Position numbers and translations under genes: made by a program. Positions 1-64,000 of a stretch of DNA of 64,000 nucleotides are shown one piece after another; position 1 is the first letter of the stretch, and each line of letters begins with the position of its first letter. The notes below the pieces were generated by a model. That model was not told where the DNA came from. It worked only from the letters and a program-made list of their open reading frames with translations, and did not search any database. Source of the DNA: Granulicella arctica (lineage in GTDB: Bacteria; Acidobacteriota; Terriglobia; Terriglobales; Acidobacteriaceae); assembly GCF_025685605.1 (NCBI RefSeq), contig NZ_JAGTUT010000001.1, positions 2,108,001-2,172,000 of the forward strand, read 5' to 3'.

Positions 1-36
1 CGCTGGCTCGGTAGCTCCGGCTTCCTCAGAAAGTAA

Positions 37-1011
37 TCAAGTGGCGACAAGTTCGAGGTGATCGACCAGAGTCTCTTCGACATCGTTATGAGCAGGTGAA
101 ACCGGAGCGAGGCCGCGGCTGTATTGTCGAGGCGAACATCCCATGACTCGCTTAAATGCCGTGCTGAACGCGCTCTCGGACTCATAGCCAAGCGACAGGG
201 CGATGGCGGAGATCGGGTCGCTTGAGTTCACCAGCTTGTCCCCGGCGAGCAGCATGCGCCAGCGCGTCAGGTACTCCATGGGCGACGATCCAACCGTCTG
301 CTTGAACTTCAGCGCGAAGATCGATCGCGACATACCAGCTCGCTCGGCCAACTCCTGCAGGCTCCAGCGATGGGCTGGATTTTCGTGCATCGCGGTGATG
401 GCCACGCTCATGTTTGGGTCGGCGAGGGCGAAGAGCCAACCGACACCGCCGCCAAGGCCTTCCGCCAGATGTAATCGCAGAGCCTGCACCAGCATCATGT
501 ACGCGAGCTGCTGGGCAACGAGAACGCCTCCCGGTTGGCGCTCCCGCAGCTCCAGCATCATCCGCTCGAGTGACCAGCGCATGGCCTCCTTATCCGACTC
601 CTTGCGGATGTGCACGATGGGTGGGAGCATCGCCAGCAGGATATCGGCGTGTTTGCCGGTGAGGGCGAAGTGGCCACCGACACCGAAGCAATCACCGCCA
701 CCATTAAGCACGCGGATCGCCCCATTGAGCGGCAGCTTGAAGAGTTCGAAGACGTCCACGGGGAGAAGGGCCAGATTATTGGTGAGGCAGAATGGAAGTC
801 CACGCGGCAACAGGAAGCAGTCCCCCGGTTCAAGTCGTACCGGGTCGGGAACGCCCTCAACCGTCAGCCAGCCTCGGCCTGAGACGAGGGAGTAGCACTT
901 GATCCCGTCGTGCCGGGGAAACTGAATGGACCATTCCCCGCCCATATCGAAGCCGCCGGACATGTAGCTGCGCGGCTTCAGCAGCGACAACACATCAGAG
1001 AGTGGATCCAT
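37..1011 (-). CDS. AraC/XylS-family transcriptional regulator, cupin N-terminus
   Basis: One-domain-pair regulator of 324 residues. The N-terminal half is a cupin-type sensing domain (residues about 1-165, with a run reading DCFLLPRGLPF typical of the cupin found in AraC regulators). The C-terminal ~100 residues carry two helix-turn-helix motifs: WSLQELAERAGMSRSIF near residue 211 and ISAIALSLGYESESAFSTAF near residue 262. The open frame extends upstream to 1368, but that extension is antisense to the neighbouring SDR and low in hydrophobic structure, so I start at the ATG at 1011, where the cupin begins. It is divergent from the SDR at 1148, separated by 136 bp. Such pairs usually mean the AraC protein controls its neighbour. 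The ligand is unknown. Confidence 0.85.
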   Translation of the reverse strand: MDPLSDVLSLLKPRSYMSGGFDMGGEWSIQFPRHDGIKCYSLVSGRGWLTVEGVPDPVRLEPGDCFLLPRGLPFCLTNNLALLPVDVFELFKLPLNGAIRVLNGGGDCFGVGGHFALTGKHADILLAMLPPIVHIRKESDKEAMRWSLERMMLELRERQPGGVLVAQQLAYMMLVQALRLHLAEGLGGGVGWLFALADPNMSVAITAMHENPAHRWSLQELAERAGMSRSIFALKFKQTVGSSPMEYLTRWRMLLAGDKLVNSSDPISAIALSLGYESESAFSTAFKRVMGCSPRQYSRGLAPVSPAHNDVEETLVDHLELVAT

Positions 1012-1147
1012 TGTAGATACCTTCTTTTCGGACGATCGCAAAGATAAAACGGACTTTCCAGCATAGATTGTATCGTTTCCAGGGCCTATCGTTCTCATAA
1101 TGGATCGCAAAACGCTGGTCCTGAGTGACGTACAAGGAGAGGTTGCT
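1012..1147. promoter_or_regulatory. Divergent promoter region with direct repeats, AraC/SDR
   Basis: Intergenic space between two divergent genes. GATCGCAAA occurs twice in the same direction (1034-1042 and 1103-1111). TATCGTT also occurs twice, at 1071-1077 and 1087-1093, with starts 16 bp apart. AraC-family proteins bind directly repeated half-sites, so these are candidate operators, though this is inferred only from placement. A ribosome binding site, AAGGAGA, lies at 1134-1140 just ahead of the SDR start. Confidence 0.35.
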
Positions 1148-2032
1148 ATGCGTGTCTTTCTTACAGGTGCAACAGGATTCATCGGTACGGCTCTCGTGCC
1201 GGAGCTGATCAACGCGGGCCACCAGGTGCTTGGTCTTTCCCGCTCGGATGCGGGTGCCAGGGCTCTTCTCGCCGCCGGTGCCGAGGTGCATCGCGGCGAT
1301 ATCGAAGATCTCGAAAGTCTGCGTAGCGGAGCAGCCGAGGCAGATGGCGTCATCCACACTGCCTTCAATCACGACTTTTCGAAGTTCGTCGAGAACTGCG
1401 AGGCAGATAGGAAGGCGATCGAGGCGATGGGCGACGTGCTCGTTGGATCTGACCGTCCGCTGATCATCACCTCCGGCACCGGGATGGGGAACGCGGCACC
1501 CGGTCAGCCCGCGACCGAAGATCATTTCGATCCCAACAACCCAAATCCCCGCAGAGCTTCAGAGCTGGCAGGCGCTTCCGTGGCAGAGCGCGGAGTCAAT
1601 CTATCCGTGGTGCGGCTTCCGCAGGTTCACGATCAGTTCAAGCAGGGGCTGATTACCTACCTGGTCGCCGTTGCGCGTGAGAAGGGTGTTTCGGCGTATG
1701 TCGGCGAGGGGCTCAATCGCTGGCCGGCGGTGCCCCTGCTCGATGCTGCCCGGCTCTACCGGCTGGCGCTCGAAAAGGCCTCTGCGGGTGCTCGCTATCA
1801 CGCGGTCGCCGAAGAGGGCGTGACAGCGCGGGCGATGGCGGAATCGATCGGTCGAGGATTGAAGATCCCCGTGGTTTCAAAGAGCGCTGAGGAAGCCGGT
1901 GCGCACTTCGGCTGGCTTGGCATGTTCGTCGGGTACGACATGCCAGCCTCAAGCGCGCTCACACAGGAGCGGCTCGGATGGCACCCGACTGGCCCGGGGC
2001 TGATCTCCGATATGGACGCAATGCAGTATTGA
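1148..2032 (+). CDS. Atypical SDR-family NAD(P)-dependent oxidoreductase/epimerase
   Basis: Protein of 294 residues with the Rossmann glycine motif GATGFIG at residues 7-13 and the overall layout of extended/atypical SDRs (GDIEDLESL, ITSGTGMG). The usual YxxxK catalytic pair is not evident: the segment where it should fall reads NPRRASELA, so this is an atypical SDR whose chemistry cannot be assigned from sequence. The start at 1148 is chosen because it begins directly at the Rossmann fold and has AAGGAGA 7 bp upstream. A TTG/ATG-type start further upstream would add residues antisense to the AraC leader. It is divergent from an AraC regulator and probably under its control. It converges on the next SDR across a perfect hairpin. 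Confidence 0.85.
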   Translation: MRVFLTGATGFIGTALVPELINAGHQVLGLSRSDAGARALLAAGAEVHRGDIEDLESLRSGAAEADGVIHTAFNHDFSKFVENCEADRKAIEAMGDVLVGSDRPLIITSGTGMGNAAPGQPATEDHFDPNNPNPRRASELAGASVAERGVNLSVVRLPQVHDQFKQGLITYLVAVAREKGVSAYVGEGLNRWPAVPLLDAARLYRLALEKASAGARYHAVAEEGVTARAMAESIGRGLKIPVVSKSAEEAGAHFGWLGMFVGYDMPASSALTQERLGWHPTGPGLISDMDAMQY

Positions 2033-2044
2033 AGCAAATGAAGT

Positions 2045-2078
2045 GCGTAGCTGCGGCCAATGGATGCCGCAGCTACGC
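2045..2078. terminator. Perfect 13-bp hairpin between convergent SDR genes
   Basis: Left arm GCGTAGCTGCGGC (2045-2057) and right arm GCCGCAGCTACGC (2066-2078) are perfect inverse complements around an 8-nt loop. It lies in the 56-bp gap between two genes that converge. No clear T-run follows on either strand, so it is a probable bidirectional terminator or transcript-end stabiliser rather than a textbook intrinsic terminator. Confidence 0.6.
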
Positions 2079-2088
2079 AGGGCATCGA

Positions 2089-3042
2089 TCAGAAGGTAAA
2101 GGTCGCCCCAGTCAGGCGTTCGGTCTCGGTCCACAGACGATTCGCCAGGTTCAGGTCTTTGGCCGCAGGAGCGATCTTTGCCGGGACCGGATGACCCTTC
2201 AGTTCCTGAAACCCACTTGGCCCGTAGTAGCCGCCGGAGGTTGCCGCGGAAGAGGTCGCGGCGAACAGCGTGGGCAGCGCCCCGTGATGGGCATCCTGCG
2301 AGGCGAGCGGCTTCAGGATCATCTCCATAATGCGAAAACTGAGTGGGCTGGCGCCGGCAGGGCCGCTGGTCTGGAGATTGGTGATCGCATAACCGGGATG
2401 GGCACCTGTGCTGAGGATCGGCGAACCTGCAGCGGTAAGGCGGCGCTGGAGCTCAAGCTGAAAGATAAGATCGGCGAGCTTGGACTGCGAGTACGCTCCG
2501 AACATGGGCTTGTAGACGCGCTCTGACTGCAGGTTGTCGAACTCGATCTTGCCTTGGTTGGAAACTCCGCTCGCCACCGTAACGATGCGCGTGCCGCGCT
2601 CCTGCTTCATCTGCGGATAGAGGAGCGAGGTCAGCAGGAAAGGCCCAAGATAGTTCGTGGCAAACTGGCGCTCGTAGCCATCGACGGTCAGTTCGCGTTG
2701 CGGGACGGACATTACGCCGGCATTGTTGATGAGCAGGTCAAGCGACCGGCCGGGCAATCTCTCAGCGATCGAAGCGGCGAAGGCGCGGACACTGGCGAGA
2801 GATGCCAGGTCGAGGATGCCGGGTGTGAGCGATGCGCTGGGAACCTCGCGGCGGATCCGCTTGATTGCTTCGTTAGCTTTGTCGAGCGAGCGGGCCGGGA
2901 GGATGATCTCCGCGCCACGGCGTGCCAGTTCGAGAGCCGTCTCGTAGCCGATGCCGGAGTTCGCGCCGGTGATGAGAACACGCCGGCCCTGCTGGGAGGG
3001 AATGTCGTTTGCGGTGAAAGGAGAGTTCGTTTTCGTTGCCAT
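2089..3042 (-). CDS. Classical SDR-family oxidoreductase (retinol-dehydrogenase-like)
   Basis: Protein of 317 residues of the short-chain dehydrogenase/reductase family. It has the cofactor motif GANSGIGYETALELARRG near residues 24-41, the structural NNAG motif, the catalytic serine in TVASGVS, and the catalytic tyrosine/lysine in YSQSK. The order and spacing match the WWOX/retinol dehydrogenase-like subgroup often encoded next to HxlR regulators. The substrate is unknown. It is divergent from the HxlR gene at 3118. No Shine-Dalgarno precedes the ATG. A good promoter lies just upstream on the same strand with its -10 ending 6 bp before the ATG, so the message may be leaderless. Confidence 0.88.
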   Translation of the reverse strand: MATKTNSPFTANDIPSQQGRRVLITGANSGIGYETALELARRGAEIILPARSLDKANEAIKRIRREVPSASLTPGILDLASLASVRAFAASIAERLPGRSLDLLINNAGVMSVPQRELTVDGYERQFATNYLGPFLLTSLLYPQMKQERGTRIVTVASGVSNQGKIEFDNLQSERVYKPMFGAYSQSKLADLIFQLELQRRLTAAGSPILSTGAHPGYAITNLQTSGPAGASPLSFRIMEMILKPLASQDAHHGALPTLFAATSSAATSGGYYGPSGFQELKGHPVPAKIAPAAKDLNLANRLWTETERLTGATFTF

Positions 3043-3048
3043 AGATGC

Positions 3049-3077
3049 AGTATGCTTCCATTAGTATCCGTTGGCAA
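3049..3077 (-). promoter_or_regulatory. Candidate sigma70 promoter for the SDR, leaderless
   Basis: Read on the minus strand, TTGCCA (3072-3077) and CATACT (3049-3054) are separated by exactly 17 bp. Only 6 bp separate the -10 from the ATG ending at 3042, so transcription would begin at or next to the start codon. The absence of a ribosome binding site agrees with that. Promoter strength is inferred from consensus match only. Confidence 0.45.
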
Positions 3078-3097
3078 TAAGGCACCTTTGTAGCGCG

Positions 3098-3117
3098 TAC
3101 TTACCTTGAGGTAACTA
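3098..3117. promoter_or_regulatory. Palindromic operator candidate for the HxlR regulator
   Basis: TACTTACCTTGAGGTAACTA is a near-perfect palindrome: 9-bp arms around TG with one mismatch, and the inner 14 bp (3101-3114) perfect. It ends at the base before the HxlR ATG and contains its ribosome binding site (GAGG at 3108-3111). Binding there would block both transcription and translation start of the regulator gene. HxlR-family dimers are known to bind palindromes with TAC/GTA ends in such divergent gaps, so autoregulation is the natural inference. Confidence 0.55.
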
Positions 3118-3534
3118 ATGAACAAGCGAATCGATTGGGTAGAGGCCAATGCGGCCTGTGAAGCACTGGACGAAAACGAAGACTCCCTTACCCGCGATAT
3201 CGTGACCCGGCTTGCCGAGAAGTGGACGCTCTGGACTTTGGCTGAACTGGCAGCAGAAGAGGCTCCGCTTCGTTTTTCGCGCCTGCTGGAGCGGGTGGAA
3301 GGTGTAAGTCAGAAGTCGCTGACCAAGGTGCTGCGACAGCTGGAGCGTGACGGACTTGTGACGCGCGTCGTGTTTGCGGAGGTTCCCCCAAGGGTGGAGT
3401 ACGCGATTACTGAGATCGCGCTCGAGATGCTCGAACTTGTGCATCCACTCTGGAAGTGGGCGGCGACGAATGTTGGAAAATTCAAGGCGGCCCAGGCAGG
3501 CTATGACTCGCGACAGACGGCAAAGACCACTTAG
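3118..3534 (+). CDS. HxlR-family winged-helix transcriptional regulator
   Basis: Protein of 138 residues, the usual size for the HxlR (MarR-like) family. The winged helix spans about residues 22-115, with the family signature LAEKWTLWTLAELA, the recognition region RFSRLLERVEGVSQKSLTKV, and LRQLERDGLVTR leading into the wing. HxlR proteins sense electrophiles or thiol stress, some through a conserved cysteine. The only cysteine here (in NAACEALDE, near residue 14) sits close to the N-terminus, as in several thiol-sensing members. Divergent from the SDR at 2089-3042, with a palindrome overlapping its own ribosome binding site. It converges on the glycosyltransferase, with a 6-bp gap. Confidence 0.92.
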   Translation: MNKRIDWVEANAACEALDENEDSLTRDIVTRLAEKWTLWTLAELAAEEAPLRFSRLLERVEGVSQKSLTKVLRQLERDGLVTRVVFAEVPPRVEYAITEIALEMLELVHPLWKWAATNVGKFKAAQAGYDSRQTAKTT

Positions 3535-3540
3535 GACTTA

Positions 3541-5445
3541 CTACTTCGATCTTTGATTGCTCAGGATCTCTTTGCCGCCCGATCGAACGATGACGTAGGC
3601 CTCGCCGGGGAGCTTCGGCAAGGGGCCGGGATCGTTGTTCAGGTCCTGCCAGAGGAAGATGCGCTGCGGCCCGGACCAGCGTGCAGCAAGGCTTTGCGGC
3701 GTCTCGAAGATCTTTGGGGCATCGGGAAAGAAGCTGCCGTACCAGAGGTTGGAGCTGCGGCCTTCGAGAATGTGCAGATCGTTGCGTCGCAGGTAGAAGC
3801 CGAGCGTGCTTGCGGCTTCGTACTCACCGTGGATGACGATCAGATCCTGTGGCTTCAGTTGGGGCGCGATAACCGTGGCAAGCTGGCGCGAACTGAGGAC
3901 GGGTGCGAAGGTCTGAAGTCCAAGGTGCGCGGCGAGCAGAAAGCCGAAGCTGCCTGCGGCCAGTGCGAGGTTCGCCGCGTGAGGCTGACCCTTTCGCCGG
4001 AGGAGCAGGTTGGCCAGCGTGCTTCCGAAGAGAGCGACCGCCGTAAGCAGCAGCGGAACGCGGAAGACGCCCATGGCCCGCTTGTTCAGGTCGAGAAAGT
4101 GGCCAAAGGAGAGGGCGTAGTCGCCGGGATTCTGCTGAAGCAGGCTGGCTAGATCAACATCACCCTGCGGCTTGGCACCGGCGAAGGCAAAGAAGAGTGC
4201 GGCTGCGGAGGCGATTGAGCCAAGGATCAGGAGGAAGACGGCGATCCGGTTGGCTGACTGTGATGCTCTCTCAACTGCTCCGTCGCTTCGATCTTTTGTC
4301 GAAGCAGCCAGCCAGACTGCGATGAGGATAGCGAGTGCCGGGATCGTGGGAAGGACGTAGTATTCCTGTCGAGTAGAGAGGCTGAAAAACAGCATCGGGA
4401 TCGCAGCCCAGAGTAAAAGTAGCAGCAGAGTACGGTCGGCAGGGTCAGACGTTCTGCGGAGTAGCCTTCGCCAGGGAAGCTGCTTGAGGCTGCTGAAGAG
4501 GAAGGCGCTCCACGGCATTAACCAGACCAGTAATAATCCCCAGAACAACAGCAGGGGGACTGTGTCGTAGTCACGTGGAACTCTCAGGTTGAGGTAACGC
4601 AGCACCTGTTCGTTGACGAAGTAGAACCACGCCCAGCCGTGGACGTTGCCATCGGTCGGCAGCGGTACCGTCCAGTGGCCGTGTACAAACGCTAACTCGC
4701 CGGGGTGACCTTGCGTGGGATTCGCAAGCGCGATGAGGATATGCCACGGTGCCGCAATCGCAAGAAAGACGCAGAGACTGGACCAGGGATGGAGTTGACG
4801 AATACGCCGCAGCGTTCCACGTGGAACATCTCTGGTTAACAGCAGGTAGACGAGCACGATGCCGACGGGGAAGACGATACCGATCAATCCCTTGGTGAGG
4901 ATGTTGATCGCGCAGCAGACGGCGAAACCATAGCAGGCGGCGCGGCCGGGTGTCTCCTGCTGCTCCGTGCGCCAGAAGTAGAAGATGGCGAGGGTCAGCC
5001 AGAGGCAGACATCCACATCGGGGATGAGGATGCGGGAGAAGATGAAGATGCCGAAGCTCGAGAGCAGGATGAGTCCGGCGTAGAGCCCGGCGCGAACGCT
5101 TCGGAAGGCCTCGCGCGCGAAGCCTTCTGCCACGATGACGAGGCCAAGGACGGTGAGCGCGAGGGGCAGGCGGGCGGCGGCGGTGGTGACGCCGAAGAGC
5201 TTGAAGCTGATCGCCATCGACCAGTAGAGGATCGGCGCTTTTTCAAGATAGCGGATGCCGTTCGCGTAGAGGGTGACCCAGTCGTGGCGGAGCAGCATCT
5301 CGCGGGCGACCTCGGCGTGGACCGAGTCGGCGTCATCGAGCAGGGCGGGGACGAAGAGGGTGAAGCTGCCGTAGAAGACGAACCAGAGGAGCAGCAGGAG
5401 GAGCCGATTGCGGGTGGCGCTCTGGCTGGATGGGGGCTGGGTCAT
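3541..5445 (-). CDS. GT39-family (ArnT/PMT-like) membrane glycosyltransferase
   Basis: Protein of 634 residues with about 12 hydrophobic segments spread over the N-terminal two-thirds. The early loop motif PALLDDADSVHAEVAREM follows the first membrane span and carries the acidic pair and downstream Glu typical of GT39/ArnT-type enzymes, which use polyprenyl-phosphate sugars to decorate lipid A or proteins on the outer face of the inner membrane. A C-terminal soluble part (about residue 540 on) contains a conserved-looking DLIVIHGEYEAAS. The frame continues upstream to 5700, but that part is antisense-like and crosses the Rieske gene. The ATG at 5445 is chosen because a short tail and the first membrane helix follow. 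The acceptor is unknown. Confidence 0.82.
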   Translation of the reverse strand: MTQPPSSQSATRNRLLLLLLWFVFYGSFTLFVPALLDDADSVHAEVAREMLLRHDWVTLYANGIRYLEKAPILYWSMAISFKLFGVTTAAARLPLALTVLGLVIVAEGFAREAFRSVRAGLYAGLILLSSFGIFIFSRILIPDVDVCLWLTLAIFYFWRTEQQETPGRAACYGFAVCCAINILTKGLIGIVFPVGIVLVYLLLTRDVPRGTLRRIRQLHPWSSLCVFLAIAAPWHILIALANPTQGHPGELAFVHGHWTVPLPTDGNVHGWAWFYFVNEQVLRYLNLRVPRDYDTVPLLLFWGLLLVWLMPWSAFLFSSLKQLPWRRLLRRTSDPADRTLLLLLLWAAIPMLFFSLSTRQEYYVLPTIPALAILIAVWLAASTKDRSDGAVERASQSANRIAVFLLILGSIASAAALFFAFAGAKPQGDVDLASLLQQNPGDYALSFGHFLDLNKRAMGVFRVPLLLTAVALFGSTLANLLLRRKGQPHAANLALAAGSFGFLLAAHLGLQTFAPVLSSRQLATVIAPQLKPQDLIVIHGEYEAASTLGFYLRRNDLHILEGRSSNLWYGSFFPDAPKIFETPQSLAARWSGPQRIFLWQDLNNDPGPLPKLPGEAYVIVRSGGKEILSNQRSK

Positions 5446-5499
5446 GGCCGGTGTGCCCAGTCTACGCGACCAGCTTTGAAGGTCTTCTATGATGGCAGG

Positions 5500-6594
5500 G
5501 TGAGGTCTGGTTTGGACGATCGCAGCACAGGGATACTCGGCCCACCAACGGAGCTGCTCTTCGGCGATTGGTACCCTGCTGTCCGGGCGCAGACGCTGCG
5601 AGCGGGGAAGATGACGACGACGACCCTGCTCGGTATTCCGGTGCTGCTGGGACGGAAGTCGGACGGGCGAGTCTTCGCGATGCGCGACCTCTGTCCGCAT
5701 CGGGGTATTCCGCTATCGGCTGGATGGTTCGATGGAGAGACAGTGCAGTGCAAGTACCATGGCTGGCGATTCGAGCCATGTGGCGGGCAGTGCGTTGAGA
5801 TTCCGTCGCTGACGCAGATTCAAAATGAGTCGCTCGATGTGACGAAGATTTATGCGGCTGCGTTCCCTTGTGAGGAGCGCGATGGGTACGCCTGGGTGTA
5901 CATTCCCCCGGTTGGTGCGGGCCGCATCATGAGCAATCTGCCGCCGGTGCCGGAGCTGCCGAAGTTCTCAGCGAAGTTTCGCGGTGCGCATCTTGTCGCT
6001 GATCTGCCGTGCAACGTGGATCACGGCATCATCGGGCTGATGGACCCGGCGCACGGACCGTTTGTGCACCAGGCGTGGTGGTGGCGGTCGAAGGCGAGCA
6101 TCCACGAGAAAGAGAAGCATTTCGAGCCGATTCCTGAAGGTTTCAGGATGTCAGCGCATGCTCCTTCGGGCAACAGTGCGCCGTACAAGCTGCTTGGTGT
6201 CTACGGTGAGCCAATCACGACGACGATTGATTTTCTCCTGCCGAATCGACGGATTGAGACGATCCGTTGCGGCGAGAAATGGTTCTCCAGCCTGACGACG
6301 GTGACGCCGGTGACGGCTTCTACGTGTCGCATTGATGTCGTGGCAGCATGGAATGTTTTCTATGCTGTTCCATTTGTAACGTCCATCGCTACATTTTTTG
6401 GAGGGCGATTTGTCCGGCAGGATCAGGAGACGATGATCGAGCAGGCGCAGGGTCTGCGGTCGAACCCTTCGCTGATGTTGATCGACGATGCAGACAAGCC
6501 GGCGAAGTGGTATTTCGCGCTGAAGCAGGCGCGGCTTAAAGGCTCAGGGGAGCATCCGCTGAGTGGGCCAGTGGTGCTGCGCTGGCGAAGCTAG
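5500..6594 (+). CDS. Rieske [2Fe-2S] non-heme iron oxygenase
   Basis: Protein of about 364 residues. The N-terminal Rieske domain has CPHRGIPLSAGW followed 20 residues later by CKYHGW, i.e. the CxH...CxxH ligands of a 2Fe-2S cluster. The catalytic half carries NVDHGIIGLMDPAH, which supplies the Asp and two His expected for a mononuclear iron site. Family members hydroxylate or demethylate aromatic or cyclic substrates; the substrate here is unknown and no reductase lies nearby. No ATG fits. The in-frame candidates are GTG at 5500 and TTG at 5512, and the latter has GAGG six bases upstream. The frame runs open to 5284 but that part is antisense to the glycosyltransferase. The gene overlaps the MBL gene tail to tail by 4 bp. 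Confidence 0.83.
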   Translation: MRSGLDDRSTGILGPPTELLFGDWYPAVRAQTLRAGKMTTTTLLGIPVLLGRKSDGRVFAMRDLCPHRGIPLSAGWFDGETVQCKYHGWRFEPCGGQCVEIPSLTQIQNESLDVTKIYAAAFPCEERDGYAWVYIPPVGAGRIMSNLPPVPELPKFSAKFRGAHLVADLPCNVDHGIIGLMDPAHGPFVHQAWWWRSKASIHEKEKHFEPIPEGFRMSAHAPSGNSAPYKLLGVYGEPITTTIDFLLPNRRIETIRCGEKWFSSLTTVTPVTASTCRIDVVAAWNVFYAVPFVTSIATFFGGRFVRQDQETMIEQAQGLRSNPSLMLIDDADKPAKWYFALKQARLKGSGEHPLSGPVVLRWRS

Positions 6595-7289
6595 CGGGCG
6601 AGGCGAGCGGCGTGTCTTAGAGCGGTTTTGAGGGTATCGAGCCCGCCGTTGCGGACCTGGCCGTGGCCGCAGGCAAAGCGCTCGATGGGGAGTTCGGCGA
6701 GGCGTTTCGCACTAGCGTATGCGGTGGGTTTGTGCCATGTGGCAAGGTTCGGGAAGGGGAAGAACCACGGTGCGTCACCGGCGACACGAACTTCACTGAT
6801 ACTGGCGAGGGCGTCGCCAGTAATGAGGGAGCCGTCGCGTTCATCGAAGAAAGACATGTGCCCGGGCGTATGGCCGGGGGTCGCGATGACGCGGAGTGAG
6901 CCGTAGAGTTCGCCGTCTTCAACGAAGTGTGTCGGACGAGTCTTCGCGCCGGGAGTAGAGCCTCTGATCTTTGTCTTCGGTTCGCCGGGGTCAAGGGAGA
7001 GATCTTTGGCAAGGATGCGCGCATCGCGACGACTGATGACGACATCCACCTTCCCGAGCTTCATGGCGAGGTCGTCCAGTGAGCCAATGTGGTCGCCATG
7101 GGCGTGGGTGAGGAGGATGCGGTTGATTTCACCACCAAATTCGCGGGCACATGCGAGGATGTCGTCGCCCGATCCTGGGAGTCCTGTATCGATGAGGGTG
7201 AGGCCGTCGCTCTCTTTAACGCAATAGCAATTGACGAGGCCGAATCGGGTAAGTTGTACCAGATTTTCGGTAATTCGGGTCAGCTTCAT
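6591..7289 (-). CDS. MBL-fold metallo-hydrolase
   Basis: Protein of 232 residues with the metallo-beta-lactamase metal motif HAHGDHIGS near residue 62 and further ligands in TPGHTPGH and in ITGDAL and ACGHG near the C-terminus. The complete set predicts a di-metal hydrolase of the glyoxalase II/lactonase-like general group. The substrate cannot be assigned. Its start lies 69 bp downstream of the GH57 gene on the same strand, so the two may be cotranscribed. Its stop overlaps the end of the convergent Rieske gene. Confidence 0.85.
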   Translation of the reverse strand: MKLTRITENLVQLTRFGLVNCYCVKESDGLTLIDTGLPGSGDDILACAREFGGEINRILLTHAHGDHIGSLDDLAMKLGKVDVVISRRDARILAKDLSLDPGEPKTKIRGSTPGAKTRPTHFVEDGELYGSLRVIATPGHTPGHMSFFDERDGSLITGDALASISEVRVAGDAPWFFPFPNLATWHKPTAYASAKRLAELPIERFACGHGQVRNGGLDTLKTALRHAARLAR

Positions 7290-7358
7290 TCGAAACGGGT
7301 CTCCGGTGTACGTGTGATGACAGACATAGCACGATGGATGCCAACCGGGATGACGTAC

Positions 7359-9965
7359 TTAGAACGCGCTGACACCCTCTTCGATGACCAGGCGATCGAC
7401 GGAGATATTCATGGCTTCGCCGAGCTTTTTGAAGCCTTCCTTCCACTCCGGCTCCCAGTAGTCGCTGTCGCTGCGGCGCAAGAGATCGTTCCAGATGTTC
7501 TGGGATTGCCAGAGGTTGACTTCGAGCGGCATGGTGCGGAGGGCGATGGCGATGGCAGTGGCGCTGTTGAGGGCGTTGGTCGCAGAGGATTCGCCCGCTG
7601 CCGCAGCTTCGAGGCGAACCATGGCACGCTTCATCCGCATGCCTGCCGCGAAGTTGAGCAGGTGCGTGTCGAGGGGGATCTGATCTGAGGCGGCGCGATG
7701 GAAGAGGTCTTCGATCTCGACCGCGTCAAACACCTCGGCCTCGATGGCGTGGCGAAGGCTGGCGTTGATGGCGAAGCCTGCTGCGAGCGCGAGGGCCGGT
7801 GGCGCGGCCATGCCGGACTCCGTGAGGTAGTGCAGGAGCGAGGCGTGGTCTTCGTAGATCTTGCGGAGCGAGTCTTCCATCTCGGAGACGGTGCGGTCGA
7901 GGATGGTGCGCAGGATGCGGTGCTGCTCGTCGGCGAAGAGCGAGGCGAGCGAGTAGGCGATGGGGGATTTTTCGGGGACATCTCCATGCTCGAAAAAGTG
8001 GTCGATGAGCCGGATGACCTCGGGCAGATTCGCGCGACTGATGGCGGCGCGGACTTCTGTGGAGAAGGTGGTGAACGGCTCTTCGTCGGCGGCGGCGGTA
8101 TAGCGCTTGACGGCAGCGGAGAGGTTCTGGTCGCCGAGGTGCAGGACGGCAAAGCAGATCTCTTCGGTCTCCTCGGTGATGCGGGAGCGAATCTGCGCAC
8201 GGCCGAGAGCGACCTTGCCGCGGCCTGAGGCGAAGACCTCGTAGGCGTCACGATGGAGGTCGAAGCAGAAGAGTTCGCCATCTTCGGGGTAGTTGCGAAA
8301 GATGGAGCTGATGGCGTAGTGGGCGCCGACCTGCTCCAACCCGATCTTCATGCCGGTGACGTAACGGCGATAGACCTCGGCACCGTCGCGCAGGTCGGGA
8401 ACGTTGCTCTTCGCGGTGCTGAGGATGCGAAGGAACTCGGGTTCGAGGGCGGCTCCGGGAGCACCGAACAACTCGGATGCAAGCTGGAGGACGCGGCCGG
8501 CATAGGCGATAATCTGCACGGTTTCGATGCCGGAGATCTCATCGAAGAACCAGCCACAGGAGGTGTACATGAGCTGGGCGTGGCGCTCGAGTTCAAGGAG
8601 AGAGAGGACGGTGATGCGCTCTACCGGGTTGAGAACGCGCGTCTCATGTTCGATGAAAAAGCGATCGATGGTGCCACGGGAGCGGTCGAGGACGACCTCG
8701 ATGTAGGCGTCGCGAGCGGCCCAGAGATCCTTGAGGAGATCGGTGGCGAGTGCTTCGGCGAGTGGAGCGGTAGCGTCGCGGAGATAGTCGAGAGCCTCGC
8801 GGAGTGGCTTGCGCCACTCCTGATTCCAGTCCTGCTTGCCGCCGTTGCAGCCACAGTTGGAGCGCCAGCGCTCGACACCGTGGACACAACTCCACGAGGT
8901 GTTCTCCTCGACCTCGGCCTCCCAGGTTGGCGGGAATTTGTCGAGAAATTCGCCATAGTTGGTGAGGGTGGCGGTGCTCTTCTCGTCGATCCAGTGCATG
9001 GCGTAGGAGAGAGCCATCTCGCCATGCTTATGGTGATGGCCGTAGCTTTCGCCGTCGGTCGCGACGTGGGAGAGCTGGGCGACAGCGGGGTCTGGAGAGT
9101 TCGGGTGGAGTCCGCCGAGGAGACGACGGCCAAACTCGTCTCCGCTATTGAGGAGGCCTTCGAAGGCGATGGCGCGTGAGCCGGGGCCGTCGTAGAAGAA
9201 GACGGCGATGGATCGGCCTTCGTCCAGCTTGACGAGGTAGGGGTGCGTTGGGTCGACGGTGGCGTCGGTTGTCGAGGTCCACGGCTCCGAGGCTGTCTCG
9301 GTTGGGGCGGAGGTCGCAGGAGGGAGCTTGCGGACGCGGGCGCACTGGTTGGGTGCGAGGATGGTGAACTTGATCCCCTCGCGAGCCATCAGGTCGAGGA
9401 CGGCGCGATTGACGGCGGTCTCGGCGAGCCACATGCCCTCGGGCTTTCGATCAAAGCGATGAACGAAGTCGGCGATGCCCCAGCGGATCTGGGTGATGGC
9501 ATCGCGCTCGCTGGCAAGCGGCATGATGATGTGGTTGTAGACCTGGGCGATGGCGGAGCCGTGTCCGCTATACCGGGCGGCGCTGAACTTATCGGCGTCG
9601 AGGATCATGCGATACGTGCGGGGCGCTTTGTCGTTGAGCCAGCTCAGAAGTGTCGGGCCGAAGTTGAAGCTCATACGGGCGTAGTTGTTGACGATCCGGA
9701 CGATCTCATTCTGGGCATCGGTGATGCGAGATGCGCCATTGGGGGCGTAGCACTCGGCGGTGATGCGGTCGTTCCAGTCGTGGTAGGGGGCGGCGGAGTC
9801 CTGCACCTCTACGGTTTCGAGCCAGGGATTCTCTCGCGGCGGCTGATAAAAGTGGCCGTGGATACAAATGTAGCGAGGAGCCTGCTCGACCGCAGGTGGC
9901 GTCGTTGGAGCAGGCTGCGGCTGACGGCGGGCTGCTTTCTGCTTCAGTACGGTCTCAAGTGTCAC
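7359..9965 (-). CDS. GH57-fold glycoside hydrolase, DUF3536 family
   Basis: Large cytoplasmic-looking protein of 868 residues with no signal peptide. The N-terminal third has the GH57 signature ICIHGHFYQPPRENPWLE near residue 32, and the DUF3536 region fills the C-terminal half. The mid-region reads GESYGHHHKHGEMALSYAMH, and the run WSCVHGVERWRSNCGCN has the look of a substrate pocket loop. GH57 enzymes act on alpha-glucans (amylases, branching enzymes). The DUF3536 branch is common in acidobacteria and cyanobacteria, but its exact activity is not established to my knowledge. Upstream of the MBL gene and divergent from the toxin-antitoxin pair. Confidence 0.85.
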   Translation of the reverse strand: MTLETVLKQKAARRQPQPAPTTPPAVEQAPRYICIHGHFYQPPRENPWLETVEVQDSAAPYHDWNDRITAECYAPNGASRITDAQNEIVRIVNNYARMSFNFGPTLLSWLNDKAPRTYRMILDADKFSAARYSGHGSAIAQVYNHIIMPLASERDAITQIRWGIADFVHRFDRKPEGMWLAETAVNRAVLDLMAREGIKFTILAPNQCARVRKLPPATSAPTETASEPWTSTTDATVDPTHPYLVKLDEGRSIAVFFYDGPGSRAIAFEGLLNSGDEFGRRLLGGLHPNSPDPAVAQLSHVATDGESYGHHHKHGEMALSYAMHWIDEKSTATLTNYGEFLDKFPPTWEAEVEENTSWSCVHGVERWRSNCGCNGGKQDWNQEWRKPLREALDYLRDATAPLAEALATDLLKDLWAARDAYIEVVLDRSRGTIDRFFIEHETRVLNPVERITVLSLLELERHAQLMYTSCGWFFDEISGIETVQIIAYAGRVLQLASELFGAPGAALEPEFLRILSTAKSNVPDLRDGAEVYRRYVTGMKIGLEQVGAHYAISSIFRNYPEDGELFCFDLHRDAYEVFASGRGKVALGRAQIRSRITEETEEICFAVLHLGDQNLSAAVKRYTAAADEEPFTTFSTEVRAAISRANLPEVIRLIDHFFEHGDVPEKSPIAYSLASLFADEQHRILRTILDRTVSEMEDSLRKIYEDHASLLHYLTESGMAAPPALALAAGFAINASLRHAIEAEVFDAVEIEDLFHRAASDQIPLDTHLLNFAAGMRMKRAMVRLEAAAAGESSATNALNSATAIAIALRTMPLEVNLWQSQNIWNDLLRRSDSDYWEPEWKEGFKKLGEAMNISVDRLVIEEGVSAF

Positions 9966-9974
9966 CTACTCAGG

Positions 9975-10024
9975 ATAACTGGTTCTCAGCGGAAACCTTA
10001 ACCAGTTATAACTAGAGTTATAAT
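9975..10024 (+). promoter_or_regulatory. Nested palindromic operator and promoter of the TA module
   Basis: Two inverted repeats are nested here. ATAACTGGTT (9975-9984) pairs perfectly with AACCAGTTAT (10000-10009). TATAACT (10007-10013) pairs perfectly with AGTTATA (10016-10022). Together they give four AGTTAT/ATAACT half-sites. A consensus -10, TATAAT, lies at 10019-10024 inside the last half-site, and the antitoxin ATG follows 6 bp later. Antitoxins of type II systems bind such repeats to repress their own operon. The close -10 and the lack of any ribosome binding site suggest a leaderless transcript. Confidence 0.6.
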
Positions 10025-10030
10025 AATTTT

Positions 10031-10252
10031 ATGGAACTCAAGATTCGTAAGATTGGCAATGGGTATGGCGTTCTCTTCCCGAAGCAGTTGATGGAGGAGA
10101 TGAAGGTGACTGAAAACTCCGTTGTACAGGTGGAGAAAGTCGGCGAGATACACCAAATGAAGCCACTGGATGAGCAATTCAGGCAGCAAGTCGAGTCCTT
10201 TTTGCGCACGGAACAGAAACATCGGAACACATATCGCGAGCTGGCTAAGTGA
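10031..10252 (+). CDS. AbrB/MazE-type antitoxin
   Basis: Small protein of 73 residues. Residues 1-45 match the swapped-hairpin AbrB/MazE DNA-binding fold: IRKIGNGYGVLFPKQLMEEM followed by VTENSVVQVEKV. The charged C-terminal tail (residues 50-73) is the part expected to be disordered and to cover the toxin's active site. The coding sequence is followed directly by a Doc toxin whose GTG overlaps this stop by 4 bp (GTGA), so production is coupled. It is preceded by a four-half-site operator and has no Shine-Dalgarno sequence. Base composition is somewhat richer in A and T than the surrounding genes, consistent with acquisition. Confidence 0.85.
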   Translation: MELKIRKIGNGYGVLFPKQLMEEMKVTENSVVQVEKVGEIHQMKPLDEQFRQQVESFLRTEQKHRNTYRELAK

Positions 10253-10635
10253 CCTTTGAGTTTCCCCGACCAGATGTTGTGATCAATATCCAAAGTCGCT
10301 TGATCGAACGGTATGGGGGATTACCGGGTGTCCGGGACCTTGGTGCTTTCGAATCGGCCGTCGCTCGACCGGCGAACATGGTTGCCTATGGTGCGATTGA
10401 TTCCATTGCTGAGCTTGCGGCAGCGCTCGCGTGGGCTCTGCTGCGGAATCATCCCTTCCTTGACGGAAATAAACGAGCAGCTTTTGCTGGGCTCAATTTG
10501 CTCCTCGATCTGAACGGATATGAGTTGACGTGCTCCGAGGTAGAGGAGACGGCGATGGTGCTGCGTGCAGCGGCGAGTGAGATCGATGATGCGGAGTGGA
10601 CGGCGTGGGTGGTCCGGAGTATCGGCCCGCTCTAA
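10249..10635 (+). CDS. doc: Doc/Fic-family toxin (death-on-curing)
   Basis: Protein of 128 residues, the standard size of Doc. The Fic active-site motif is HPFLDGNKRAAF near residue 68, matching the HxFx(D/N)GNKR pattern with catalytic His, phosphate-binding GN and Arg all present. Doc proteins phosphorylate elongation factor Tu and stop translation, and the paired antitoxin neutralises them. The GTG start overlaps the antitoxin stop (10249-10252). Here the antitoxin is of AbrB/MazE type rather than Phd. The toxin appears intact. Confidence 0.9.
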   Translation: MTFEFPRPDVVINIQSRLIERYGGLPGVRDLGAFESAVARPANMVAYGAIDSIAELAAALAWALLRNHPFLDGNKRAAFAGLNLLLDLNGYELTCSEVEETAMVLRAAASEIDDAEWTAWVVRSIGPL

Positions 10636-10646
10636 GGGGTTATCGC

Positions 10647-11366
10647 TCAGTCGTCGCCGGGCCGTGGGATCTTTCCGGCCGCAAGATCGCAGGCGCGCCA
10701 GAGATACCAGCTTGCGACGGAGCGCCAGGGTTTCCAGCGTTCGGCGCGCTTGAGCATGACGTCGGCTTTGGGAAGGAGGTCCGGCGTGACCTTTTGGGTG
10801 GGTTTGAGGCCGAGAAAGGTGAGGGCGAAGCCTTTGCGGACGCCGTAGTCATCGACGGGCAGAATGTCGGGGCGGCCGAGACGAAACATCAGGAACATCT
10901 CGACAGTCCACTTGCCGATGCCTCGGACCTGGGTGAGGTGCTCAATGATGGCGTCGTCGGACATGCGTCGGATGCGTGCGAGGCTCGGGACGGTGCCGTC
11001 GATGGTTTTAGCCGCCAGATCGCGCAGTGCCAGGGATTTGTTGTGGGAGAGGCCTGCGGAGCGAAGTTGCTCATTTGGGCAGTCGAGAAGGTGTTCGGGA
11101 TCAGGATGCCTGCCTAGCCCGCAAACCGGCGCAAAGCTTTCGATCAGGCGCAGGTGAATCGCTGCGGCGGCTTTGCCGTGGAGCTGCTGGTAGATGATGC
11201 TCTCCACGAGCGCCTGAAACGGCGATTGCGTGCTGGAGACGCGAAGCTTGTAGGGTCCGGCGAGAGCCATGAGTCGTTTTAGCTTCGGGTCGGCAAGGGC
11301 AAGCGCTTCGCAGGCGGACTCGGCATCATAGCGGGGAGGTCGGGGACTCTTCAGTGGCTTCGGCAT
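10647..11366 (-). CDS. DNA-3-methyladenine glycosylase, AlkA/HhH-GPD family
   Basis: Protein of 239 residues that removes alkylated purines from DNA in base-excision repair. Visible features are QSPFQALVESIIYQQLHGKA near residue 47, the helix-hairpin-helix LTQVRGIGKWTVEMF near residue 145, and the catalytic aspartate in ILPVDDYGVRKG about 20 residues later. The length fits bacterial AlkA-like enzymes without the extra N-terminal domain of E. coli AlkA. It is convergent with the Doc gene (11-bp gap). No ribosome binding site is visible before the ATG. Confidence 0.9.
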   Translation of the reverse strand: MPKPLKSPRPPRYDAESACEALALADPKLKRLMALAGPYKLRVSSTQSPFQALVESIIYQQLHGKAAAAIHLRLIESFAPVCGLGRHPDPEHLLDCPNEQLRSAGLSHNKSLALRDLAAKTIDGTVPSLARIRRMSDDAIIEHLTQVRGIGKWTVEMFLMFRLGRPDILPVDDYGVRKGFALTFLGLKPTQKVTPDLLPKADVMLKRAERWKPWRSVASWYLWRACDLAAGKIPRPGDD

Positions 11367-11817
11367 GGGTTATAAAACTGCTTAACTATATATAGGACTA
11401 GTTTGGTGGGTATTCCTCTCGCGTCGAACTTGATTGGAAGCGCTATCCTGCTCACACGAATATCGCACAAAGCTGCTGACCTGCTTGGGGAGGATGAACC
11501 ATTTCGAGCACAGCGCGTTAATCGCAGGGAATGTGATGAGGGTTCAGGAACACACGAGATGTTGTGCCTTGGTCCTGGAGCGATTTCGATAACCGACCTA
11601 GCGATGTGAAATCCCGGTAGGTCAATGGCCCGCAGGCTTGGAAAGTTTTACCGACTGCTATACTCTGAGTTTCTAAGAGCAAGACTTATGTAAGGCAGGT
11701 TTTCCACTGCCCTACGACCGGCGAAGGAACCAAACCGGGCAGAACTCCACAGCTTCGTAACCACTGGAAGCACCTTCTCAACCTTTACCGGTATTGCAGA
11801 GGAAGCAGGACGCACTC
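11367..11817. other. 451-bp non-coding gap ahead of the respiratory operon
   Basis: No convincing gene. A 68-codon open frame on the plus strand (11403-11609) has no ribosome binding site or recognisable motif. The region contains small hairpins: GACCTA/TAGGTC around 11595-11622 and GGCAG/CTGCC around 11695-11718. It also holds the probable promoter of actA, so the act message would carry a leader of roughly 150 nt that could be regulated. Confidence 0.5.
11638..11664 (+). promoter_or_regulatory. Candidate promoter of the act-cox operon
   Basis: TTGGAA (11638-11643) and TATACT (11659-11664) with a 15-bp spacer, about 150 bp ahead of actA. The -10 is good; the -35 and spacer are suboptimal. 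No other comparable pair was seen in the gap. Inference only. Confidence 0.35.
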
Positions 11818-12735
11818 ATGGCGCAAGTTTTTGACCGCAGTTCGAACGCGCTGGCTCGAGCGAGCCTTGTCTTGACGGGTTTGATCGTCATCGCGCTCGG
11901 CGTAGCCCTCGACTCATTGCAACGCTCCCCCTGGGTGACGCGGCAGGGTCAGCGGCCGGACCAGCCAATTCCGTTCAGCCACAAGCACCACGTCGAAGGT
12001 CTCGGCCTGCAGTGCCAGTACTGTCATACGTCTGTCGAGAAGTCGAGCTACGCGGGAATTCCGCCCACGAAGACTTGTATCAACTGCCATGCGCAGATCT
12101 GGACAAATGCTGAATTGCTCGCGCCGGCTCGTCAGAGTTGGGCTACGGGAGCATCGATCCAGTGGATCAAGGTGCACGATCTTCCGGACTACGTGTACTT
12201 CAACCATGAGATTCATGTGAATAAGGGCATTGGCTGCGCGAGCTGCCACGGCCGCGTCGACGAGATGCCGCTGATGTATCAGCAGAACACGCTGCAGATG
12301 GAATGGTGCCTGAACTGCCATCGCAATCCTGCTGTCAATCTTCGCCCGACGAGCGAGATCTACAACATGGCCTGGGCGGGCGCTTCGAGCGACAAGCCGG
12401 TGTGGTGTGGACAAACGGGCAAGAGCGGACCGACGGCGCAGGCTGTGAACTGCACCACCAAGGATCCGAACAACAGCAATCCTGAGATCGCGATGTTACA
12501 GGTTGCGCCTGGCAGCGGTCGCGGTCAGCCACAGCCGAATTCTGGAACAAGCATGCAGCCGATTCCGACAAGCGGATCGGGACAGACTGTAAGCGACGGT
12601 TCGCCGAATGCGCTTCTGGTGCCTGTCAATTATCAGAAGTTCACCAGCCAGATCGAACTCGGTAAGTATCTCACCACGCAATATCACATCCGTGGTGCCA
12701 ACGAGCTATCCAGTTGCGAGACGTGCCACCGATGA
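11818..12735 (+). CDS. actA: Alternative complex III subunit ActA, pentaheme cytochrome c
   Basis: Protein of 305 residues. An N-terminal uncleaved-looking membrane anchor (residues about 15-40, LVLTGLIVIALGVAL) is followed by five CxxCH heme motifs: CQYCH, CINCH, CASCH, CLNCH, and CETCH at the very C-terminus. ActA is the periplasmic multiheme subunit of the quinol:cytochrome c oxidoreductase that replaces bc1 in several phyla. A Ser/Gly/Pro/Gln-rich stretch (roughly residues 230-265) sits between hemes 4 and 5. The ATG at 11818 is chosen because the anchor follows directly. Its stop overlaps the ActB start in an ATGA. Confidence 0.93.
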   Translation: MAQVFDRSSNALARASLVLTGLIVIALGVALDSLQRSPWVTRQGQRPDQPIPFSHKHHVEGLGLQCQYCHTSVEKSSYAGIPPTKTCINCHAQIWTNAELLAPARQSWATGASIQWIKVHDLPDYVYFNHEIHVNKGIGCASCHGRVDEMPLMYQQNTLQMEWCLNCHRNPAVNLRPTSEIYNMAWAGASSDKPVWCGQTGKSGPTAQAVNCTTKDPNNSNPEIAMLQVAPGSGRGQPQPNSGTSMQPIPTSGSGQTVSDGSPNALLVPVNYQKFTSQIELGKYLTTQYHIRGANELSSCETCHR

Positions 12736-15700
12736 AGACGACACCAGAAGAGATGGTCACGATGGGAATGGACGACGCGATGTCGCAAGAGAGTATGAAT
12801 CCGAAGAACGAGCAGGCTAAGGCAGGGCCCGTTGTGGTGACGCAGATCACCAAGGCGAAGATGACCCTCGCCCAGGTGCAGGGCAAGCTCGATGGTAAGA
12901 CCGGCCGTCGTTTTTGGAAGAATCTTGACGAGCTTTCTGACGATCCGGAGTTCCATGAGTTGATGGCTGAAGAGTTCCCTCGCCAATCGACCGAGTGGGT
13001 CGACCCGATCAGCCGACGCGGCTTCATGAAGGTGATGGGCGCTTCGCTGGCCCTGGCTGGACTTGCCGGATGCACCAAGCAGCCCGATGAGACGATCTAT
13101 CCTTACATCAAGCAGCCTGAGGACCTGGTTCTAGGCAAGCCGATGTACTTCGCTACTGCTTATCCCTTCCCGACGGGTGCGATTCCGGTGCTGGTAAAGT
13201 CAGACTCTTTCCGCCCAATCAAGGTGGACGGTAATCCTGACCATCCGATGTCGAAGGGCAAGTCTGATGCGTTTACGCAGGGGACCCTGCTCGATCTTTA
13301 TGATCCTGATCGTTCGCAGCATGTGCTGTATCGCGGCCAGAATGAAAGCTGGGGCAATTTTCAGCAGGCGTTTGCTGCAGCCGCCAATAAGACCTCTGGC
13401 GGTCAGGGAATTTACTTCCTGAGCGAGACGATCACGTCGCCAACACTGGCTGCCCAGTGGAAACAGCTACAGCAGAAGTATCCGCAGGCAAAGCTTGTTC
13501 AGTGGGAGCCGGTAAATCAGGACTCCTCCCGTGCTGCCTCGAAGGCCGCCTTCGGTTCGTACACCGACGCGCAGTACAAGCTTGAAGATGCGGACATCAT
13601 CCTTTCGCTTGACGCTGACTTTCTCGGTGGCATCGCTCATCCCGGCTTTCTGCCTCTTGCAGGGGCGTATGCTGAACGGCATCGTTACGAAGAAGGCAAG
13701 ACGCCGAATCGTCTCTACGTCGTCGAGACGATGTCAACAGTTACCGGGTTCAAAGCAGAGCATCGGCTGGCATTGAAGCCGAGTGAAATTCCAGCGTTCG
13801 CGGCAGCTTTAGCGAATGGCTCTGGTCAGGCATCCGCAAATCCAGATGCCCAGAAGTTTTTTACTGCTGTCCTCGATGACCTAAAGAAGAGTTCCGGACG
13901 CTGCGTTGTCATTCCTGGCGAACAGGCATCAGCCTCGGTTCATGCTGCCGCGTACGCACTGAACTCGATGTTTGGGGCAATTGGCAAGACAGTTATCTAC
14001 ACTGAGACGGTCAATCCGCTCCCATCGGAGCAGGTGGCTGACCTCAAGGCGCTCGTCGCTGACATGAACTCCGGCAAGGTGCAGTGGCTGGTGATGATGG
14101 GCGTGAACCCGCTCTACTCCGCGCCTGCCGATCTTAAGTTTATTGAGGCCTTCAACAAGGTTCCGATGACCGTGCATCTTGGATCTCACCTTGATGAGAC
14201 AGGTGTGCTGTCGAATTGGCACATCAATAAGTCGCACTATCTTGAGAGCTGGTCGGACGCCCGCGCTTACGACGGAACGATCTCAATCATTCAGCCGATG
14301 ATCGATCCGCTCTATGCGGGAAAGAGTGGCCACGACATCTTTCAGGCGCTCCTTGACGATCCCCAGGCAAGTGCGTTCGATGTGGTTCAGGCCAATGCAA
14401 AGACATACCTGAAGGGTGATTCGGCAGCAGCCTGGCGTAAGTCTCTCCATGATGGCTGGGTTGAGGGCACGGCATTTACTACTGCCAAGTCGGGTTCTCC
14501 CGCGAAGACAGGCGTTGCTCCTTCTCTCGCTGCCAATGCGGACAAGGATGCGATCGAGATCTCGTTCCGCCCTGATCCGTCCCTCTACGACGGACGCTTT
14601 TCAAATGTAGGCTGGCTACAGGAGCTTCCGAAGCAGGTCACGAATCTCAGCTGGGATAACGCCGCCCTGATGAGCATGGACACGATCGGCCGCCTCAATC
14701 TCGAAGAGAATCATCCCGTCGAAATCGAACTGAATGGCCGGACGGTAATTGCGCCGGTTCTTATGGTTCCTGGTCATCCGGATGGTGTTGTTACGGTGCA
14801 TTTGGGTCTCGGCCGCAGGATCGAAGCGGGCCGCGTCGGTGCCGGTGTTGGCTTCAACGCCTATCTGCTTCGTACAGCGGATCAGCCGCTCTCGATGACT
14901 GGAGCCAAGCTGAAGAAGATGCCGGGTACCTATGACCTTTGCGTCACGAAGGTCCACTCGATCGAGCATCGCGGCAGCTTCGCTCAGCACGACCTCCAGA
15001 AGCCACTTTCGGACAAGGAGGGCGCCTACTCGCTTCCTGGCCATGAGGCCATGGAGCGCGCGATCATTCGCTATGCGACGCTGGATGAGGTCAAGAAAAA
15101 TCCTGGTTACGCGCATGAGGGTGGCACCCACTCCCTTACCGACAAGGTTGGCTATGGTGTTCAAGGCGAGGACCCGAAGCATGAAGACAGCTTCTTTCCT
15201 GACGCGTGGCGCTATGACAAGAAGGATGTCTCTTCCGGCAAGCTGCAGAATGCCTGGGGCATGTCCATCGATCTCAATAGCTGCATCGGCTGCAATGCCT
15301 GCATCGTAAGCTGCTACGCGGAGAACAATATTCCCGTGGTGGGGCGTGAGCAGGTCAAGGTCGGGCGCATTATGCAGTGGCTGCGCATCGACACGTACTT
15401 TGAAGGCGATCTCAACACTCCGCGTGCGCACTTCCAGCCTATGGCGTGCCAACATTGCGAGAACGCTGGTTGCGAGCAGGTCTGCCCGGTTGGCGCCACG
15501 GTCCATACGCCCGAAGGCCTGAACACGATGGTGTACAACCGTTGCGTAGGCACGCGGTACTGCTCCAACAACTGCCCGTATAAGGTCCGTCGCTTCAACT
15601 TCCTCCTGTACTCGGACTACGATACGGAGAGCCTGAAGTTCATGCGCAATCCTGATGTGACCGTTCGTTCACGCGGTGTCATGGAGAAGTGCAGCTACTG

Positions 15701-15956
15701 CGTACAGCGCATCGAAGCAGCGAAGATTACGGCTGACAAGGAAAATCGTGAGGTTCGCGATGGTGAGATTGTCACGGCGTGCCAGCAGGCTTGCCCGACG
15801 GACGCAATCATCTTCGGCAACATCAACGACCCGGCAAGCCGTGTCGGAAAACGCAAAGCAGAAGAGCGCAATTACCCGGTGCTGGCCGACTTGAACTTCC
15901 GTCCGCGCACCACTTACACGGCTGGTGTGATCAACCCGAATCCGGAGCTCGCATAA
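12732..15956 (+). CDS. actB: Alternative complex III subunit ActB, molybdopterin-fold/Fe-S fusion
   Basis: Protein of 1,074 residues combining a molybdopterin-oxidoreductase-like domain with a four-cluster ferredoxin domain. An ~90-residue N-terminal extension precedes the Tat-like motif SRRGFMK and a hydrophobic stretch ending in GLAGC. This matches the extended Tat domain known for this protein group, with the cysteine as a possible lipidation site. Iron-sulfur ligands lie in CIGCNACIVSC (near residue 851), CQHCENAGCEQVC, CVGTRYCSNNC, and the CSYC...CQQAC pair. In characterised ActB the molybdopterin-like part binds no cofactor. The protein relays electrons between the quinol site and the hemes. 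Confidence 0.93.
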   Translation: MKTTPEEMVTMGMDDAMSQESMNPKNEQAKAGPVVVTQITKAKMTLAQVQGKLDGKTGRRFWKNLDELSDDPEFHELMAEEFPRQSTEWVDPISRRGFMKVMGASLALAGLAGCTKQPDETIYPYIKQPEDLVLGKPMYFATAYPFPTGAIPVLVKSDSFRPIKVDGNPDHPMSKGKSDAFTQGTLLDLYDPDRSQHVLYRGQNESWGNFQQAFAAAANKTSGGQGIYFLSETITSPTLAAQWKQLQQKYPQAKLVQWEPVNQDSSRAASKAAFGSYTDAQYKLEDADIILSLDADFLGGIAHPGFLPLAGAYAERHRYEEGKTPNRLYVVETMSTVTGFKAEHRLALKPSEIPAFAAALANGSGQASANPDAQKFFTAVLDDLKKSSGRCVVIPGEQASASVHAAAYALNSMFGAIGKTVIYTETVNPLPSEQVADLKALVADMNSGKVQWLVMMGVNPLYSAPADLKFIEAFNKVPMTVHLGSHLDETGVLSNWHINKSHYLESWSDARAYDGTISIIQPMIDPLYAGKSGHDIFQALLDDPQASAFDVVQANAKTYLKGDSAAAWRKSLHDGWVEGTAFTTAKSGSPAKTGVAPSLAANADKDAIEISFRPDPSLYDGRFSNVGWLQELPKQVTNLSWDNAALMSMDTIGRLNLEENHPVEIELNGRTVIAPVLMVPGHPDGVVTVHLGLGRRIEAGRVGAGVGFNAYLLRTADQPLSMTGAKLKKMPGTYDLCVTKVHSIEHRGSFAQHDLQKPLSDKEGAYSLPGHEAMERAIIRYATLDEVKKNPGYAHEGGTHSLTDKVGYGVQGEDPKHEDSFFPDAWRYDKKDVSSGKLQNAWGMSIDLNSCIGCNACIVSCYAENNIPVVGREQVKVGRIMQWLRIDTYFEGDLNTPRAHFQPMACQHCENAGCEQVCPVGATVHTPEGLNTMVYNRCVGTRYCSNNCPYKVRRFNFLLYSDYDTESLKFMRNPDVTVRSRGVMEKCSYCVQRIEAAKITADKENREVRDGEIVTACQQACPTDAIIFGNINDPASRVGKRKAEERNYPVLADLNFRPRTTYTAGVINPNPELA

Positions 15957-15957
15957 G

Positions 15958-17400
15958 ATGGCAACCAAAGGCCCCCTTCACGATCCGGTTGTAGACCCGA
16001 TGATTGATCCGCGTACCGGAGAGTACGCGGTCATCGCGCCGGGCCACAACTTCAAATCGGTAACGCAGAAGATCGCTGGTATCGTCCTTACTTCAAATAC
16101 GCCGCTAGGCTGGTTCTTCGGTCTCATGGTCGGTGCGGGCATCGCCACAGGCGTGGTGATTGGCTGCACCTGGCTATTCCTGAAAGGCGTCGGCATCTGG
16201 GGCGTAACGATTCCTGGAGCCTGGGGCTTCGCCATCATCAACTTTGTATGGTGGATTGGAATCGGTCATGCCGGCACTTTGATCTCAGCCATCTTGTTGC
16301 TGTTCAAGCAGACCTGGCGTAACTCCATCAATCGATTTGCTGAAGCAATGACGATCTTCGCCGTAGTTTGCGCGGGAACGTTCCCGCTCATCCACGTTGG
16401 TCGTCCGTGGCTGGCTTATTGGCTGTTTCCCTACCCGAATACGATGAACGTCTGGCCACAATTCCGCAGCCCGCTGGCCTGGGACGTGTTCGCAGTTTCG
16501 ACCTACGCAACGATCTCAATCGTGTTCTGGTACATCGGCATGATCCCCGACTTTGGGACACTGCGCGATCGGGCGACACTGCCATTTGCCAAGTGGTCCT
16601 ATGGAATCCTATCGCTCGGCTGGCGTGGCTCCACCCGGCATTGGATTCGGTATGAGACGGCATCGCTCTTGCTCGCGGGCTTATCAACGCCGCTCGTGCT
16701 CTCCGTACACACGGTCATCAGCTTCGACTTCGCCGTAGCCGCTTTGGCTGGTTGGCATACGACCATCTTCCCACCTTACTTTGTGGCTGGCGCTGTGTAC
16801 TCAGGCTTCGCGATGGTATTGACGCTAGCTATTCCGCTGCGGAAGTTCTATCACCTGGAAGATTTAGTGACTCTTCGCCATCTGGATAATATGGCAAAGG
16901 TCATGATCGGTACTGGCGGGATCGTCGCCTATGGCTACGGTATGGAAGTCTTCATGTCGTGGTATTCGGCGAGCCATTGGGAGTTCTTCATGATGTGGAA
17001 TCGTATGTTCGGGCCGATGGGCTGGGCGTACTGGATCCTCATTCTGACGAATATCGCAATTCCGCTCACGACGCTCTGGTCTCGTAAGCTTCGTGTCAAC
17101 GTCGTCTATCTCTTTATCCTGTCGCTCATTGTCAATACTGGAATGTGGTTCGAACGCTTCGTCATCGTTGTGACGAGCCTCTATCGTGATTACCTGCCGT
17201 CCAGTTGGGGAACGTATCGCGCCACGAAGTGGGATTACATGATCTACGTGGGCACGATGGGCTTGTTCACCTGCTTGTTCCTGCTGTTTGTTCGGCTGCT
17301 TCCCATGATTCCTATGTCGGAAATTCGAATGATGTTGCCGCAGACCAAGATCACGCCGGGTGGCGCAACCGCTGAGATTATTGACCAGGAGACCGCCTGA
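15958..17400 (+). CDS. actC: Alternative complex III subunit ActC, NrfD-like quinol-binding membrane protein
   Basis: Protein of 480 residues with about ten transmembrane helices, of the NrfD/PsrC family. ActC carries a quinol-oxidising site near the periplasmic side in solved complexes. It starts one base after the actB stop, and its TGA shares a base with the actD ATG. The run WWIGIGHAGTLISAILLLFKQ (near residue 98) holds the conserved His/Gly core of the helix bundle. It is expected to pair with ActF, a second NrfD-like subunit, in the membrane. Confidence 0.92.
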   Translation: MATKGPLHDPVVDPMIDPRTGEYAVIAPGHNFKSVTQKIAGIVLTSNTPLGWFFGLMVGAGIATGVVIGCTWLFLKGVGIWGVTIPGAWGFAIINFVWWIGIGHAGTLISAILLLFKQTWRNSINRFAEAMTIFAVVCAGTFPLIHVGRPWLAYWLFPYPNTMNVWPQFRSPLAWDVFAVSTYATISIVFWYIGMIPDFGTLRDRATLPFAKWSYGILSLGWRGSTRHWIRYETASLLLAGLSTPLVLSVHTVISFDFAVAALAGWHTTIFPPYFVAGAVYSGFAMVLTLAIPLRKFYHLEDLVTLRHLDNMAKVMIGTGGIVAYGYGMEVFMSWYSASHWEFFMMWNRMFGPMGWAYWILILTNIAIPLTTLWSRKLRVNVVYLFILSLIVNTGMWFERFVIVVTSLYRDYLPSSWGTYRATKWDYMIYVGTMGLFTCLFLLFVRLLPMIPMSEIRMMLPQTKITPGGATAEIIDQETA

Positions 17401-17942
17401 TGCCGCCGCGCGAAGGAATTTATGGTTTGATCGCCGAGTTCAACACCCCGGCTGAGTTGGTTCACGCAACCCAGCAGGCGCGTCGCGCCGGGTACCGCCG
17501 GATGGAATGCTACACACCTTATCCAGTCGAAGAGGCTGCGGAAGCCTTGGACTTTCATAGAACGCGCGTTCCCCTGGTCTGCCTCCTCGGAGGGTTGATG
17601 GGACTAACAACGGCCTATTTGATGGAGACATGGATCAACGTGTGGGGCTATCCGTTGAACATCGCGGGACGTCCGCTGTTCTCCTGGCCGGCGTTCATTA
17701 TTCCTGCATACGAATGGACGATTCTCTTCGCGGGCCTTTCTGCCGGATTTGGCATGATCGGTCTCAATGGCTTGCCGCAGCTCTACCATCCCGTTTTCAA
17801 TGCGCCGAATTTTCGGAATGGCGCAACGAGCGATAAATTCTTTCTCTGCCTCGAGGCGGCTGATCCCAAGTTTTCAATTGGTGAGACGCGCGCGTTCCTT
17901 GAGCAGTTCCCCGCGATATCCGTGGTGGAGGTGGATCATTAA
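17400..17942 (+). CDS. actD: Alternative complex III subunit ActD (DUF3341)
   Basis: Protein of 180 residues with the DUF3341 pattern: a soluble start, GLIAEFNTPAELVHATQQAR, then GYRRMECYTPYPVEEAAEAL, and two transmembrane segments (about residues 60-80 and 95-125). ActD is a small structural subunit that packs against ActC/ActF. The start ATG overlaps the actC stop by one base. Its TAA overlaps the unusual ATT start proposed for actE. Confidence 0.9.
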   Translation: MPPREGIYGLIAEFNTPAELVHATQQARRAGYRRMECYTPYPVEEAAEALDFHRTRVPLVCLLGGLMGLTTAYLMETWINVWGYPLNIAGRPLFSWPAFIIPAYEWTILFAGLSAGFGMIGLNGLPQLYHPVFNAPNFRNGATSDKFFLCLEAADPKFSIGETRAFLEQFPAISVVEVDH

Positions 17943-18732
17943 TACGCGACGAGCCAAGACACCTGAACAGAAGACCTTCGTACGTGGTTTATGCGCGTCC
18001 GCATCGGTCGCGGTTCTCTTCACGGCAGGGTGCCGTCAGGACATGCACGATCAGCCCAAATTTATTCCGCAGCGTGGCACTTCCTTCTATGCTGATGGCC
18101 GTTCAGCCCGTCCGCAGGTTGAGAACACGGTGGGCAGAGGACAGCTTCACGAGGATAGCTACTTCTATACCGGCTTCGTAGGTGGAAAAGAAGGCGACGC
18201 AATGCCCTTTCCCGTCACGATGGACGTTCTCGAACGCGGCCAAGAGCGTTACAACATCTATTGCACGCCGTGCCACTCGCGCGTGGGCAACGGAGCTGGC
18301 ATGATCGTTCAGCGTGGATATGCGCAAGCCGGTAATCTGCACACGCCGCGAATGCAGGCGGCTCCGCTGGGCCACTTCTACAACGTGATCAGCAATGGCT
18401 ATGGCGCGATGCCGGATTACTCGGCACAGGTCACAGTCGCAGATCGCTGGGCTATCGTCGCCTACATCAAGGCCCTGCAGCTGAGCCAGAATGCCTCAGC
18501 AGGCGATGTTCCCGCGGGCGCTCATGTTGACCCTCTTTCCTCAATCGCGGAACGAGAGGGCCTACCTTCTACCTCCGCCGATGAGTGGACGGTACCGACG
18601 ACCGCAGTCACCGGCACGCCGGACAATCAACCTTTTGTTCTTCCGGGGGCTGGCTCTGCCACTGTCGGTGGAACTTCCAAAGACACAACACCTGTGGCCA
18701 AAGGGCTGCCGTCATCCGCAACAAAGAACTGA
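17938..18732 (+). CDS. actE: Alternative complex III subunit ActE, cytochrome c lipoprotein, probable ATT start
   Basis: Monoheme cytochrome c of about 264 residues with the heme motif CTPCH and a distal Met in the AMPDY region. A short basic N-terminus, a hydrophobic stretch and LFTAGC form a lipoprotein signal, so it should be anchored on the periplasmic face, as ActE is in characterised complexes. The frame has no ATG, GTG or TTG close to the signal peptide: upstream codons read PWWRWII within actD, and the first later Met follows the lipobox. ATT at 17938 overlaps the actD stop (ATTAA) and sits six bases after GGAGG (17927-17931), so I take it as the start. ATC at 17935 is the alternative. 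Confidence 0.85.
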   Translation: MNTRRAKTPEQKTFVRGLCASASVAVLFTAGCRQDMHDQPKFIPQRGTSFYADGRSARPQVENTVGRGQLHEDSYFYTGFVGGKEGDAMPFPVTMDVLERGQERYNIYCTPCHSRVGNGAGMIVQRGYAQAGNLHTPRMQAAPLGHFYNVISNGYGAMPDYSAQVTVADRWAIVAYIKALQLSQNASAGDVPAGAHVDPLSSIAEREGLPSTSADEWTVPTTAVTGTPDNQPFVLPGAGSATVGGTSKDTTPVAKGLPSSATKN

Positions 18733-18781
18733 AGCACTCTGGCAGTAACACCGGAAGCTTCCGGACAAAGGTTTGAAACGC

Positions 18782-20125
18782 ATGTCATCTGGACACGAAC
18801 AATACGGGGAAGCTGGCTCCCACCACTTGGTTGCGCATCATGGACTGCGGGTGCTTCCGAGCACGCTGGGATCGCCGGAGCTTATTTCGGCGTGGCGCTT
18901 GCGTGCGCTCATCATCAGCGGCGTCTTCACCCTGATTTCGCTCCTGTTTCTTCTGACGACTGGCGGTGCCGCTCATCTTCTGCGCGCCTATCTTATGGGA
19001 TACATGACGTGCTTCGGCTTCGCCGGCGGCGGGCTTGTCATGCTGATGCTTCAGTATGTCTCAGGTGGTAAATGGGGCTTGCTGCTACGACGTCCTCTCG
19101 AAGCCATGTCACGCACGCTTCCCCTAATTGCGTTGATGTTCATTCCAATCGGTCTCTTGGCGAAGCACCTTTATCTTTGGGCGCGGTACCCGACGGCCGC
19201 CACAACTGCACAGGCGTATTCCGATCATCTGATCAGTCGCGAAGAAGCGCTTGTGATGAACGCAAAGCGCACTATGCTTAGTCCTTCGAGCGTATGGATT
19301 CAGACGATCATCATCTTCGGTGTTCTGATTCTGTTTATGTATCTGCTCAACAAATGGTCCCTGCAACGCGATGCAGATCCTGAAGCAGGTACGCAGCGTA
19401 GCTATGATCGCTGGCGTGTCCGGTTCGAAAATCTGAGCGGTCCCGGTATCTTCATTTATGTTGTTCTTCTCACTGCGGGTGCGATCGATTGGATCAAGTC
19501 CCTTGATGTAACCTGGTACTCGTCGATTTGGGGTCTGCAGTTTCTCGTAGGCCAAGGCTACGCTGTTCTTGCCCTTGGAATCTTGACGGTCATCCTCCTG
19601 TCGCGCGTTGAACCGATGAAGACTCTTCTGCGCACAACGGAGCAGCATGATCTTGGCAAGTTTGCGTTTGCCTTTGTCATGTTGAACATCTATCTGACCT
19701 TTGCAGAGTTTCTGATTATCTGGTCAGGTAATGTGCCAGATGAAATTCCCTGGTACCTCAATCGAATTCATGGCGGCTGGTGGTACATCTGCACTGCCGA
19801 TTTCATTTGTCACTGGGTCATTCCTTTCTGCCTCCTTCTATCTCGTGATTTGAAGCGCGACAAGGTTCGCATGATCTGGCTGACCACCTTCATGATCTTT
19901 GCTCGCCTCTTGGATATGTTCTGGCTGATCGAACCGAACTTCAAAAATGCAGCTGGCAACTTACATATCAGCGGTAATATCAGCATCCTTGCCTACATCA
20001 CGGTTCCCGTAGCCGTCCTCTCCCTCTGGGCTGCGTATTACCTGACGCAATTGAACGCGCGGCCTCTGGTGAACGTGAACGATCCGCATCTCGAAGAAAT
20101 GTTGGAGCCTGAACATGCCCACTAA
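18782..20125 (+). CDS. actF: Alternative complex III subunit ActF, second NrfD-like membrane subunit
   Basis: Protein of 447 residues with about ten transmembrane helices, a degenerate relative of ActC. Typical segments include GYMTCFGFAGGGLVMLMLQYV near residue 73, and a central loop with RWRVRFENLSGPG. ActF is thought to take part in proton movement rather than redox chemistry. The ATG at 18782 follows AAAGG by 10 bp; a TTG at 18773 is too close to that site. The 3' end overlaps the next small gene by 11 bp. Confidence 0.92.
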   Translation: MSSGHEQYGEAGSHHLVAHHGLRVLPSTLGSPELISAWRLRALIISGVFTLISLLFLLTTGGAAHLLRAYLMGYMTCFGFAGGGLVMLMLQYVSGGKWGLLLRRPLEAMSRTLPLIALMFIPIGLLAKHLYLWARYPTAATTAQAYSDHLISREEALVMNAKRTMLSPSSVWIQTIIIFGVLILFMYLLNKWSLQRDADPEAGTQRSYDRWRVRFENLSGPGIFIYVVLLTAGAIDWIKSLDVTWYSSIWGLQFLVGQGYAVLALGILTVILLSRVEPMKTLLRTTEQHDLGKFAFAFVMLNIYLTFAEFLIIWSGNVPDEIPWYLNRIHGGWWYICTADFICHWVIPFCLLLSRDLKRDKVRMIWLTTFMIFARLLDMFWLIEPNFKNAAGNLHISGNISILAYITVPVAVLSLWAAYYLTQLNARPLVNVNDPHLEEMLEPEHAH

Positions 20126-20780
20126 CGAAAATGACAAGCTGCACGGCCGCAGCGATGAGCAGCCCGGATATGAAACGACTGACGTAAACGTCAGTGGTGT
20201 TGTAGTCTTTCTCGGCGGTCTAAGCGGTTTCGTTCTTATTTTCTTTCTTTTCTGCTTCGGTATGGGAAAGGTGATCAACAACGCGCTCGAAAAGAACGAT
20301 GGGCCTGTCACGAAATGGAACGAGCGTTCGTCTTTTGCCGGGGCGGCCACGACCGGGGGTAAGCGCCAGGATCTGGCCACTGATCCTGAGATTCGCCAAA
20401 AAGCGCTCCAGCAGATGACCTCTACATTTCCCACGCCCCGTCTGGACATCGATGATGGCAACCAAGCAACCGCGGATCTACACGCGCGCGAAGATCTGCT
20501 CCTGGATCACTACAGCTCTGCAGGACAGCAACGAACCATCCGTATTCCGATCGAACAGGCGATGGAAGCTATTGCGAAGAAAGGTTTACCTGTAGCGACA
20601 CAATCTTCCGCCCAACAGAGGCAGCTTGCCGAAGACGTGAAGCCTGAAGTGCAAGTGCCGCTGACAACCGGTTTCGCTCGAACTGGATATGAACTCGATG
20701 TGATGGAAGCACGGGCTCAGAAGATGAACTACGGCAAAGCAGAAGGCGCTGAGCACGCTGAGTTGAAGGGCGAGAAGTAG
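20115..20780 (+). CDS. Single-span membrane protein of the ACIII-caa3 cluster, function unknown
   Basis: Protein of 221 residues without an assignable family name. One transmembrane helix (about residues 29-52) is flanked by a short hydrophilic N-terminus and a long, probably periplasmic tail. The tail includes ARLHARED-like text reading TADLHAREDLLLDHYSS and the motif IRIPIEQAMEAIAKKGLPV (near residue 140). From memory, the RIPI-AM--A--GLP pattern recurs in small proteins encoded between quinol:cytochrome c oxidoreductase and oxidase genes of several phyla. It overlaps actF by 11 bp and precedes the Sco gene by 34 bp. A role as an accessory or assembly subunit linking complex III and oxidase is inference. 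Confidence 0.8.
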   Translation: MPTNENDKLHGRSDEQPGYETTDVNVSGVVVFLGGLSGFVLIFFLFCFGMGKVINNALEKNDGPVTKWNERSSFAGAATTGGKRQDLATDPEIRQKALQQMTSTFPTPRLDIDDGNQATADLHAREDLLLDHYSSAGQQRTIRIPIEQAMEAIAKKGLPVATQSSAQQRQLAEDVKPEVQVPLTTGFARTGYELDVMEARAQKMNYGKAEGAEHAELKGEK

Positions 20781-20814
20781 GCGCGCAACTGGTATGGATA
20801 TTGAGGGACTGAAG

Positions 20815-21708
20815 ATGCTGAAGAGGCGCACAATTCGGACAGGCTGGCTGGCAATCGCTCTTTTTGCGATGCTTGGAGCGGCACGTGCGCAGGTCTCCAG
20901 CTACGGCGACAAGCAGACCGGAGAAAATACAGGTGATCAACTTCCCCAGGTCCTCCAAAAGGTCGGCGTCTCCCAACATCTAAACCAGACTTTACCGCTC
21001 GACTCGATTTTCGTGGACGATACAGGCAAGACTGTCCGTCTCGGTGACTATTTTGGTAAGCATCCTGCGATCTTCTCGCTTGTGTACTACAACTGCCCGA
21101 TGCTGTGTTCGGAAGAGCTTGACGGACTAACCAGCGCACTTGAAATGGTTCGCCTCGTGCCGGGCAAGGATTTCGAGATCGTTGTGGTCAGTATCGATCC
21201 CAGCGAAACTCCAGCAGATGCTGCGAAGAAGAAGCAGTTCTACCTGAAGCGCTACGGGCATCCAGAGACTGCAAGTGGTTGGCATTTCCTCACTGGACAA
21301 CTCCCCGCGATTGATGCTGTGACAAACGCTGTTGGATTTGGTTATGTTCGCGTTCCTGGACCGGACGGAAGGCTGACCCAGTTTGCGCACGCCAGCTCGA
21401 TCGAGTTGGTTACAGCGGATGGCAAGATGGCGCAGTACTATCTCGGGGTGGAGTACTCGCCGAAGGATATTCTGTTGGGGCTGATCGACGCGTCCGGCAA
21501 CAAGATCGGTTCGCCCGTAGCAAATATTTTGACTTACTGCTATCACTACGATCCGCAAACGAATAAGCACTCCCTCATCGTTGCCCGTGTCGTTCAATTC
21601 GGCGGCATGGTGACGATGGCAGGGTTGGGCGGATTTATCTTTTTGATGTTTCGGCGCGATTTGAAGCTCGGGCGCGAACACGACCTGACTAAGAAAAAGA
21701 ACGGCTAA
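20815..21708 (+). CDS. SCO1/SenC-family copper chaperone
   Basis: Protein of about 297 residues. A signal/anchor peptide (MLKRRTIRTGWLAIALFAML) is followed by a thioredoxin-like domain with the copper-binding CPMLC motif near residue 93 and the partner histidine in FAHASS. A second membrane span lies at the C-terminus (GGMVTMAGLGGFIFLMF). Sco proteins deliver copper to the CuA site of cytochrome oxidase subunit II, which is the next gene here (9-bp gap). ATG at 20815 has GAGGG 7 bp upstream; the ATG at 20794 lacks a site. The extra C-terminal helix is unlike E. coli-type Sco proteins but common in this cluster type. Confidence 0.88.
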   Translation: MLKRRTIRTGWLAIALFAMLGAARAQVSSYGDKQTGENTGDQLPQVLQKVGVSQHLNQTLPLDSIFVDDTGKTVRLGDYFGKHPAIFSLVYYNCPMLCSEELDGLTSALEMVRLVPGKDFEIVVVSIDPSETPADAAKKKQFYLKRYGHPETASGWHFLTGQLPAIDAVTNAVGFGYVRVPGPDGRLTQFAHASSIELVTADGKMAQYYLGVEYSPKDILLGLIDASGNKIGSPVANILTYCYHYDPQTNKHSLIVARVVQFGGMVTMAGLGGFIFLMFRRDLKLGREHDLTKKKNG

Positions 21709-21717
21709 AGGGTAACG

Positions 21718-22761
21718 ATGCATATCAGTCCAGTACTGTGGCAATTTCTGGTGAAGTGGCTTAACGCATCCGCGCTGTTTCCGCGCGAAGCGTCGACCAT
21801 TGCTCCTTATGCGGATGAGCTCTATTTCTTCCTGATCCTGATCACGATCCTCGGCCTTCTGCTTGTCGGCGCGCTGCTCCTCGTGTTCTCGGTCATGTAC
21901 CGGAAGGAAAAACATCCCGTCGCGACCCAGATCGAAGGCTCTACGCTTCTTGAAGCGACGTGGACGATTATCCCGTTGGCAATTTTCCTTGTTTGCTTCG
22001 TATGGGGAGCGTTGCTGTACTTCCGCATCTACAATCCCCCAACAAATGCGATGAATATCTATGTGGTCGGCAAGCAGTGGATGTGGAAGGCAGAGCATCC
22101 GGGTGGCCAACATGAGATTAATGCGCTGCACGTTCCAATGGGTCGTCCCGTGCAGCTGACGATGATCTCGCAGGATGTTTTCCATAGCTTCTCGATCCCA
22201 GACTTCCGCGTCAAGCGCGAAGTGATTCCGGGCCGCTACACGACAGTATGGTTCGAGGCGACGGCAGTTGGAACGTACCACATCTTCTGCACCCAATATT
22301 GTGGAACGAAGCACTCCGCAATGATTGGCGAGGTGACCGTCCTTACGCCCGAGGATTATCAAAAGTGGACTCAGCAGTCGACTAGCGGTATGTCGCTCGC
22401 TCAAAACGGCGAACGCCTTTTCGCAAGCATGGGTTGCAACGCATGTCATTCCGGCAATGCTGCAGCACGCGGTCCTAACCTCGCAGGCGTATACGGATCG
22501 AAGCTGCAACTTGCGAACGGCTCCCAGGTTCTCGTGAATGACGCTTATCTGAGAGATGCCATTCTCAATCCGTCCCAGCACGTTACCGCGGGATATTCAC
22601 CAATCATGCCCACCTACCAGGGGCAGATCAGTGAAGACGGCCTTATCGACCTAGTCGAGTACGTGAAGAATCTACAAACCAACTATCGTGTGCAGCAGAC
22701 GCTGACCACGTCGCAGTCTGATCAGACGGCACCGATCACGCCGGAAATGGTGAAACCATGA
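21718..22761 (+). CDS. coxB: Cytochrome c oxidase subunit II with fused cytochrome c (caa3 type)
   Basis: Protein of 347 residues. Two N-terminal transmembrane helices (about 40-62 and 80-100) precede the cupredoxin domain, whose CuA ligands are visible in [13 protein letters not shown] near residue 196. A C-terminal class I cytochrome c domain follows, with CNACH near residue 240 and a distal Met in SPIMPTYQ. The fusion defines a caa3-type oxidase and lets it accept electrons directly from the complex III heme subunits. Its ATGA end overlaps the coxA start. Confidence 0.94.
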
Positions 22762-24431
22762 GCGCTACGTCATCGACGATTTTGAACCTTCCTGACCAGA
22801 GCACTGCAACTCTGCCCAAGAAGAATTACATCAATGCTGAGCACGGATTATTGAGCTGGCTGTTTACGGGTGACCATAAACGCATCGCCATGCTGTACCT
22901 GATCTCGATCACCTTCTTCTTCTTTATCGGAGGAGCGTTCGCCGGCTTGATCCGCCTTGAGTTGCTGACGCCGCAGCCTGATCTTGTTGCGTCGGATACG
23001 TACAACAAGTTCTTTACCATGCATGGAATTATCATGATCTTCCTCTTTCTGGTGCCTTCCGTGCCGGCGACATTGGGGAACTTCCTGATTCCGATCATGC
23101 TTGGCGCCAAGGACCTTGCCTTTCCGAAGATCAATCTACTCAGCTGGTACCTCTATATGGCTGGCGGCACGTTTACGCTCGCAGCGCTCGTGCTGGGTGG
23201 TGTAGATACCGGATGGACATTTACCACGCCCCTCTCGACGCACTATCTCAATACGCATGTGATTACCGCAGCGACGGCGATATTTATTGCAGGGTTTAGC
23301 TCGATCTTTACCGGCCTGAACTTCATTGTGACCATTCACCGGATGCGGGCACCAGGTATGACCTGGTTCAGGATGCCGCTCTTCGTATGGTCTAACTATG
23401 CCGCCTCGCTTTTGATGGTTCTGGGAACTCCTGTTCTTGCGATCGCGATTGTTCTGGTTGCCCTTGAGCGTACCTTTGGTATCGGCGTCTTCGATCCTAC
23501 AAAAGGTGGCGATCCACTTCTCTTCCAACATCTCTTCTGGTTTTACTCGCATCCGGCTGTGTACATCATGATTCTGCCGGGTATGGGAGTCATTTCTGAG
23601 GTAATCAGCACCTTCAGCCGAAAGCGTGTCTTCGGATACACAGCAGTCGCGTTTTCTTCAGTTGCAATCGCGCTCTTCGGCTTCTTTGTTTGGGAACATC
23701 ACATGTTCATCATGGGAGTCTCCAACTACTCAGCCCTGGTCTTTTCCCTCCTGACGATGCTTGTCGCCGTACCTTCAGCGATCAAGATCTTCAACTGGGC
23801 ATTCACCCTTCAGCAGGGCTCCATTACATTTGAGACGCCGATGCTCTACGCGTTCGGTTTCCTAGGCCTGTTTACGATCGGTGGACTCACCGGCGTATTT
23901 TTAGGATCTCTCGGCATGGATATCCATCTCACGGAAACATACTTCATCGTGGCGCACTTCCACTTCGTTATGGTGGGCGGTATGTTGATGGCATTTCTTT
24001 CAGGCATTCACTTCTGGTGGCCGAAGATGACGGGCCGCATGTATCCCGAATCGCTGTCGAAACTAGCGGCGGTCGTGACCTTCATCGGGTTCAACCTTAC
24101 ATTCCTACCGCAATTTATCCTTGGGTATCTCGGAATGCCTCGCCGCTATCATGCCTATCCGCCAGAGTTTCAGGTGCTGAATGTCCTGTCGACGGCCGGA
24201 GCTACTGTTCTCGGCGTCGGGTACCTCCTTCCAATGCTTTACCTCGCATGGTCTCTCAAATATGGAGCGATAGCCGGTAACAATCCCTGGCAGGCCACCG
24301 GTCTTGAGTGGCAGATTCAGTCGCCTCCGCTGACCGAGAACTTCATCGAGGTTCCCATCGTCGATCACGAAGCATACGACTACGAATGGCTAGCCCACAA
24401 GACGCAGCACGAGGTGACTACCGTTGGATAA
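22758..24431 (+). CDS. coxA: Cytochrome c oxidase subunit I
   Basis: Protein of 557 residues with twelve membrane helices. The copper-B and heme ligands appear as YSHPAVY (near residue 262), WEHHMF and [11 protein letters not shown]. The helix VI motif reads YSHPAVY rather than GHPEVY, which marks the A2 type of heme-copper oxidases, in which a Tyr-Ser pair replaces the glutamate of the D-channel. The N-terminal [12 protein letters not shown] is the family's usual entry. Coupled by ATGA overlap to coxB and by an 8-bp overlap to coxC. Confidence 0.95.
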
Positions 24432-25179
24432 CGTAATCACACATCCTCACACGCATGAGACGGCTGTCGCGGCGGAGCACCATCATCAGGCCCTTCCTCA
24501 GCACCGCCATCATTTCGAGACAGAGGAGCAACAGCGCGAGGCTGCAAGCTTCGGCATGTGGCTGTTCCTCCTTACAGAAATAATGTTCTTCGGAGGCATG
24601 TTCTTTGCCTACCTGCTTTACCGTAACTGGTACTACGACGCCTTCGTTGCTGCCTCGAACCAGCTGAGTATTCCGCTGGGCGCTTTCAACACCGTGGTGT
24701 TGATTGGTTCCGGGTTTTTCATGGCGCTTGGAGTGTGGGCGGCTGAAGTCAAGAAGAAGGGTCTGCTTGTTCTGTTTCTTGTCATCACGACTATTCTGGG
24801 AGCGATCTTCCTTGGCGTGAAGGCGGACGAGTACCACGAAAAGTGGGAAAAGCACCACATTCCTGGAGCACATTTCGATGTCTCTGAATTTGTTAACCCT
24901 CATGCTTTCGGCCTGAAGGAAACGCCTCTTGCTCCTGACATGGCGCAAAGAACACAGGTGTTCTTCTTCCTCTATTTTGCGATGACTGGGATGCATGCGC
25001 TCCACATGATTATCGGAATTGGCATCCTGTTCTGGCTGACGTGGAGGGCTCACTTCGGGGAGTTCACGAGCGGGTATGTGGCACCGATAGAAAACTTCGG
25101 GCTTTACTGGCACTTTGTGGATATCGTCTGGCTCTTCTTGTTTCCTCTGCTTTATCTGATCAACCGTCACCCGGTGTAG
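24424..25179 (+). CDS. coxC: Cytochrome c oxidase subunit III
   Basis: Protein of 251 residues. After a His-rich N-terminus ([21 protein letters not shown]) come about five transmembrane helices, starting with [19 protein letters not shown], the conserved subunit III segment, and ending with [18 protein letters not shown]. Translation starts at TTG 24424, inside the coxA stop region (8-bp overlap), with GAGGTG seven bases upstream. The length is shorter than the seven-helix form, as is common in caa3 oxidases. The His cluster could bind a metal, but this is speculation. Confidence 0.92.
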
Positions 25180-25221
25180 TTAGTTTGCTTTACCCGGAGA
25201 GATAACTTCAAGGAGCAGACC

Positions 25222-25557
25222 ATGTCTGACGCGCACGATGCAACAAATGTAACAAACCCGGAACACAGCGAACATCACATCCTGACGCCTCTGAACTACG
25301 CGGTGGTATTTGGAACACTGCTGATTTTCACCGGCATAACAGTTGGTGCCGCTTATATCGATCTTGGCGTCTTAAATCCGATCATCGCACTTGGAATTGC
25401 CAGCTTCAAGGCTGTGGTCGTCATCCTGTTCTTTATGCACGTGAAGTATCAGTCGCGGTTGATCAAGATGACTGTCGGAGCAGGCTTCTTCACATTCCTG
25501 GTCCTCATCACAATGACTTTGAGTGACTACATGAGCCGCGCATGGGGTCTCTGGTAA
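25222..25557 (+). CDS. coxD: Cytochrome c oxidase subunit IV (CtaF/COX4 bacterial family)
   Basis: Small membrane protein of 111 residues with three hydrophobic segments: NYAVVFGTLLIFTGITVGAA, IALGIASFKAVVVILFFMHV and a final TVGAGFFTFLVLITMTL. The FFMHVKYQ motif is characteristic of prokaryotic COX4-family subunits. AAGGAG precedes the ATG by about 8 bp. It is the last gene of the respiratory run, followed by a strong terminator 16 bp downstream. Confidence 0.9.
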   Translation: MSDAHDATNVTNPEHSEHHILTPLNYAVVFGTLLIFTGITVGAAYIDLGVLNPIIALGIASFKAVVVILFFMHVKYQSRLIKMTVGAGFFTFLVLITMTLSDYMSRAWGLW

Positions 25558-25573
25558 GGCAATTTGTGTAGCA

Positions 25574-25601
25574 AAAGAGGCGGCCCACGGGCCGTCTCTT
25601 T
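25574..25601 (+). terminator. Intrinsic terminator of the act-cox operon
   Basis: AAAGAGGCGGCCC pairs with GGGCCGTCTCTTT (one G-T pair) around a tight loop, with a T-rich end at 25599-25601. Located 16 bp after coxD, it closes the transcription unit that begins at actA. Confidence 0.85.
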
Positions 25602-25697
25602 CACGTTTGAACCTCAATCCAGCCCGGCAAGTTTGCCGTCATACCAAAGGTTTTTCGTTTTCCCCACTTTGATTCTGACGTGCAGCATCGAAGAGGT

Positions 25698-27152
25698 ATG
25701 AGCATTGCGTTGAGTGAGGAACTGCCGCACGGGATCAAGAGCCTGATGTCAAACCCTCGGGTCACCGTCCGACGAGAGGGCCGGTTGAGTCCGGAAGGTA
25801 AATGTGTCGTGTACTGGATGCAGCGTGCGCAGCGTGGGATCGATAATCATGGGGTCAACATCGCCGTGGAAGTCGCGAATGAACTTGAGCTTCCACTCGT
25901 CGTCTACTTTGCCGGCATCTCGAACTTTCCCCATGCGAACCTCCGACATTACGTGTTCCTCAATCAAGGGCTTCCGGATATAGAAGAGGATCTCGCCAAA
26001 CGGAATATTACGTTCGTGATGCGTAAGGCCCCTGGGGAATCACACGAAAAACTGCTGGCTGATGTTGGCGCGGCTTTCCTGATCGGTGATGAGAACCCGA
26101 TGCGTGAGCCGGAGCGGTGGCGTCAACAGCTCGCTTCAAAGATCAAGATTCCTTTCTGGACTGTAGATACGGATGTGATCGTACCGTCCAAGCTGATGGA
26201 GAAGGCACAGTATGGTGCGTATACGATCCGACCCCGCCTGTACCGCCTGCTGCCAGAGTTCCTTGTGCCCTATGAGAACCCGCATGCGAAGCATGCATGG
26301 AAGCGGCCTCACAGCTTCAGGTCAGACTCGGTCCATGAGGATATGACAAAGAACTGGAAAGACTTTGACCGTTCAGTCCCTCCGGTAGAAGCATGGAAGG
26401 GCGGAACTCGGGCCGGCTTGAATCATTTAAGGCATTTCACCGGAAAGCTATTGGCTGACTACGAAGTTCAACGGAATCACCCGGAAAAAGACGGAACCTC
26501 GTCGATGTCACCCTACCTGCATTATGGTCACGTTGGTCCGCAGACGATTGCTCTTGCGGTTGACGCAGCGGTAAAGAGTAATCCGACGCTTAAGTCGGCT
26601 CGTGACAGCTATTTCAATGAACTCATTGCATGGCGTGAGCTCGCCATCAATTTCGTCCGCTATCAGCCCAACTATGACTCAGCAGATTGTGCCGAGACCT
26701 GGGCGAAGAGGACGATCGCGGAGCACGAGCGAGATGAGCGGGATATCCTCTACACATTGGAGCAGCTCGAAGGTGCACAAACCTACGATGATCTTTGGAA
26801 TGCAGCCCAAGTGCAGATGGTGCGACACGGATGGATGCACAACTATCTTCGTATGTACTGGGGCAAGAAAATCCTCGAGTGGACTCCCGATGCGGCAACT
26901 GCGATGAAGTACGCGATCTATCTAAATGACAAGTATTTTCTCGATGGGCGAGACCCTAATGGCTATGCTGGCATTGCGTGGGCAATTGTCGGTAAGTTTG
27001 ATCGTGCGTGGAGCTCGCGTCCCGTGTTTGGGAAGATCCGTTATATGTCAGGTGCCTCTACGGGAAGAAAATTCAACTCCAAGGCTTACATCCAGAAGAT
27101 GTACGCACTCCCAGGCGAGACAGCTGCCGTCGACCTTCAACTCAAAGCCTGA
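25698..27152 (+). CDS. Class II CPD photolyase
   Basis: Protein of 484 residues that repairs cyclobutane pyrimidine dimers with light. The family text is clear: CVVYWMQRAQRGIDNHGVNI near the N-terminus, SPYLHYGHVGPQTIALAV, and the FAD-pocket stretch MVRHGWMHNYLRMYWGKKI followed by YLNDKYFLDGRDPNGYAGIAW. The WMQRAQR-DN signature places it in the class II (animal/plant/archaeal-like) branch. ATG at 25698 is preceded by AGAGG only 1 bp away, so the GTG at 25680 stays possible. No antenna-cofactor biosynthesis gene is nearby. Confidence 0.9.
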   Translation: MSIALSEELPHGIKSLMSNPRVTVRREGRLSPEGKCVVYWMQRAQRGIDNHGVNIAVEVANELELPLVVYFAGISNFPHANLRHYVFLNQGLPDIEEDLAKRNITFVMRKAPGESHEKLLADVGAAFLIGDENPMREPERWRQQLASKIKIPFWTVDTDVIVPSKLMEKAQYGAYTIRPRLYRLLPEFLVPYENPHAKHAWKRPHSFRSDSVHEDMTKNWKDFDRSVPPVEAWKGGTRAGLNHLRHFTGKLLADYEVQRNHPEKDGTSSMSPYLHYGHVGPQTIALAVDAAVKSNPTLKSARDSYFNELIAWRELAINFVRYQPNYDSADCAETWAKRTIAEHERDERDILYTLEQLEGAQTYDDLWNAAQVQMVRHGWMHNYLRMYWGKKILEWTPDAATAMKYAIYLNDKYFLDGRDPNGYAGIAWAIVGKFDRAWSSRPVFGKIRYMSGASTGRKFNSKAYIQKMYALPGETAAVDLQLKA

Positions 27153-27170
27153 CGCTGCTATCCTAACTTC

Positions 27171-28145
27171 TTGGCTCTTTATCTCATTACCGGCGCTGCT
27201 GGCTTCATTGGATCGCACCTCGTACATACCCTCATCCAACGTGGCGATGATGTTCGAGCTTTAGATAATTTTTCGACAGGGCGCAGAGAGAATTTAGCAA
27301 ATCTAGAAAAGCAGCTCGATCTTCGCGAGGTGGACCTGCGCGATTCTATAGGCGTGCTCAATGCATGCGTAGGTGTGGATTTCATCCTGCATCAGGGTGC
27401 GCTACCAAGCGTGCCGCGCTCGGTTTCGGAGCCACGGCCAAGCCATGAGACCAATATCGATGGTACTTTCAACCTCTTAGAAGGAGCGCGCGCTGCTGGA
27501 GTCAAGCGGATCGTTTATGCGGCATCGTCGTCTGCATACGGAAACCAGCCTGGGTTTCCGCGCGTCGAAAGTATGAAGCCGCAGCCCATTGCCCCGTACC
27601 CAGTGCAGAAGTTAGCGGGCGAGTTGTATATGCAGTCGTACTGGCAGGTTTACGGACTTGAGACTGTCTGCCTTCGTTACTTCAATATCTTTGGTCCACG
27701 GCAGGTTGCCGATTCACCCTATTCCGGTGTGATGGCGCGTTTCATCCTGCAAATGATGCGGGGTGAGCAGCCTGTAATCAACGGGGACGGTGAGCAGGGC
27801 CGGGACTTCACCTATGTTGAAAATGCGGTTCAGGCAAATCTTAGAGCTTGTGCTGCATCGGCGGAGAAGGTGGCAGGTCGGGTCTTTAACGTCGCCTGTG
27901 GTGAGCGGCACACCTTGAATGAAACATACGAGATACTGGCGAGACTCCTTGGCTACCCTCACCCACCGCAATACGGGCCCGATCGAGCAGGCGACGTTCG
28001 CGATTCGCTGGCGGACATCTCTGCGGCCCATAAGGCAATGAACTACGTCCCGCACATCGGCTTTGAAGAAGGTCTCAGACGCACCGTTGAATGGTACCAA
28101 GCAGAGTTTTCGGCGTCTTTCCATAAGCAGGACGGAGCGACATAA
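27171..28145 (+). CDS. NAD-dependent UDP-sugar epimerase (WbpP/GalE-like)
   Basis: Extended SDR of 324 residues. The Rossmann motif is GAAGFIGSHL (residues 8-17), the active-site serine lies in AASSSAYG, and the Tyr/Lys pair in YPVQK. FGPRQ and GDGEQGRDFTYVENAV are typical of UDP-GlcNAc/UDP-Glc 4-epimerases. It starts at TTG 27171. The next gene, a nucleotide-sugar dehydrogenase, begins 3 bp after this one ends, so the pair should make a UDP-uronic acid sugar for surface polysaccharide (inference). Confidence 0.88.
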   Translation: MALYLITGAAGFIGSHLVHTLIQRGDDVRALDNFSTGRRENLANLEKQLDLREVDLRDSIGVLNACVGVDFILHQGALPSVPRSVSEPRPSHETNIDGTFNLLEGARAAGVKRIVYAASSSAYGNQPGFPRVESMKPQPIAPYPVQKLAGELYMQSYWQVYGLETVCLRYFNIFGPRQVADSPYSGVMARFILQMMRGEQPVINGDGEQGRDFTYVENAVQANLRACAASAEKVAGRVFNVACGERHTLNETYEILARLLGYPHPPQYGPDRAGDVRDSLADISAAHKAMNYVPHIGFEEGLRRTVEWYQAEFSASFHKQDGAT

Positions 28146-28148
28146 ACG

Positions 28149-29528
28149 ATGAGCACCTCTCAGACCGAGACCTTACGCCTCCAGGCGTGGATAGAACGTG
28201 TTCAGGATCGAAGTGTCCGAGTAGGAATAGTTGGTCTCGGCTACGTGGGTCTTCCACTTACGCTGCTCTTCAGTGACGAACGATTCCGGGTCACCGGATT
28301 CGACATTGATCCATCCAAGGTCGAGACGCTCAATAGCGGTCAAAGCTACATTCATCGCATTGAGCCTGACCATATCCGAGCGGCCCAGACCAGTGGTTTT
28401 CACGCTACAACGGATTTCGCAGAGATAGGCAACGTTGATGCTGTGCTCATCTGTGTCCCGACTCCGCTCCACGAGGATCACACGCCGGATATGAGCTACG
28501 TCGTCTCGACTGTGGAAGCTCTTGCGCCGTACCTTCGAGAAGGTCAGCTCGTCGTGCTGGAGAGTACGACTTATCCCGGCACCACGGAAGAGATTGTAGT
28601 TGAGACCATCAATCGACACGGTCAGCCACGTGGCGTCAGCGTGCTCCGTAAGTCCGTAAGCTCCGACGCGAGCGAACCTATGCTTTGCGGCGTCATGGTT
28701 GCGTTTTCACCAGAACGGGAAGACCCTGGCAACGTCACAACACCGCGCCGCGACATCCCTAAGGTGATTGGTGGCGTGGATTCACGGGCGGGCGCCGCGG
28801 CCTCCGCTCTCTACGGCTCGGTGTTCCATCGAACGGTGTTGATGTCGAGCCCAGCGGCTGCCGAAATGACGAAGTTGCTGGAAAACATATATCGATGCGT
28901 CAATATCGCGCTCATCAATGAGTTGAAGCAGCTGTGTATCCACATGGGACTCGATATCTGGGAGATCGTTGCCGCCGCCGCTACGAAACCTTTTGGCTTC
29001 CAGGCCTTCTATCCAGGGCCAGGTGTAGGTGGTCACTGCATTCCGGTCGACCCTTTTTATCTGAGTTGGAAGGCAAAGCAGTTTGGCTTCCCTACTCGCT
29101 TTATAGAACTCGCTGGTGAAGTCAACGAAGCCATGCCGGCCTATGTCGTCGAGTCGACCACGCGTGCGCTCAAGCGCAATGGCATCCTCCTGTCGGGAGC
29201 AAGAATCCTTGTGCTCGGTGTCGCCTATAAGCGCGATGTCGATGATCTCCGTGAGTCGCCTGCACTCAGTATCATCGAGCTGCTACAGCAGGGTGGCGCG
29301 GAGGTTAGCTACAACGATCCATTCTTCGCAACCGTGGGACAAGGGAGAAAGTATGACCTGCGGATGAAGTCTGCGCCCTTGGATGATCTTGCGTCCTTTC
29401 ACGGCGTTGTCATTGTGACGGATCATTCCAGCTATGATTACGGACAAATCGTGGCGAACGCTCGGCTAGTGATAGATTCTAGAAACGCGACCAAGGGAAT
29501 CGACTCGGCGAAGATCGTTCGCTGCTAG
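28149..29528 (+). CDS. Nucleotide-sugar dehydrogenase (UDP-GlcNAc/UDP-Glc dehydrogenase family)
   Basis: Protein of 459 residues. The N-terminal Rossmann domain shows GIVGLGYVGLPL near residue 26. The catalytic cysteine lies in GVGGHCIPVDPFYL near residue 297. The C-terminal UDP-binding domain contains LGVAYKRDVDDLRESPAL. The family oxidises the C6 hydroxyl of UDP-sugars to the uronic acid using two NAD+. The sequence fits the WbpA/WecC group more than GlcNAc-independent Ugd, but the sugar cannot be fixed. Coupled to the epimerase upstream. Confidence 0.9.
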   Translation: MSTSQTETLRLQAWIERVQDRSVRVGIVGLGYVGLPLTLLFSDERFRVTGFDIDPSKVETLNSGQSYIHRIEPDHIRAAQTSGFHATTDFAEIGNVDAVLICVPTPLHEDHTPDMSYVVSTVEALAPYLREGQLVVLESTTYPGTTEEIVVETINRHGQPRGVSVLRKSVSSDASEPMLCGVMVAFSPEREDPGNVTTPRRDIPKVIGGVDSRAGAAASALYGSVFHRTVLMSSPAAAEMTKLLENIYRCVNIALINELKQLCIHMGLDIWEIVAAAATKPFGFQAFYPGPGVGGHCIPVDPFYLSWKAKQFGFPTRFIELAGEVNEAMPAYVVESTTRALKRNGILLSGARILVLGVAYKRDVDDLRESPALSIIELLQQGGAEVSYNDPFFATVGQGRKYDLRMKSAPLDDLASFHGVVIVTDHSSYDYGQIVANARLVIDSRNATKGIDSAKIVRC

Positions 29529-29686
29529 AAGCTTTGTGCACGTGGCCTGTAGAACCACAGTTGCTGTAGTTAGAGCTCTCTTATCCCTTTCTGGCACTTG
29601 AGGCCAGACTCCATGCGGTCCAGCGTTGACTCCTACGTTGTCAGCTTGCAGCATCGAGTTCAGATGCTCGCACTGCTGCGATTGCC

Positions 29687-32600
29687 ATGCGCTTGATTCC
29701 CTATTCTCGAAGTATTCGTCGTTTGCAATTGGAGTACATTCCCACCGGCTGTCGAAGGCTGAGCACACTGGCGGGACTATGCTTCCTCGTTGCTCTAACG
29801 AGTGGAGCATCAGCGCAGCTCCTGAATCACGCCGAGATCCCCATTGCGGGTGCTCAAGCGATGCGCGCTCGACGTTTTTTTGAGGGCCGTGTTCAAGGTG
29901 CCGCGACATCAGGCGCCTCCCCCATCGCCTTCGCGCGACAGCAGCATGTTGCAATGCAGGCAGAGCGGGCTAACACCGTCGGTAACTCACTCAATGCAAG
30001 CTGGCAGGCAGTTGGTCCCAACCAGATTACGAGCGCTTCCTATGGTCAGGTAACGGGTCGTGTGACGGCGATCGCCATTGATCCAGCGGATCTCACCGGC
30101 AATACGGTGTATCTCGGCACGTCCGGTGGTGGCGTGTGGAAGTCAACGAATGCAGCAGGTGCGAGCAGTGCTGTGACGTTTGCGCCGCTCACGGATACAA
30201 TCTCTGTTTTCAGCGCTAACGCTGGAACGCCGGTGATTCCTTCGTTGAGCATCGGTGCGATCAGCGTTCAGCCCGGTATCGCGGACGGCGTGATTCTTGC
30301 TGGAACCGGTGACCCTAACTCGGCTACAGACTCCTTCTACGGGAGTGGACTGCTTCGATCGGCGGACAGTGGGGTTTCGTGGACGTTGATCCAGAACGCC
30401 CACGACATTGTCAGTACGGCACCTGCGGATCACTACTTCACTGGCCTTGGGGTAGCGGGATTTGCGTGGAGTGGCACCTCCACTGGCCTCGTCGTTGCGG
30501 CACTCTCCGACTCCGTTGAGGGAGACCTTGTGAACGCCACCGGTGTAACGAACAGTGTGCGCGGGTTGTACTACTCGCTTGATGCCGGTGCGAGTTGGAA
30601 GATGTCGGTTGTCATGGATGGTGCCCAGACTGTCCAGGCGCCGCAGATCATCGGAGCGAATGCCGGTGGTAATGCAGCGACCGCCGTTGTCTGGAATCCT
30701 GTGCGTCACAGCTTTTACGCGGCAATTCGTTATCACGGCTACTACCAGTCCGCAGACGGCGTTACCTGGACACGGCTTCTTCAGCAACCCGCTAGCTCGC
30801 TTTCGCTTACTACTTGCCCGACGAACCCGGGAACGACCGGTAACCCGACCTGTCCCATCTTTCGCGGCGTTCTCGCGGTGCAGCCAGTGAGTGGAGATAC
30901 CTTCGCTTTTACCGTAGATAGCAGCAATCAGGACCAGGGGTTGTGGCAGGACATCTGTGCCCTCTCGGGCTCTGCATGTAGCAACCCCATGACCTTTGGT
31001 CAGCGCTTGATCTCCTCACCGCTCGAGGTAGGAGGCGGAAGCACAGTCGTTCCCCAAGCCGCTTACACCATGGCTCTTGCTGCTATGCCTCTCGGAGTGG
31101 GAACCTCAAATCCGGACACTTCTCTCCTCGTGGGCACGGCGGACCTTTACCGATGCACTTTGGGCCAGGGCTGCACCTTGCGTAACACTACGAATGCCAC
31201 GAACGGTTGCGCAGCCCCTGCGGGCGTTGCCGGTGCACAGCACGCTCTCGCCGTCATAACGGTTGCGGCGCAGCCTTGGGTCTATATCGGAAATGACGGG
31301 GGCCTGTGGCGATCTACAGATGGTGTGAACGAGCAGGCAGCACCGTGCTCGTTAGACGACGCCAACCATTTTCAAAACTTAAATGGAGGACTCGGATCGC
31401 TTGCTGAGGTTGTCAGCTTCGCGCAGTCGCCCGTAGACGCAGATACCTTGCTTGTAGGTGTTGGGGCAAACGGCAGTGCGGGAAGTTCGGCCGCGAGAAC
31501 AAGTACCTCATGGAGCCAACTCGCCGCCGGTGAAGGAAGCACAGTTGCGATCGATCCAGTCAATCCACAGAACTGGTACATCACAACAGCCGCCGGTGTG
31601 AGCGTTCGTTACTGCGGCAGCGGTGGGGCATGCACTTCCGCCAGCTTTGCGGGAGCGCCAACCATCGGCTTGCCGCAGATTGAGAACGATGCCTCGCTTA
31701 TCGATCCACCGTGGCTGCTTGATCCTGCGATGCCCTCAGACATCATGATCGGTACATGCCGGGTCTGGCGCGGACCAGCCGAAAACGGATCCGTCTGGAG
31801 TTCGGCCAACGCTATAAGCACCCTGCTGGGGGGTCCGCAGAACAGTGCGTGCAACAGCACGAACCCCGTACTCCGCTCCCTCGCTGCGGCTGGTCCTGCA
31901 AGTAGTGCAACAGCAGCGCAAGATGCCGGTTCGACCATTCTCTACGCGGGTATGTCCGGCACGCAGGACGGGGGCGGAAGTGCAGGCGGCCATCTCTTTT
32001 CAACCAAACTCGGCGGCACTGCAGGAAGCAGCACGACTTGGACCGATCTGACTGGCTCAAACGTCTCGAACGGAGGAGGTCACTTCAATCCTAATGGTTT
32101 TGGTGTCTCGTCGCTCGCCGCCGACCCGCATGATGCAACCGGCAAGACGATCTACGCGACCATCATGGGATTCGGCGTGGCGCATCTCTATCGCTCCGTC
32201 GATGCAGGGGCAACCTGGGCCAATATTAGTAGCAATCTGCCAAACGCTCCTGCCAACAGCGTGGTGGTCGACCCGAACGATGCCAACACTCTCTATATCG
32301 CACTCGACACGGGTGTTTATGTGACATCGAGCGTTACAACCTGCACCAGCGCGAACTGCTGGAGCGTCTATGGAGTTGGCCTGCCTAATGCACCTGTAAT
32401 GCAGCTTGCTGCAGCCGCGGCGATGCCGACTGATGACGGGCGGCTGGGTGAACTGCGCGTAGGAACCTATGGTCGCGGCATCTGGCAGATTCCGCTCCTC
32501 ACGGCCGCGTCGGCACAAGCTGCAATGACCCTCAACCCCACTTCTCTCACCTTCGCTACACAGGCAGTGGGGACGGCCAGCACCGCCCAAACGATCGTTG

Positions 32601-34276
32601 TCACCAACACAGGAAACTCCCTACTCACGGTGTCGTCCGTTGCGCTCACGGGGGACTTCAATGAGACGGACACGTGCACCGCCGCATCCGTTGCGATCAA
32701 TGCAAGCTGCTCCATCCAAATCACCTTCCTTCCTACTGTGACAGGCAATCGCTCTGGCACATTGACCGTCTTCGGCAATGTGGCTGGAGGTCAGGCAACG
32801 GCTCCTCTTAGTGGTTCAGCAACTCCACCCGCATCAATCGTGCTGAATCCAATCGCATTGACTTTCCCAGCTACGCCAGTTGCCACAACGGCTATGGCGG
32901 AGAATATTACCGTCTCGAACCTGGGAGGAACGTCAGCTACGCTCAGTGTGCCGACCATCACCGGCGACTTCAAGATCTCCGTCAATACCTGTAGCACAAC
33001 ATTGGCCCCAGGCAGTGGTTGTACCGTGGCAGTTACCTTTACTCCTACAGCTTCTGGTACACGAGCGGGAGTATTGACACTCACTGACTCAGCAGGCGCC
33101 CAGACCGTATCCCTGCAAGGATCGGGAACATCACCCGCGACTGATGCTCTCACGCCCGCAAGCCTTACCTTCGGCTCGCAGCAATTGAATTCGGTAAGCC
33201 CGGCTCAGCAGGTGACGCTGACTAACTCGGGCGACGTGGCTCTCACGCTGATTGCCGCGACCATCACCAGCGGCGACTTCACCGCTGTCAATGCCTGTGG
33301 CAACTCTCTCAATGCTCACGCTACGTGTTCCATCGCCGTCTCGTATGTGCCGAGGAATGTCGGAAACGAGATAGGCACCATGACCGTCTCGGACCAGTAT
33401 CGAAGCCAGACGGTTTCGCTATTCGGCTTCGGGGTAGCGCCACTCGGGGTTTCGCTGGCGCCAAGCTCCGGGCTCAGCTTTGCCCCCCTCGGCGTGGGGA
33501 TCGTAAGTGCAGGGCAGATGGTCACCCTGACCAACAACGGCGGCCTTCCACTTTCCATCACCGGCTTTCAAGTGTCCGGCGATTTCGTCATCCTGCCCGG
33601 CAGCAATACCTGCGGCAGTTCCATTCCAGCCAACTCCGCATGCACCCTGCAGGTAGCTTTTGCGCCGGTAGCACCCGCTTCACGAGCTGGCAGTCTTACG
33701 GTAGCTACGAACGCAACAGCGCCTCCAGCACCGCTCGGCCTCGCAGGTGTAGGTGTGGACTTCACGCTTGTGCCTGGCAGCACTACATCGGCAATCACTA
33801 GCGGTCAATCTGCCGTGTACCCTCTGCTCCTTACCTCGGTGAGCGGCGTTCCTGGAGCAGCAGTGTTCACCTGTAGTGGCGCTCCGGTCCATGCGACCTG
33901 CCTGGTTGTACCGAGCTCCGTTGCACTCGGAACCGGAACTGTCCTGGTCACGGTCACGATTGCAACAGGCGTAGCAAACGCAGCACTCTCGTTGAGAGAA
34001 CCGACGATGTGGTTTGTTCTGCTACTGCCGTGCCTTGGCATGTTGGGCGGGAGGCGTCGGCAGTTGCTACCCCTTCGCGGTTTGATAGCGGTCATCTTTA
34101 TGGGTGGCCTGTTCCTTACAACAAGTTGTGGAACTTCGCGGATCATCCCACCGACCACTACAACTTCACCACCAGGTGGGTCGAATCCGAGTCCATCCGG
34201 GACATCGACCATCGTGGTATCTGCTGCGAGTGCTGGACTCGTACGAACAGTCGATCTCAGCCTGACGATTCAATAG
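29687..34276 (+). CDS. Giant surface protein: propeller domain, four ASH-type repeats, C-terminal Arg-rich membrane tail
   Basis: Protein of 1,529 residues. A signal peptide (STLAGLCFLVALTSGASAQ) is followed by a long beta-propeller-like region (about 100-935) with repeated GVWKSTNA, GLLRSADSG, GLWRSTDGV and HLYRSVDAG segments, as in sialidase/BNR-type folds. Four choice-of-anchor-D/ASH repeats start near 945, 1050, 1151 and 1253, each with a LTF...TNTGN...GDF pattern. Near 1439 there is a hydrophobic stretch, then GGRRRQ, a second hydrophobic stretch and TTSCG, followed by a Pro/Thr/Ser-rich tail ending in DLSLTIQ. It was probably secreted or cell-attached. Its binding partner is unknown. 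It converges on the flavoprotein with a 2-bp gap. Confidence 0.8.
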   Translation: MRLIPYSRSIRRLQLEYIPTGCRRLSTLAGLCFLVALTSGASAQLLNHAEIPIAGAQAMRARRFFEGRVQGAATSGASPIAFARQQHVAMQAERANTVGNSLNASWQAVGPNQITSASYGQVTGRVTAIAIDPADLTGNTVYLGTSGGGVWKSTNAAGASSAVTFAPLTDTISVFSANAGTPVIPSLSIGAISVQPGIADGVILAGTGDPNSATDSFYGSGLLRSADSGVSWTLIQNAHDIVSTAPADHYFTGLGVAGFAWSGTSTGLVVAALSDSVEGDLVNATGVTNSVRGLYYSLDAGASWKMSVVMDGAQTVQAPQIIGANAGGNAATAVVWNPVRHSFYAAIRYHGYYQSADGVTWTRLLQQPASSLSLTTCPTNPGTTGNPTCPIFRGVLAVQPVSGDTFAFTVDSSNQDQGLWQDICALSGSACSNPMTFGQRLISSPLEVGGGSTVVPQAAYTMALAAMPLGVGTSNPDTSLLVGTADLYRCTLGQGCTLRNTTNATNGCAAPAGVAGAQHALAVITVAAQPWVYIGNDGGLWRSTDGVNEQAAPCSLDDANHFQNLNGGLGSLAEVVSFAQSPVDADTLLVGVGANGSAGSSAARTSTSWSQLAAGEGSTVAIDPVNPQNWYITTAAGVSVRYCGSGGACTSASFAGAPTIGLPQIENDASLIDPPWLLDPAMPSDIMIGTCRVWRGPAENGSVWSSANAISTLLGGPQNSACNSTNPVLRSLAAAGPASSATAAQDAGSTILYAGMSGTQDGGGSAGGHLFSTKLGGTAGSSTTWTDLTGSNVSNGGGHFNPNGFGVSSLAADPHDATGKTIYATIMGFGVAHLYRSVDAGATWANISSNLPNAPANSVVVDPNDANTLYIALDTGVYVTSSVTTCTSANCWSVYGVGLPNAPVMQLAAAAAMPTDDGRLGELRVGTYGRGIWQIPLLTAASAQAAMTLNPTSLTFATQAVGTASTAQTIVVTNTGNSLLTVSSVALTGDFNETDTCTAASVAINASCSIQITFLPTVTGNRSGTLTVFGNVAGGQATAPLSGSATPPASIVLNPIALTFPATPVATTAMAENITVSNLGGTSATLSVPTITGDFKISVNTCSTTLAPGSGCTVAVTFTPTASGTRAGVLTLTDSAGAQTVSLQGSGTSPATDALTPASLTFGSQQLNSVSPAQQVTLTNSGDVALTLIAATITSGDFTAVNACGNSLNAHATCSIAVSYVPRNVGNEIGTMTVSDQYRSQTVSLFGFGVAPLGVSLAPSSGLSFAPLGVGIVSAGQMVTLTNNGGLPLSITGFQVSGDFVILPGSNTCGSSIPANSACTLQVAFAPVAPASRAGSLTVATNATAPPAPLGLAGVGVDFTLVPGSTTSAITSGQSAVYPLLLTSVSGVPGAAVFTCSGAPVHATCLVVPSSVALGTGTVLVTVTIATGVANAALSLREPTMWFVLLLPCLGMLGGRRRQLLPLRGLIAVIFMGGLFLTTSCGTSRIIPPTTTTSPPGGSNPSPSGTSTIVVSAASAGLVRTVDLSLTIQ

Positions 34277-34278
34277 GG

Positions 34279-35463
34279 TCAGACTGCTTGTCCAGCGCTC
34301 ACACCCGACGCCCAGGCCCACTGGAAGTTATATCCGCCTAGCCAGCCAGTCACATCGACGACCTCTCCGATGAAGAACAGGCCGGGTACCTTGCGGCTTT
34401 GCATCGTCTTTGCATCGAGTTCAGCTGTATCGACTCCCCCCGCTGTCACCTCGGCCTTTTCATAGCCTTCTGTTCCTGCTGGAGTTAGTTGCCAGTCATG
34501 AATCTGCTCTTCCATCGCGGTGAGCGCTACATTCGTCCAGGCGGTAGGCGGATACTCTTCCAGCCAGCGATCGGCGAGGCGTCCTGGGAACGTAGTGTGC
34601 AGGAGTTGCCGAATGGCTCCGGGGTCGCGGCGAGCGTTGCGTTCGACCATTGGCGTGATCACCTTACGGTCCGGAGCCAGATCGAGCCGGAGCACCTCGC
34701 CCGGCTTCCAATACGAGGAGATCTGCAGCATCGCCGGTCCGCTTAGCCCGCGATGAGTGATCAACATCTTCTCGCGAAAGGTGGAGGCACGCTTACCAGT
34801 ACCTGCCGTTGCCATCACCTCGATCGAAAGACCAGTAAGGTCGCACCATCGGTCCCGGTCCACATCGCTAAAGACCAGCGGCACCAGGCCTGGCCGGCAC
34901 TCCACAATTCGCAGACCGAATTGCTTTGCAATGCCATATCCGAAGCCAGTCGCCCCCATCTTCGGGATCGACAGACCACCGGTTGCAATCACCAGGGATT
35001 CGGCTTGGTAAGTGCCCTTTGAGGTCTCAATCGTAAATTGCTCGGCCTTCGCGACAGACACAACAGAGGTGCCCATGAGCGCGACGACGCTGGCTGCCGT
35101 GCACTCTCGTTCCAGCATCGTGACCACGTCCTGCGCTGAACGGTCGCAAAAGAGTTGGCCAAGCGTCTTCTCGTGATAGCGAATGCCATGCTTTTCCACG
35201 AGCGCAATCATGTCCTCTGGCGTGAAGCGTGCAAGGGCAGACTTGGCGAAGTGGGGGTTCTCGGAGATGAAGTTTTCAGGAAGCGAATGCAGGTTGGTGA
35301 AGTTACAGCGACCGCCACCCGAGATCAGAATCTTCTTTCCGGCACGATCTGCATGATCGATAAGGGCGACGCGACGACCAAGTTTACCTGCTTCGATGGC
35401 GCACATGAGCCCGGCAGCCCCTGCTCCAAGGATCACAACGTCAAAGCTTTGAACAGGATCCAT
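34279..35463 (-). CDS. BaiN/HI0933-family FAD-dependent oxidoreductase
   Basis: Protein of 394 residues. The dinucleotide motif GAGAAGLMCAIEAGKLG (near residue 12) and the family signature KKILISGGGRCNFTNLHS (near residue 44) define the HI0933/BaiN group. The C-terminus has the FFIGEVVDVTGWLGGYNFQWAW segment that closes the FAD site. The physiological substrate of most members is unknown; some reduce bile acid intermediates. It stands alone, convergent with the giant surface gene and divergent from the methyltransferase at 35537 across 73 bp. Confidence 0.9.
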   Translation of the reverse strand: MDPVQSFDVVILGAGAAGLMCAIEAGKLGRRVALIDHADRAGKKILISGGGRCNFTNLHSLPENFISENPHFAKSALARFTPEDMIALVEKHGIRYHEKTLGQLFCDRSAQDVVTMLERECTAASVVALMGTSVVSVAKAEQFTIETSKGTYQAESLVIATGGLSIPKMGATGFGYGIAKQFGLRIVECRPGLVPLVFSDVDRDRWCDLTGLSIEVMATAGTGKRASTFREKMLITHRGLSGPAMLQISSYWKPGEVLRLDLAPDRKVITPMVERNARRDPGAIRQLLHTTFPGRLADRWLEEYPPTAWTNVALTAMEEQIHDWQLTPAGTEGYEKAEVTAGGVDTAELDAKTMQSRKVPGLFFIGEVVDVTGWLGGYNFQWAWASGVSAGQAV

Positions 35464-35536
35464 CCATCCATTCTACGAGGCCCAGCCGAACGTCTGTTGC
35501 GATGGCCAAGCTCAATGCCTGTGCGACCATAGAACG

Positions 35537-36808
35537 ATGGTCAAGACAGTGACAGAACGCCCTTTACGCATCGGACAACCGCAGGCTCTCGGCCCGGCAG
35601 CCGTCATTCAGCGCCGTGCAGCAGATCGCCTGCGAGCGGGGCATCTTTGGGTCTACAAGTCCGATATCGATGAGCTAATTCCGGCTCTTGAAGAGAAGGC
35701 AGTTGAGGGTGGTTCGCTCCTGACGGTCTTGGACGCACGAGGATTTCCGCTGGGGACTGCTTTGTACAGCTCCTCTTCGCAGATCGCTCTCCGACTCATT
35801 TCGCCACAGCCGTCCCTGACGCGTGGGCAATACCTTCAACTTCTGCGCGAACGGCTGAACGCCGCGTTGACGCTACGGGAAGAGCTTGTCCCGCAGACTC
35901 TTGAGACGAATGCCTGCCGGCTCATCTTTTCAGAGGCCGACGGAATGCCCGGCATCGTGGCGGACAAGTACAACGACCTCGTTATCGTGCAACTGCTCAC
36001 GCAGGGCACAGCGCAGGACGATGTCCGCACGCTTGTGACCGAGATACTCAAGGAGCGGCTCCAGCTCGAAACGGTGATCGAACGGCCCGATGCGCGCGTG
36101 CGGGAGTTGGAGCAACTAGCCGCTCCCCCGGCGGCGCCCCTCTATGCGAAGGGCGAAGCGAAGCTGGCGACGATCTTTACCATCAACGGTATCCAGTTCC
36201 ATTTCGACGCGGGCACGGGACAAAAAACCGGGGCATTCCTCGATCAGCGGCTGAACTACGCTGCCGCAGCACGGTATGCCAAAGGTACAGCCCTCGACGT
36301 GTGCACCTACCAAGGCGGGTTCGCCCTGCACCTGGCGCAAAACTGCACTCGCGTTACTGGAGTGGATGCAAGCCGAGCAGCCCTTGAAGTGGCCGACCGA
36401 AATCGTGAACTGAATCCACCGCTCACGGGCAAACTCGACTGGATTCAGGCTGATGCCTTTGATCTTTTACGGGAGTTTGAGAGCAGCGGGAAACAGTACG
36501 ATACCGTCGTGCTCGACCCACCCGCATTTGCCAAGTCGAAGCGCGCTGCTGAGGGAGCCATCCGCGGCTATAAAGAACTTAATCTCAGAGCGATGAAGAT
36601 GTTGCGTCCAGGCGGAACACTCGTTACCTGCTCCTGCTCACACCATGTGTCATTGTATGAATTCTCTGAGGTCATCACCGCAGCCGCGTCTGATGCAGGA
36701 CGCCGGGTTCAATTGCTTGAGACGCGTGGAGCAGCGCCCGATCATCCCACCGTTTTGACTTTGGCAGAGACAAGCTACCTCAAATGCCTGATCTGCCGAG
36801 TGGGCTAA
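35537..36808 (+). CDS. Class I SAM-dependent rRNA methyltransferase, RlmI/RlmK-type
   Basis: Protein of 423 residues with an N-terminal PUA-like domain (RAADRLRAGHLWVYKSDID near residue 27), a central EEHR-like domain ending in NACRLIFSEADGMPGIVADKY, and a C-terminal Rossmann methyltransferase with LDVCTYQGGFALHLA near residue 253 and the catalytic DPPAFAKSK. RlmI makes 5-methylcytosine in 23S rRNA, so that activity is likely but the position is not proven. It has no operon partner. The DPPAF motif rather than NPPF agrees with an m5C-type RNA methyltransferase of this group. Confidence 0.88.
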   Translation: MVKTVTERPLRIGQPQALGPAAVIQRRAADRLRAGHLWVYKSDIDELIPALEEKAVEGGSLLTVLDARGFPLGTALYSSSSQIALRLISPQPSLTRGQYLQLLRERLNAALTLREELVPQTLETNACRLIFSEADGMPGIVADKYNDLVIVQLLTQGTAQDDVRTLVTEILKERLQLETVIERPDARVRELEQLAAPPAAPLYAKGEAKLATIFTINGIQFHFDAGTGQKTGAFLDQRLNYAAAARYAKGTALDVCTYQGGFALHLAQNCTRVTGVDASRAALEVADRNRELNPPLTGKLDWIQADAFDLLREFESSGKQYDTVVLDPPAFAKSKRAAEGAIRGYKELNLRAMKMLRPGGTLVTCSCSHHVSLYEFSEVITAAASDAGRRVQLLETRGAAPDHPTVLTLAETSYLKCLICRVG

Positions 36809-36828
36809 GAGCAGACGTCCATTGCGGA

Positions 36829-37038
36829 TCAGGATTTTGGTTTGCAGTCATGACAGAAGGCTTTGTGGCTAAGCCAGTTGGCGAAGCTTTCAAGATATCG
36901 CTGCTTGGCCGCCAAAAACTCTTTTTCAGACGTGTTTGGAGTGCCAGTCGACGGAAGTCTTCTCCCGTTGCTCGCGATCTTTTCCTTCTCAGCAGTCTCG
37001 TACTGATGGTAAAGCTCATAGCCAGTGGCGCAATGCAT
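36829..37038 (-). CDS. Small hypothetical protein with paired cysteines
   Basis: Protein of 69 residues, not recognised with certainty. It is predicted largely helical and charged (YELYHQYETAEKEKIASN, EKEFLAAKQRYLESFANW) and ends in HDCKPKS after KAFCH, giving a CHDC motif that could bind a metal; another Cys lies at residue 3. A clear AGGAG precedes the ATG by 8 bp, which is the main reason to believe it is translated. It lies between the methyltransferase (20-bp gap, convergent) and the response-regulator-like gene (same strand, 39 bp upstream). Confidence 0.6.
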   Translation of the reverse strand: MHCATGYELYHQYETAEKEKIASNGRRLPSTGTPNTSEKEFLAAKQRYLESFANWLSHKAFCHDCKPKS

Positions 37039-37077
37039 AGGTATATCTCCTGAGGGATGATGGGGTGGACGCTTCGC

Positions 37078-37461
37078 TTAGAGCGAAGGTGCAGCGCCGT
37101 CTGTCATCAGGTTGTGGATCGTTGCTACCAACTTACGCGGACCTTCTATCGCAGGAAAAATGGCTTCGGCTGAATCGACCTCAAAAGCAGCGCCGGCCGG
37201 TGTCAACGTCAGGCGCTTCGCGTTTGGCCACTTTAAGCCGGTCAGACTCAATGCTTGACGACGTACGATTGGCGTCAAAGAGTCGCACAGCACAAACATG
37301 TCGATCTGCTTCCATGGACCAATCTCGTCTAAGTCACTGAGATGCAGAATTGTGTTCACGTTGAAACCAGCTCGTTCGAGCACCCATGCCCTCGTCTGAA
37401 CGAGACGTTGATCTTGACCAAAAAGAAGTACGGAACGCTTTGTTATGAGTTGTTTAGACAT
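37078..37461 (-). CDS. Degenerate response-regulator receiver-like protein
   Basis: Protein of 127 residues with the size and beta-alpha pattern of a lone receiver domain: VLLFGQDQRLVQTRAWVLERAGF followed by IDMFVLCDSLTP. An aspartate sits where the phosphoacceptor should be (FVLCDS). The N-terminal acidic pair is reduced to GQDQ, and the Thr/Lys switch region reads AKRLTLTPAG, so it may not be phosphorylated in the normal way. Same strand as the 69-residue gene, which may be cotranscribed with it. An AT-rich stretch upstream (37660-37710) holds a minus-strand TATAAT. Assignment rests on fold pattern only. Confidence 0.65.
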   Translation of the reverse strand: MSKQLITKRSVLLFGQDQRLVQTRAWVLERAGFNVNTILHLSDLDEIGPWKQIDMFVLCDSLTPIVRRQALSLTGLKWPNAKRLTLTPAGAAFEVDSAEAIFPAIEGPRKLVATIHNLMTDGAAPSL

Positions 37462-37748
37462 GCACCGACGCCCTGCAGTTGGACTCTATCACTCCGAATC
37501 CAGTAAATCTGTCATTCATCCGACACGATGCGGAGATTTTCGGAGGATTGAAACTTCTATCCAGTTCGTGTAGTGAGCTTCCGCTTTCTTTCCGCCGGTG
37601 TAGTCCGCCAGAGAAGCGTCGGGCTGGACTGAGATCCCTCGTAAAAAACATGAGCATGGAATAGTCATATTTTATGAAACTTTATTGTCAGGTTTTGATC
37701 AAATTATAAAGATAAGAAGCCTAGCGAAGCTCGATTTGAAGCAGGATG
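37462..37748. other. Non-coding gap with AT-rich island
   Basis: 287 bp without a convincing gene; a 67-codon minus-strand frame at 37454-37657 lacks motifs and a ribosome binding site. The stretch 37660-37712 is much richer in A and T than the rest of the window and contains TATAAT on the minus strand (37703-37708), a candidate -10 for the receiver-like gene. No matching -35 was found. Confidence 0.4.
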
Positions 37749-38429
37749 TCACTCAGATTTGATCTTCGTTTCGAAGGCTACGGTGAGCAGCACCACGATC
37801 AGGAGCGGTTCAGCAAACCAGAGTGTGTGGTCGGCAAACCGAGGTGCTCCCCACGCCCCGAGCATGGCGCCGAGCAGGAAGAAAATGCAGATGGTTCCAA
37901 GTTTGCGAGATTTGGCGAGGGTTTTAAGTCGATCATCTCGATCGGACTCGATGAAACCAGTTACGAAGCTCTCGGACATGTCTCGCAGGTTGCCGGTGAC
38001 GAAGGTGGAGTTGTAGGTGAATCGACCGACCGTGCGAAAGGTCGAGACCTGAAACGCGGAGACGAACGAGATGGTTGCAGTGAAGAGTAGATCCGGAAAT
38101 GAGCGCGGGAGAGAACCTGCCGCAAGGAGTACGGCTATCTCCAGGGTGAGTACGGAGATCGCCGCGTAGTTCGCTGGGAGAGTACGGAGAAGTCGCGACG
38201 CGGCCACTCCAGCAAGGAAAGCGACGAGCGGTGCCAGATGTCGAGTGACCTGCATCCAGTCACGCGAAAGAGCACTGATGCCAAGAAGAATGACATTGCC
38301 TGTCATCGCATTGGCAAAGACGTGGCCATGATCAAGGTAGACGACAGCATCAAGCAGGCCACCGGTCGCTGCGAGAAAAATGGCCGCAACAAGCGTGTCG
38401 GACTTAGGCGTAGGGTTGAGCTTTGGCAC
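37749..38429 (-). CDS. YoaK/DUF1275-family membrane protein
   Basis: Protein of about 226 residues with six hydrophobic segments. The family signature is AATGGLLDAVVYLDHGHVFANAMTGNVILLG near the N-terminus, split in the middle by a His-Gly-His and an NAMTGN motif, and a second copy-like segment lies near VTGNLRDMSES. The function is not established; the family is often called putative permease. I use the GTG at 38429, because the frame's first ATG (38525) would overlap the clpB start on the other strand and adds a Cys-rich stretch not seen in relatives. Divergent from clpB, 85 bp apart. Confidence 0.8.
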   Translation of the reverse strand: MPKLNPTPKSDTLVAAIFLAATGGLLDAVVYLDHGHVFANAMTGNVILLGISALSRDWMQVTRHLAPLVAFLAGVAASRLLRTLPANYAAISVLTLEIAVLLAAGSLPRSFPDLLFTATISFVSAFQVSTFRTVGRFTYNSTFVTGNLRDMSESFVTGFIESDRDDRLKTLAKSRKLGTICIFFLLGAMLGAWGAPRFADHTLWFAEPLLIVVLLTVAFETKIKSE

Positions 38430-38514
38430 GGTAGGTCTAGCGCTAGTAGAGCATGCGCAACATGGGGCCAAGCAAGACAAGATCAGGATCGAAACAGAAT
38501 TCAAGGAGTAGAAG

Positions 38515-41139
38515 ATGGCAATCAAATGGGAAAAGCTGACAGTAAAAGCACAAGAAGCGCTACAGGGTGCCGGCTCGCACGCGGCGGAGAACGGTAACCC
38601 GGAGGTCTTACCGCTTCACCTGCTTGCGGCGCTGCTCGAAGACCGCGAGGGCGTGGTCATCCCAGTACTGGAGAAGATTGGTGTTCCGGTAGAGCAGTTG
38701 CTTAGCGGAGTGAACGCGGCAATTGCCAAGCTGCCGAAGGTGCAGGGTGGCGGACAGCCGGGCATGTCGGCCGTGTTGCAAAAGGTCGTGGAGCGAGGAT
38801 TTAAAGAGGCGGAGAACTTCAAGGACGATTATTGTTCGACCGAGCATCTGCTTCTAGCCCTGGCCGAAGCAAAAGGCGATGCCGTGCAGACAGCACTGGC
38901 CGCGCTTGGCGGAACGCATGAGGCAATTCTGCGCGCTCTGAGCGCCGTTCGCGGATCACAGCGTGTGACCGATCCGAATCCCGAGGGCAAGTTTCAGGCA
39001 TTGGAGAAGTATGCGAAGGACCTGACAGAGCTGGCACGACGCGGCAAGCTCGATCCAGTTATCGGTCGCGATGAAGAGATCCGCCGCGTGGTGCAGGTGT
39101 TGTCGCGACGGACGAAGAACAATCCAGTTCTGATCGGTGAGCCGGGTGTCGGCAAGACAGCGATCGTCGAAGGGCTTGCCCGCAGAATCTTTCTGGGCGA
39201 TGTGCCGGAGATCCTCCGGAACAGGCGCGTCTGCTCACTCGACCTTGGCGCGATGATCGCCGGAGCGAAATTTCGCGGTGAGTTCGAGGAGCGGTTGAAA
39301 GCAGTTCTGAAGGAGATTGAGGAGTCGCACGGTGAGGTCATCCTTTTCATTGACGAGCTGCATACGCTCGTTGGTGCGGGTGCGGCCGAGGGCACCATGG
39401 ACGCCAGCAACATGCTGAAGCCGGCGCTTGCTCGCGGCGAACTACGAGCCATCGGGGCCACGACGCTCAATGAGTACAAGAAATACATCGAGAAGGATGC
39501 CGCTCTCGAGCGGCGCTTTCAGATCGTCTACGTCGGCGAGCCGAACGTCGAGGATACGGTCGCGATCCTGCGTGGCTTGAAGGAGCGATACGAGTCGCAT
39601 CACAAGATCCGCATCAAGGATTCAGCAATAGTCGCGGCAGCCACGCTCTCACATCGCTACATCTCCGATCGTTTTCTGCCGGATAAGGCGATCGATCTCG
39701 TGGATGAGGCTGCAGCGGCGCTGGCTATACAGATCGGATCAGTCCCGGTGGAGATCGATGACCTGGAGCGCCGCGCTACGTCGCTGGAGATCGAGCGGCA
39801 GGCGCTCAAGCGTGAGACGGATCCTGCGTCCCGTGAACGTATGGAGATCGTTGAGCGTGAGCTTGCCGGCGTCAAGGAGACGGCTGCCGGCCTACGTGCT
39901 CGCTGGCAGACGGAGCGTGGAGCGATTGGCCGCGTTGCTGAACTGAAGGAGCGGCTGGAGACCTTGCGCTTTCAGGCGGATGACGAGACCCGTAAGGGCA
40001 ATCTACAGCGGGCTGCAGAGTTGCAGTACGGGGAGATTCCGAAGCTCGAAGCCGAGCTAAAGACCCTCACCGACCTGCAAGACTCTGGCTCCGGCGACTC
40101 ACAGCGCATGCTCAAGGAAGAAGTCGACGAGGAGGACATTGCCCGCGTCGTCTCAAAATGGACCGGCATTCCTGTCTCGAAGATGCTTGAAGGCGATATG
40201 CAGAAGCTGGTCCAGATGGAGGACCGTCTGCGCGATCGCGTCGTTGGACAGGACGAAGCACTTGAGGCTGTCGCGAATGCGATTCGTCGCTCCCGTGCGG
40301 GCTTGTCTGATCCGAAGCGGCCGATCGGCAGCTTTATCTTCCTTGGCCCGACCGGCGTAGGTAAGACAGAGACTGCGCGTGCGCTGGCTGAGTTTCTGTT
40401 CGACGATGAGGCTGCCATGGTGCGCATCGATATGAGCGAATACATGGAAAAACACGCTGTCGCTCGCCTGATCGGTGCACCTCCGGGATACGTTGGATAC
40501 GACGAGGGCGGTCAACTGACGGAGGCAGTACGTCGGCGCCCTTACGCAGTTATCCTCTTCGACGAGATCGAGAAGGCGCATCAGGATGTCTTCAACGTCC
40601 TGCTCCAGGTGCTTGATGATGGTCGCCTCACAGACTCCAAGGGTCGCACGGTGGACTTCAAGAATACGGTCCTCATCATGACCTCGAACATTGGAGCGAA
40701 CATTCTGTCGACCGCCTGGGCTGATGGCGAGGAGGGCTTCAAGGATGCGACCGGCCGCGTGATGATCGCTTTACGTGAGCACTTCCGGCCGGAGTTCCTG
40801 AACCGCGTGGACGATATCGTAGTCTTCCATCCGCTGGGCGAAGAGCAGTTGGAGCACATCATCGATCTGCGACTGGCCGACCTCACCAAGCTGCTGGCTG
40901 ACCGGAAGATCACGCTCGAGATGACTCCTGAGGCTCGGAAGGCCATCTTCAAGGCCGGGTACGATCGCGCCTATGGCGCACGGCCGCTGAAGCGAGCGAT
41001 CCAGCGGATGGTCCAGGACAAGCTGGCCGTCAAGATCCTCGATGGCAGCGTGCTCCACGGCGACAGCGTGCTGGTAACCGCCGCAACGGATGGCAGTCTG
41101 GACTTTGCGGTCATGAATCGTGAACCCGTTGCCGTCTAG
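38515..41139 (+). CDS. clpB: ATP-dependent disaggregase ClpB
   Basis: Protein of 874 residues, full length. An N-terminal Clp-N repeat domain (1-150) is followed by two AAA+ modules with Walker A motifs GEPGVGKT (near 210) and GPTGVGKT (near 610), separated by the long coiled-coil middle domain (about 400-540, rich in Glu/Arg/Leu) that distinguishes ClpB from ClpA/Clp[10 protein letters not shown] and the C-terminal [13 protein letters not shown] are present. ClpB dissolves protein aggregates with DnaK. AAGGAG precedes the ATG by about 8 bp. A CTAGCGCTAG palindrome lies at 38437-38446 in the promoter gap. No HrcA CIRCE element was found. Confidence 0.97.
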
Positions 41140-41163
41140 ATGATGCTCGGCAACATCGACCTG

Positions 41164-41193
41164 ACCGTCAGCGGAACAATGCTGACGGTTTTT
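41164..41193 (+). terminator. Intrinsic terminator after clpB
   Basis: ACCGTCAGC (41164-41172) pairs perfectly with GCTGACGGT (41181-41189) around an 8-nt loop, followed by a run of T (41189-41193). A textbook rho-independent terminator 25 bp after the clpB stop. Confidence 0.9.
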
Positions 41194-41388
41194 CGCTTGC
41201 TTCTACGCAGGTGGCGGCTCCAAGTTGGCACCCTGCAGGGTATCTCGACGACGCGAGGAGCGGCCGCCAGAAAGCAACGGACTGAGTCTTTGGACCGGTT
41301 ATTTCGTCTAAGGTCCTAGGGCGGACCCGTATACTCGGGGATTGGATGGACACCAACGCGTGCTCTATCGATATAGATACGAGGCGAG

Positions 41389-43080
41389 TTGAGCAAGAAA
41401 GCAATCATCATTGGAGCCGGTCCTGCAGGACTGACCGCAGCGCTCGAACTTTTACGGCGCAGCGACGTTCAGCCCATCATCCTTGAAGCAAGCGAGGAGA
41501 TCGGCGGCATCTCGCGAACGATCCGCTACAAGGGAAATCGGATGGACATCGGCGGCCACCGCTTCTTCTCGAAGAGTGACCGGGTCATGCAATGGTGGAT
41601 CGACCTGATGCCGCCGGTTGATGACAGCGAGACGATCGCTGAGATCAGCTACCAGGGAAAACGTCGCATTGTGACGGTTCCGGCACGTCTTGAGGAAGAA
41701 CCGGTTCTGCGCGGCATGGGCCCGCTCCTGGCAATCGAAACGGACACGGAAGAGACCGACGGAGCCGATGAGCCACACCCCGGTGAGCACGGGCACACCG
41801 AGACGGTCGTCGCGGCAGAGCCTGCCAATCCCGACCTGGTGATGCTGATTCGCCCGCGGAAGAGCCGTATCTACTACCTGCGCAAGTTCTTCGCCTACCC
41901 CATTACGTTGACGGCCGAGACACTTGGCAATCTTGGAGTAGCACGGACGTTTCGAGTCGGCACCAGCTATCTCAAGTCGCGGATTAGCCAGATTGCCCCG
42001 GAAAAGAGTCTTGAAGACTTCCTCATCAATCGCTTTGGACGCCAGCTCTACCTCACCTTTTTCAAGAGCTACACCGAAAAGGTTTGGGGAACGCCATGTG
42101 ACCAGATCTCGGCAGAATGGGGAGCACAGCGAATCAAGGGCCTCAGCCTGACAACGGCGGTCAAGCACTTCGTCAAAAAGACGTTCGCGAAGAAGCGCAA
42201 GCAGGATCTCTCACAAAAAGGCACGGACACTAGCCTGATTGAGCGGTTTATGTACCCCAAGTTCGGCCCTGGCCAACTTTGGGAGCATGTCGCCGAGGAG
42301 ATTGTCAGACTTGGTGGTGAGATTCACATGGGGCTCAAGGTCGATGCGATCCGTTGCGAGGGCAAGCAGGTTGTTTCACTCGACGCCGTCAATGATCTCG
42401 ACCAGCGCCAGACCTTCGCCGGGGATTACTTCTTCTCTACGATGCCGATGAAGGACCTCATCCGGGCCATCGATGCGCCCGTCCCGCTTCCCGTACGTGA
42501 GGTGGCGGAAGGCCTGCAGTATCGGGACTTCATCACTGTAGGCATCCTCGCAAACCGGTTGAGCGTGACGGAACCGGATGGCGGTCTGTTGAAAGATACG
42601 TGGATCTACATTCAGGAGCCCGATGTGCTGCTCGGACGCCTGCAGGTCTTTAATAATTGGAGCCCCTACATGGTGGCTGACCCAACCAAGGTGTGGCTCG
42701 GGCTCGAGTATTTCTGCTACGAGAGTGATCCGCTGTGGACGATGCCGGATAAGGAGTTGAAGGCCTTTGCCGCCGCCGAGCTTCAGAAGATCGGCATCCT
42801 CAAGGTCTCCGAGGTGCTCGACGGACACGTTGTGCGCGTGCCCAAGACCTACCCTGCCTATTTCGGCACCTACGACCGCTTCGACGAACTGCGAGCCTTT
42901 ACCGATAGTTTCGAAAACCTTTTTCTCGTAGGTCGAAATGGGATGCACAAGTACAACAATCAGGATCACAGTATGCTGACTGCGATGACCGCCGTCGACG
43001 GAATCATCGCTGGTCACGTCGATAAGGATGCCCTGTGGGGCATCAATACAGAGCAGGAATACCACGAGGAGAAGAAATAG
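41389..43080 (+). CDS. NAD(P)/FAD-dependent oxidoreductase, amine-oxidase/UGM-like
   Basis: Protein of 563 residues. The N-terminal flavin motif is [14 protein letters not shown] (residue 9 on), followed by [21 protein letters not shown], a pattern shared by protoporphyrinogen-oxidase-like and UDP-galactopyranose-mutase-like flavoproteins. The C-terminus has [16 protein letters not shown]. An unusual acidic, His-containing insert lies around residues 105-145 ([19 protein letters not shown]). It starts at TTG 41389 with GAGG four bases upstream. Many relatives sit in polysaccharide clusters and act on sugars, but the reaction here is not known. The next gene begins right after its stop. Confidence 0.82.
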
Positions 43081-43464
43081 ATGAAGAAGCTACTTCTGCT
43101 GCTCACGCTCATACTGGTCGTCTTCATCGCTCTGAATCGCCAGCGCATCTACCTGCGTGATCCACTCGCTACCGTCTACCGCAACGATGTCAAGCAGGAG
43201 GGTGCCTGGGTGTTCATCAATTATTCGAACGACGTATTGGTGCAATCCGGCGATATCACCGCAGTGAAGCAATATCTTGTTCAAGGCTGGAACAGCACCC
43301 CAGGTACGCCGACAGAGTTGAAATGCCTGCTTGCGGTAGCATGCCTTGCCCAGGAGGATCATGCGCCGATGATTTCCCTCTCGGGAGCGACCAAGGCCGT
43401 TATGACCAATCGGCAGGTCTCCTTCACCGATGCTGGAACAGCTGTCCGGATCACTCTGCGTTAA
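43081..43464 (+). CDS. Small secreted or anchored hypothetical protein
   Basis: Protein of 127 residues, not recognised. A strong N-terminal hydrophobic segment (MKKLLLLLTLILVVFIAL) gives a signal peptide or anchor. The rest is soluble and includes two cysteines (KCLLAVACLAQ) that could form a disulfide outside the cytoplasm. The ATG follows directly after the stop of the flavoprotein gene, so the two are translationally coupled and likely work together. Confidence 0.75.
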   Translation: MKKLLLLLTLILVVFIALNRQRIYLRDPLATVYRNDVKQEGAWVFINYSNDVLVQSGDITAVKQYLVQGWNSTPGTPTELKCLLAVACLAQEDHAPMISLSGATKAVMTNRQVSFTDAGTAVRITLR

Positions 43465-43528
43465 TCCACAAAAAAAGATTGCCTAAGCTGTAACCAAAGC
43501 GCAGGATTTGACTCAAAGGTGCGTGACG

Positions 43529-44467
43529 ATGCCAGACGAGCCGCGCGAAAGACCCGACACGCCAGATCCTGAAGAAGCTATGGCCGCTCCAGAGACAGCG
43601 TCCGTTCCTTTGCCTTCTTTAGAACCTATCGCACAACCGACGGAAAAACCTGCCCTCGTAGAGGAGCCAGCTCCGGAACTGATCGGGCCGATAGCCGAGG
43701 AGCCAGAGCCTGAAGAGATCGAACCGCCCGTAGCGAAGGCATCTGAGCCAACGATCCGCCTTGAGCGAAAACATCCGCTGGCGATTCGCTGGATGCACTG
43801 GATCAACTTTCCTATTCTCTTCACGATGATCTGGAGCGGTCTGCTCATCTACTGGACTGACTCTGATCCGATCCACGGCAACGCACATCAGATCTACCGC
43901 GTCGGCATCGGCTCGTTTACTCTCTTTCGCTTCTTTCCGGACTGGTTCTGGACCTCGATCAACGCGCAATACCGCGTGACGACCGGCCTCGCCTATCACT
44001 TCTTCTTCATGTGGCTCTTCGCGATCAACGGCGTGCTCTACGTCTCGTTTCTTGCCATCTCGAAGGAGTGGAAGTTCATGGTGCCCGATCGCAAGTCGAT
44101 CGTTGAGGCGATCCAGGTGACGCTGGTCGACCTTCACATTCGCAAAGGCCTGCCGCTTCAGAAGAAGTACAACGGCGCGCAGAAGATCGCTTACACCTCC
44201 GTCATCCTGATGGGCGCAGGGAGTCTTGTCACCGGGATCTCGATCTACAAGCCGGCACAACTTCACCTGCTTACCACGCTGCTGGGTGGCTACCAGATGG
44301 CCCGGTGGGAGCACTTCCTGCTGACCCTCGGCTTCTCGTCCTTTTTCGTTGTCCACGTTGGACAGGTAATTCTCGCGGGTTGGAACAACTTTCGATCCAT
44401 GGTCACTGGGTATGAGATAAAGCGCGTCGAGGAGCCTTCACTCGAGGCGGAACGGAGGTCGTGGTGA
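43529..44467 (+). CDS. Cytochrome b/b6-type membrane subunit
   Basis: Protein of 312 residues. After a ~75-residue hydrophilic Pro/Glu-rich N-terminus (EEPAPELIGPIAEEPEPEEI) come four transmembrane helices of the Ni-hydrogenase/thiosulfate-reductase cytochrome b fold. Candidate heme histidines lie in HPLAIRWMHWINF (near residue 80), TGLAYHFFFMWLF and HFLLTLGFSSFFVVHVGQV. It should carry electrons from quinol to the molybdenum enzyme that overlaps it (GTG of the next gene at 44461, 7-bp overlap). Start ATG 43529 has AAAGG nine bases upstream. The acidic N-terminal tail is unusual for the family. Confidence 0.85.
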   Translation: MPDEPRERPDTPDPEEAMAAPETASVPLPSLEPIAQPTEKPALVEEPAPELIGPIAEEPEPEEIEPPVAKASEPTIRLERKHPLAIRWMHWINFPILFTMIWSGLLIYWTDSDPIHGNAHQIYRVGIGSFTLFRFFPDWFWTSINAQYRVTTGLAYHFFFMWLFAINGVLYVSFLAISKEWKFMVPDRKSIVEAIQVTLVDLHIRKGLPLQKKYNGAQKIAYTSVILMGAGSLVTGISIYKPAQLHLLTTLLGGYQMARWEHFLLTLGFSSFFVVHVGQVILAGWNNFRSMVTGYEIKRVEEPSLEAERRSW

Positions 44468-45471
44468 GCAATCCTACAGAGGAGCAGATGGAGCTCGATC
44501 AACAGGTCAAGCGAGCTTCCGGGAAGCGGACGCGGCGCAGCTTTCTTGCTGCCGCACTCGCGGCTACGGGCGGGTACGAACTCTATCGCTGGATCGATCA
44601 GAGCAACGGCGATCAGCGGATTCCGAAACCGTTGCGGAAGGCTATCAACTTCGACACAGATGTTGCGAAAGCGGTTTTTGACGATCGAGGTTTATCCCCA
44701 ACCTATCCCAGGTCGCAGGCGATACCACTTCGCACCAACGGCGACTTCGGCTTGAAAACGTTAATCGAGCCAGAAAATTACCGGCTTCAGGTCGCGGGCG
44801 TCGCCAATCCCAAGAAGTACGCGCAATATATGAACGACGTAACGGCATGGGACTACAAGTTCGCCGAGCCCAAGCCGGGTGGACCGGGCGTGGGCGCAAG
44901 CAACAAGGAAGCACCCAAGGCGCCTATGCCCAAGGCCTTTGAGGATGCACTTGCCGCGATGAAGAAGGCGCAGGGTGGCAAGCGGCCCCGAGGTCAGGAG
45001 GAATCCGGCGAAAGCGATACAGGCCTTGATCCCGGAACGCCCGGCCTCCTGCTCACGATGGACGACGTGCTCAAGCTACCGCGCCACGAGTTAATTACCG
45101 AGTTCAAGTGCATCGAAGGCTGGAGCCAGATTACGCAATGGGCCGGGCTGCGCCTCAAGGATTTCATCGAAGCCTACCCACCAGAGCGCAATGAGAAGGG
45201 TGAGCTGCCAAAGTACGTCTATATGGAAACCCCTGACGGGGACTATTACTGCGGCTTCGACCTGCGCGTCTGCCAGCATCCGCAGAGTCTGCTCGCGACC
45301 GAGATGATGGGACAGCCGCTGTCCCACTATCAGGGCGCTCCGCTACGGCTGCACATGCCGATCAAATACGGGTACAAACAGATCAAGCGGATTGGCCTGA
45401 TCGCTTACACCGACGATAAGCCGGACGATTACTGGACAAAGCTGGGCTACGACTGGTATGCCGGCCTCTAG
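44461..45471 (+). CDS. Sulfite-oxidase-fold molybdopterin oxidoreductase (MsrP-like)
   Basis: Protein of 336 residues. The N-terminus has a Tat signal (KRTRRSFLAAALAATGGY). The molybdopterin domain shows EFKCIEGWSQITQWAGLRL, in which the cysteine is the expected molybdenum ligand, and the C-terminus has GAPLRLHMPIKYGYKQIKRI. A lysine/proline-rich insert (about residues 138-190) separates two halves of the domain. The pairing with a cytochrome b upstream resembles MsrPQ, which repairs oxidised methionine in the periplasm, but the cytochrome is of a different family, so the substrate is open. Start may be GTG 44461 or GTG 44464. Confidence 0.85.
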   Translation: MVSNPTEEQMELDQQVKRASGKRTRRSFLAAALAATGGYELYRWIDQSNGDQRIPKPLRKAINFDTDVAKAVFDDRGLSPTYPRSQAIPLRTNGDFGLKTLIEPENYRLQVAGVANPKKYAQYMNDVTAWDYKFAEPKPGGPGVGASNKEAPKAPMPKAFEDALAAMKKAQGGKRPRGQEESGESDTGLDPGTPGLLLTMDDVLKLPRHELITEFKCIEGWSQITQWAGLRLKDFIEAYPPERNEKGELPKYVYMETPDGDYYCGFDLRVCQHPQSLLATEMMGQPLSHYQGAPLRLHMPIKYGYKQIKRIGLIAYTDDKPDDYWTKLGYDWYAGL

Positions 45472-45484
45472 CATTTTTGAGAGC

Positions 45485-45534
45485 TCATAAATCACAATGC
45501 CCTTCGGTTATCCGAAGGGCATTGTGATTTATGA
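45485..45534. terminator. 23-bp perfect hairpin, bidirectional terminator
   Basis: Left arm 45485-45507 and right arm 45512-45534 are perfect inverse complements (23 bp) around TTAT. The centre (CCCTTCGG/CCGAAGGG) is GC-rich and the outer parts are AT-rich on both strands, so each direction reads as a GC stem followed by a T-rich stretch. It sits between the convergent molybdenum enzyme gene (ends 45471) and yidC (ends 45547). Confidence 0.75.
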
Positions 45535-45546
45535 ACGGAATGTCTC

Positions 45547-47355
45547 TTAGCGACGAGCTTGGATGACCTTGCCGCCGCCCGTATTGCCGCTCTTGCGACG
45601 AGCGCGTTTTGCGGCAATCTCGCGCATCTCGCGGCCAAGTGAGGTTCGGTTCATGACGGCCTGGGTAGCTATGCCGATCAGATTGCCGACCGCCCAATAG
45701 AGGGCGAGGCCAGAGGCGTAGTTCCAGGTGATGTAGCCGGAGAAGACTGGCATCATGAACGCCATCATCTTCTGCTGCTGCGGGTCGACGCCGGGAGAGG
45801 GTGTGTAGAACTGCACCAGGAACTGGCTGAGCACCATGACGATAGGGAGGATATGATACGGGTCGGCTGACGAAAGATCGGGCAGCCAGAGCCAGTGCGC
45901 CTGGCGAAGCTCAACGACTTTGGGCAGCATGTAGAGGAAGGCGAACAGCAGCGGCATTTGGATGAGCGTCGGGATGCAGCCGCCGAACATATTGACGCCG
46001 TTATCCTTCTGAAGCTGCATGATCTCGGCGTTCATCTCATTACGCTTCGGATCGGTGACCTTGAGGCTTTTGTACCGGGCCTTAATCGCGTCCATCTGGG
46101 GCTGTATGCGCTGCATCTTCAGGCCGGAGTGCATGGTCTTAATGCGGAGCGGCAGCAGGAGAGCGTTGATCAGAACGGTGAGGATGACAATTGACCAGCC
46201 CCAGTTCGAGGAGACGTGCGACTGAATGAACTGGAGGGCAACGAAAAGAATCTTACCGATGGCTCCGAAGAAGCCGAAGTCCAGCAGCGGCTCGAGAGTC
46301 GCGGTTGAACCAGTGGGGTGGATCGCTTTAAGAACGTTGGACGCCTTGGGTCCGGCATAGATGCGGGTCTGGGTATGGCCGCTGACGTCGCCAAAGGCTG
46401 TGCCGAGGATCGGCATGACCATCGCGCCTTTAGCGGGTACTCCCTGGCCGAGACCGTTATTGCGCTTCGCCTTGGCGACGTCAATATCATTGTGAAGATT
46501 GACGAGGGTCGCGGTGTCGGGCTGGTCGGGAAGGAAGATCGCTGCGAAGTAGAGATCGCTGACACCGGCCCAATCGAACGGACCATTATGGGTGGCTCCT
46601 CCGGAGACACCCTTGACGGCATGATGTTCTACCTTGCCGTTGGTGCTGAGATCGACCTGAGCGCTCTGGTAGGAGCGGGCGTCTTCTTCGTCGCCGAAGC
46701 CGCCGGGCCAGCTAATGAGGGCGCGGATGGGAGCGCCATTGCGGGTGACCTGTACGTCCGCGTGGACCAGATAGGTCTCATCGAAGGAGAAGGTCTTCGT
46801 GACCTCGAGGCCGTTCGCGGCGTACTTGAAGGTCAGTGAGCCAGGAACCTGTAGATTGCCGGTGGCCGAGGGGACGTACAGAGCCTGTGTGAGTGCAGTG
46901 GTCGTCGCCGGATCGTAGGTGTAGAGCGAGAGCGGGTAGCCGAACTTCTGGGCTGCCTGGTCGTGGACGAGGTCCAGCGGCTTGCCGTAATTATCCTTGT
47001 ATTTTTTGAGCTGCCAGGATTGGACCTGTGCTCCGCGATTGGTGAAGCGGATGCTGTAGAGCTCGTTTTCGATGGTGGTGGTAGCCTCAGCGGTGGCGAC
47101 TACCGCCGCAGACGTGGAGACAGCGCCGGATGAGACGGCCTGGCTCATCGCAGGGGTAGAGGACTCGGTCTGACCGACGCTCGAGGGGGCGGCCTGGCTG
47201 GACAAGACGGACTGATTTGGCGAAGCGGTTTGGGGGTTGTGCTTCGACCGGTAGAACTGAAGGCCGAAGAAGACCGCGACCATGACGAGCGCCATTACGA
47301 GGAGCGACTTATTGTCTTGCCCGCCGGATTGCGTGGGATTTTTGAACTCTGCCAA
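45547..47355 (-). CDS. yidC: Membrane protein insertase YidC
   Basis: Protein of 602 residues that inserts proteins into the inner membrane. It starts at TTG 47355 with GGAAG just upstream; the frame runs open to 47586 but that part has no YidC character. A first membrane anchor (MALVMVAVFFGLQFY, about residues 20-35) is followed by a Ser/Ala-rich linker, the periplasmic domain and the conserved insertase core (about 370-560) with FLYMLPKVVELRQAHWLWLPDLSSADP and the C-terminal AVGNLIGIATQAVMNR. The C-terminal tail is basic (ARRKSG), as expected for ribosome contact. Downstream of yidD on the same strand. Confidence 0.95.
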   Translation of the reverse strand: MAEFKNPTQSGGQDNKSLLVMALVMVAVFFGLQFYRSKHNPQTASPNQSVLSSQAAPSSVGQTESSTPAMSQAVSSGAVSTSAAVVATAEATTTIENELYSIRFTNRGAQVQSWQLKKYKDNYGKPLDLVHDQAAQKFGYPLSLYTYDPATTTALTQALYVPSATGNLQVPGSLTFKYAANGLEVTKTFSFDETYLVHADVQVTRNGAPIRALISWPGGFGDEEDARSYQSAQVDLSTNGKVEHHAVKGVSGGATHNGPFDWAGVSDLYFAAIFLPDQPDTATLVNLHNDIDVAKAKRNNGLGQGVPAKGAMVMPILGTAFGDVSGHTQTRIYAGPKASNVLKAIHPTGSTATLEPLLDFGFFGAIGKILFVALQFIQSHVSSNWGWSIVILTVLINALLLPLRIKTMHSGLKMQRIQPQMDAIKARYKSLKVTDPKRNEMNAEIMQLQKDNGVNMFGGCIPTLIQMPLLFAFLYMLPKVVELRQAHWLWLPDLSSADPYHILPIVMVLSQFLVQFYTPSPGVDPQQQKMMAFMMPVFSGYITWNYASGLALYWAVGNLIGIATQAVMNRTSLGREMREIAAKRARRKSGNTGGGKVIQARR

Positions 47356-47438
47356 GAGACTTCCTATTCTTTGTGGAGCTTGAGACTGCAGCCGCGCGGA
47401 CGCAGGCGCATCTCCTATGATAAATGGTCTGTGGAAAT

Positions 47439-47684
47439 TCAGGGGTAGGGTACGGGGTCCAAACCACCTTTCGCAAACGGGTGGCAGCGGCCAATCCGAC
47501 GAATCGCCAGCCAACTGCCCTTCAGCGGCCCAAATCGGGCCAAGGCAACGTAGGCGTATTCCGAGCAGGTTGGGAGGTACTTGCACTGCGCTGGTCCGAA
47601 GGCATGCAGTATCGGCGAAAGAACGGACTTGTAGAAGCCGAACATAAGGCGAGCGGTGCGGGTCGGTTCTGGCGGTGATTCCAT
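47439..47684 (-). CDS. yidD: Membrane protein insertion efficiency factor YidD
   Basis: Protein of about 81 residues of the UPF0161/YidD family. The signature [36 protein letters not shown], broken by the conserved Cys-x-x-x-P-x-Cys-S, and the C-terminal GRCHPF are intact. It helps membrane protein insertion with YidC, which starts 83 bp downstream. Start is uncertain: ATG 47684 gives a normal length, while TTG 47723 would add 13 residues. The usual upstream partners rpmH and rnpA are absent; the next upstream gene is an unrelated divergent DedA. Confidence 0.88.
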
Positions 47685-47811
47685 GATGGACTGGCCTGTA
47701 TTGATTCTGTCATGACCCCACAATGTACAGTGTGCTCAAAATGAAGCTACAAGTACCATGCCAGCCACTTAGGAGGCTGCATCTAAATAACTAATTACCC
47801 CGGGGAAATCG

Positions 47812-48792
47812 ATGGACCTGATCGGCATAATCACCCAGCATGGATATGCCGTCACGGCTACCGTTCTGTTTCTCGCGGCAGTCGGTGTTCCGGTGCCCAT
47901 GTCGATTACGCTGCTGGCGGCGGGCGCAGCGGCCCACGGGAATCTTCACCTCGGTATTGTGCTGCTGGTTGCTACGCTGGCTGCCCTCCTGGGAGATACG
48001 TTTCTTTACTTTGGCGGCCGATATACGGGTTGGTGGCTGCTGGCGTGGATGTGCCGAGTCTCAGTCAATCCCGAAGGCTGCATCTTCACTTCGGCTGGGT
48101 ACTTCTACCGGCGTGGACCGAAGACGCTTCTCTTTGCGAAGTTCGTACCCGGACTTGGAGCCATGGCTGCTCCACTGGCTGGTAGCTTGAACATGCGGTT
48201 CATGCGATTTTTTCGGCTGGACGCTTCGGGGACTGTCCTTTACTGTTCGGCGTGGCTTGCAATAGGGTATGTCTTCAGCCACTTCATTCGCGAGATTGCG
48301 GCCTGGACTGCTAGGGCTGGCCATATGCTGCTCGCTGCTGTGCTGGTTCTAGTGCTTGGCTATGCCGGGGCGCTGATCGTCTTCACCATGCGCGCACGAC
48401 GTTATAAAACGATCGAGAAGATCACGGCTGAAGGATTGTATGAGCGGCTACAGGCGCTGACGCCGGACCGGCTAGTCATCATCGCCGACGTGCGAAGTCA
48501 TGGCTACTATGATCCGGGAATGCAGCGCATCAAGAACTCTATCCGGGTAGAGCCAAATCGTTTGAAGGAAGAGTTGATTGCGCTGCGAGAGTTCATGGCT
48601 CCGGAGTGCGAGGTCTATCTCTACTGCAGTTGTATACGGGACACTACCAGCGTTCGTGTCGCGCACATGCTGCAACAGGAGAACTGCCACGCCCAGGTGA
48701 TCGATGGTGGGATCAAGGCGTGGATTAAAGCTGGCGGTGACCTGGAGCTCGTACCTGAGTCCGATATCCATCACTTACCGCGTTTCGAATAG
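47812..48792 (+). CDS. DedA-family membrane protein fused to a rhodanese domain
   Basis: Protein of 326 residues. The N-terminal DedA/VTT part (about 1-200) contains GDTFLYFGGRYTGWWLL and LFAKFVPGLGAMAAPLAGSL, both family hallmarks, with four to five hydrophobic segments. The C-terminal rhodanese domain (about 215-320) contains VIIADVRSHGYYDPG and an active-site loop YCSCIRDTTS with a cysteine in the catalytic position. DedA proteins are thought to move lipid carriers such as undecaprenyl phosphate. Why a sulfurtransferase is attached is not known to me. Divergent from yidD. Confidence 0.88.
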   Translation: MDLIGIITQHGYAVTATVLFLAAVGVPVPMSITLLAAGAAAHGNLHLGIVLLVATLAALLGDTFLYFGGRYTGWWLLAWMCRVSVNPEGCIFTSAGYFYRRGPKTLLFAKFVPGLGAMAAPLAGSLNMRFMRFFRLDASGTVLYCSAWLAIGYVFSHFIREIAAWTARAGHMLLAAVLVLVLGYAGALIVFTMRARRYKTIEKITAEGLYERLQALTPDRLVIIADVRSHGYYDPGMQRIKNSIRVEPNRLKEELIALREFMAPECEVYLYCSCIRDTTSVRVAHMLQQENCHAQVIDGGIKAWIKAGGDLELVPESDIHHLPRFE

Positions 48793-49059
48793 GCAGTATG
48801 GGTGAGTGTAGTGTTCTTTCGATTGCTAAGTACCCGAAAGAGGTTACCTAAGATAGCTTGACCGTGACAGCTGCTTTCATTCTTATTGTGACGGAAGTAG
48901 CTCCAATACTTACTTATACTGAACCGCCGGTACTTGCTGCACGCCTGCCTGCCATCTAGGGCCTACTCATCATTTCGTATGTAGAGAACAGGAGCGGACT
49001 AGGTCGCTACCTCGGAAAGCTATCCAAGTTCTATTTCAAACATATTTTCTGGAGACCCC
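48793..49059. other. Leader/promoter gap before the FG-GAP protein gene
   Basis: 267 bp without a gene. TATACT at 48915-48920 is a possible -10 but no -35 at a suitable distance was found. GGAG lies about 8 bp before the ATG at 49060. Nothing else recognisable. Confidence 0.35.
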
Positions 49060-50907
49060 ATGTTTCTGTTCAATCCAGTTTCGCGCATCCGCTACTCAGC
49101 GGCTATGCTACCCGCGTGCATCGCCATGCTCACGATCTTCACCGGCTCCGCACTTGCCGTGGTTAGTCCCACGGTAACAACACTGACGTTGCTTCCTGCA
49201 AATCCTGTTGTTGGGAATCCAGTACTGCTGACTGCTTCCGTCACAACAGCTGGAGCTAACATCACGAGCAACGGACTTGTATCGTTCTATGACAATCCAG
49301 CCAACACCTTGAATCCTTCGATCAATTCGCTGATTGGGACCGTAGAGGTTAACGGTGCCGCAAAGGCGAGACTTCGCTTCGTGCCTGGCGTGGGACCACA
49401 CCAGCTTATCGCTGTATTTCAACCGACAACCACTCTTAGTGGATCGTCCTCGAACCTGGCCTCACCCGTCGCGTTTACGATCGCCGGGAAAAAAACCTAC
49501 GTTACCGCCAGCAAGCTAACGGCTGCCAGCAGTGCCGGTTTTTACGGTCTACTCGACATTCTCACGTTTTACGGCAGCCCTGCCCCCAACGGGAAGCTCA
49601 CTCTGACAGACACTACGAACGGCACAGTCTCGAAGGCTATTCCCGTGGTTGCGACGACTCAGGGATTTGCACCAACTGTCAGCAGCAGCTCCGGCTCAAC
49701 TCACGCAGTGGGAGTACAGATTTCAGCAACGGGTGATTTCAACGAGGATGGAGTTCCTGACCTCGCTGTGAGCAACCTGTTCGACGGAAACGTCGGAATT
49801 CTAATTGGAAATGGCAACGGTACCTTCCAGCCTGCAGTGACCTACACTACGAGCGCTGGCCCTTACGGCATCGGCGTTGGTGACTTCAACGGAGACGGAC
49901 ACCAGGACCTCGCTGTCACCAACGTTGGAGCTGGAACGGTGAGTATCCTTACCGGTGATGGAACAGGTGTTTTCACTGCACAGACTCCAGTTGCAGTCGG
50001 ATACCAGCCTTACGAGATCACGGTTGGAGACTTCAATAATGACGGTGCATTAGATTTGGCTGTCACTAACTTCGGCGCTAACAATACGACGCCCGGGCAG
50101 ATTGTTGTCCTGCTGAACAATGGACGAGGCGGCTTCCCTGTGGCCAAGCAGGTGGTGACGCCAGTCGGTCTGGACCCGATCGCTTTGGTTACTGGCAACT
50201 TTGGTGTAGATGGAAATCTAGGGCTAGTTGTCGCCAACTCCTATGAGGGAAGCGTCGGTCTACTTCTCGGAAATGGCGATGGAAGCTTTCAGCCTCAAGT
50301 GGTTTATAGCACCAATACTGGCAGTCAGACGCAGGGCAACAATGGATCAATTCCCTACGCCGCTGCCGTGGGAGACTTCAACAACGATGGCTTTCCAGAT
50401 GTGGTAGTGGCTACTCTCAACAGCAGCAGCGTCACCATCCTGCAGAATACTGGCGCTGGAACATTTACCGTGCAGCCTCCCATAGCAACGGATCTGAATC
50501 CTATCTCTGTTGCAGCCTTCAACGCGGATGGATCGGGAAATGCAAGCATCGCAGTTGCTACGTATGGGGCGAACACCATCGACATTCTTACGAATGATGG
50601 CTCAGGTACGTTCCCCGCTTCCTCACTGACGAGTATCCCCTCTACACCTGGAGCGGCAGGCGTTTACTACGGCCTGACGATTGCCGACCTCAACGGAGAT
50701 GGTAAGCCCGACATCGCCACTACCAACTTCAATGGAACAGGCTTTGGTATCCAACTCGGTACCCAGACTGTTGCTGCATTTACGACGGTAAAGGGAACGT
50801 TCACCGGCACGCTTGAGGCTGACTACATTCCCGCAGCTGGGGACGCGTATCAGAAGACGGCGAGTTCGGTTACGCTACCAGCGGCCTCCGCGACAAAGAA
50901 GAAGTAA
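49060..50907 (+). CDS. Secreted FG-GAP/VCBS repeat protein
   Basis: Protein of 615 residues. A signal peptide (AMLTIFTGSALAV) is followed by an Ig-like domain (about 33-130, TVTTLTLLPANPVVGNPVLL) and then about seven FG-GAP repeats from residue 220, each with a calcium-loop-like sequence such as GDFNEDGVPDLAVSN, GDFNGDGHQDLAVTN, GDFNNDGALDLAVTN and GDFNNDGFPDVVVAT. They should fold into an integrin-like propeller. A role in surface adhesion or matrix binding is inference from the family. Ends in a short basic tail (SATKKK). Confidence 0.85.
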   Translation: MFLFNPVSRIRYSAAMLPACIAMLTIFTGSALAVVSPTVTTLTLLPANPVVGNPVLLTASVTTAGANITSNGLVSFYDNPANTLNPSINSLIGTVEVNGAAKARLRFVPGVGPHQLIAVFQPTTTLSGSSSNLASPVAFTIAGKKTYVTASKLTAASSAGFYGLLDILTFYGSPAPNGKLTLTDTTNGTVSKAIPVVATTQGFAPTVSSSSGSTHAVGVQISATGDFNEDGVPDLAVSNLFDGNVGILIGNGNGTFQPAVTYTTSAGPYGIGVGDFNGDGHQDLAVTNVGAGTVSILTGDGTGVFTAQTPVAVGYQPYEITVGDFNNDGALDLAVTNFGANNTTPGQIVVLLNNGRGGFPVAKQVVTPVGLDPIALVTGNFGVDGNLGLVVANSYEGSVGLLLGNGDGSFQPQVVYSTNTGSQTQGNNGSIPYAAAVGDFNNDGFPDVVVATLNSSSVTILQNTGAGTFTVQPPIATDLNPISVAAFNADGSGNASIAVATYGANTIDILTNDGSGTFPASSLTSIPSTPGAAGVYYGLTIADLNGDGKPDIATTNFNGTGFGIQLGTQTVAAFTTVKGTFTGTLEADYIPAAGDAYQKTASSVTLPAASATKKK

Positions 50908-50937
50908 GTACTGGTCTCACAGTCTGAAGTATCGAAG

Positions 50938-50970
50938 TAAATGGGAGCCGCTCTTAGTGGCTCCCATTTA
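50938..50970. terminator. 12-bp perfect hairpin between convergent genes
   Basis: TAAATGGGAGCC (50938-50949) pairs with GGCTCCCATTTA (50959-50970) around a 9-nt loop. It lies between the FG-GAP gene and the convergent mechanosensitive channel gene and probably terminates both. Confidence 0.75.
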
Positions 50971-50999
50971 CTTTGCGATAGTCATTCAGAGTAAAGAGG

Positions 51000-52097
51000 C
51001 TAAGACGGCTGACCGTTAAATGTGTCAGCCATCGGATTAGTGGATTGAGCGGAAAAGCGAGTCGTGGGAAATGCATTGGGGTATTGCCGCTGAACGAACG
51101 CTGTCATCTGCTCGCGAACCAGACAGCGAAGATCGAAGTTCATGCTGGAGTTATGGCTGCTCATGAGGCAGCGTAGTTCCATGGTCTTCTCTGAGAGATT
51201 CGTTACCTGCAGACCGCAGACCTTCTTATCCCAAAGTGGTGAGAGTTGGACGATGCGATCTAACTCGGCGCGTAACTCCTCGACAGGAATGGAGTAGTCG
51301 ACGTAAAGGAAAGCCGTGCCCATGATGTCGGTGTCCTGGCGAGACCAGTTTTGAAATGAATTCTCGATGAAGTAACTCAGCGGGACGATGAGTCGGCGCA
51401 GATCCCAGATCTTGATGACGACGTAGGCGGAGTTGATCTCTTCGACGCGACCCCATTCTCCTTGGACGACGACTACATCATCGATGCGAATTGGTTCGGT
51501 GAGCGCAATCTGGAGGCCGGCTAGAAAATTGGCTGCAGTGGACTTGGCAGCGGTCGCAAGAATCAGGGAGGCTACGCCAGCGGAGGCGAGCAGGCCTGTT
51601 CCATAGTGCCAGATGCGCGGGTCATGGAAGCTCCAAAGTAAGGCACCGGCAGTGACCACGATGATGAAGCTGATCACCATCCGGCGAAAGAGCTGAAATT
51701 GGGTGTGGACGCGGCGAGCCCGGATGTTGTTCTCGGCTGCTAGATCGTAGCGGCGAAGAAAGGCGTTCTGCACGACGTAAACACAGCCGACGACGAACCA
51801 GCCGAGTGCGCCGATCAGGGCCATGACGAAGCCTTGGCGGAGGATGTCCTCGACGCGGTCCGGAAGACGCGGGACGGCCGGAAGGACCGCTAACAGGCAG
51901 GTGATAAAGAAGATGGCGCGGGCTGGAGCACCCAGATTGCGTTGCAGCCCCCAGCCGAGGGTGTGGCCTTCAATCTCCTTGCGGCGGAGTAGGCGGAAGA
52001 GAACGTAGTGAACCAGGTTCGCAAAGACCAGCGCGGCGCAGAAGAGGAAGATGGCAAAGAACCAGCGGTGCTCCTGTAAATGAAAGACCTCGTTCAT
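51000..52097 (-). CDS. MscS-family mechanosensitive ion channel
   Basis: Protein of 365 residues. Four to five transmembrane helices are followed by the MscS pore/beta domain with LLASAGVASLILATAAKSTAANFLAGL broken into an Ala/Gly-rich pore helix, then IRIDDVVVVQGEWGRVEEINSAYVVIK, the conserved beta domain, and a C-terminal cytoplasmic part. Such channels release solutes on osmotic downshift. The gene follows an alpha/beta hydrolase on the same strand with a 47-bp gap. Confidence 0.9.
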   Translation of the reverse strand: MNEVFHLQEHRWFFAIFLFCAALVFANLVHYVLFRLLRRKEIEGHTLGWGLQRNLGAPARAIFFITCLLAVLPAVPRLPDRVEDILRQGFVMALIGALGWFVVGCVYVVQNAFLRRYDLAAENNIRARRVHTQFQLFRRMVISFIIVVTAGALLWSFHDPRIWHYGTGLLASAGVASLILATAAKSTAANFLAGLQIALTEPIRIDDVVVVQGEWGRVEEINSAYVVIKIWDLRRLIVPLSYFIENSFQNWSRQDTDIMGTAFLYVDYSIPVEELRAELDRIVQLSPLWDKKVCGLQVTNLSEKTMELRCLMSSHNSSMNFDLRCLVREQMTAFVQRQYPNAFPTTRFSAQSTNPMADTFNGQPS

Positions 52098-52144
52098 CGA
52101 CGCGCTGCTCCTTTGCTCATCTCTCCATTCTATGGAAGCTGTCG

Positions 52145-53044
52145 CTACTGGGGCTTGAGGTGGCTGAGGCTGTCGAGCACAGCTGTTTCGAGGGCGATAC
52201 GGCGATCGGAGTAGGAATGATCCGTTGCGATGTGGATCGCTGTGACCTGTTTGTCACCAGCCTTCTCGAGGCCCATCACGAGCACATCGTTCGAAGGGGC
52301 GAGGCCATCATCGGAGGTGACGACGAGGATCGGGCGCGAAGCGAGCTTCAACGCTTGATTGGCGAGCGACCACTCCTTCGCATGCGCGATAAGATCGCGA
52401 GCGAGGCTTTCGGGGGTACAGCCTGCGAGCGGGGCAATGCCTTCTGCGGCGAGCTTCTTGCCGATCGGGCCGACCGCTTCCTCCTGCTTGCCTGCAAGAA
52501 CGGCAGGAAGGGCGAACCCGGCCATATCGGCGGCGGAGATGAGACCGATGGCTTTGACTGCCGGATCGGTAGCTCCGACGTTTGCGGCAATCATGCCGCC
52601 CATGCTGTGGCCGATGAGGACGAGGTACTTCGGGTCGGCGTGGAATTTGGCTGCGTTGGCAGGATCGCGGAGGTAGGCGAGCGCGGCGTGCGTGTCCTCG
52701 ATGGAGTGCGTAAAGGAAAAGTCACCAGGCGTTCCCCAGGAGCCACGATAGTCGAAGAAGAGGACGTCCCAACCGGCACGGCGGATGGTTTGCGCGAGGT
52801 CGAGATTGCGCTCATTGCCGGGGAAGCCGTGGAGCAGCAGCACGACAGGATGCGGACCGGAACCCGCAGCGATGTAGACCAGGCCATTCAATAACGCGCC
52901 ATGGCTAGGAATCTGGATGGACTGCATGGCAGCGGGCGCGGCTTTGTCGAGCGCGGGATCGTCGCTGATGGCGGCAAGTTGCTGAGCGTACAGGGACGGC
53001 ACAAACAGGAGGGCAGATGACAGGAGAAGTTTGCGCAGGAGCAT
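52145..53044 (-). CDS. Secreted alpha/beta hydrolase
   Basis: Protein of 299 residues. The N-terminus has a signal peptide (LLLSSALLFVPSLYAQQ). The hydrolase fold shows the oxyanion loop LLLHGFPGNERN near residue 71 and the nucleophile elbow GHSMGG near residue 146; an Asp and His near the C-terminus (TSDDGLAPSND, ATDHSYSD) complete the likely triad. Resembles the DUF/esterase group named prolyl oligopeptidase-like or acyl hydrolase. The substrate is not known. Upstream of the channel gene. Confidence 0.86.
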   Translation of the reverse strand: MLLRKLLLSSALLFVPSLYAQQLAAISDDPALDKAAPAAMQSIQIPSHGALLNGLVYIAAGSGPHPVVLLLHGFPGNERNLDLAQTIRRAGWDVLFFDYRGSWGTPGDFSFTHSIEDTHAALAYLRDPANAAKFHADPKYLVLIGHSMGGMIAANVGATDPAVKAIGLISAADMAGFALPAVLAGKQEEAVGPIGKKLAAEGIAPLAGCTPESLARDLIAHAKEWSLANQALKLASRPILVVTSDDGLAPSNDVLVMGLEKAGDKQVTAIHIATDHSYSDRRIALETAVLDSLSHLKPQ

Positions 53045-53168
53045 GGGGCGATTGTAGTGGACACTCCCGTAGAGAGAGAATGGCTACCATGTTTCATGCT
53101 CCATTCTCAGAATGGAGGCATCGAAAGAGTACAGTCGGAACGAAGAGAGATCTTCCAAGGAGAGCATG

Positions 53169-53597
53169 ATGAATCGCAGTGCGAGCGCAGTGTGGCATGG
53201 TGGATTGAAAGACGGTAAGGGAACGATTTCGACCCAGAGCGGCGCGGTCAAGGACCTGCAATATAGCTTTGGATCACGCTTCGAGAGTGGCGTTGGAACC
53301 AATCCTGAGGAGTTGCTGGGTGCGGCCCATGCGGGCTGTTTCTCGATGGCGCTGAGCGCACAGTTTACCGAGGCTGGTCTTAAGCCGGACACGATTGAGA
53401 CGACGGCCGTCGTGACGCTCGATATGCTTCCAGAGGGACCGACGATCACGAAGATTCACCTGACGACGAAGGTGACGGCTCCCGGCGTAGACAAGGCAAA
53501 GTTCGATGAGCTTGCGAACAACGCAAAGCTTGGCTGCCCTCTGTCGAAGGTGTTGAAGGCTGCAGAGATTACCCTCGACGCTCAATTGGTTTCGTAG
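53169..53597 (+). CDS. OsmC-family peroxiredoxin
   Basis: Protein of 142 residues. Both catalytic cysteines are present: AAHAGCFSM near residue 57 and LGCPLSK near residue 124. The text ASAVWHGGLKDGKGTIST and PEELLGAAHAGC mark the OsmC subgroup, which reduces organic hydroperoxides. The ATG at 53169 has AAGGAG six bases upstream; an ATG at 53166 is too close and the upstream extension from 53112 has no matching features. Followed by an intrinsic terminator. Confidence 0.92.
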   Translation: MNRSASAVWHGGLKDGKGTISTQSGAVKDLQYSFGSRFESGVGTNPEELLGAAHAGCFSMALSAQFTEAGLKPDTIETTAVVTLDMLPEGPTITKIHLTTKVTAPGVDKAKFDELANNAKLGCPLSKVLKAAEITLDAQLVS

Positions 53598-53615
53598 GTT
53601 TTCAGCTTTTGCTTG

Positions 53616-53647
53616 AAGAGCCCAAGGCTTATGCTCTGGGCTCTTTT
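53616..53647 (+). terminator. Intrinsic terminator after osmC
   Basis: AAGAGCCCA (53616-53624) pairs with TGGGCTCTT (53637-53645) and a T-rich end follows. It lies 18 bp after the OsmC stop and just before the 3' end of the convergent cation-efflux gene, so it may work in both directions. Confidence 0.8.
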
Positions 53648-53673
53648 CGTTGGCAGTGGAATGCAAACAAGGG

Positions 53674-54627
53674 TTAGTGCGCGTGACTGTGACCGTGATG
53701 GTGGTGGCCATGCGCGCCTACTGCTTCAAGCGGTGGTGGCGCGCTGCAGCCATGCGTTGTCTCGCAGCCAATCGTTTCGAACTGGATCGTGGTGTGGTGA
53801 ATGTGGAAGCGATCGCGTAGCGCGCAGTTGATGCTGTCGAGGATTGTGCCGCACTCGGACATCGGCATCTCGGGAATGGTGATGTGGCTGGCCAGCGCGT
53901 GGGAGGACGATCCAAGGCTCCAGACGTGCAGGTCGTGAACGTCAAGCACGCCGTCTACACCTGCCATCGCACTGCGGATGTCCTCGAGGCGTAAGGTCTT
54001 CGGTGTTCCTTCGAGCAGGATATTCAGAGTCTCGCGCACGATGCCTACCGAGCTGTAGAGGATCATGCCCGCGATGATGATGGAGAGCAGCGGATCGATC
54101 CAGGTAAGCCCGGTGAAGAGGATTGCGGCACCACCTGCGATGACGGCGGCGGTTGAGAGGGTGTCGCCGAGCATGTGCAGGAAGACGCTGCGGATGTTGA
54201 CGTCGCCTGAGAACTTCCAGAGCAGGCTTGCGATGGCGCCGTTCATCAGCACACCGGCAGCGGCGACGATCATCATGAGGCGGGGCTGCACGGCGATTGG
54301 CTCGCTGAAGCGATGAATGGCGGCGAAGGCGATCCATGCAGAGAGGACGATCAGCGTCAGCGCGTTGACAAAGGCCGCGAGCACACCGGCCCGCTGGTAG
54401 CCAAAGGTCTTCTCCTCGGTTGCAGGGCGGGACTGGAAGTAGACAGCTACGAAGGAGAGAAGAATCGCGAGGAGGTCGCTGACGTTGTGGCCAGCCTCCG
54501 AGATGAGCGCAAGGGAGTGGGCACGGACGCCGAAATAGAACGTCGCGACAACGTAGAGGAAGGTAGCGGCCATGGAGCACTGCAGCACACGCTGCATCTT
54601 GCGGTTCGGGCTGGCGACCATGTGCAT
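53674..54627 (-). CDS. Cation diffusion facilitator (zinc/cobalt efflux) protein
   Basis: Protein of 317 residues with six membrane helices. Metal ligands appear as SEAGHNVSDLLA (helix 2) and DPLLSIIIAGMIL (helix 5), the two H/D-x3-D sites of CDF transporters. The C-terminal cytoplasmic domain ends in a histidine-rich tail, GAHGHHHHGHSHAH, usual for zinc exporters of the CzcD/ZitB type. The start is placed at ATG 54627; the frame is open further upstream without transporter character. Follows a small membrane protein gene with a 31-bp gap. Confidence 0.9.
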   Translation of the reverse strand: MHMVASPNRKMQRVLQCSMAATFLYVVATFYFGVRAHSLALISEAGHNVSDLLAILLSFVAVYFQSRPATEEKTFGYQRAGVLAAFVNALTLIVLSAWIAFAAIHRFSEPIAVQPRLMMIVAAAGVLMNGAIASLLWKFSGDVNIRSVFLHMLGDTLSTAAVIAGGAAILFTGLTWIDPLLSIIIAGMILYSSVGIVRETLNILLEGTPKTLRLEDIRSAMAGVDGVLDVHDLHVWSLGSSSHALASHITIPEMPMSECGTILDSINCALRDRFHIHHTTIQFETIGCETTHGCSAPPPLEAVGAHGHHHHGHSHAH

Positions 54628-54658
54628 AGCTAAAGTGTAGCCCCGCACGGCAAGGCCA

Positions 54659-55177
54659 TCAATCGCGAGAGGGTGATTCGTGGACCTGCTCAACATAAAG
54701 CGGGTCGTGCTCAGGGGCATCCAGGCGCACGCCGTTCCAATCCTCCGCGACAACGATACTGTTGCCGGGATTGCGGGGATCATAGCGCACCTGCACCGGA
54801 AGGTCGATGCGCAGATGGCGTACGTGGTCTGCGAGGCTGGTGACATCCTGCGCACATTCGTAGGTAACACCGGCGATGCGGTAGCGGTAGATCAGTACAT
54901 GAGGCGAGAGAAGGTAGTCCGGCGGCACGTCCAGGGAGCCGTCCTCGCTGTTGTCTTCCGTCGTGCCGTCGATGCCGACGATGCTTCCGTCGATAATGCG
55001 GCCTTCATGGGCGAGCAGGGTGCGGCGCTGTAGCTCGATTTCGTCGGGAGACTCGCGTTTGCGGAGTTTGGAGTAGAGAAAGATGCCGCCCAGGGCAAGC
55101 AACGTAGCTGCGACGGCGCCCACCTGTTGCCGGGTGATGCGGTCGAGGTGAAGAGAGGATGGAAGATGCGGGAGCAC
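54659..55177 (-). CDS. Membrane-anchored hypothetical protein, DUF3592-like
   Basis: Protein of 172 residues. One membrane helix (VGAVAATLLALGGIFLY, near residue 20) is followed by a basic stretch and a soluble domain containing YRYRIAGVTYECAQDV and VRYDPRNPGNSIV. The last motif resembles the C-terminal strand of DUF3592-type proteins, but I cannot confirm it. Located immediately upstream of the cation-efflux gene (31-bp gap, same strand), it may be in one operon with it. Confidence 0.7.
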   Translation of the reverse strand: MLPHLPSSLHLDRITRQQVGAVAATLLALGGIFLYSKLRKRESPDEIELQRRTLLAHEGRIIDGSIVGIDGTTEDNSEDGSLDVPPDYLLSPHVLIYRYRIAGVTYECAQDVTSLADHVRHLRIDLPVQVRYDPRNPGNSIVVAEDWNGVRLDAPEHDPLYVEQVHESPSRD

Positions 55178-55281
55178 AGAGCCTTTTGCACAGGATAGAC
55201 CATTGCGCGCGGTTGCGGAGAACGATAGCTGTTAGCAGCAAAGGTGACGTCTGCCGATTGACGATATACTGAAACGTGCCA

Positions 55282-55953
55282 ATGAAGCCGTCTTTTTCCA
55301 GCTCTGCCCTCACCTCTTCGGACTTATCCACTCGCCTCAAGACCACGTCTGGTCATTCGAGGACCACATCCATTCCGCTGCAAGCAGCACACCCACTGGA
55401 TCTGGGCGACGGACGCCGTATTCGATCGACCACGGTAATCTGTGTTCGCCGGGGCGACTCGGTCGTCATGGCAGCAGACGGGCAGGTCTCTCTCGGCTCA
55501 ACTGTTATGAAGTCCTCGGCGAAAAAAATTCGCCGCCTCTACCAGGACAAAGTATTGGCTGGTTTTGCGGGATCGACAGCGGATGCGTTCTCACTCTTCG
55601 CGCGCTTCGAGACCAAGCTAGAGCAGTATGCTGGCAATCTTGGCCGCGCAGCCGTTGAGCTTGCGAAGGATTGGCGGACGGACAAGATGCTGCGCCAGTT
55701 AGAGGCGCTGCTCATTGTGGCTGACCCGAAGCAGACGTTCCTGCTGAGCGGGACCGGCGACGTAATCGATCCAGATGAGGGGATTGCGACGATCGGCTCG
55801 GGCGGCAGCTATGCGCTGGCGTCGGCACGGGCTTTGATGGAGAACACGGACCTTTCCGCCCGCGATATAGCCGAGAAGAGCCTCCGTATCGCGGGACAGA
55901 TCTGCATCTACACCAACGACCACATCATGATCGAAGAGTTGAAGGCCGAGTAG
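55282..55953 (+). CDS. hslV: HslV peptidase with unusually long N-terminal propeptide
   Basis: Threonine peptidase of the HslUV protease. The mature-like part begins at codon 55429: [20 protein letters not shown], with the double Thr in the place where E. coli HslV has its active Thr after Met. Other family text is present ([43 protein letters not shown]). No ATG, GTG or TTG occurs in frame between 55282 and the Thr. Even the shortest model has 49 extra residues, rich in Ser/Thr/Arg, that must be removed to free the Thr. The start is ATG 55282 or GTG 55276. TATACT lies 5 bp before 55276, so the message may be nearly leaderless. hslU follows 57 bp on. Confidence 0.88.
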
Positions 55954-56010
55954 CAGAGGTTCATCGCTACCAAACTCGAAACAAAATCTTGCAGTCAGGA
56001 GCACCGCATC

Positions 56011-57633
56011 ATGGCAATTTTTCTTCCTGGAACAGCCGACGATCAGGCGCTCTCTCTCGATGAGATGACACCGCGGGAGATCGTCGCGGAGCTGGACAAG
56101 TACGTCGTCGGACAACATGCAGCCAAGCGGGCCGTAGCCATTGCGTTGCGCAACCGCTCCCGCCGGCAGAAGCTTCCGCCAGATCTGGCCGAAGACATCA
56201 TGCCGAAGAACATCATCATGATAGGGCCCACAGGCGTCGGCAAGACGGAGATTGCTCGGCGGCTTGCGAAGCTGACCAACTCGCCGTTTCTCAAGGTCGA
56301 AGCCTCGAAGTTTACAGAGGTTGGCTACGTTGGGCGTGATGTTGAGTCGATCGTTCGCGATCTCGTTGAGATTGCAGTCGATATGGTGCGCGAGGAAAAG
56401 CTGGAGGATGTCGAAGACAAGGCCGAACTGAATGCCGAAGACCGGCTACTTGACCTGCTCTTACCGCCTTCTCCGGTGGCGGCGACTCCTGCGGCTACGA
56501 CCGCGGCAGCAGCTACGAGCGAGCCCGGCAGCAACGTGATTCAGCTTCCTGCCTCGGCACTCGTTGATGACGTAACCCATGTTGAAGCCGAGGGCGAAGA
56601 TGAAAAGCCGGGTGACCGGCATCAGAGGACGCGTGAGAAGCTACGCCAGCAGTTCCGCGAGGGCAAGCTCGACGACCGAATGGTGGAGCTGGATGTACGT
56701 GATCGCAATCAGCCCAGCTTCGAATTTGTGACGAACCAAGGTCCGGATGACTCCGACATGAACCTCAAAGACATGCTGCCCGGCCTGTTCGGTCAGCGGA
56801 CCAAGAAGCGCAAGATGAAGGTGTCGGAAGCCTTCGAATACCTGGTCTCCGAAGAGGAGAGCCGCCTCATCGATATGGACCAGGTGACGCGGCTAGCCGT
56901 CGATCGGGTTGAGGACTCAGGCATTGTGTTTCTCGACGAGATCGACAAGATCGCCGGTAGGGAAGGTGGGCATGGTCCTGATGTGTCGCGTGAGGGTGTC
57001 CAGCGGGACATTCTGCCCATCGTTGAAGGCACGACCGTAAACACGAAGTACGGCATGGTCTCGACGGACCACATCCTCTTTATCGCGGCTGGCGCCTTCC
57101 ACGTCTCGAAGCCAAGCGACCTGATTCCCGAGTTGCAGGGGCGCTTTCCCATTCGCGTGGAATTGCACTCGCTCACGGTCAATGACTTTATCCGCATCCT
57201 GACGGAACCGAAGTCGTCGCTCGTGAAGCAATCCACCGCGCTGCTTGAGACTGAGGGGTTGAAGCTTGAATTCACGCCTGAGGCCCTGGCCGAGATGGCT
57301 CAGTTTGCATTTCGGGTGAATGAGACGACTGAGAACATCGGAGCGCGTCGCCTTCATACCATCATGGAGCGGGTGCTCGATGAGATCAGCTTCCAGGCAC
57401 CGGATCTCTTCAAGAGTCCGCGCGCCGAGGCTACCGACGAAGGCGTAATCGCCGAGATTGGCGCATCGGCTTCACTTACCGGTGAGGTTCAGCCGCCTTC
57501 GCCTCCACTGCCGGTCATCGAACGCCAGACTGCAACTGGTGTTGAGAAGGTGATCGTGGTCGATCCTGAGTACGTTCGTCAGCAGGTCGCCAGCATCGTG
57601 AAGGATCAGGACCTGAGCCGCTACATTCTGTAA
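56011..57633 (+). CDS. hslU: HslU ATPase of the HslUV protease
   Basis: Protein of 540 residues, about 100 longer than E. coli HslU. The AAA+ module has Walker [10 protein letters not shown] near residue 72, preceded by the family start [21 protein letters not shown], and Walker [11 protein letters not shown] near 310. The intermediate (I) domain carries an Ala/Thr/Pro-rich linker (about residues 150-205, [20 protein letters not shown] and acidic residues after it) absent from E. coli. The C-terminus SRYIL fits the HslV docking tail. AGGAG lies about 10 bp before the ATG. It forms a two-gene operon with hslV. Confidence 0.95.
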
Positions 57634-57649
57634 AAGACATGAGCCTGCA

Positions 57650-57686
57650 AACAGGAAAGGCGGCCGCAATGGCCGCCTTTCCTGTT
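57650..57686. terminator. 16-bp perfect hairpin between hslU and transaldolase
   Basis: AACAGGAAAGGCGGCC (57650-57665) pairs with GGCCGCCTTTCCTGTT (57671-57686) around a 5-nt loop. Perfect 16-bp stem, 16 bp after the hslU stop and just before the end of the convergent transaldolase gene. Likely terminates both. Confidence 0.85.
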
Positions 57687-57700
57687 GTACTTAGAGCAAG

Positions 57701-58693
57701 TTATGCGTTCGCAGGCTGGCTGATCTCGCTGAGGCGCTTTGCAAGCAGCTTCTCGAGATCTTCGAGTGCCTTGGAAAAGCCCTCGATGCCTTCCTTCAGT
57801 TTGTCGTGGGCCATGCGATCTTCGGCGTGCATCTTCTCGAAGGTTTCTTTGTCCATGGGAATCTTCTTGATGTCGAGATCCTTGGCTTTGGAGGCGTCGA
57901 GCTTGAGAGGCAGATCACCCTCGGTCGAGTCCAGTTCGGCGAGCAGCTTGGGCGCGATAGTCAGCAGGTCGCAGCCCGCGAGTTCTGTAATCTCGCTGAT
58001 GTTGCGGAAGCTGGCTCCCATGACGACCGTCTTGTAGTTGAAGTGCTTGTAATACTTGTAGATCGTTGTCACAGATTGAACACCAGGGTCATCTGCGCCT
58101 TGGTAATCCTTGCCCGTATCCTTTTTGTACCAATCGAGAATACGACCTACGAATGGGGAGATGAGCGTGACCTTGGCTTCGGCACAGGCAACGGCCTGGT
58201 GTATGCCAAAGAGGAGCGTCAGGTTGCAGTGAATGCCCTCTCGCTCCAGGATCTCGGCGGCTTTAATGCCCTCCCAGGTCGAGGCGATCTTGACGAGGAC
58301 GCGCTTGCGATCGATGCCGGCCTTGTCGTACTGGCTGATAATGTCGCGAGCCTGCTCGAGAGTCTTTTCCGTATCGTAGCTGAGGCGGGCGTCCACTTCG
58401 GTCGAAACGCGGCCGGGAACGATGTCAAGAATCTTGCGCCCGAAGGCTACGGCGAGCGTTTTGAACGCGAATGCAGCGACATCCTTGTCGGAGGCGCTAT
58501 CGCCAGCCTGCTTGCGTGCCTCTTTCAGAACGTCATCAACGATCGACTGGTACTCGCTCTTCTCGGCGGCGGCGGCGATGAGGGATGGGTTGGTGGTCGA
58601 ATCGGTCGGCTTGAACTTCTCGATCGAATTGATATCGCCGGTGTCGGCGACCACGGTTGTCACTTTTTTCAGTTGTTCCAGTAGTGTTGCCAT
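57701..58693 (-). CDS. tal: Transaldolase (TalB type)
   Basis: Protein of 330 residues of the pentose phosphate pathway; it moves a dihydroxyacetone unit from sedoheptulose 7-phosphate to glyceraldehyde 3-phosphate. The Schiff-base lysine lies in [12 protein letters not shown] near residue 136, preceded by [15 protein letters not shown], and the signature DSTTNPSLI sits near residue 31. The length matches TalB (317) more than the short TalC/FSA type. Stands alone; convergent with hslU. Confidence 0.95.
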
Positions 58694-58831
58694 AGCTCGA
58701 AACTCCTTCGGAGTACGCCACTAGCTTACCAAGAATGTCTTTGTACAGCGTGGCGATCCAGTAAAACGGCGTGAATTGACGACTCGCCTTCTTTTAGTTG
58801 GATGCGTCGTGTGGATTTTCGAACGTAGTGG

Positions 58832-59965
58832 TCAGGGGTGTATCTCTTCGCGAGAAGGAGCACCGGGAGAGCTTTCGTTGCCGGTATTGTCGACGGCTGT
58901 AACGGTATAGCTGTAGATGTGACCTGGAATTACGCTGGCATCCTTGAAGCCGGGCTCTTGAACAGGAGTCGGAGTGAGTCGCGCTGCGGAGCCGATAGCG
59001 GCTCCGTTGGCGTCAAGGTCCTGACGATAAACGATATAGCCGGCGAGATCTACCTCCGTGTTTGGTCTCCAGGAGAGATCGATGGTGGGTCCAGCGCCAA
59101 TAGGTGCGCTGGCGATTGTCTCTAGTCCACTCGGGGCTCGGGGCGGGAACGAATCGCGCATCAGCACCTGTACCGGTGCGGAGGGTGCACTGCGAATCTC
59201 CAGCGCTTTCCCTCCAAGAACGACCTTTCTGACACGCTGTGCAGTGTAGGTGTACGTCACTCCACGGCGGGCGGTTGCATCGAGCGTGCCACCGGCATCT
59301 TGCAGAAATGGGGCGTCCGCAGAAGTAGCTTTACGGGCCCGTAGATGCAACCCTGCAGGTTCGTTTGCGGCCTTGGCCGCCGTCTGCTTACCCGAAGCTA
59401 AAGTCACAGGACTATCGATACGAAGGCGGCTAAGTTCAATCGCATCAGTAGCATCCCTCGGCTCCCACTGGAGCAGCGCACCCTCTGCGGTCGTGCGCAC
59501 ACGGATGTGTGTGACCGTCGGCGGTGCAGACCCTGCAGCGGCGAAGGCGGGGGCTGACAGCCCCGCAGAGCGCTCCTGATCGTTGACGAGCGTGACCTGG
59601 TACTGAATCAACCGCTGCGGGTCAGCGACGAGATCAGGCGAAAGCAGATCTGTCGTCTCGGAAGAACCGGGGCGCACTGCCAGGCGACGGGTCAGCGAGC
59701 AGTGTGCTGTCGGAGCGATGGTGCGGCAGATCTCCGCTATGGTCGCTCCCTTGATGGTCAGTTCGTCTGTGGTCTTTGCAGGCGTTGTCCAGTGAAGCTT
59801 TACCTCATCGCCTACTCTTTCGGCATTCAAGTCAGTGACGATCTTTGGCAGATGCAGCGAGGGAGGCCGCGGCGGACCCGGATTTGCGCATCCTAATAGC
59901 AGGACTGAACCCAGGAACAAGAGGCGTTTAGCCGGATTTGAGCATAGGTTAGCCGGCAGAGTCAT
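58832..59965 (-). CDS. Lipoprotein with fibronectin type III-like domains
   Basis: Protein of 377 residues. A signal peptide ending LLLGC gives a lipobox with the cysteine near residue 26, so it is probably attached to a membrane outside the cytoplasm. At least two FN3-like segments occur: LNAERVGDEVKLHWTTP near residue 46, and the C-terminal PTIDLSWRPNTEVDLAGYIVYR with DNTGNESSPG closing the domain. Function unknown; such proteins often help in adhesion or cell-wall contact. Divergent from the XRE-cupin gene. Confidence 0.82.
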   Translation of the reverse strand: MTLPANLCSNPAKRLLFLGSVLLLGCANPGPPRPPSLHLPKIVTDLNAERVGDEVKLHWTTPAKTTDELTIKGATIAEICRTIAPTAHCSLTRRLAVRPGSSETTDLLSPDLVADPQRLIQYQVTLVNDQERSAGLSAPAFAAAGSAPPTVTHIRVRTTAEGALLQWEPRDATDAIELSRLRIDSPVTLASGKQTAAKAANEPAGLHLRARKATSADAPFLQDAGGTLDATARRGVTYTYTAQRVRKVVLGGKALEIRSAPSAPVQVLMRDSFPPRAPSGLETIASAPIGAGPTIDLSWRPNTEVDLAGYIVYRQDLDANGAAIGSAARLTPTPVQEPGFKDASVIPGHIYSYTVTAVDNTGNESSPGAPSREEIHP

Positions 59966-60099
59966 CCATCACAGGCTAGCATCCCGACCCGAAGACTTGC
60001 CCTATGTCGACTGCTGCAGGTGGAATCTAAAGTCCGCGATCGACCGTACATCTTTTGACCGGATTTAAACATCTGTTTGCGAGACGAATACTATTTCCG

Positions 60100-60924
60100 A
60101 TGCCGACAAAAACCATGATAAAGCCCAGCGAAATGTCTACTTCCATCGAAGTTACGCCCATGCCTCCAACCCTTCCCAACGAAGGCTTACTTCAGGTCGA
60201 TGGAGAGGCCGCCGAGGCTTTTATCGCGGAAAAGCGTATCGGGGAACGCATTAAGTACTTGCGCCTCAAGAAATCAATGGGTCTGGTTGAATTAGGAAGG
60301 CATACCGGACTCTCGGCAAGCTTTTTGTCTCAGTTGGAGACAGGCCGCGTTGTTCCGACGCTGCGGAATCTGGCACGTATTGCCATGGTGTTCTCGAAGG
60401 ATTTAAGTTACTTCTTCGATCCTGAACCGCAAACGCTCTTTCGAGTGCATCGGACGAAGGATCGCCTGCGTCTCCCGCAGACTGGTGTCGACGATCCCAC
60501 GTACTTCTTCGAAAGCCTTGGTTATCTGGTTCCCGATCGCCAACTCGATCCTTACTTTGCAGAATTCCTGCCGGGCAAGGCCGGTCGCGGATCGCGCGCC
60601 CATCAGCATGTCGGCTGCGAGTTTCTCTATGTACTCAGTGGTGCGCTCGACATCCAGCATGGTGATGGTCGCTATCACCTGGAGGCAGGCGACGCGGTTT
60701 ATTTTGACGCCAATACGATCCATAGCTACGCCTGCGCAGGCGATGTATCGGCTACGGTGGTGATTGTGACCCTGCAGCAGCCAGTTGCCATACAGGCGGC
60801 GAGCCGTGGCCACGGCCCGAGACTTGCGAACGGCGGCAGTAAGGTGCGCAACATCAATGCTGCAGAGATGCGTTCCCCAGTGGATAGTACGACGAGTGGC
60901 AAGAAGGCGACTGTCTCGCACTGA
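60100..60924 (+). CDS. XRE-family regulator with C-terminal cupin
   Basis: Protein of about 274 residues. A hydrophilic N-terminus is followed by an XRE helix-turn-helix (about residues 47-102: IGERIKYLRLKKSMGLVELG, SASFLSQLETGRVVPTLRNL) and a cupin_2 domain (about 150-230) with HQHVGCEFLYVLSGALDI and GDAVYFDANTIHSYACAG, which supply possible metal ligands. Such regulators sense a small molecule and control nearby genes. The alpha-galactosidase 55 bp downstream is the obvious candidate target, but this is inference. The start is uncertain: TTG 60055, ATG 60100, 60115 or 60133; none has a good ribosome binding site. Confidence 0.83.
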   Translation: MPTKTMIKPSEMSTSIEVTPMPPTLPNEGLLQVDGEAAEAFIAEKRIGERIKYLRLKKSMGLVELGRHTGLSASFLSQLETGRVVPTLRNLARIAMVFSKDLSYFFDPEPQTLFRVHRTKDRLRLPQTGVDDPTYFFESLGYLVPDRQLDPYFAEFLPGKAGRGSRAHQHVGCEFLYVLSGALDIQHGDGRYHLEAGDAVYFDANTIHSYACAGDVSATVVIVTLQQPVAIQAASRGHGPRLANGGSKVRNINAAEMRSPVDSTTSGKKATVSH

Positions 60925-60979
60925 TGGGGCACGTCGAAGTTCTGTAGACCGAACTTGTTGCATGGGCTATCGTGTTGGG

Positions 60980-62326
60980 ATGCCTTTGAAGACCCTGATC
61001 GCCTCCTGCTTTGTAGTACTTAGCGCCTCTAACCTGTCAGCGCAGGGTCCCCTGGCCGCCAACCCCCCTATGGGCTGGAATAGCTGGGACTCATATGGCT
61101 TGACGATCACCGAGGCGCAGTTCGGTGTGAACGTCGACGTCCTCAGCAGCCGTCTGAAGCCATTCGGCTGGAAGTATGTCGTGATCGACGAGGGCTGGTA
61201 CCTGAAGAATCCTTCAGCGCAGAAGCCTGAGGAATTTCAGTACACCTTGAACGAGCGCGGACAGTACTCGCCCGCGCTTAATCGCTTTCCTTCAGCCGAC
61301 AAGGGAGCAGGGCTAAAGCTTGTAGGTGACTCGGTCCATGCGAAGGGGCTACTGTTCGGAATTCACATCATTCGTGGCATTCCGAAAGAGACGGTCCATT
61401 CGAATAGCGTGATGATTGCCGGCGGCTTCCATCCGGCTGATGCGGCGGATACGACCGATACCTGTTCTTGGAATTCCGACAACTTTGGCGTGCGAGATAA
61501 CGCTGCTGGACAGGCCTGGTATGACGGCCTGATTCGCCAGTATGCCTCGTGGGGCGTCGACTATCTGAAGGTCGATTGCATCGCCTCGCACCCGTACAAA
61601 GCCGACGAGATTCGCATGATCCATCGGGCGATTGTGAAATCCGGAAGACCGATCGTGCTCAGCCTTTCCCCCGGTCCGACGGCGCTTGAGAATGCTGCTG
61701 AGGTTGGCCAGAATGCTCAGCTCTGGCGTATCTCCGACGACGTCTGGGACTATTGGGATCGGCCAGCGGGCAAGGAGTTTCCGAAGCCGCTCAAGCGGCA
61801 ATTTGCCACAATCGCCAGTTGGGCAAAGTATACGAAGCCGGGTAACTGGCCGGATGCAGACATGCTTCCACTCGGCGAACTGCGCCCTGTTCCGGGCTAC
61901 GAAGCGCCTAGAACTTCGAGGCTGACGCATGTCGAGCAGCAGACGATGCTGACGCTCTGGTCGATCTCGCGGTCTCCACTCTTCATGGGTGGCAATCTAA
62001 CGATGCTCGATGAAGCTACGGCAGCGCTGTTGACTAATGCGGAGGTACTTGCGGTCGATCAGCATGGGCACGATCAGCGAGTCGCCATGCAGGATGGCGA
62101 CCTGATCGCGTGGACCTCGAAGGGGGTTGGCGATCGGCAGTACCTTGCACTCTTCAACCTTGGCGACAGCGCTGCGACGGTGAACACTTCTTTCGATCGC
62201 TATGGACTTGCGGGTACGAGCTACAAGCTGCGCGACCTGTGGGCAAAGAAGGATCTTGGTCAGGCGAAGGGGATTGCGCAGAGTCTGCCTGCGCATGGCT
62301 CGATGCTGCTGGAGCTGCGACCTTGA
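60980..62326 (+). CDS. GH27 alpha-galactosidase, secreted
   Basis: Protein of 448 residues. The signal peptide (MPLKTLIASCFVVLSASNLSAQ) shows export. The catalytic barrel starts with PPMGWNSWDSYG near residue 31, the nucleophile aspartate lies in YLKVDC, and the acid/base aspartate is expected in ISDDVWD; these are the GH27 marks for alpha-galactosidase, also seen in alpha-N-acetylgalactosaminidase. A C-terminal beta domain follows. Removes terminal alpha-galactose from plant oligosaccharides. ATG 60980 is chosen because the signal peptide starts there; ATG 60962 is possible. Confidence 0.92.
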   Translation: MPLKTLIASCFVVLSASNLSAQGPLAANPPMGWNSWDSYGLTITEAQFGVNVDVLSSRLKPFGWKYVVIDEGWYLKNPSAQKPEEFQYTLNERGQYSPALNRFPSADKGAGLKLVGDSVHAKGLLFGIHIIRGIPKETVHSNSVMIAGGFHPADAADTTDTCSWNSDNFGVRDNAAGQAWYDGLIRQYASWGVDYLKVDCIASHPYKADEIRMIHRAIVKSGRPIVLSLSPGPTALENAAEVGQNAQLWRISDDVWDYWDRPAGKEFPKPLKRQFATIASWAKYTKPGNWPDADMLPLGELRPVPGYEAPRTSRLTHVEQQTMLTLWSISRSPLFMGGNLTMLDEATAALLTNAEVLAVDQHGHDQRVAMQDGDLIAWTSKGVGDRQYLALFNLGDSAATVNTSFDRYGLAGTSYKLRDLWAKKDLGQAKGIAQSLPAHGSMLLELRP

Positions 62327-62368
62327 TGCTGGTTGCTTCGCAGCGGGTTTCGCCTTAGCATCGCCTGA

Positions 62369-63436
62369 GTGGAGAATCCCAAACCCAAGGCGAAGGTTGA
62401 CCTCAATCGTAAAGCTTCTGCCGATGCGGAGCGGCTGGTCTCGGCTGGGCGAGCGGATGACGACGACGCCTTTGAGCTGAAGCTGCGGCCGCACCGGCTC
62501 GCCGAGTTTATCGGTCAGACGAAGGCTAAGGAGCAGCTTGCCATCGCGCTCGAGGCTGCTAAGTCTCGCGGCGAGGCGCTCGATCATGTGCTGCTCTTCG
62601 GCCCTCCCGGGCTTGGAAAGACGACGCTGGCCACGATTATTGCCAATGAGCTTGAGGTCGGCTACCAGCAGACCTCGGGACCGGCGCTGCAGATTCAGGG
62701 CGACCTTACGGCGATTCTGACGAATCTGCGTGAGCGGCAGGTGCTCTTTCTGGACGAGATCCATCGGTTGCAGCCTGTGCTTGAGGAGAAGCTTTACACG
62801 GCCCTTGAGGACTACAAGCTCGACATCATCATCGGCCAGGGTCCGGCCGCGCGGACGCATGTGATGGAGATCAAGCCATTTACCTTTGTGGCGGCGACGA
62901 CGCGGCCTGGCCTGCTCTCTTCGCCGCTGCGGTCGCGGTTCGGCATCCTGCTGCGGCTGGAGTTCTATACGGATGATGAGCTGCGCTTTGTGGTGACTCG
63001 CTCGGCCGAGGTGCTTGGCGTGCCGATTGATCAGGATGGCGCTGCAGAGATCGCGATGCGGTCGCGCGGGACGCCGCGTATCGCCAATCGGTTGCTGCGG
63101 CGTGTGCGCGACTATGCCCAGGTGCGCGCGCACGGAAGCATCGATCGGCCTACGGCGCAGGCTGCGCTGGCTATGCTGGAGGTCGATGCGCATGGCTTTG
63201 ACGAGCTGGATCGGCGGCTTTTGCGGACGATCATTGAGAAGTACGACGGCGGCCCGGTCGGGCTGAACACGCTGGCGGCAGCGCTGGCTGAGGAGCAGGA
63301 TGCGCTCGAAGAGGTCTACGAGCCGTTTCTGATCCAGATCGGGTTTTTGGACCGGACGCCGCGGGGGCGTGTGGCGACGCGGCTTGCGTATGAGCATCTT
63401 GGGATCGAGATGCCGCGAAAGCTTAGTCTGTTCTAG
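62369..63436 (+). CDS. ruvB: Holliday junction helicase RuvB
   Basis: Protein of 355 residues that drives branch migration in recombination and repair with RuvA. Walker A is GPPGLGKTT near residue 76, Walker [10 protein letters not shown] near residue 127, sensor I and the arginine finger lie in [18 protein letters not shown], and the C-terminal winged helix contains [12 protein letters not shown]. The GTG at 62369 is the only nearby start; the first ~40 residues are a non-conserved basic/acidic leader. ruvA and ruvC are not in the window. Confidence 0.96.
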
Positions 63437-63671
63437 GAATTTATTTTTCCAAGAAGTCCTAAAGTCTTCATTCGAGATAGTTTAAGTCTGGACTTTGTTT
63501 TGGACTCATGAGGTCTGGGGCCGCTTAGGCACCCTGTTGGAGAGGTGCTTTTGTCAAGTTGCGTGGTTTGAAAAGGACGCAGCGATGATGTGCGGGACCA
63601 GGACGAAAAAATAACGCAGATTTCCCCCGGAAATGATAATTAGAGAGGCAAGACTGGTGTATGCCATCCCG
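63437..63671. repeat. Near-tandem intergenic repeat, copy 1 (~235 bp)
   Basis: Starts right after the ruvB stop. The part 63454-63592 matches copy 2 at a constant offset of 236 bp, with roughly 16 to 18 mismatches by eye and no gaps. Inside are GCACC/GGTGC (63519-63542 region), an AAGTCC/GGACTT pair, a TTGTCAAG element and, near the end, TTTCC-CCC-GGAAA (63622-63634). No open frame is conserved, so this is a non-coding element. Confidence 0.8.
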
Positions 63672-63896
63672 GGATTTATATTTCTTTCAAAGTCCTAAAA
63701 TCTTCATTCAAAATAGTTTAAGTCTGGACTTAGTTTTGGACTCATGAGGTCTGGGGGCGCTTAGGCACCTTGTTGGAGAGGTGCGTTTGTCAAACTGCAC
63801 GGTTTAAATAGGACGCAATGATGAAGTGTGAGTGACGACGTAAGCGAATGCGGTCCCCTTTGGGAATGACGACTGGGAAACCAACGGCCAGAGCTT
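63672..63896. repeat. Near-tandem intergenic repeat, copy 2 (~225 bp)
   Basis: Direct repeat of the copy ahead of it, again with GCACC/GGTGC, TTGTCAA and a TCCC-CTTT-GGGA hairpin (63854-63865), here shifted by 3 bp relative to copy 1. It ends where the murQ-like gene stops. The preserved short inverted repeats in both copies suggest an RNA or protein-binding structure rather than random duplication. Confidence 0.8.
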
Positions 63897-64000
63897 CTAT
63901 GCAGGCGGATTAATGGCGTGGCGGAGGTTGCCGTGAGTGGTCGTGAGTCTGGCTTCGGCGGAGGGTCTGTCGAGGTGGAGTTTGCCCATGACGATGGCCA
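63897..64000 (-). CDS. murQ: Probable MurQ, C-terminal end only (partial)
   Basis: Cut by the window edge. The last 33 codons on the minus strand read AIVMGKLHLDRPSAEARL and then TTTHGNLRHAINPPA before a TAG at 63897-63899. This matches the closing part of N-acetylmuramic acid 6-phosphate etherase (AIV-ML--L---EA---L---GG-LR-AI), an enzyme of cell-wall recycling that converts MurNAc-6-phosphate to GlcNAc-6-phosphate and lactate. Only the tail is visible, so the assignment is tentative. Confidence 0.55.
   Translation of the reverse strand, partial: AIVMGKLHLDRPSAEARLTTTHGNLRHAINPPA

Follow-up and report, generated by a model that had tools for sequence, protein, structure and literature searches.

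The locus of the ActE subunit of alternative complex III in Granulicella arctica raises a simple question: at which codon does translation of actE begin? A preliminary description had proposed an ATT that overlaps the stop codon of the preceding gene, actD. We examined this junction in the window, that is, the whole 64,000-nucleotide stretch analyzed here (RefSeq assembly GCF_025685605.1, contig NZ_JAGTUT010000001.1, positions 2,108,001 to 2,172,000 of the forward strand), and in related acidobacteria. Our analysis indicates that actE is very probably translated from the ATT at 17938, as judged from the conservation of the codon and its surroundings.

The junction lies within an alternative complex III operon. 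An NrfD-type gene, actC (PF03916), is located upstream of actD (17400..17942, forward strand), which encodes the ActD subunit (PF11821, E 9.4e-66) from an ordinary ATG start. Directly 3' of actD, on the same strand, lies actE (17938..18732; 264 codons plus stop), which carries a Cytochrome_CBB3 domain (PF13442, E 3.6e-12), a CxxCH heme c motif (CTPCH, 18262..18276) and a lipobox (FTAGC), assigned by motif alone, whose Cys codon (18031..18033) closes a 31-residue signal peptide counted from the ATT. The gene thus encodes a monoheme cytochrome c lipoprotein behind an ActD neighbor, as expected of ActE.

Direct reading of the window gives the tail and stop of actD as GTGGAGGTGGATCATTAA. Read in the frame of actD, the junction is GTG GTG GAG GTG GAT CAT TAA, and the protein ends in VVEVDH. 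The actE frame is +1 relative to actD, reads ATC ATT AAT ACG CGA, and is open from 17758 to 18732. An extended Shine-Dalgarno (SD) sequence, GGAGGTG (17927..17933), lies within the actD coding sequence, and its GGAGG core (17927-17931) is separated by six bases (17932-17937) from the ATT (17938..17940). The final T of the ATT also opens the actD stop codon, TAA (17940..17942). Start and stop therefore share ATTAA as a 5-nt overlap, within the range in which termination-reinitiation is considered (stop and start overlapping or a few bases apart). The SD core, the spacing and the overlapping ATT had all been given in the preliminary description, and each was confirmed at its position.

The same description held that no ATG, GTG or TTG lies near the signal peptide. 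This is correct from 17902 to the Cys codon at 18031; further upstream it fails, as the open frame contains ATG at -173, -140 and -122, TTG at 17878, GTG at 17881 and TTG at 17899 (in this numbering the ATT is at -2 and the Cys codon at +91). The nearest of these, TTG 17899, would place a 44-residue leader ahead of the Cys. An ATG at +103 was rejected as a start; it lies downstream of the lipobox Cys, so the signal would be lost.

To place the junction in a wider context, we collected actD loci from related genomes. The genus set comprised 62 genomes, one per species, 59 of them with ActD at E <= 1e-40; its named records are Edaphobacter (E. lichenicola is now Tunturiibacter lichenicola), Granulicella and Acidobacteriaceae. 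Altogether, 138 loci with actD were reduced to 117 distinct junctions by collapsing identical ones. Sixty distinct junctions belong to the genus, two of them (L027 and L032) from a single genome, G006, and 59 were classified; the unclassified junctions of the whole collection are L050, L105 and L128.

In the genus, each actE frame comes with its own kind of junction codon, and no classified locus departs from this. The window's frame (-2) was found in 39 of the 59 classified junctions, and all 39 have ATT at -2. The last actD codon in these loci is CAT in 38 and TAT in one, followed by TAA in 35 and TAG in four. The ATT thus persists where His becomes Tyr, as it does at 11 loci outside the genus. 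The remaining 20 junctions use another frame, have no ATT, and all carry ATG, GTG or TTG at the junction. In frame -1 the canonical junction start is ATG in TAATG (13 loci), TTG in TTGA (three) or GTG in GTGA (three), accounting for 19 of 19, and the one locus in frame 0 has ATG at +3 (TAAATG). Conservation across 39 loci rules out a base error as the origin of the ATT. Separately, the actD stop in the ATT class is never TGA; ATTGA would place an out-of-frame TTG at the same SD, and the TTG of TTGA is the inferred start in three sister loci.

The preliminary description had proposed that a conserved ATT with an SD, and no canonical codon, in related acidobacteria would support its reading. The ATT and the SD are conserved in 39 of 39 loci, the pattern of codon and strong SD held across species that marks AUU-type starts. 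The full combination occurs in 15 of the 39, which have no canonical codon in the interval that begins at -20 and ends 12 codons ahead of the Cys. Extending the search upstream to -45 leaves 11 such loci, and in three (L013, L024 and L031, the last from a single-contig genome) canonical codons are wholly absent, all the way from the preceding in-frame stop to the Cys. Some relatives, as far as their open frames tell, have no canonical codon able to replace the ATT.

It is nevertheless conceivable that a canonical codon is used (TTG 17899 in the window; TTG at -41, GTG at +10, ATG at +4 or others in relatives) and that the ATT is a bystander. Such codons are present far upstream in the window, and 20 of the 39 loci retain a formally plausible alternative, defined as an ATG, GTG or TTG that gives a signal of 15-40 residues with K or R in the n-region. 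These are mainly GTG at +10 (12 loci) and TTG at -41. However, no position is shared: 19 of the 39 loci, the window included, have no plausible canonical start, and the 11 loci without any canonical codon between -45 and a point 12 codons ahead of the Cys exclude TTG -41 as a common one. Among the ATT-class loci with no plausible canonical start are those of the cultured strains Granulicella aggregans M8UP14 (L160) and Granulicella rosea DSM 18704 (L191). Pairing with the SD also speaks against the alternatives, which reach 0 to -6.4 kcal/mol; GTG +10 offers a good signal but pairs weakly (-3.0 to -4.9 kcal/mol). The exception is ATG at +4, which in two loci lies within reach of the same SD as the ATT. 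We therefore consider a canonical start very improbable.

The codon at +4 is ACG in 23 of the 39 loci and otherwise ACC (eight), ACT (four), ATG (two), CCG (one) or TCG (one), and ACG was rejected as a start on account of this variation. Only L014 and L064 have the ATG, one transition away from the prevailing ACG.

The stretch behind the ATT was then considered as a coding sequence. Counted from the ATT, the signal has 23-39 residues with at least one K or R in the n-region in all 39 loci, and none of the 39 has an in-frame stop between the ATT and the Cys. Among 13 sister pairs, the region from +4 to the Cys shows 78, 71 and 109 differences at codon positions 1, 2 and 3, respectively, and the ATT-to-Cys stretch has 60 synonymous versus 105 non-synonymous codon differences. 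The third-position excess is modest, and by these counts the stretch appears coding-like but fast-evolving, in the manner of signal peptides.

We next asked whether the codon itself is maintained. Two of the ATT bases are fixed by the His or Tyr codon of actD and by the stop, which leaves the wobble base as the test. Changes were counted on a tree of actD and mature actE with 107 rows, from which the last 12 actD codons, L137 and loci with <60% ActD identity were left out. As the loci are related and not independent, we relied on change counts over a rank test. The tree itself has many weak branches (29 of 104 open). The free ATT base shows no change in the ATT class, while the wobble base of the adjacent Asp codon changes 10 times and 111 conserved degenerate columns of the 39 loci average 9.0 changes. 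Six of these 111 columns are unchanged: -54, -48, -5, -4 and -3 (the last three being the SD codons GTG GAG GTG) and -1, which makes the ATT. When only two-fold codons are considered, 2 of 35 columns are unchanged, the other being Phe -48, and three more change once or twice. An unchanged wobble base is thus uncommon rather than unique. Elsewhere in the same actD genes, His is encoded by CAT 74 times and by CAC 71 times.

The SD codons follow the same pattern. In the canonical class (20 genus loci, mean 4.8 changes), column -4 is unchanged, while -5 changes three times and -3 five times. The 16S tail GGATCACCTCCTTT was found in this genome, and its duplex with the SD has a predicted energy of -14.0 kcal/mol in all 39 ATT-class loci. 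The 20 canonical loci have a median of -11.6 kcal/mol and range from -7.2 to -16.3, with three stronger than the ATT class and four equal to it. A bystander ATT would leave the unchanged wobble T and SD codons unexplained. These data show that the ATT and GGAGGTG are kept together, at initiation spacing, in the actD tail of many relatives.

A conserved wobble T and SD would also fit a programmed +1 frameshift at CAT-TAA in the style of release factor 2, in which the SD would push the ribosome from CAU to AUU and produce an ActD-ActE fusion cut at its internal signal peptide. As in prfB (PMC5009743), an internal SD is located shortly ahead of a sense codon and a stop, and actE does lie in the +1 frame. 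The cited account of the RF2 site, however, describes a highly conserved CUU_U with a C nearly always following the UGA (PMC5009743), whereas the 39 genus loci have CAT or TAT followed by TAA or TAG, so that both the shift codon and the stop context differ. By our reasoning, such a shift would require tRNA-His or tRNA-Tyr to re-pair on AUU despite two mismatches. The 6 nt between GGAGG and ATT correspond to initiation spacing, and twenty sister loci have an actE start of their own. A frameshift fusion consequently fits worse than the ATT start, and we regard it as highly unlikely.

Outside the genus, 57 distinct junctions were collected, of which 55 were classified. Fifty came from the family and seven (L044-L050) from other families; the family junctions are the top loci plus 40 chosen stretches, taken from 269 genomes with ActD among 299, and are not a random sample. 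The window's frame occurs in 19 of the 55, and 12 of these 19 have the ATT, always with GGAGGTG at the same spacing. Seven of the 12 also carry a canonical codon at +7, and L115 alone has none between -20 and a point 12 codons ahead of the Cys; the strict argument for the ATT is therefore based on the genus. Three family loci in the window's frame (L135, L140 and L143) have CAC and hence no ATT; they have ATG at +7, and their SD region has drifted. Three further family loci (L071, L080 and L107) depart from the rule linking frame and codon, with neither an ATT in the window's frame nor a canonical junction codon.

To assess how unusual the arrangement is within the genome, we searched for GGAGGNNNNNNATTAA (GGAGGN6ATTAA), which occurs four times in 5.85 Mb. 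Of these, the actE site alone has a long ORF on either side; the other three were rejected as gene starts, with 28, 18 and 38 codons behind the ATT. A crude gene finder, applied to 800 kb of the genome and to the window (864 kb in all), gave 165 pairs of close tandem genes. Three pairs have an ATT in a 5-nt overlap, and of these actE alone is free of canonical codons in the interval from -40 to +60; such codons are missing from that interval, for any reason, in 16 of the 165 pairs. Two candidates for a further ATT overlap were rejected: one, near 656992 on C1, has TTG in frame at -8, and the other, on the minus strand of the window near 54661, has weak SD pairing and canonical codons. The neighboring act genes have ordinary starts. 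For actD the start is ATG at 56 of the 59 genus loci, and at the other three the script missed the start; a canonical codon is present for actF in 30 of 30 by a loose test.

An IF3 gene was present in all eight genomes searched, seven from the genus and one relative. In six of the seven genus genomes, infC has GGAGG-N6-ATT, and its open frame is free of canonical codons up to the conserved N-terminus of IF3, which suggests that these genomes use ATT for infC as well. Assigned in this way, the infC start is most likely ATT. The seventh genus gene (L147) has GGAGG-N5-ATT with an in-frame ATG upstream, and the relative (L153) has ATC. The infC of the G. arctica genome itself (L148; G000:C1 near 1915413-1915619, outside the window) has GGAGG-N6-ATT and no canonical start before the conserved N-terminus.

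How might such a start operate? Re-initiation is suggested by the ATTAA that the actD stop and the actE start share. Ribosomes ending actD at UAA would be held by the SD pairing, with the AUU in or beside the P site, and would re-initiate there with initiator tRNA, whose CAU anticodon could pair with AUU at its first two bases; 30S subunits entering de novo at the same SD may contribute. AUU is weak and is discriminated against by IF3, so ActE output is expected to be lower than that of ActD, dependent on actD and sensitive to IF3. The lower output and the IF3 sensitivity are proposed from the parallel with infC and sigR. An excess of IF3 is reported to lower re-initiation in E. coli, less so with an SD present (PMC2268962), and AUU is cited at about 0.3% of AUG in that species (PMC10666635). 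Setting of the ActE level by coupling to actD or by IF3, as the preliminary description had it, is plausible.

The arrangement may have arisen through an indel that shifted the actE frame, together with a change of CAC or TAC to CAT or TAT in the last actD codon, which would have created the ATT. With an overlap of 5 nt the start has to end in T, which excludes every canonical codon and leaves ATT as the best one available.

It may also be that the ATT is used and carries no regulatory meaning, a reading compatible with an ATT start. A strong SD and a low need for the subunit would then tolerate a poor codon, and register-restoring indels would be rare. The tree requires 15 changes between ATT and other states, which would fit this. 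So would the phenotype reported for Flavobacterium johnsoniae, in which deletion of actE slows growth and does not impair cytochrome aa3 activity (PMC8552683). ActE is thus dispensable for electron transfer to cytochrome aa3 in that organism, which belongs to another phylum, and a low level may do. On the other side, an ATG at +4 is a single transition away in the 23 loci with ACG, yet only two of the 39 have it, and the canonical class conserves the SD codons less strictly. We regard the absence of a regulatory role as a real possibility, somewhat short of an even chance.

A bolder reading is that ATTAA and ATTAG form a genuine, selected third class of termination-reinitiation junction, in which the extended SD would hold the ribosome, AUU would serve for the restart and IF3 would set ActE per ActD. 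We put this forward tentatively, rating it slightly below even. If it is true, the class would be hidden from annotation, as gene finders take only ATG, GTG and TTG, and further members may exist at any -5 overlap that is combined with a strong SD.

Few bacterial genes are known to have a conserved AUU start, and the one proposed here would belong to a respiratory-complex gene in 39 genus genomes and in some genomes of other genera. It would also make actE a well-conserved case of the -5 overlap, with both ATTAA and ATTAG, in a register closed to canonical starts. In sister species the same junction holds TAATG, TTGA or GTGA; these serve as natural controls and allow re-initiation, SD strength and discrimination by IF3 to be tested at a single junction. 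We infer that the annotated N-terminus of actE is probably wrong in these genomes.

The comparison also yielded several separate observations. Six genus genomes (L038-L043) have a further actE-like gene with an open frame of 385-494 codons and no ActD match within 1.7-1.8 kb around it. In L128 and L230, actD ends in GAGTATTAA and the script recognized no lipobox frame behind it; actE may have been moved or interrupted there. Three records titled Rhodanobacteraceae or Verrucomicrobia (L173, L184 and L195) contain acidobacterial ActD genes (81-88% identity), and these titles are therefore probably wrong.

Among known systems, infC is the closest in start codon. It encodes IF3, starts at ATT, ATC or ATA, and is autoregulated by IF3. 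Like actE it has an AUU behind a strong SD, in the GGAGG-N6-ATT form seen in most of the genus genomes above, but it encodes the discriminating factor itself, whereas actE encodes a respiratory subunit. The preliminary description had called ATT starts known for very few genes and named infC and pcnB. As a list the two genes fall short, since sigR (PMC5472188) and cvfC1 and ccpN (PMC13009471) add further non-canonical starts. For pcnB, a title cited in PMC13009471 counts it among the non-canonical starts. Streptomyces sigR has a GTC start repressed by IF3, and it resembles actE in having a conserved non-canonical codon (GTC in 32 of 34 species, GTT in two) behind a very extensive ribosome binding site, AGGAGGTG (PMC5472188). 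According to the same source, it differs in being the first gene of its operon, in its codon and in having been demonstrated experimentally, whereas actE is known from sequence. Staphylococcus cvfC1 (AUU) and ccpN (AUA) likewise combine conserved non-canonical starts with strong, extended SDs, and these starts lower initiation, as shown by Ribo-Ret and reporters (PMC13009471). Unlike actE, cvfC1 is the first gene of its operon, and the cited sections of that report mention a stop overlap for neither gene.

With respect to the overlap, the actD-actE pair is similar to the -4 (ATGA) and -1 (TAATG) re-initiation overlaps, which also join neighboring subunits of one complex through shared start and stop bases (PMC10666635). 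The canonical sister loci, with TAATG, TTGA or GTGA, are like these known short overlaps. The actE junction of the ATT class, in contrast, is in the -5 register (ATTAA or ATTAG), which, according to the survey in PMC10666635, seems to be excluded for canonical starts. In its 2,661,236 gene pairs, 5-nt overlaps were more than 1,000-fold rarer than 4-nt overlaps, and the -5 cases are ascribed there to annotation errors or to rare non-canonical starts, with ATTGA, ATTAG and ATTAA as possible forms (PMC10666635). Within the open-licence PMC literature we recognized no paper on an actE ATT start or on the actD-actE junction, which is no proof of absence. A conserved non-canonical start behind an extended SD is thus of a known kind, and it is the register of its overlap that sets actE apart.
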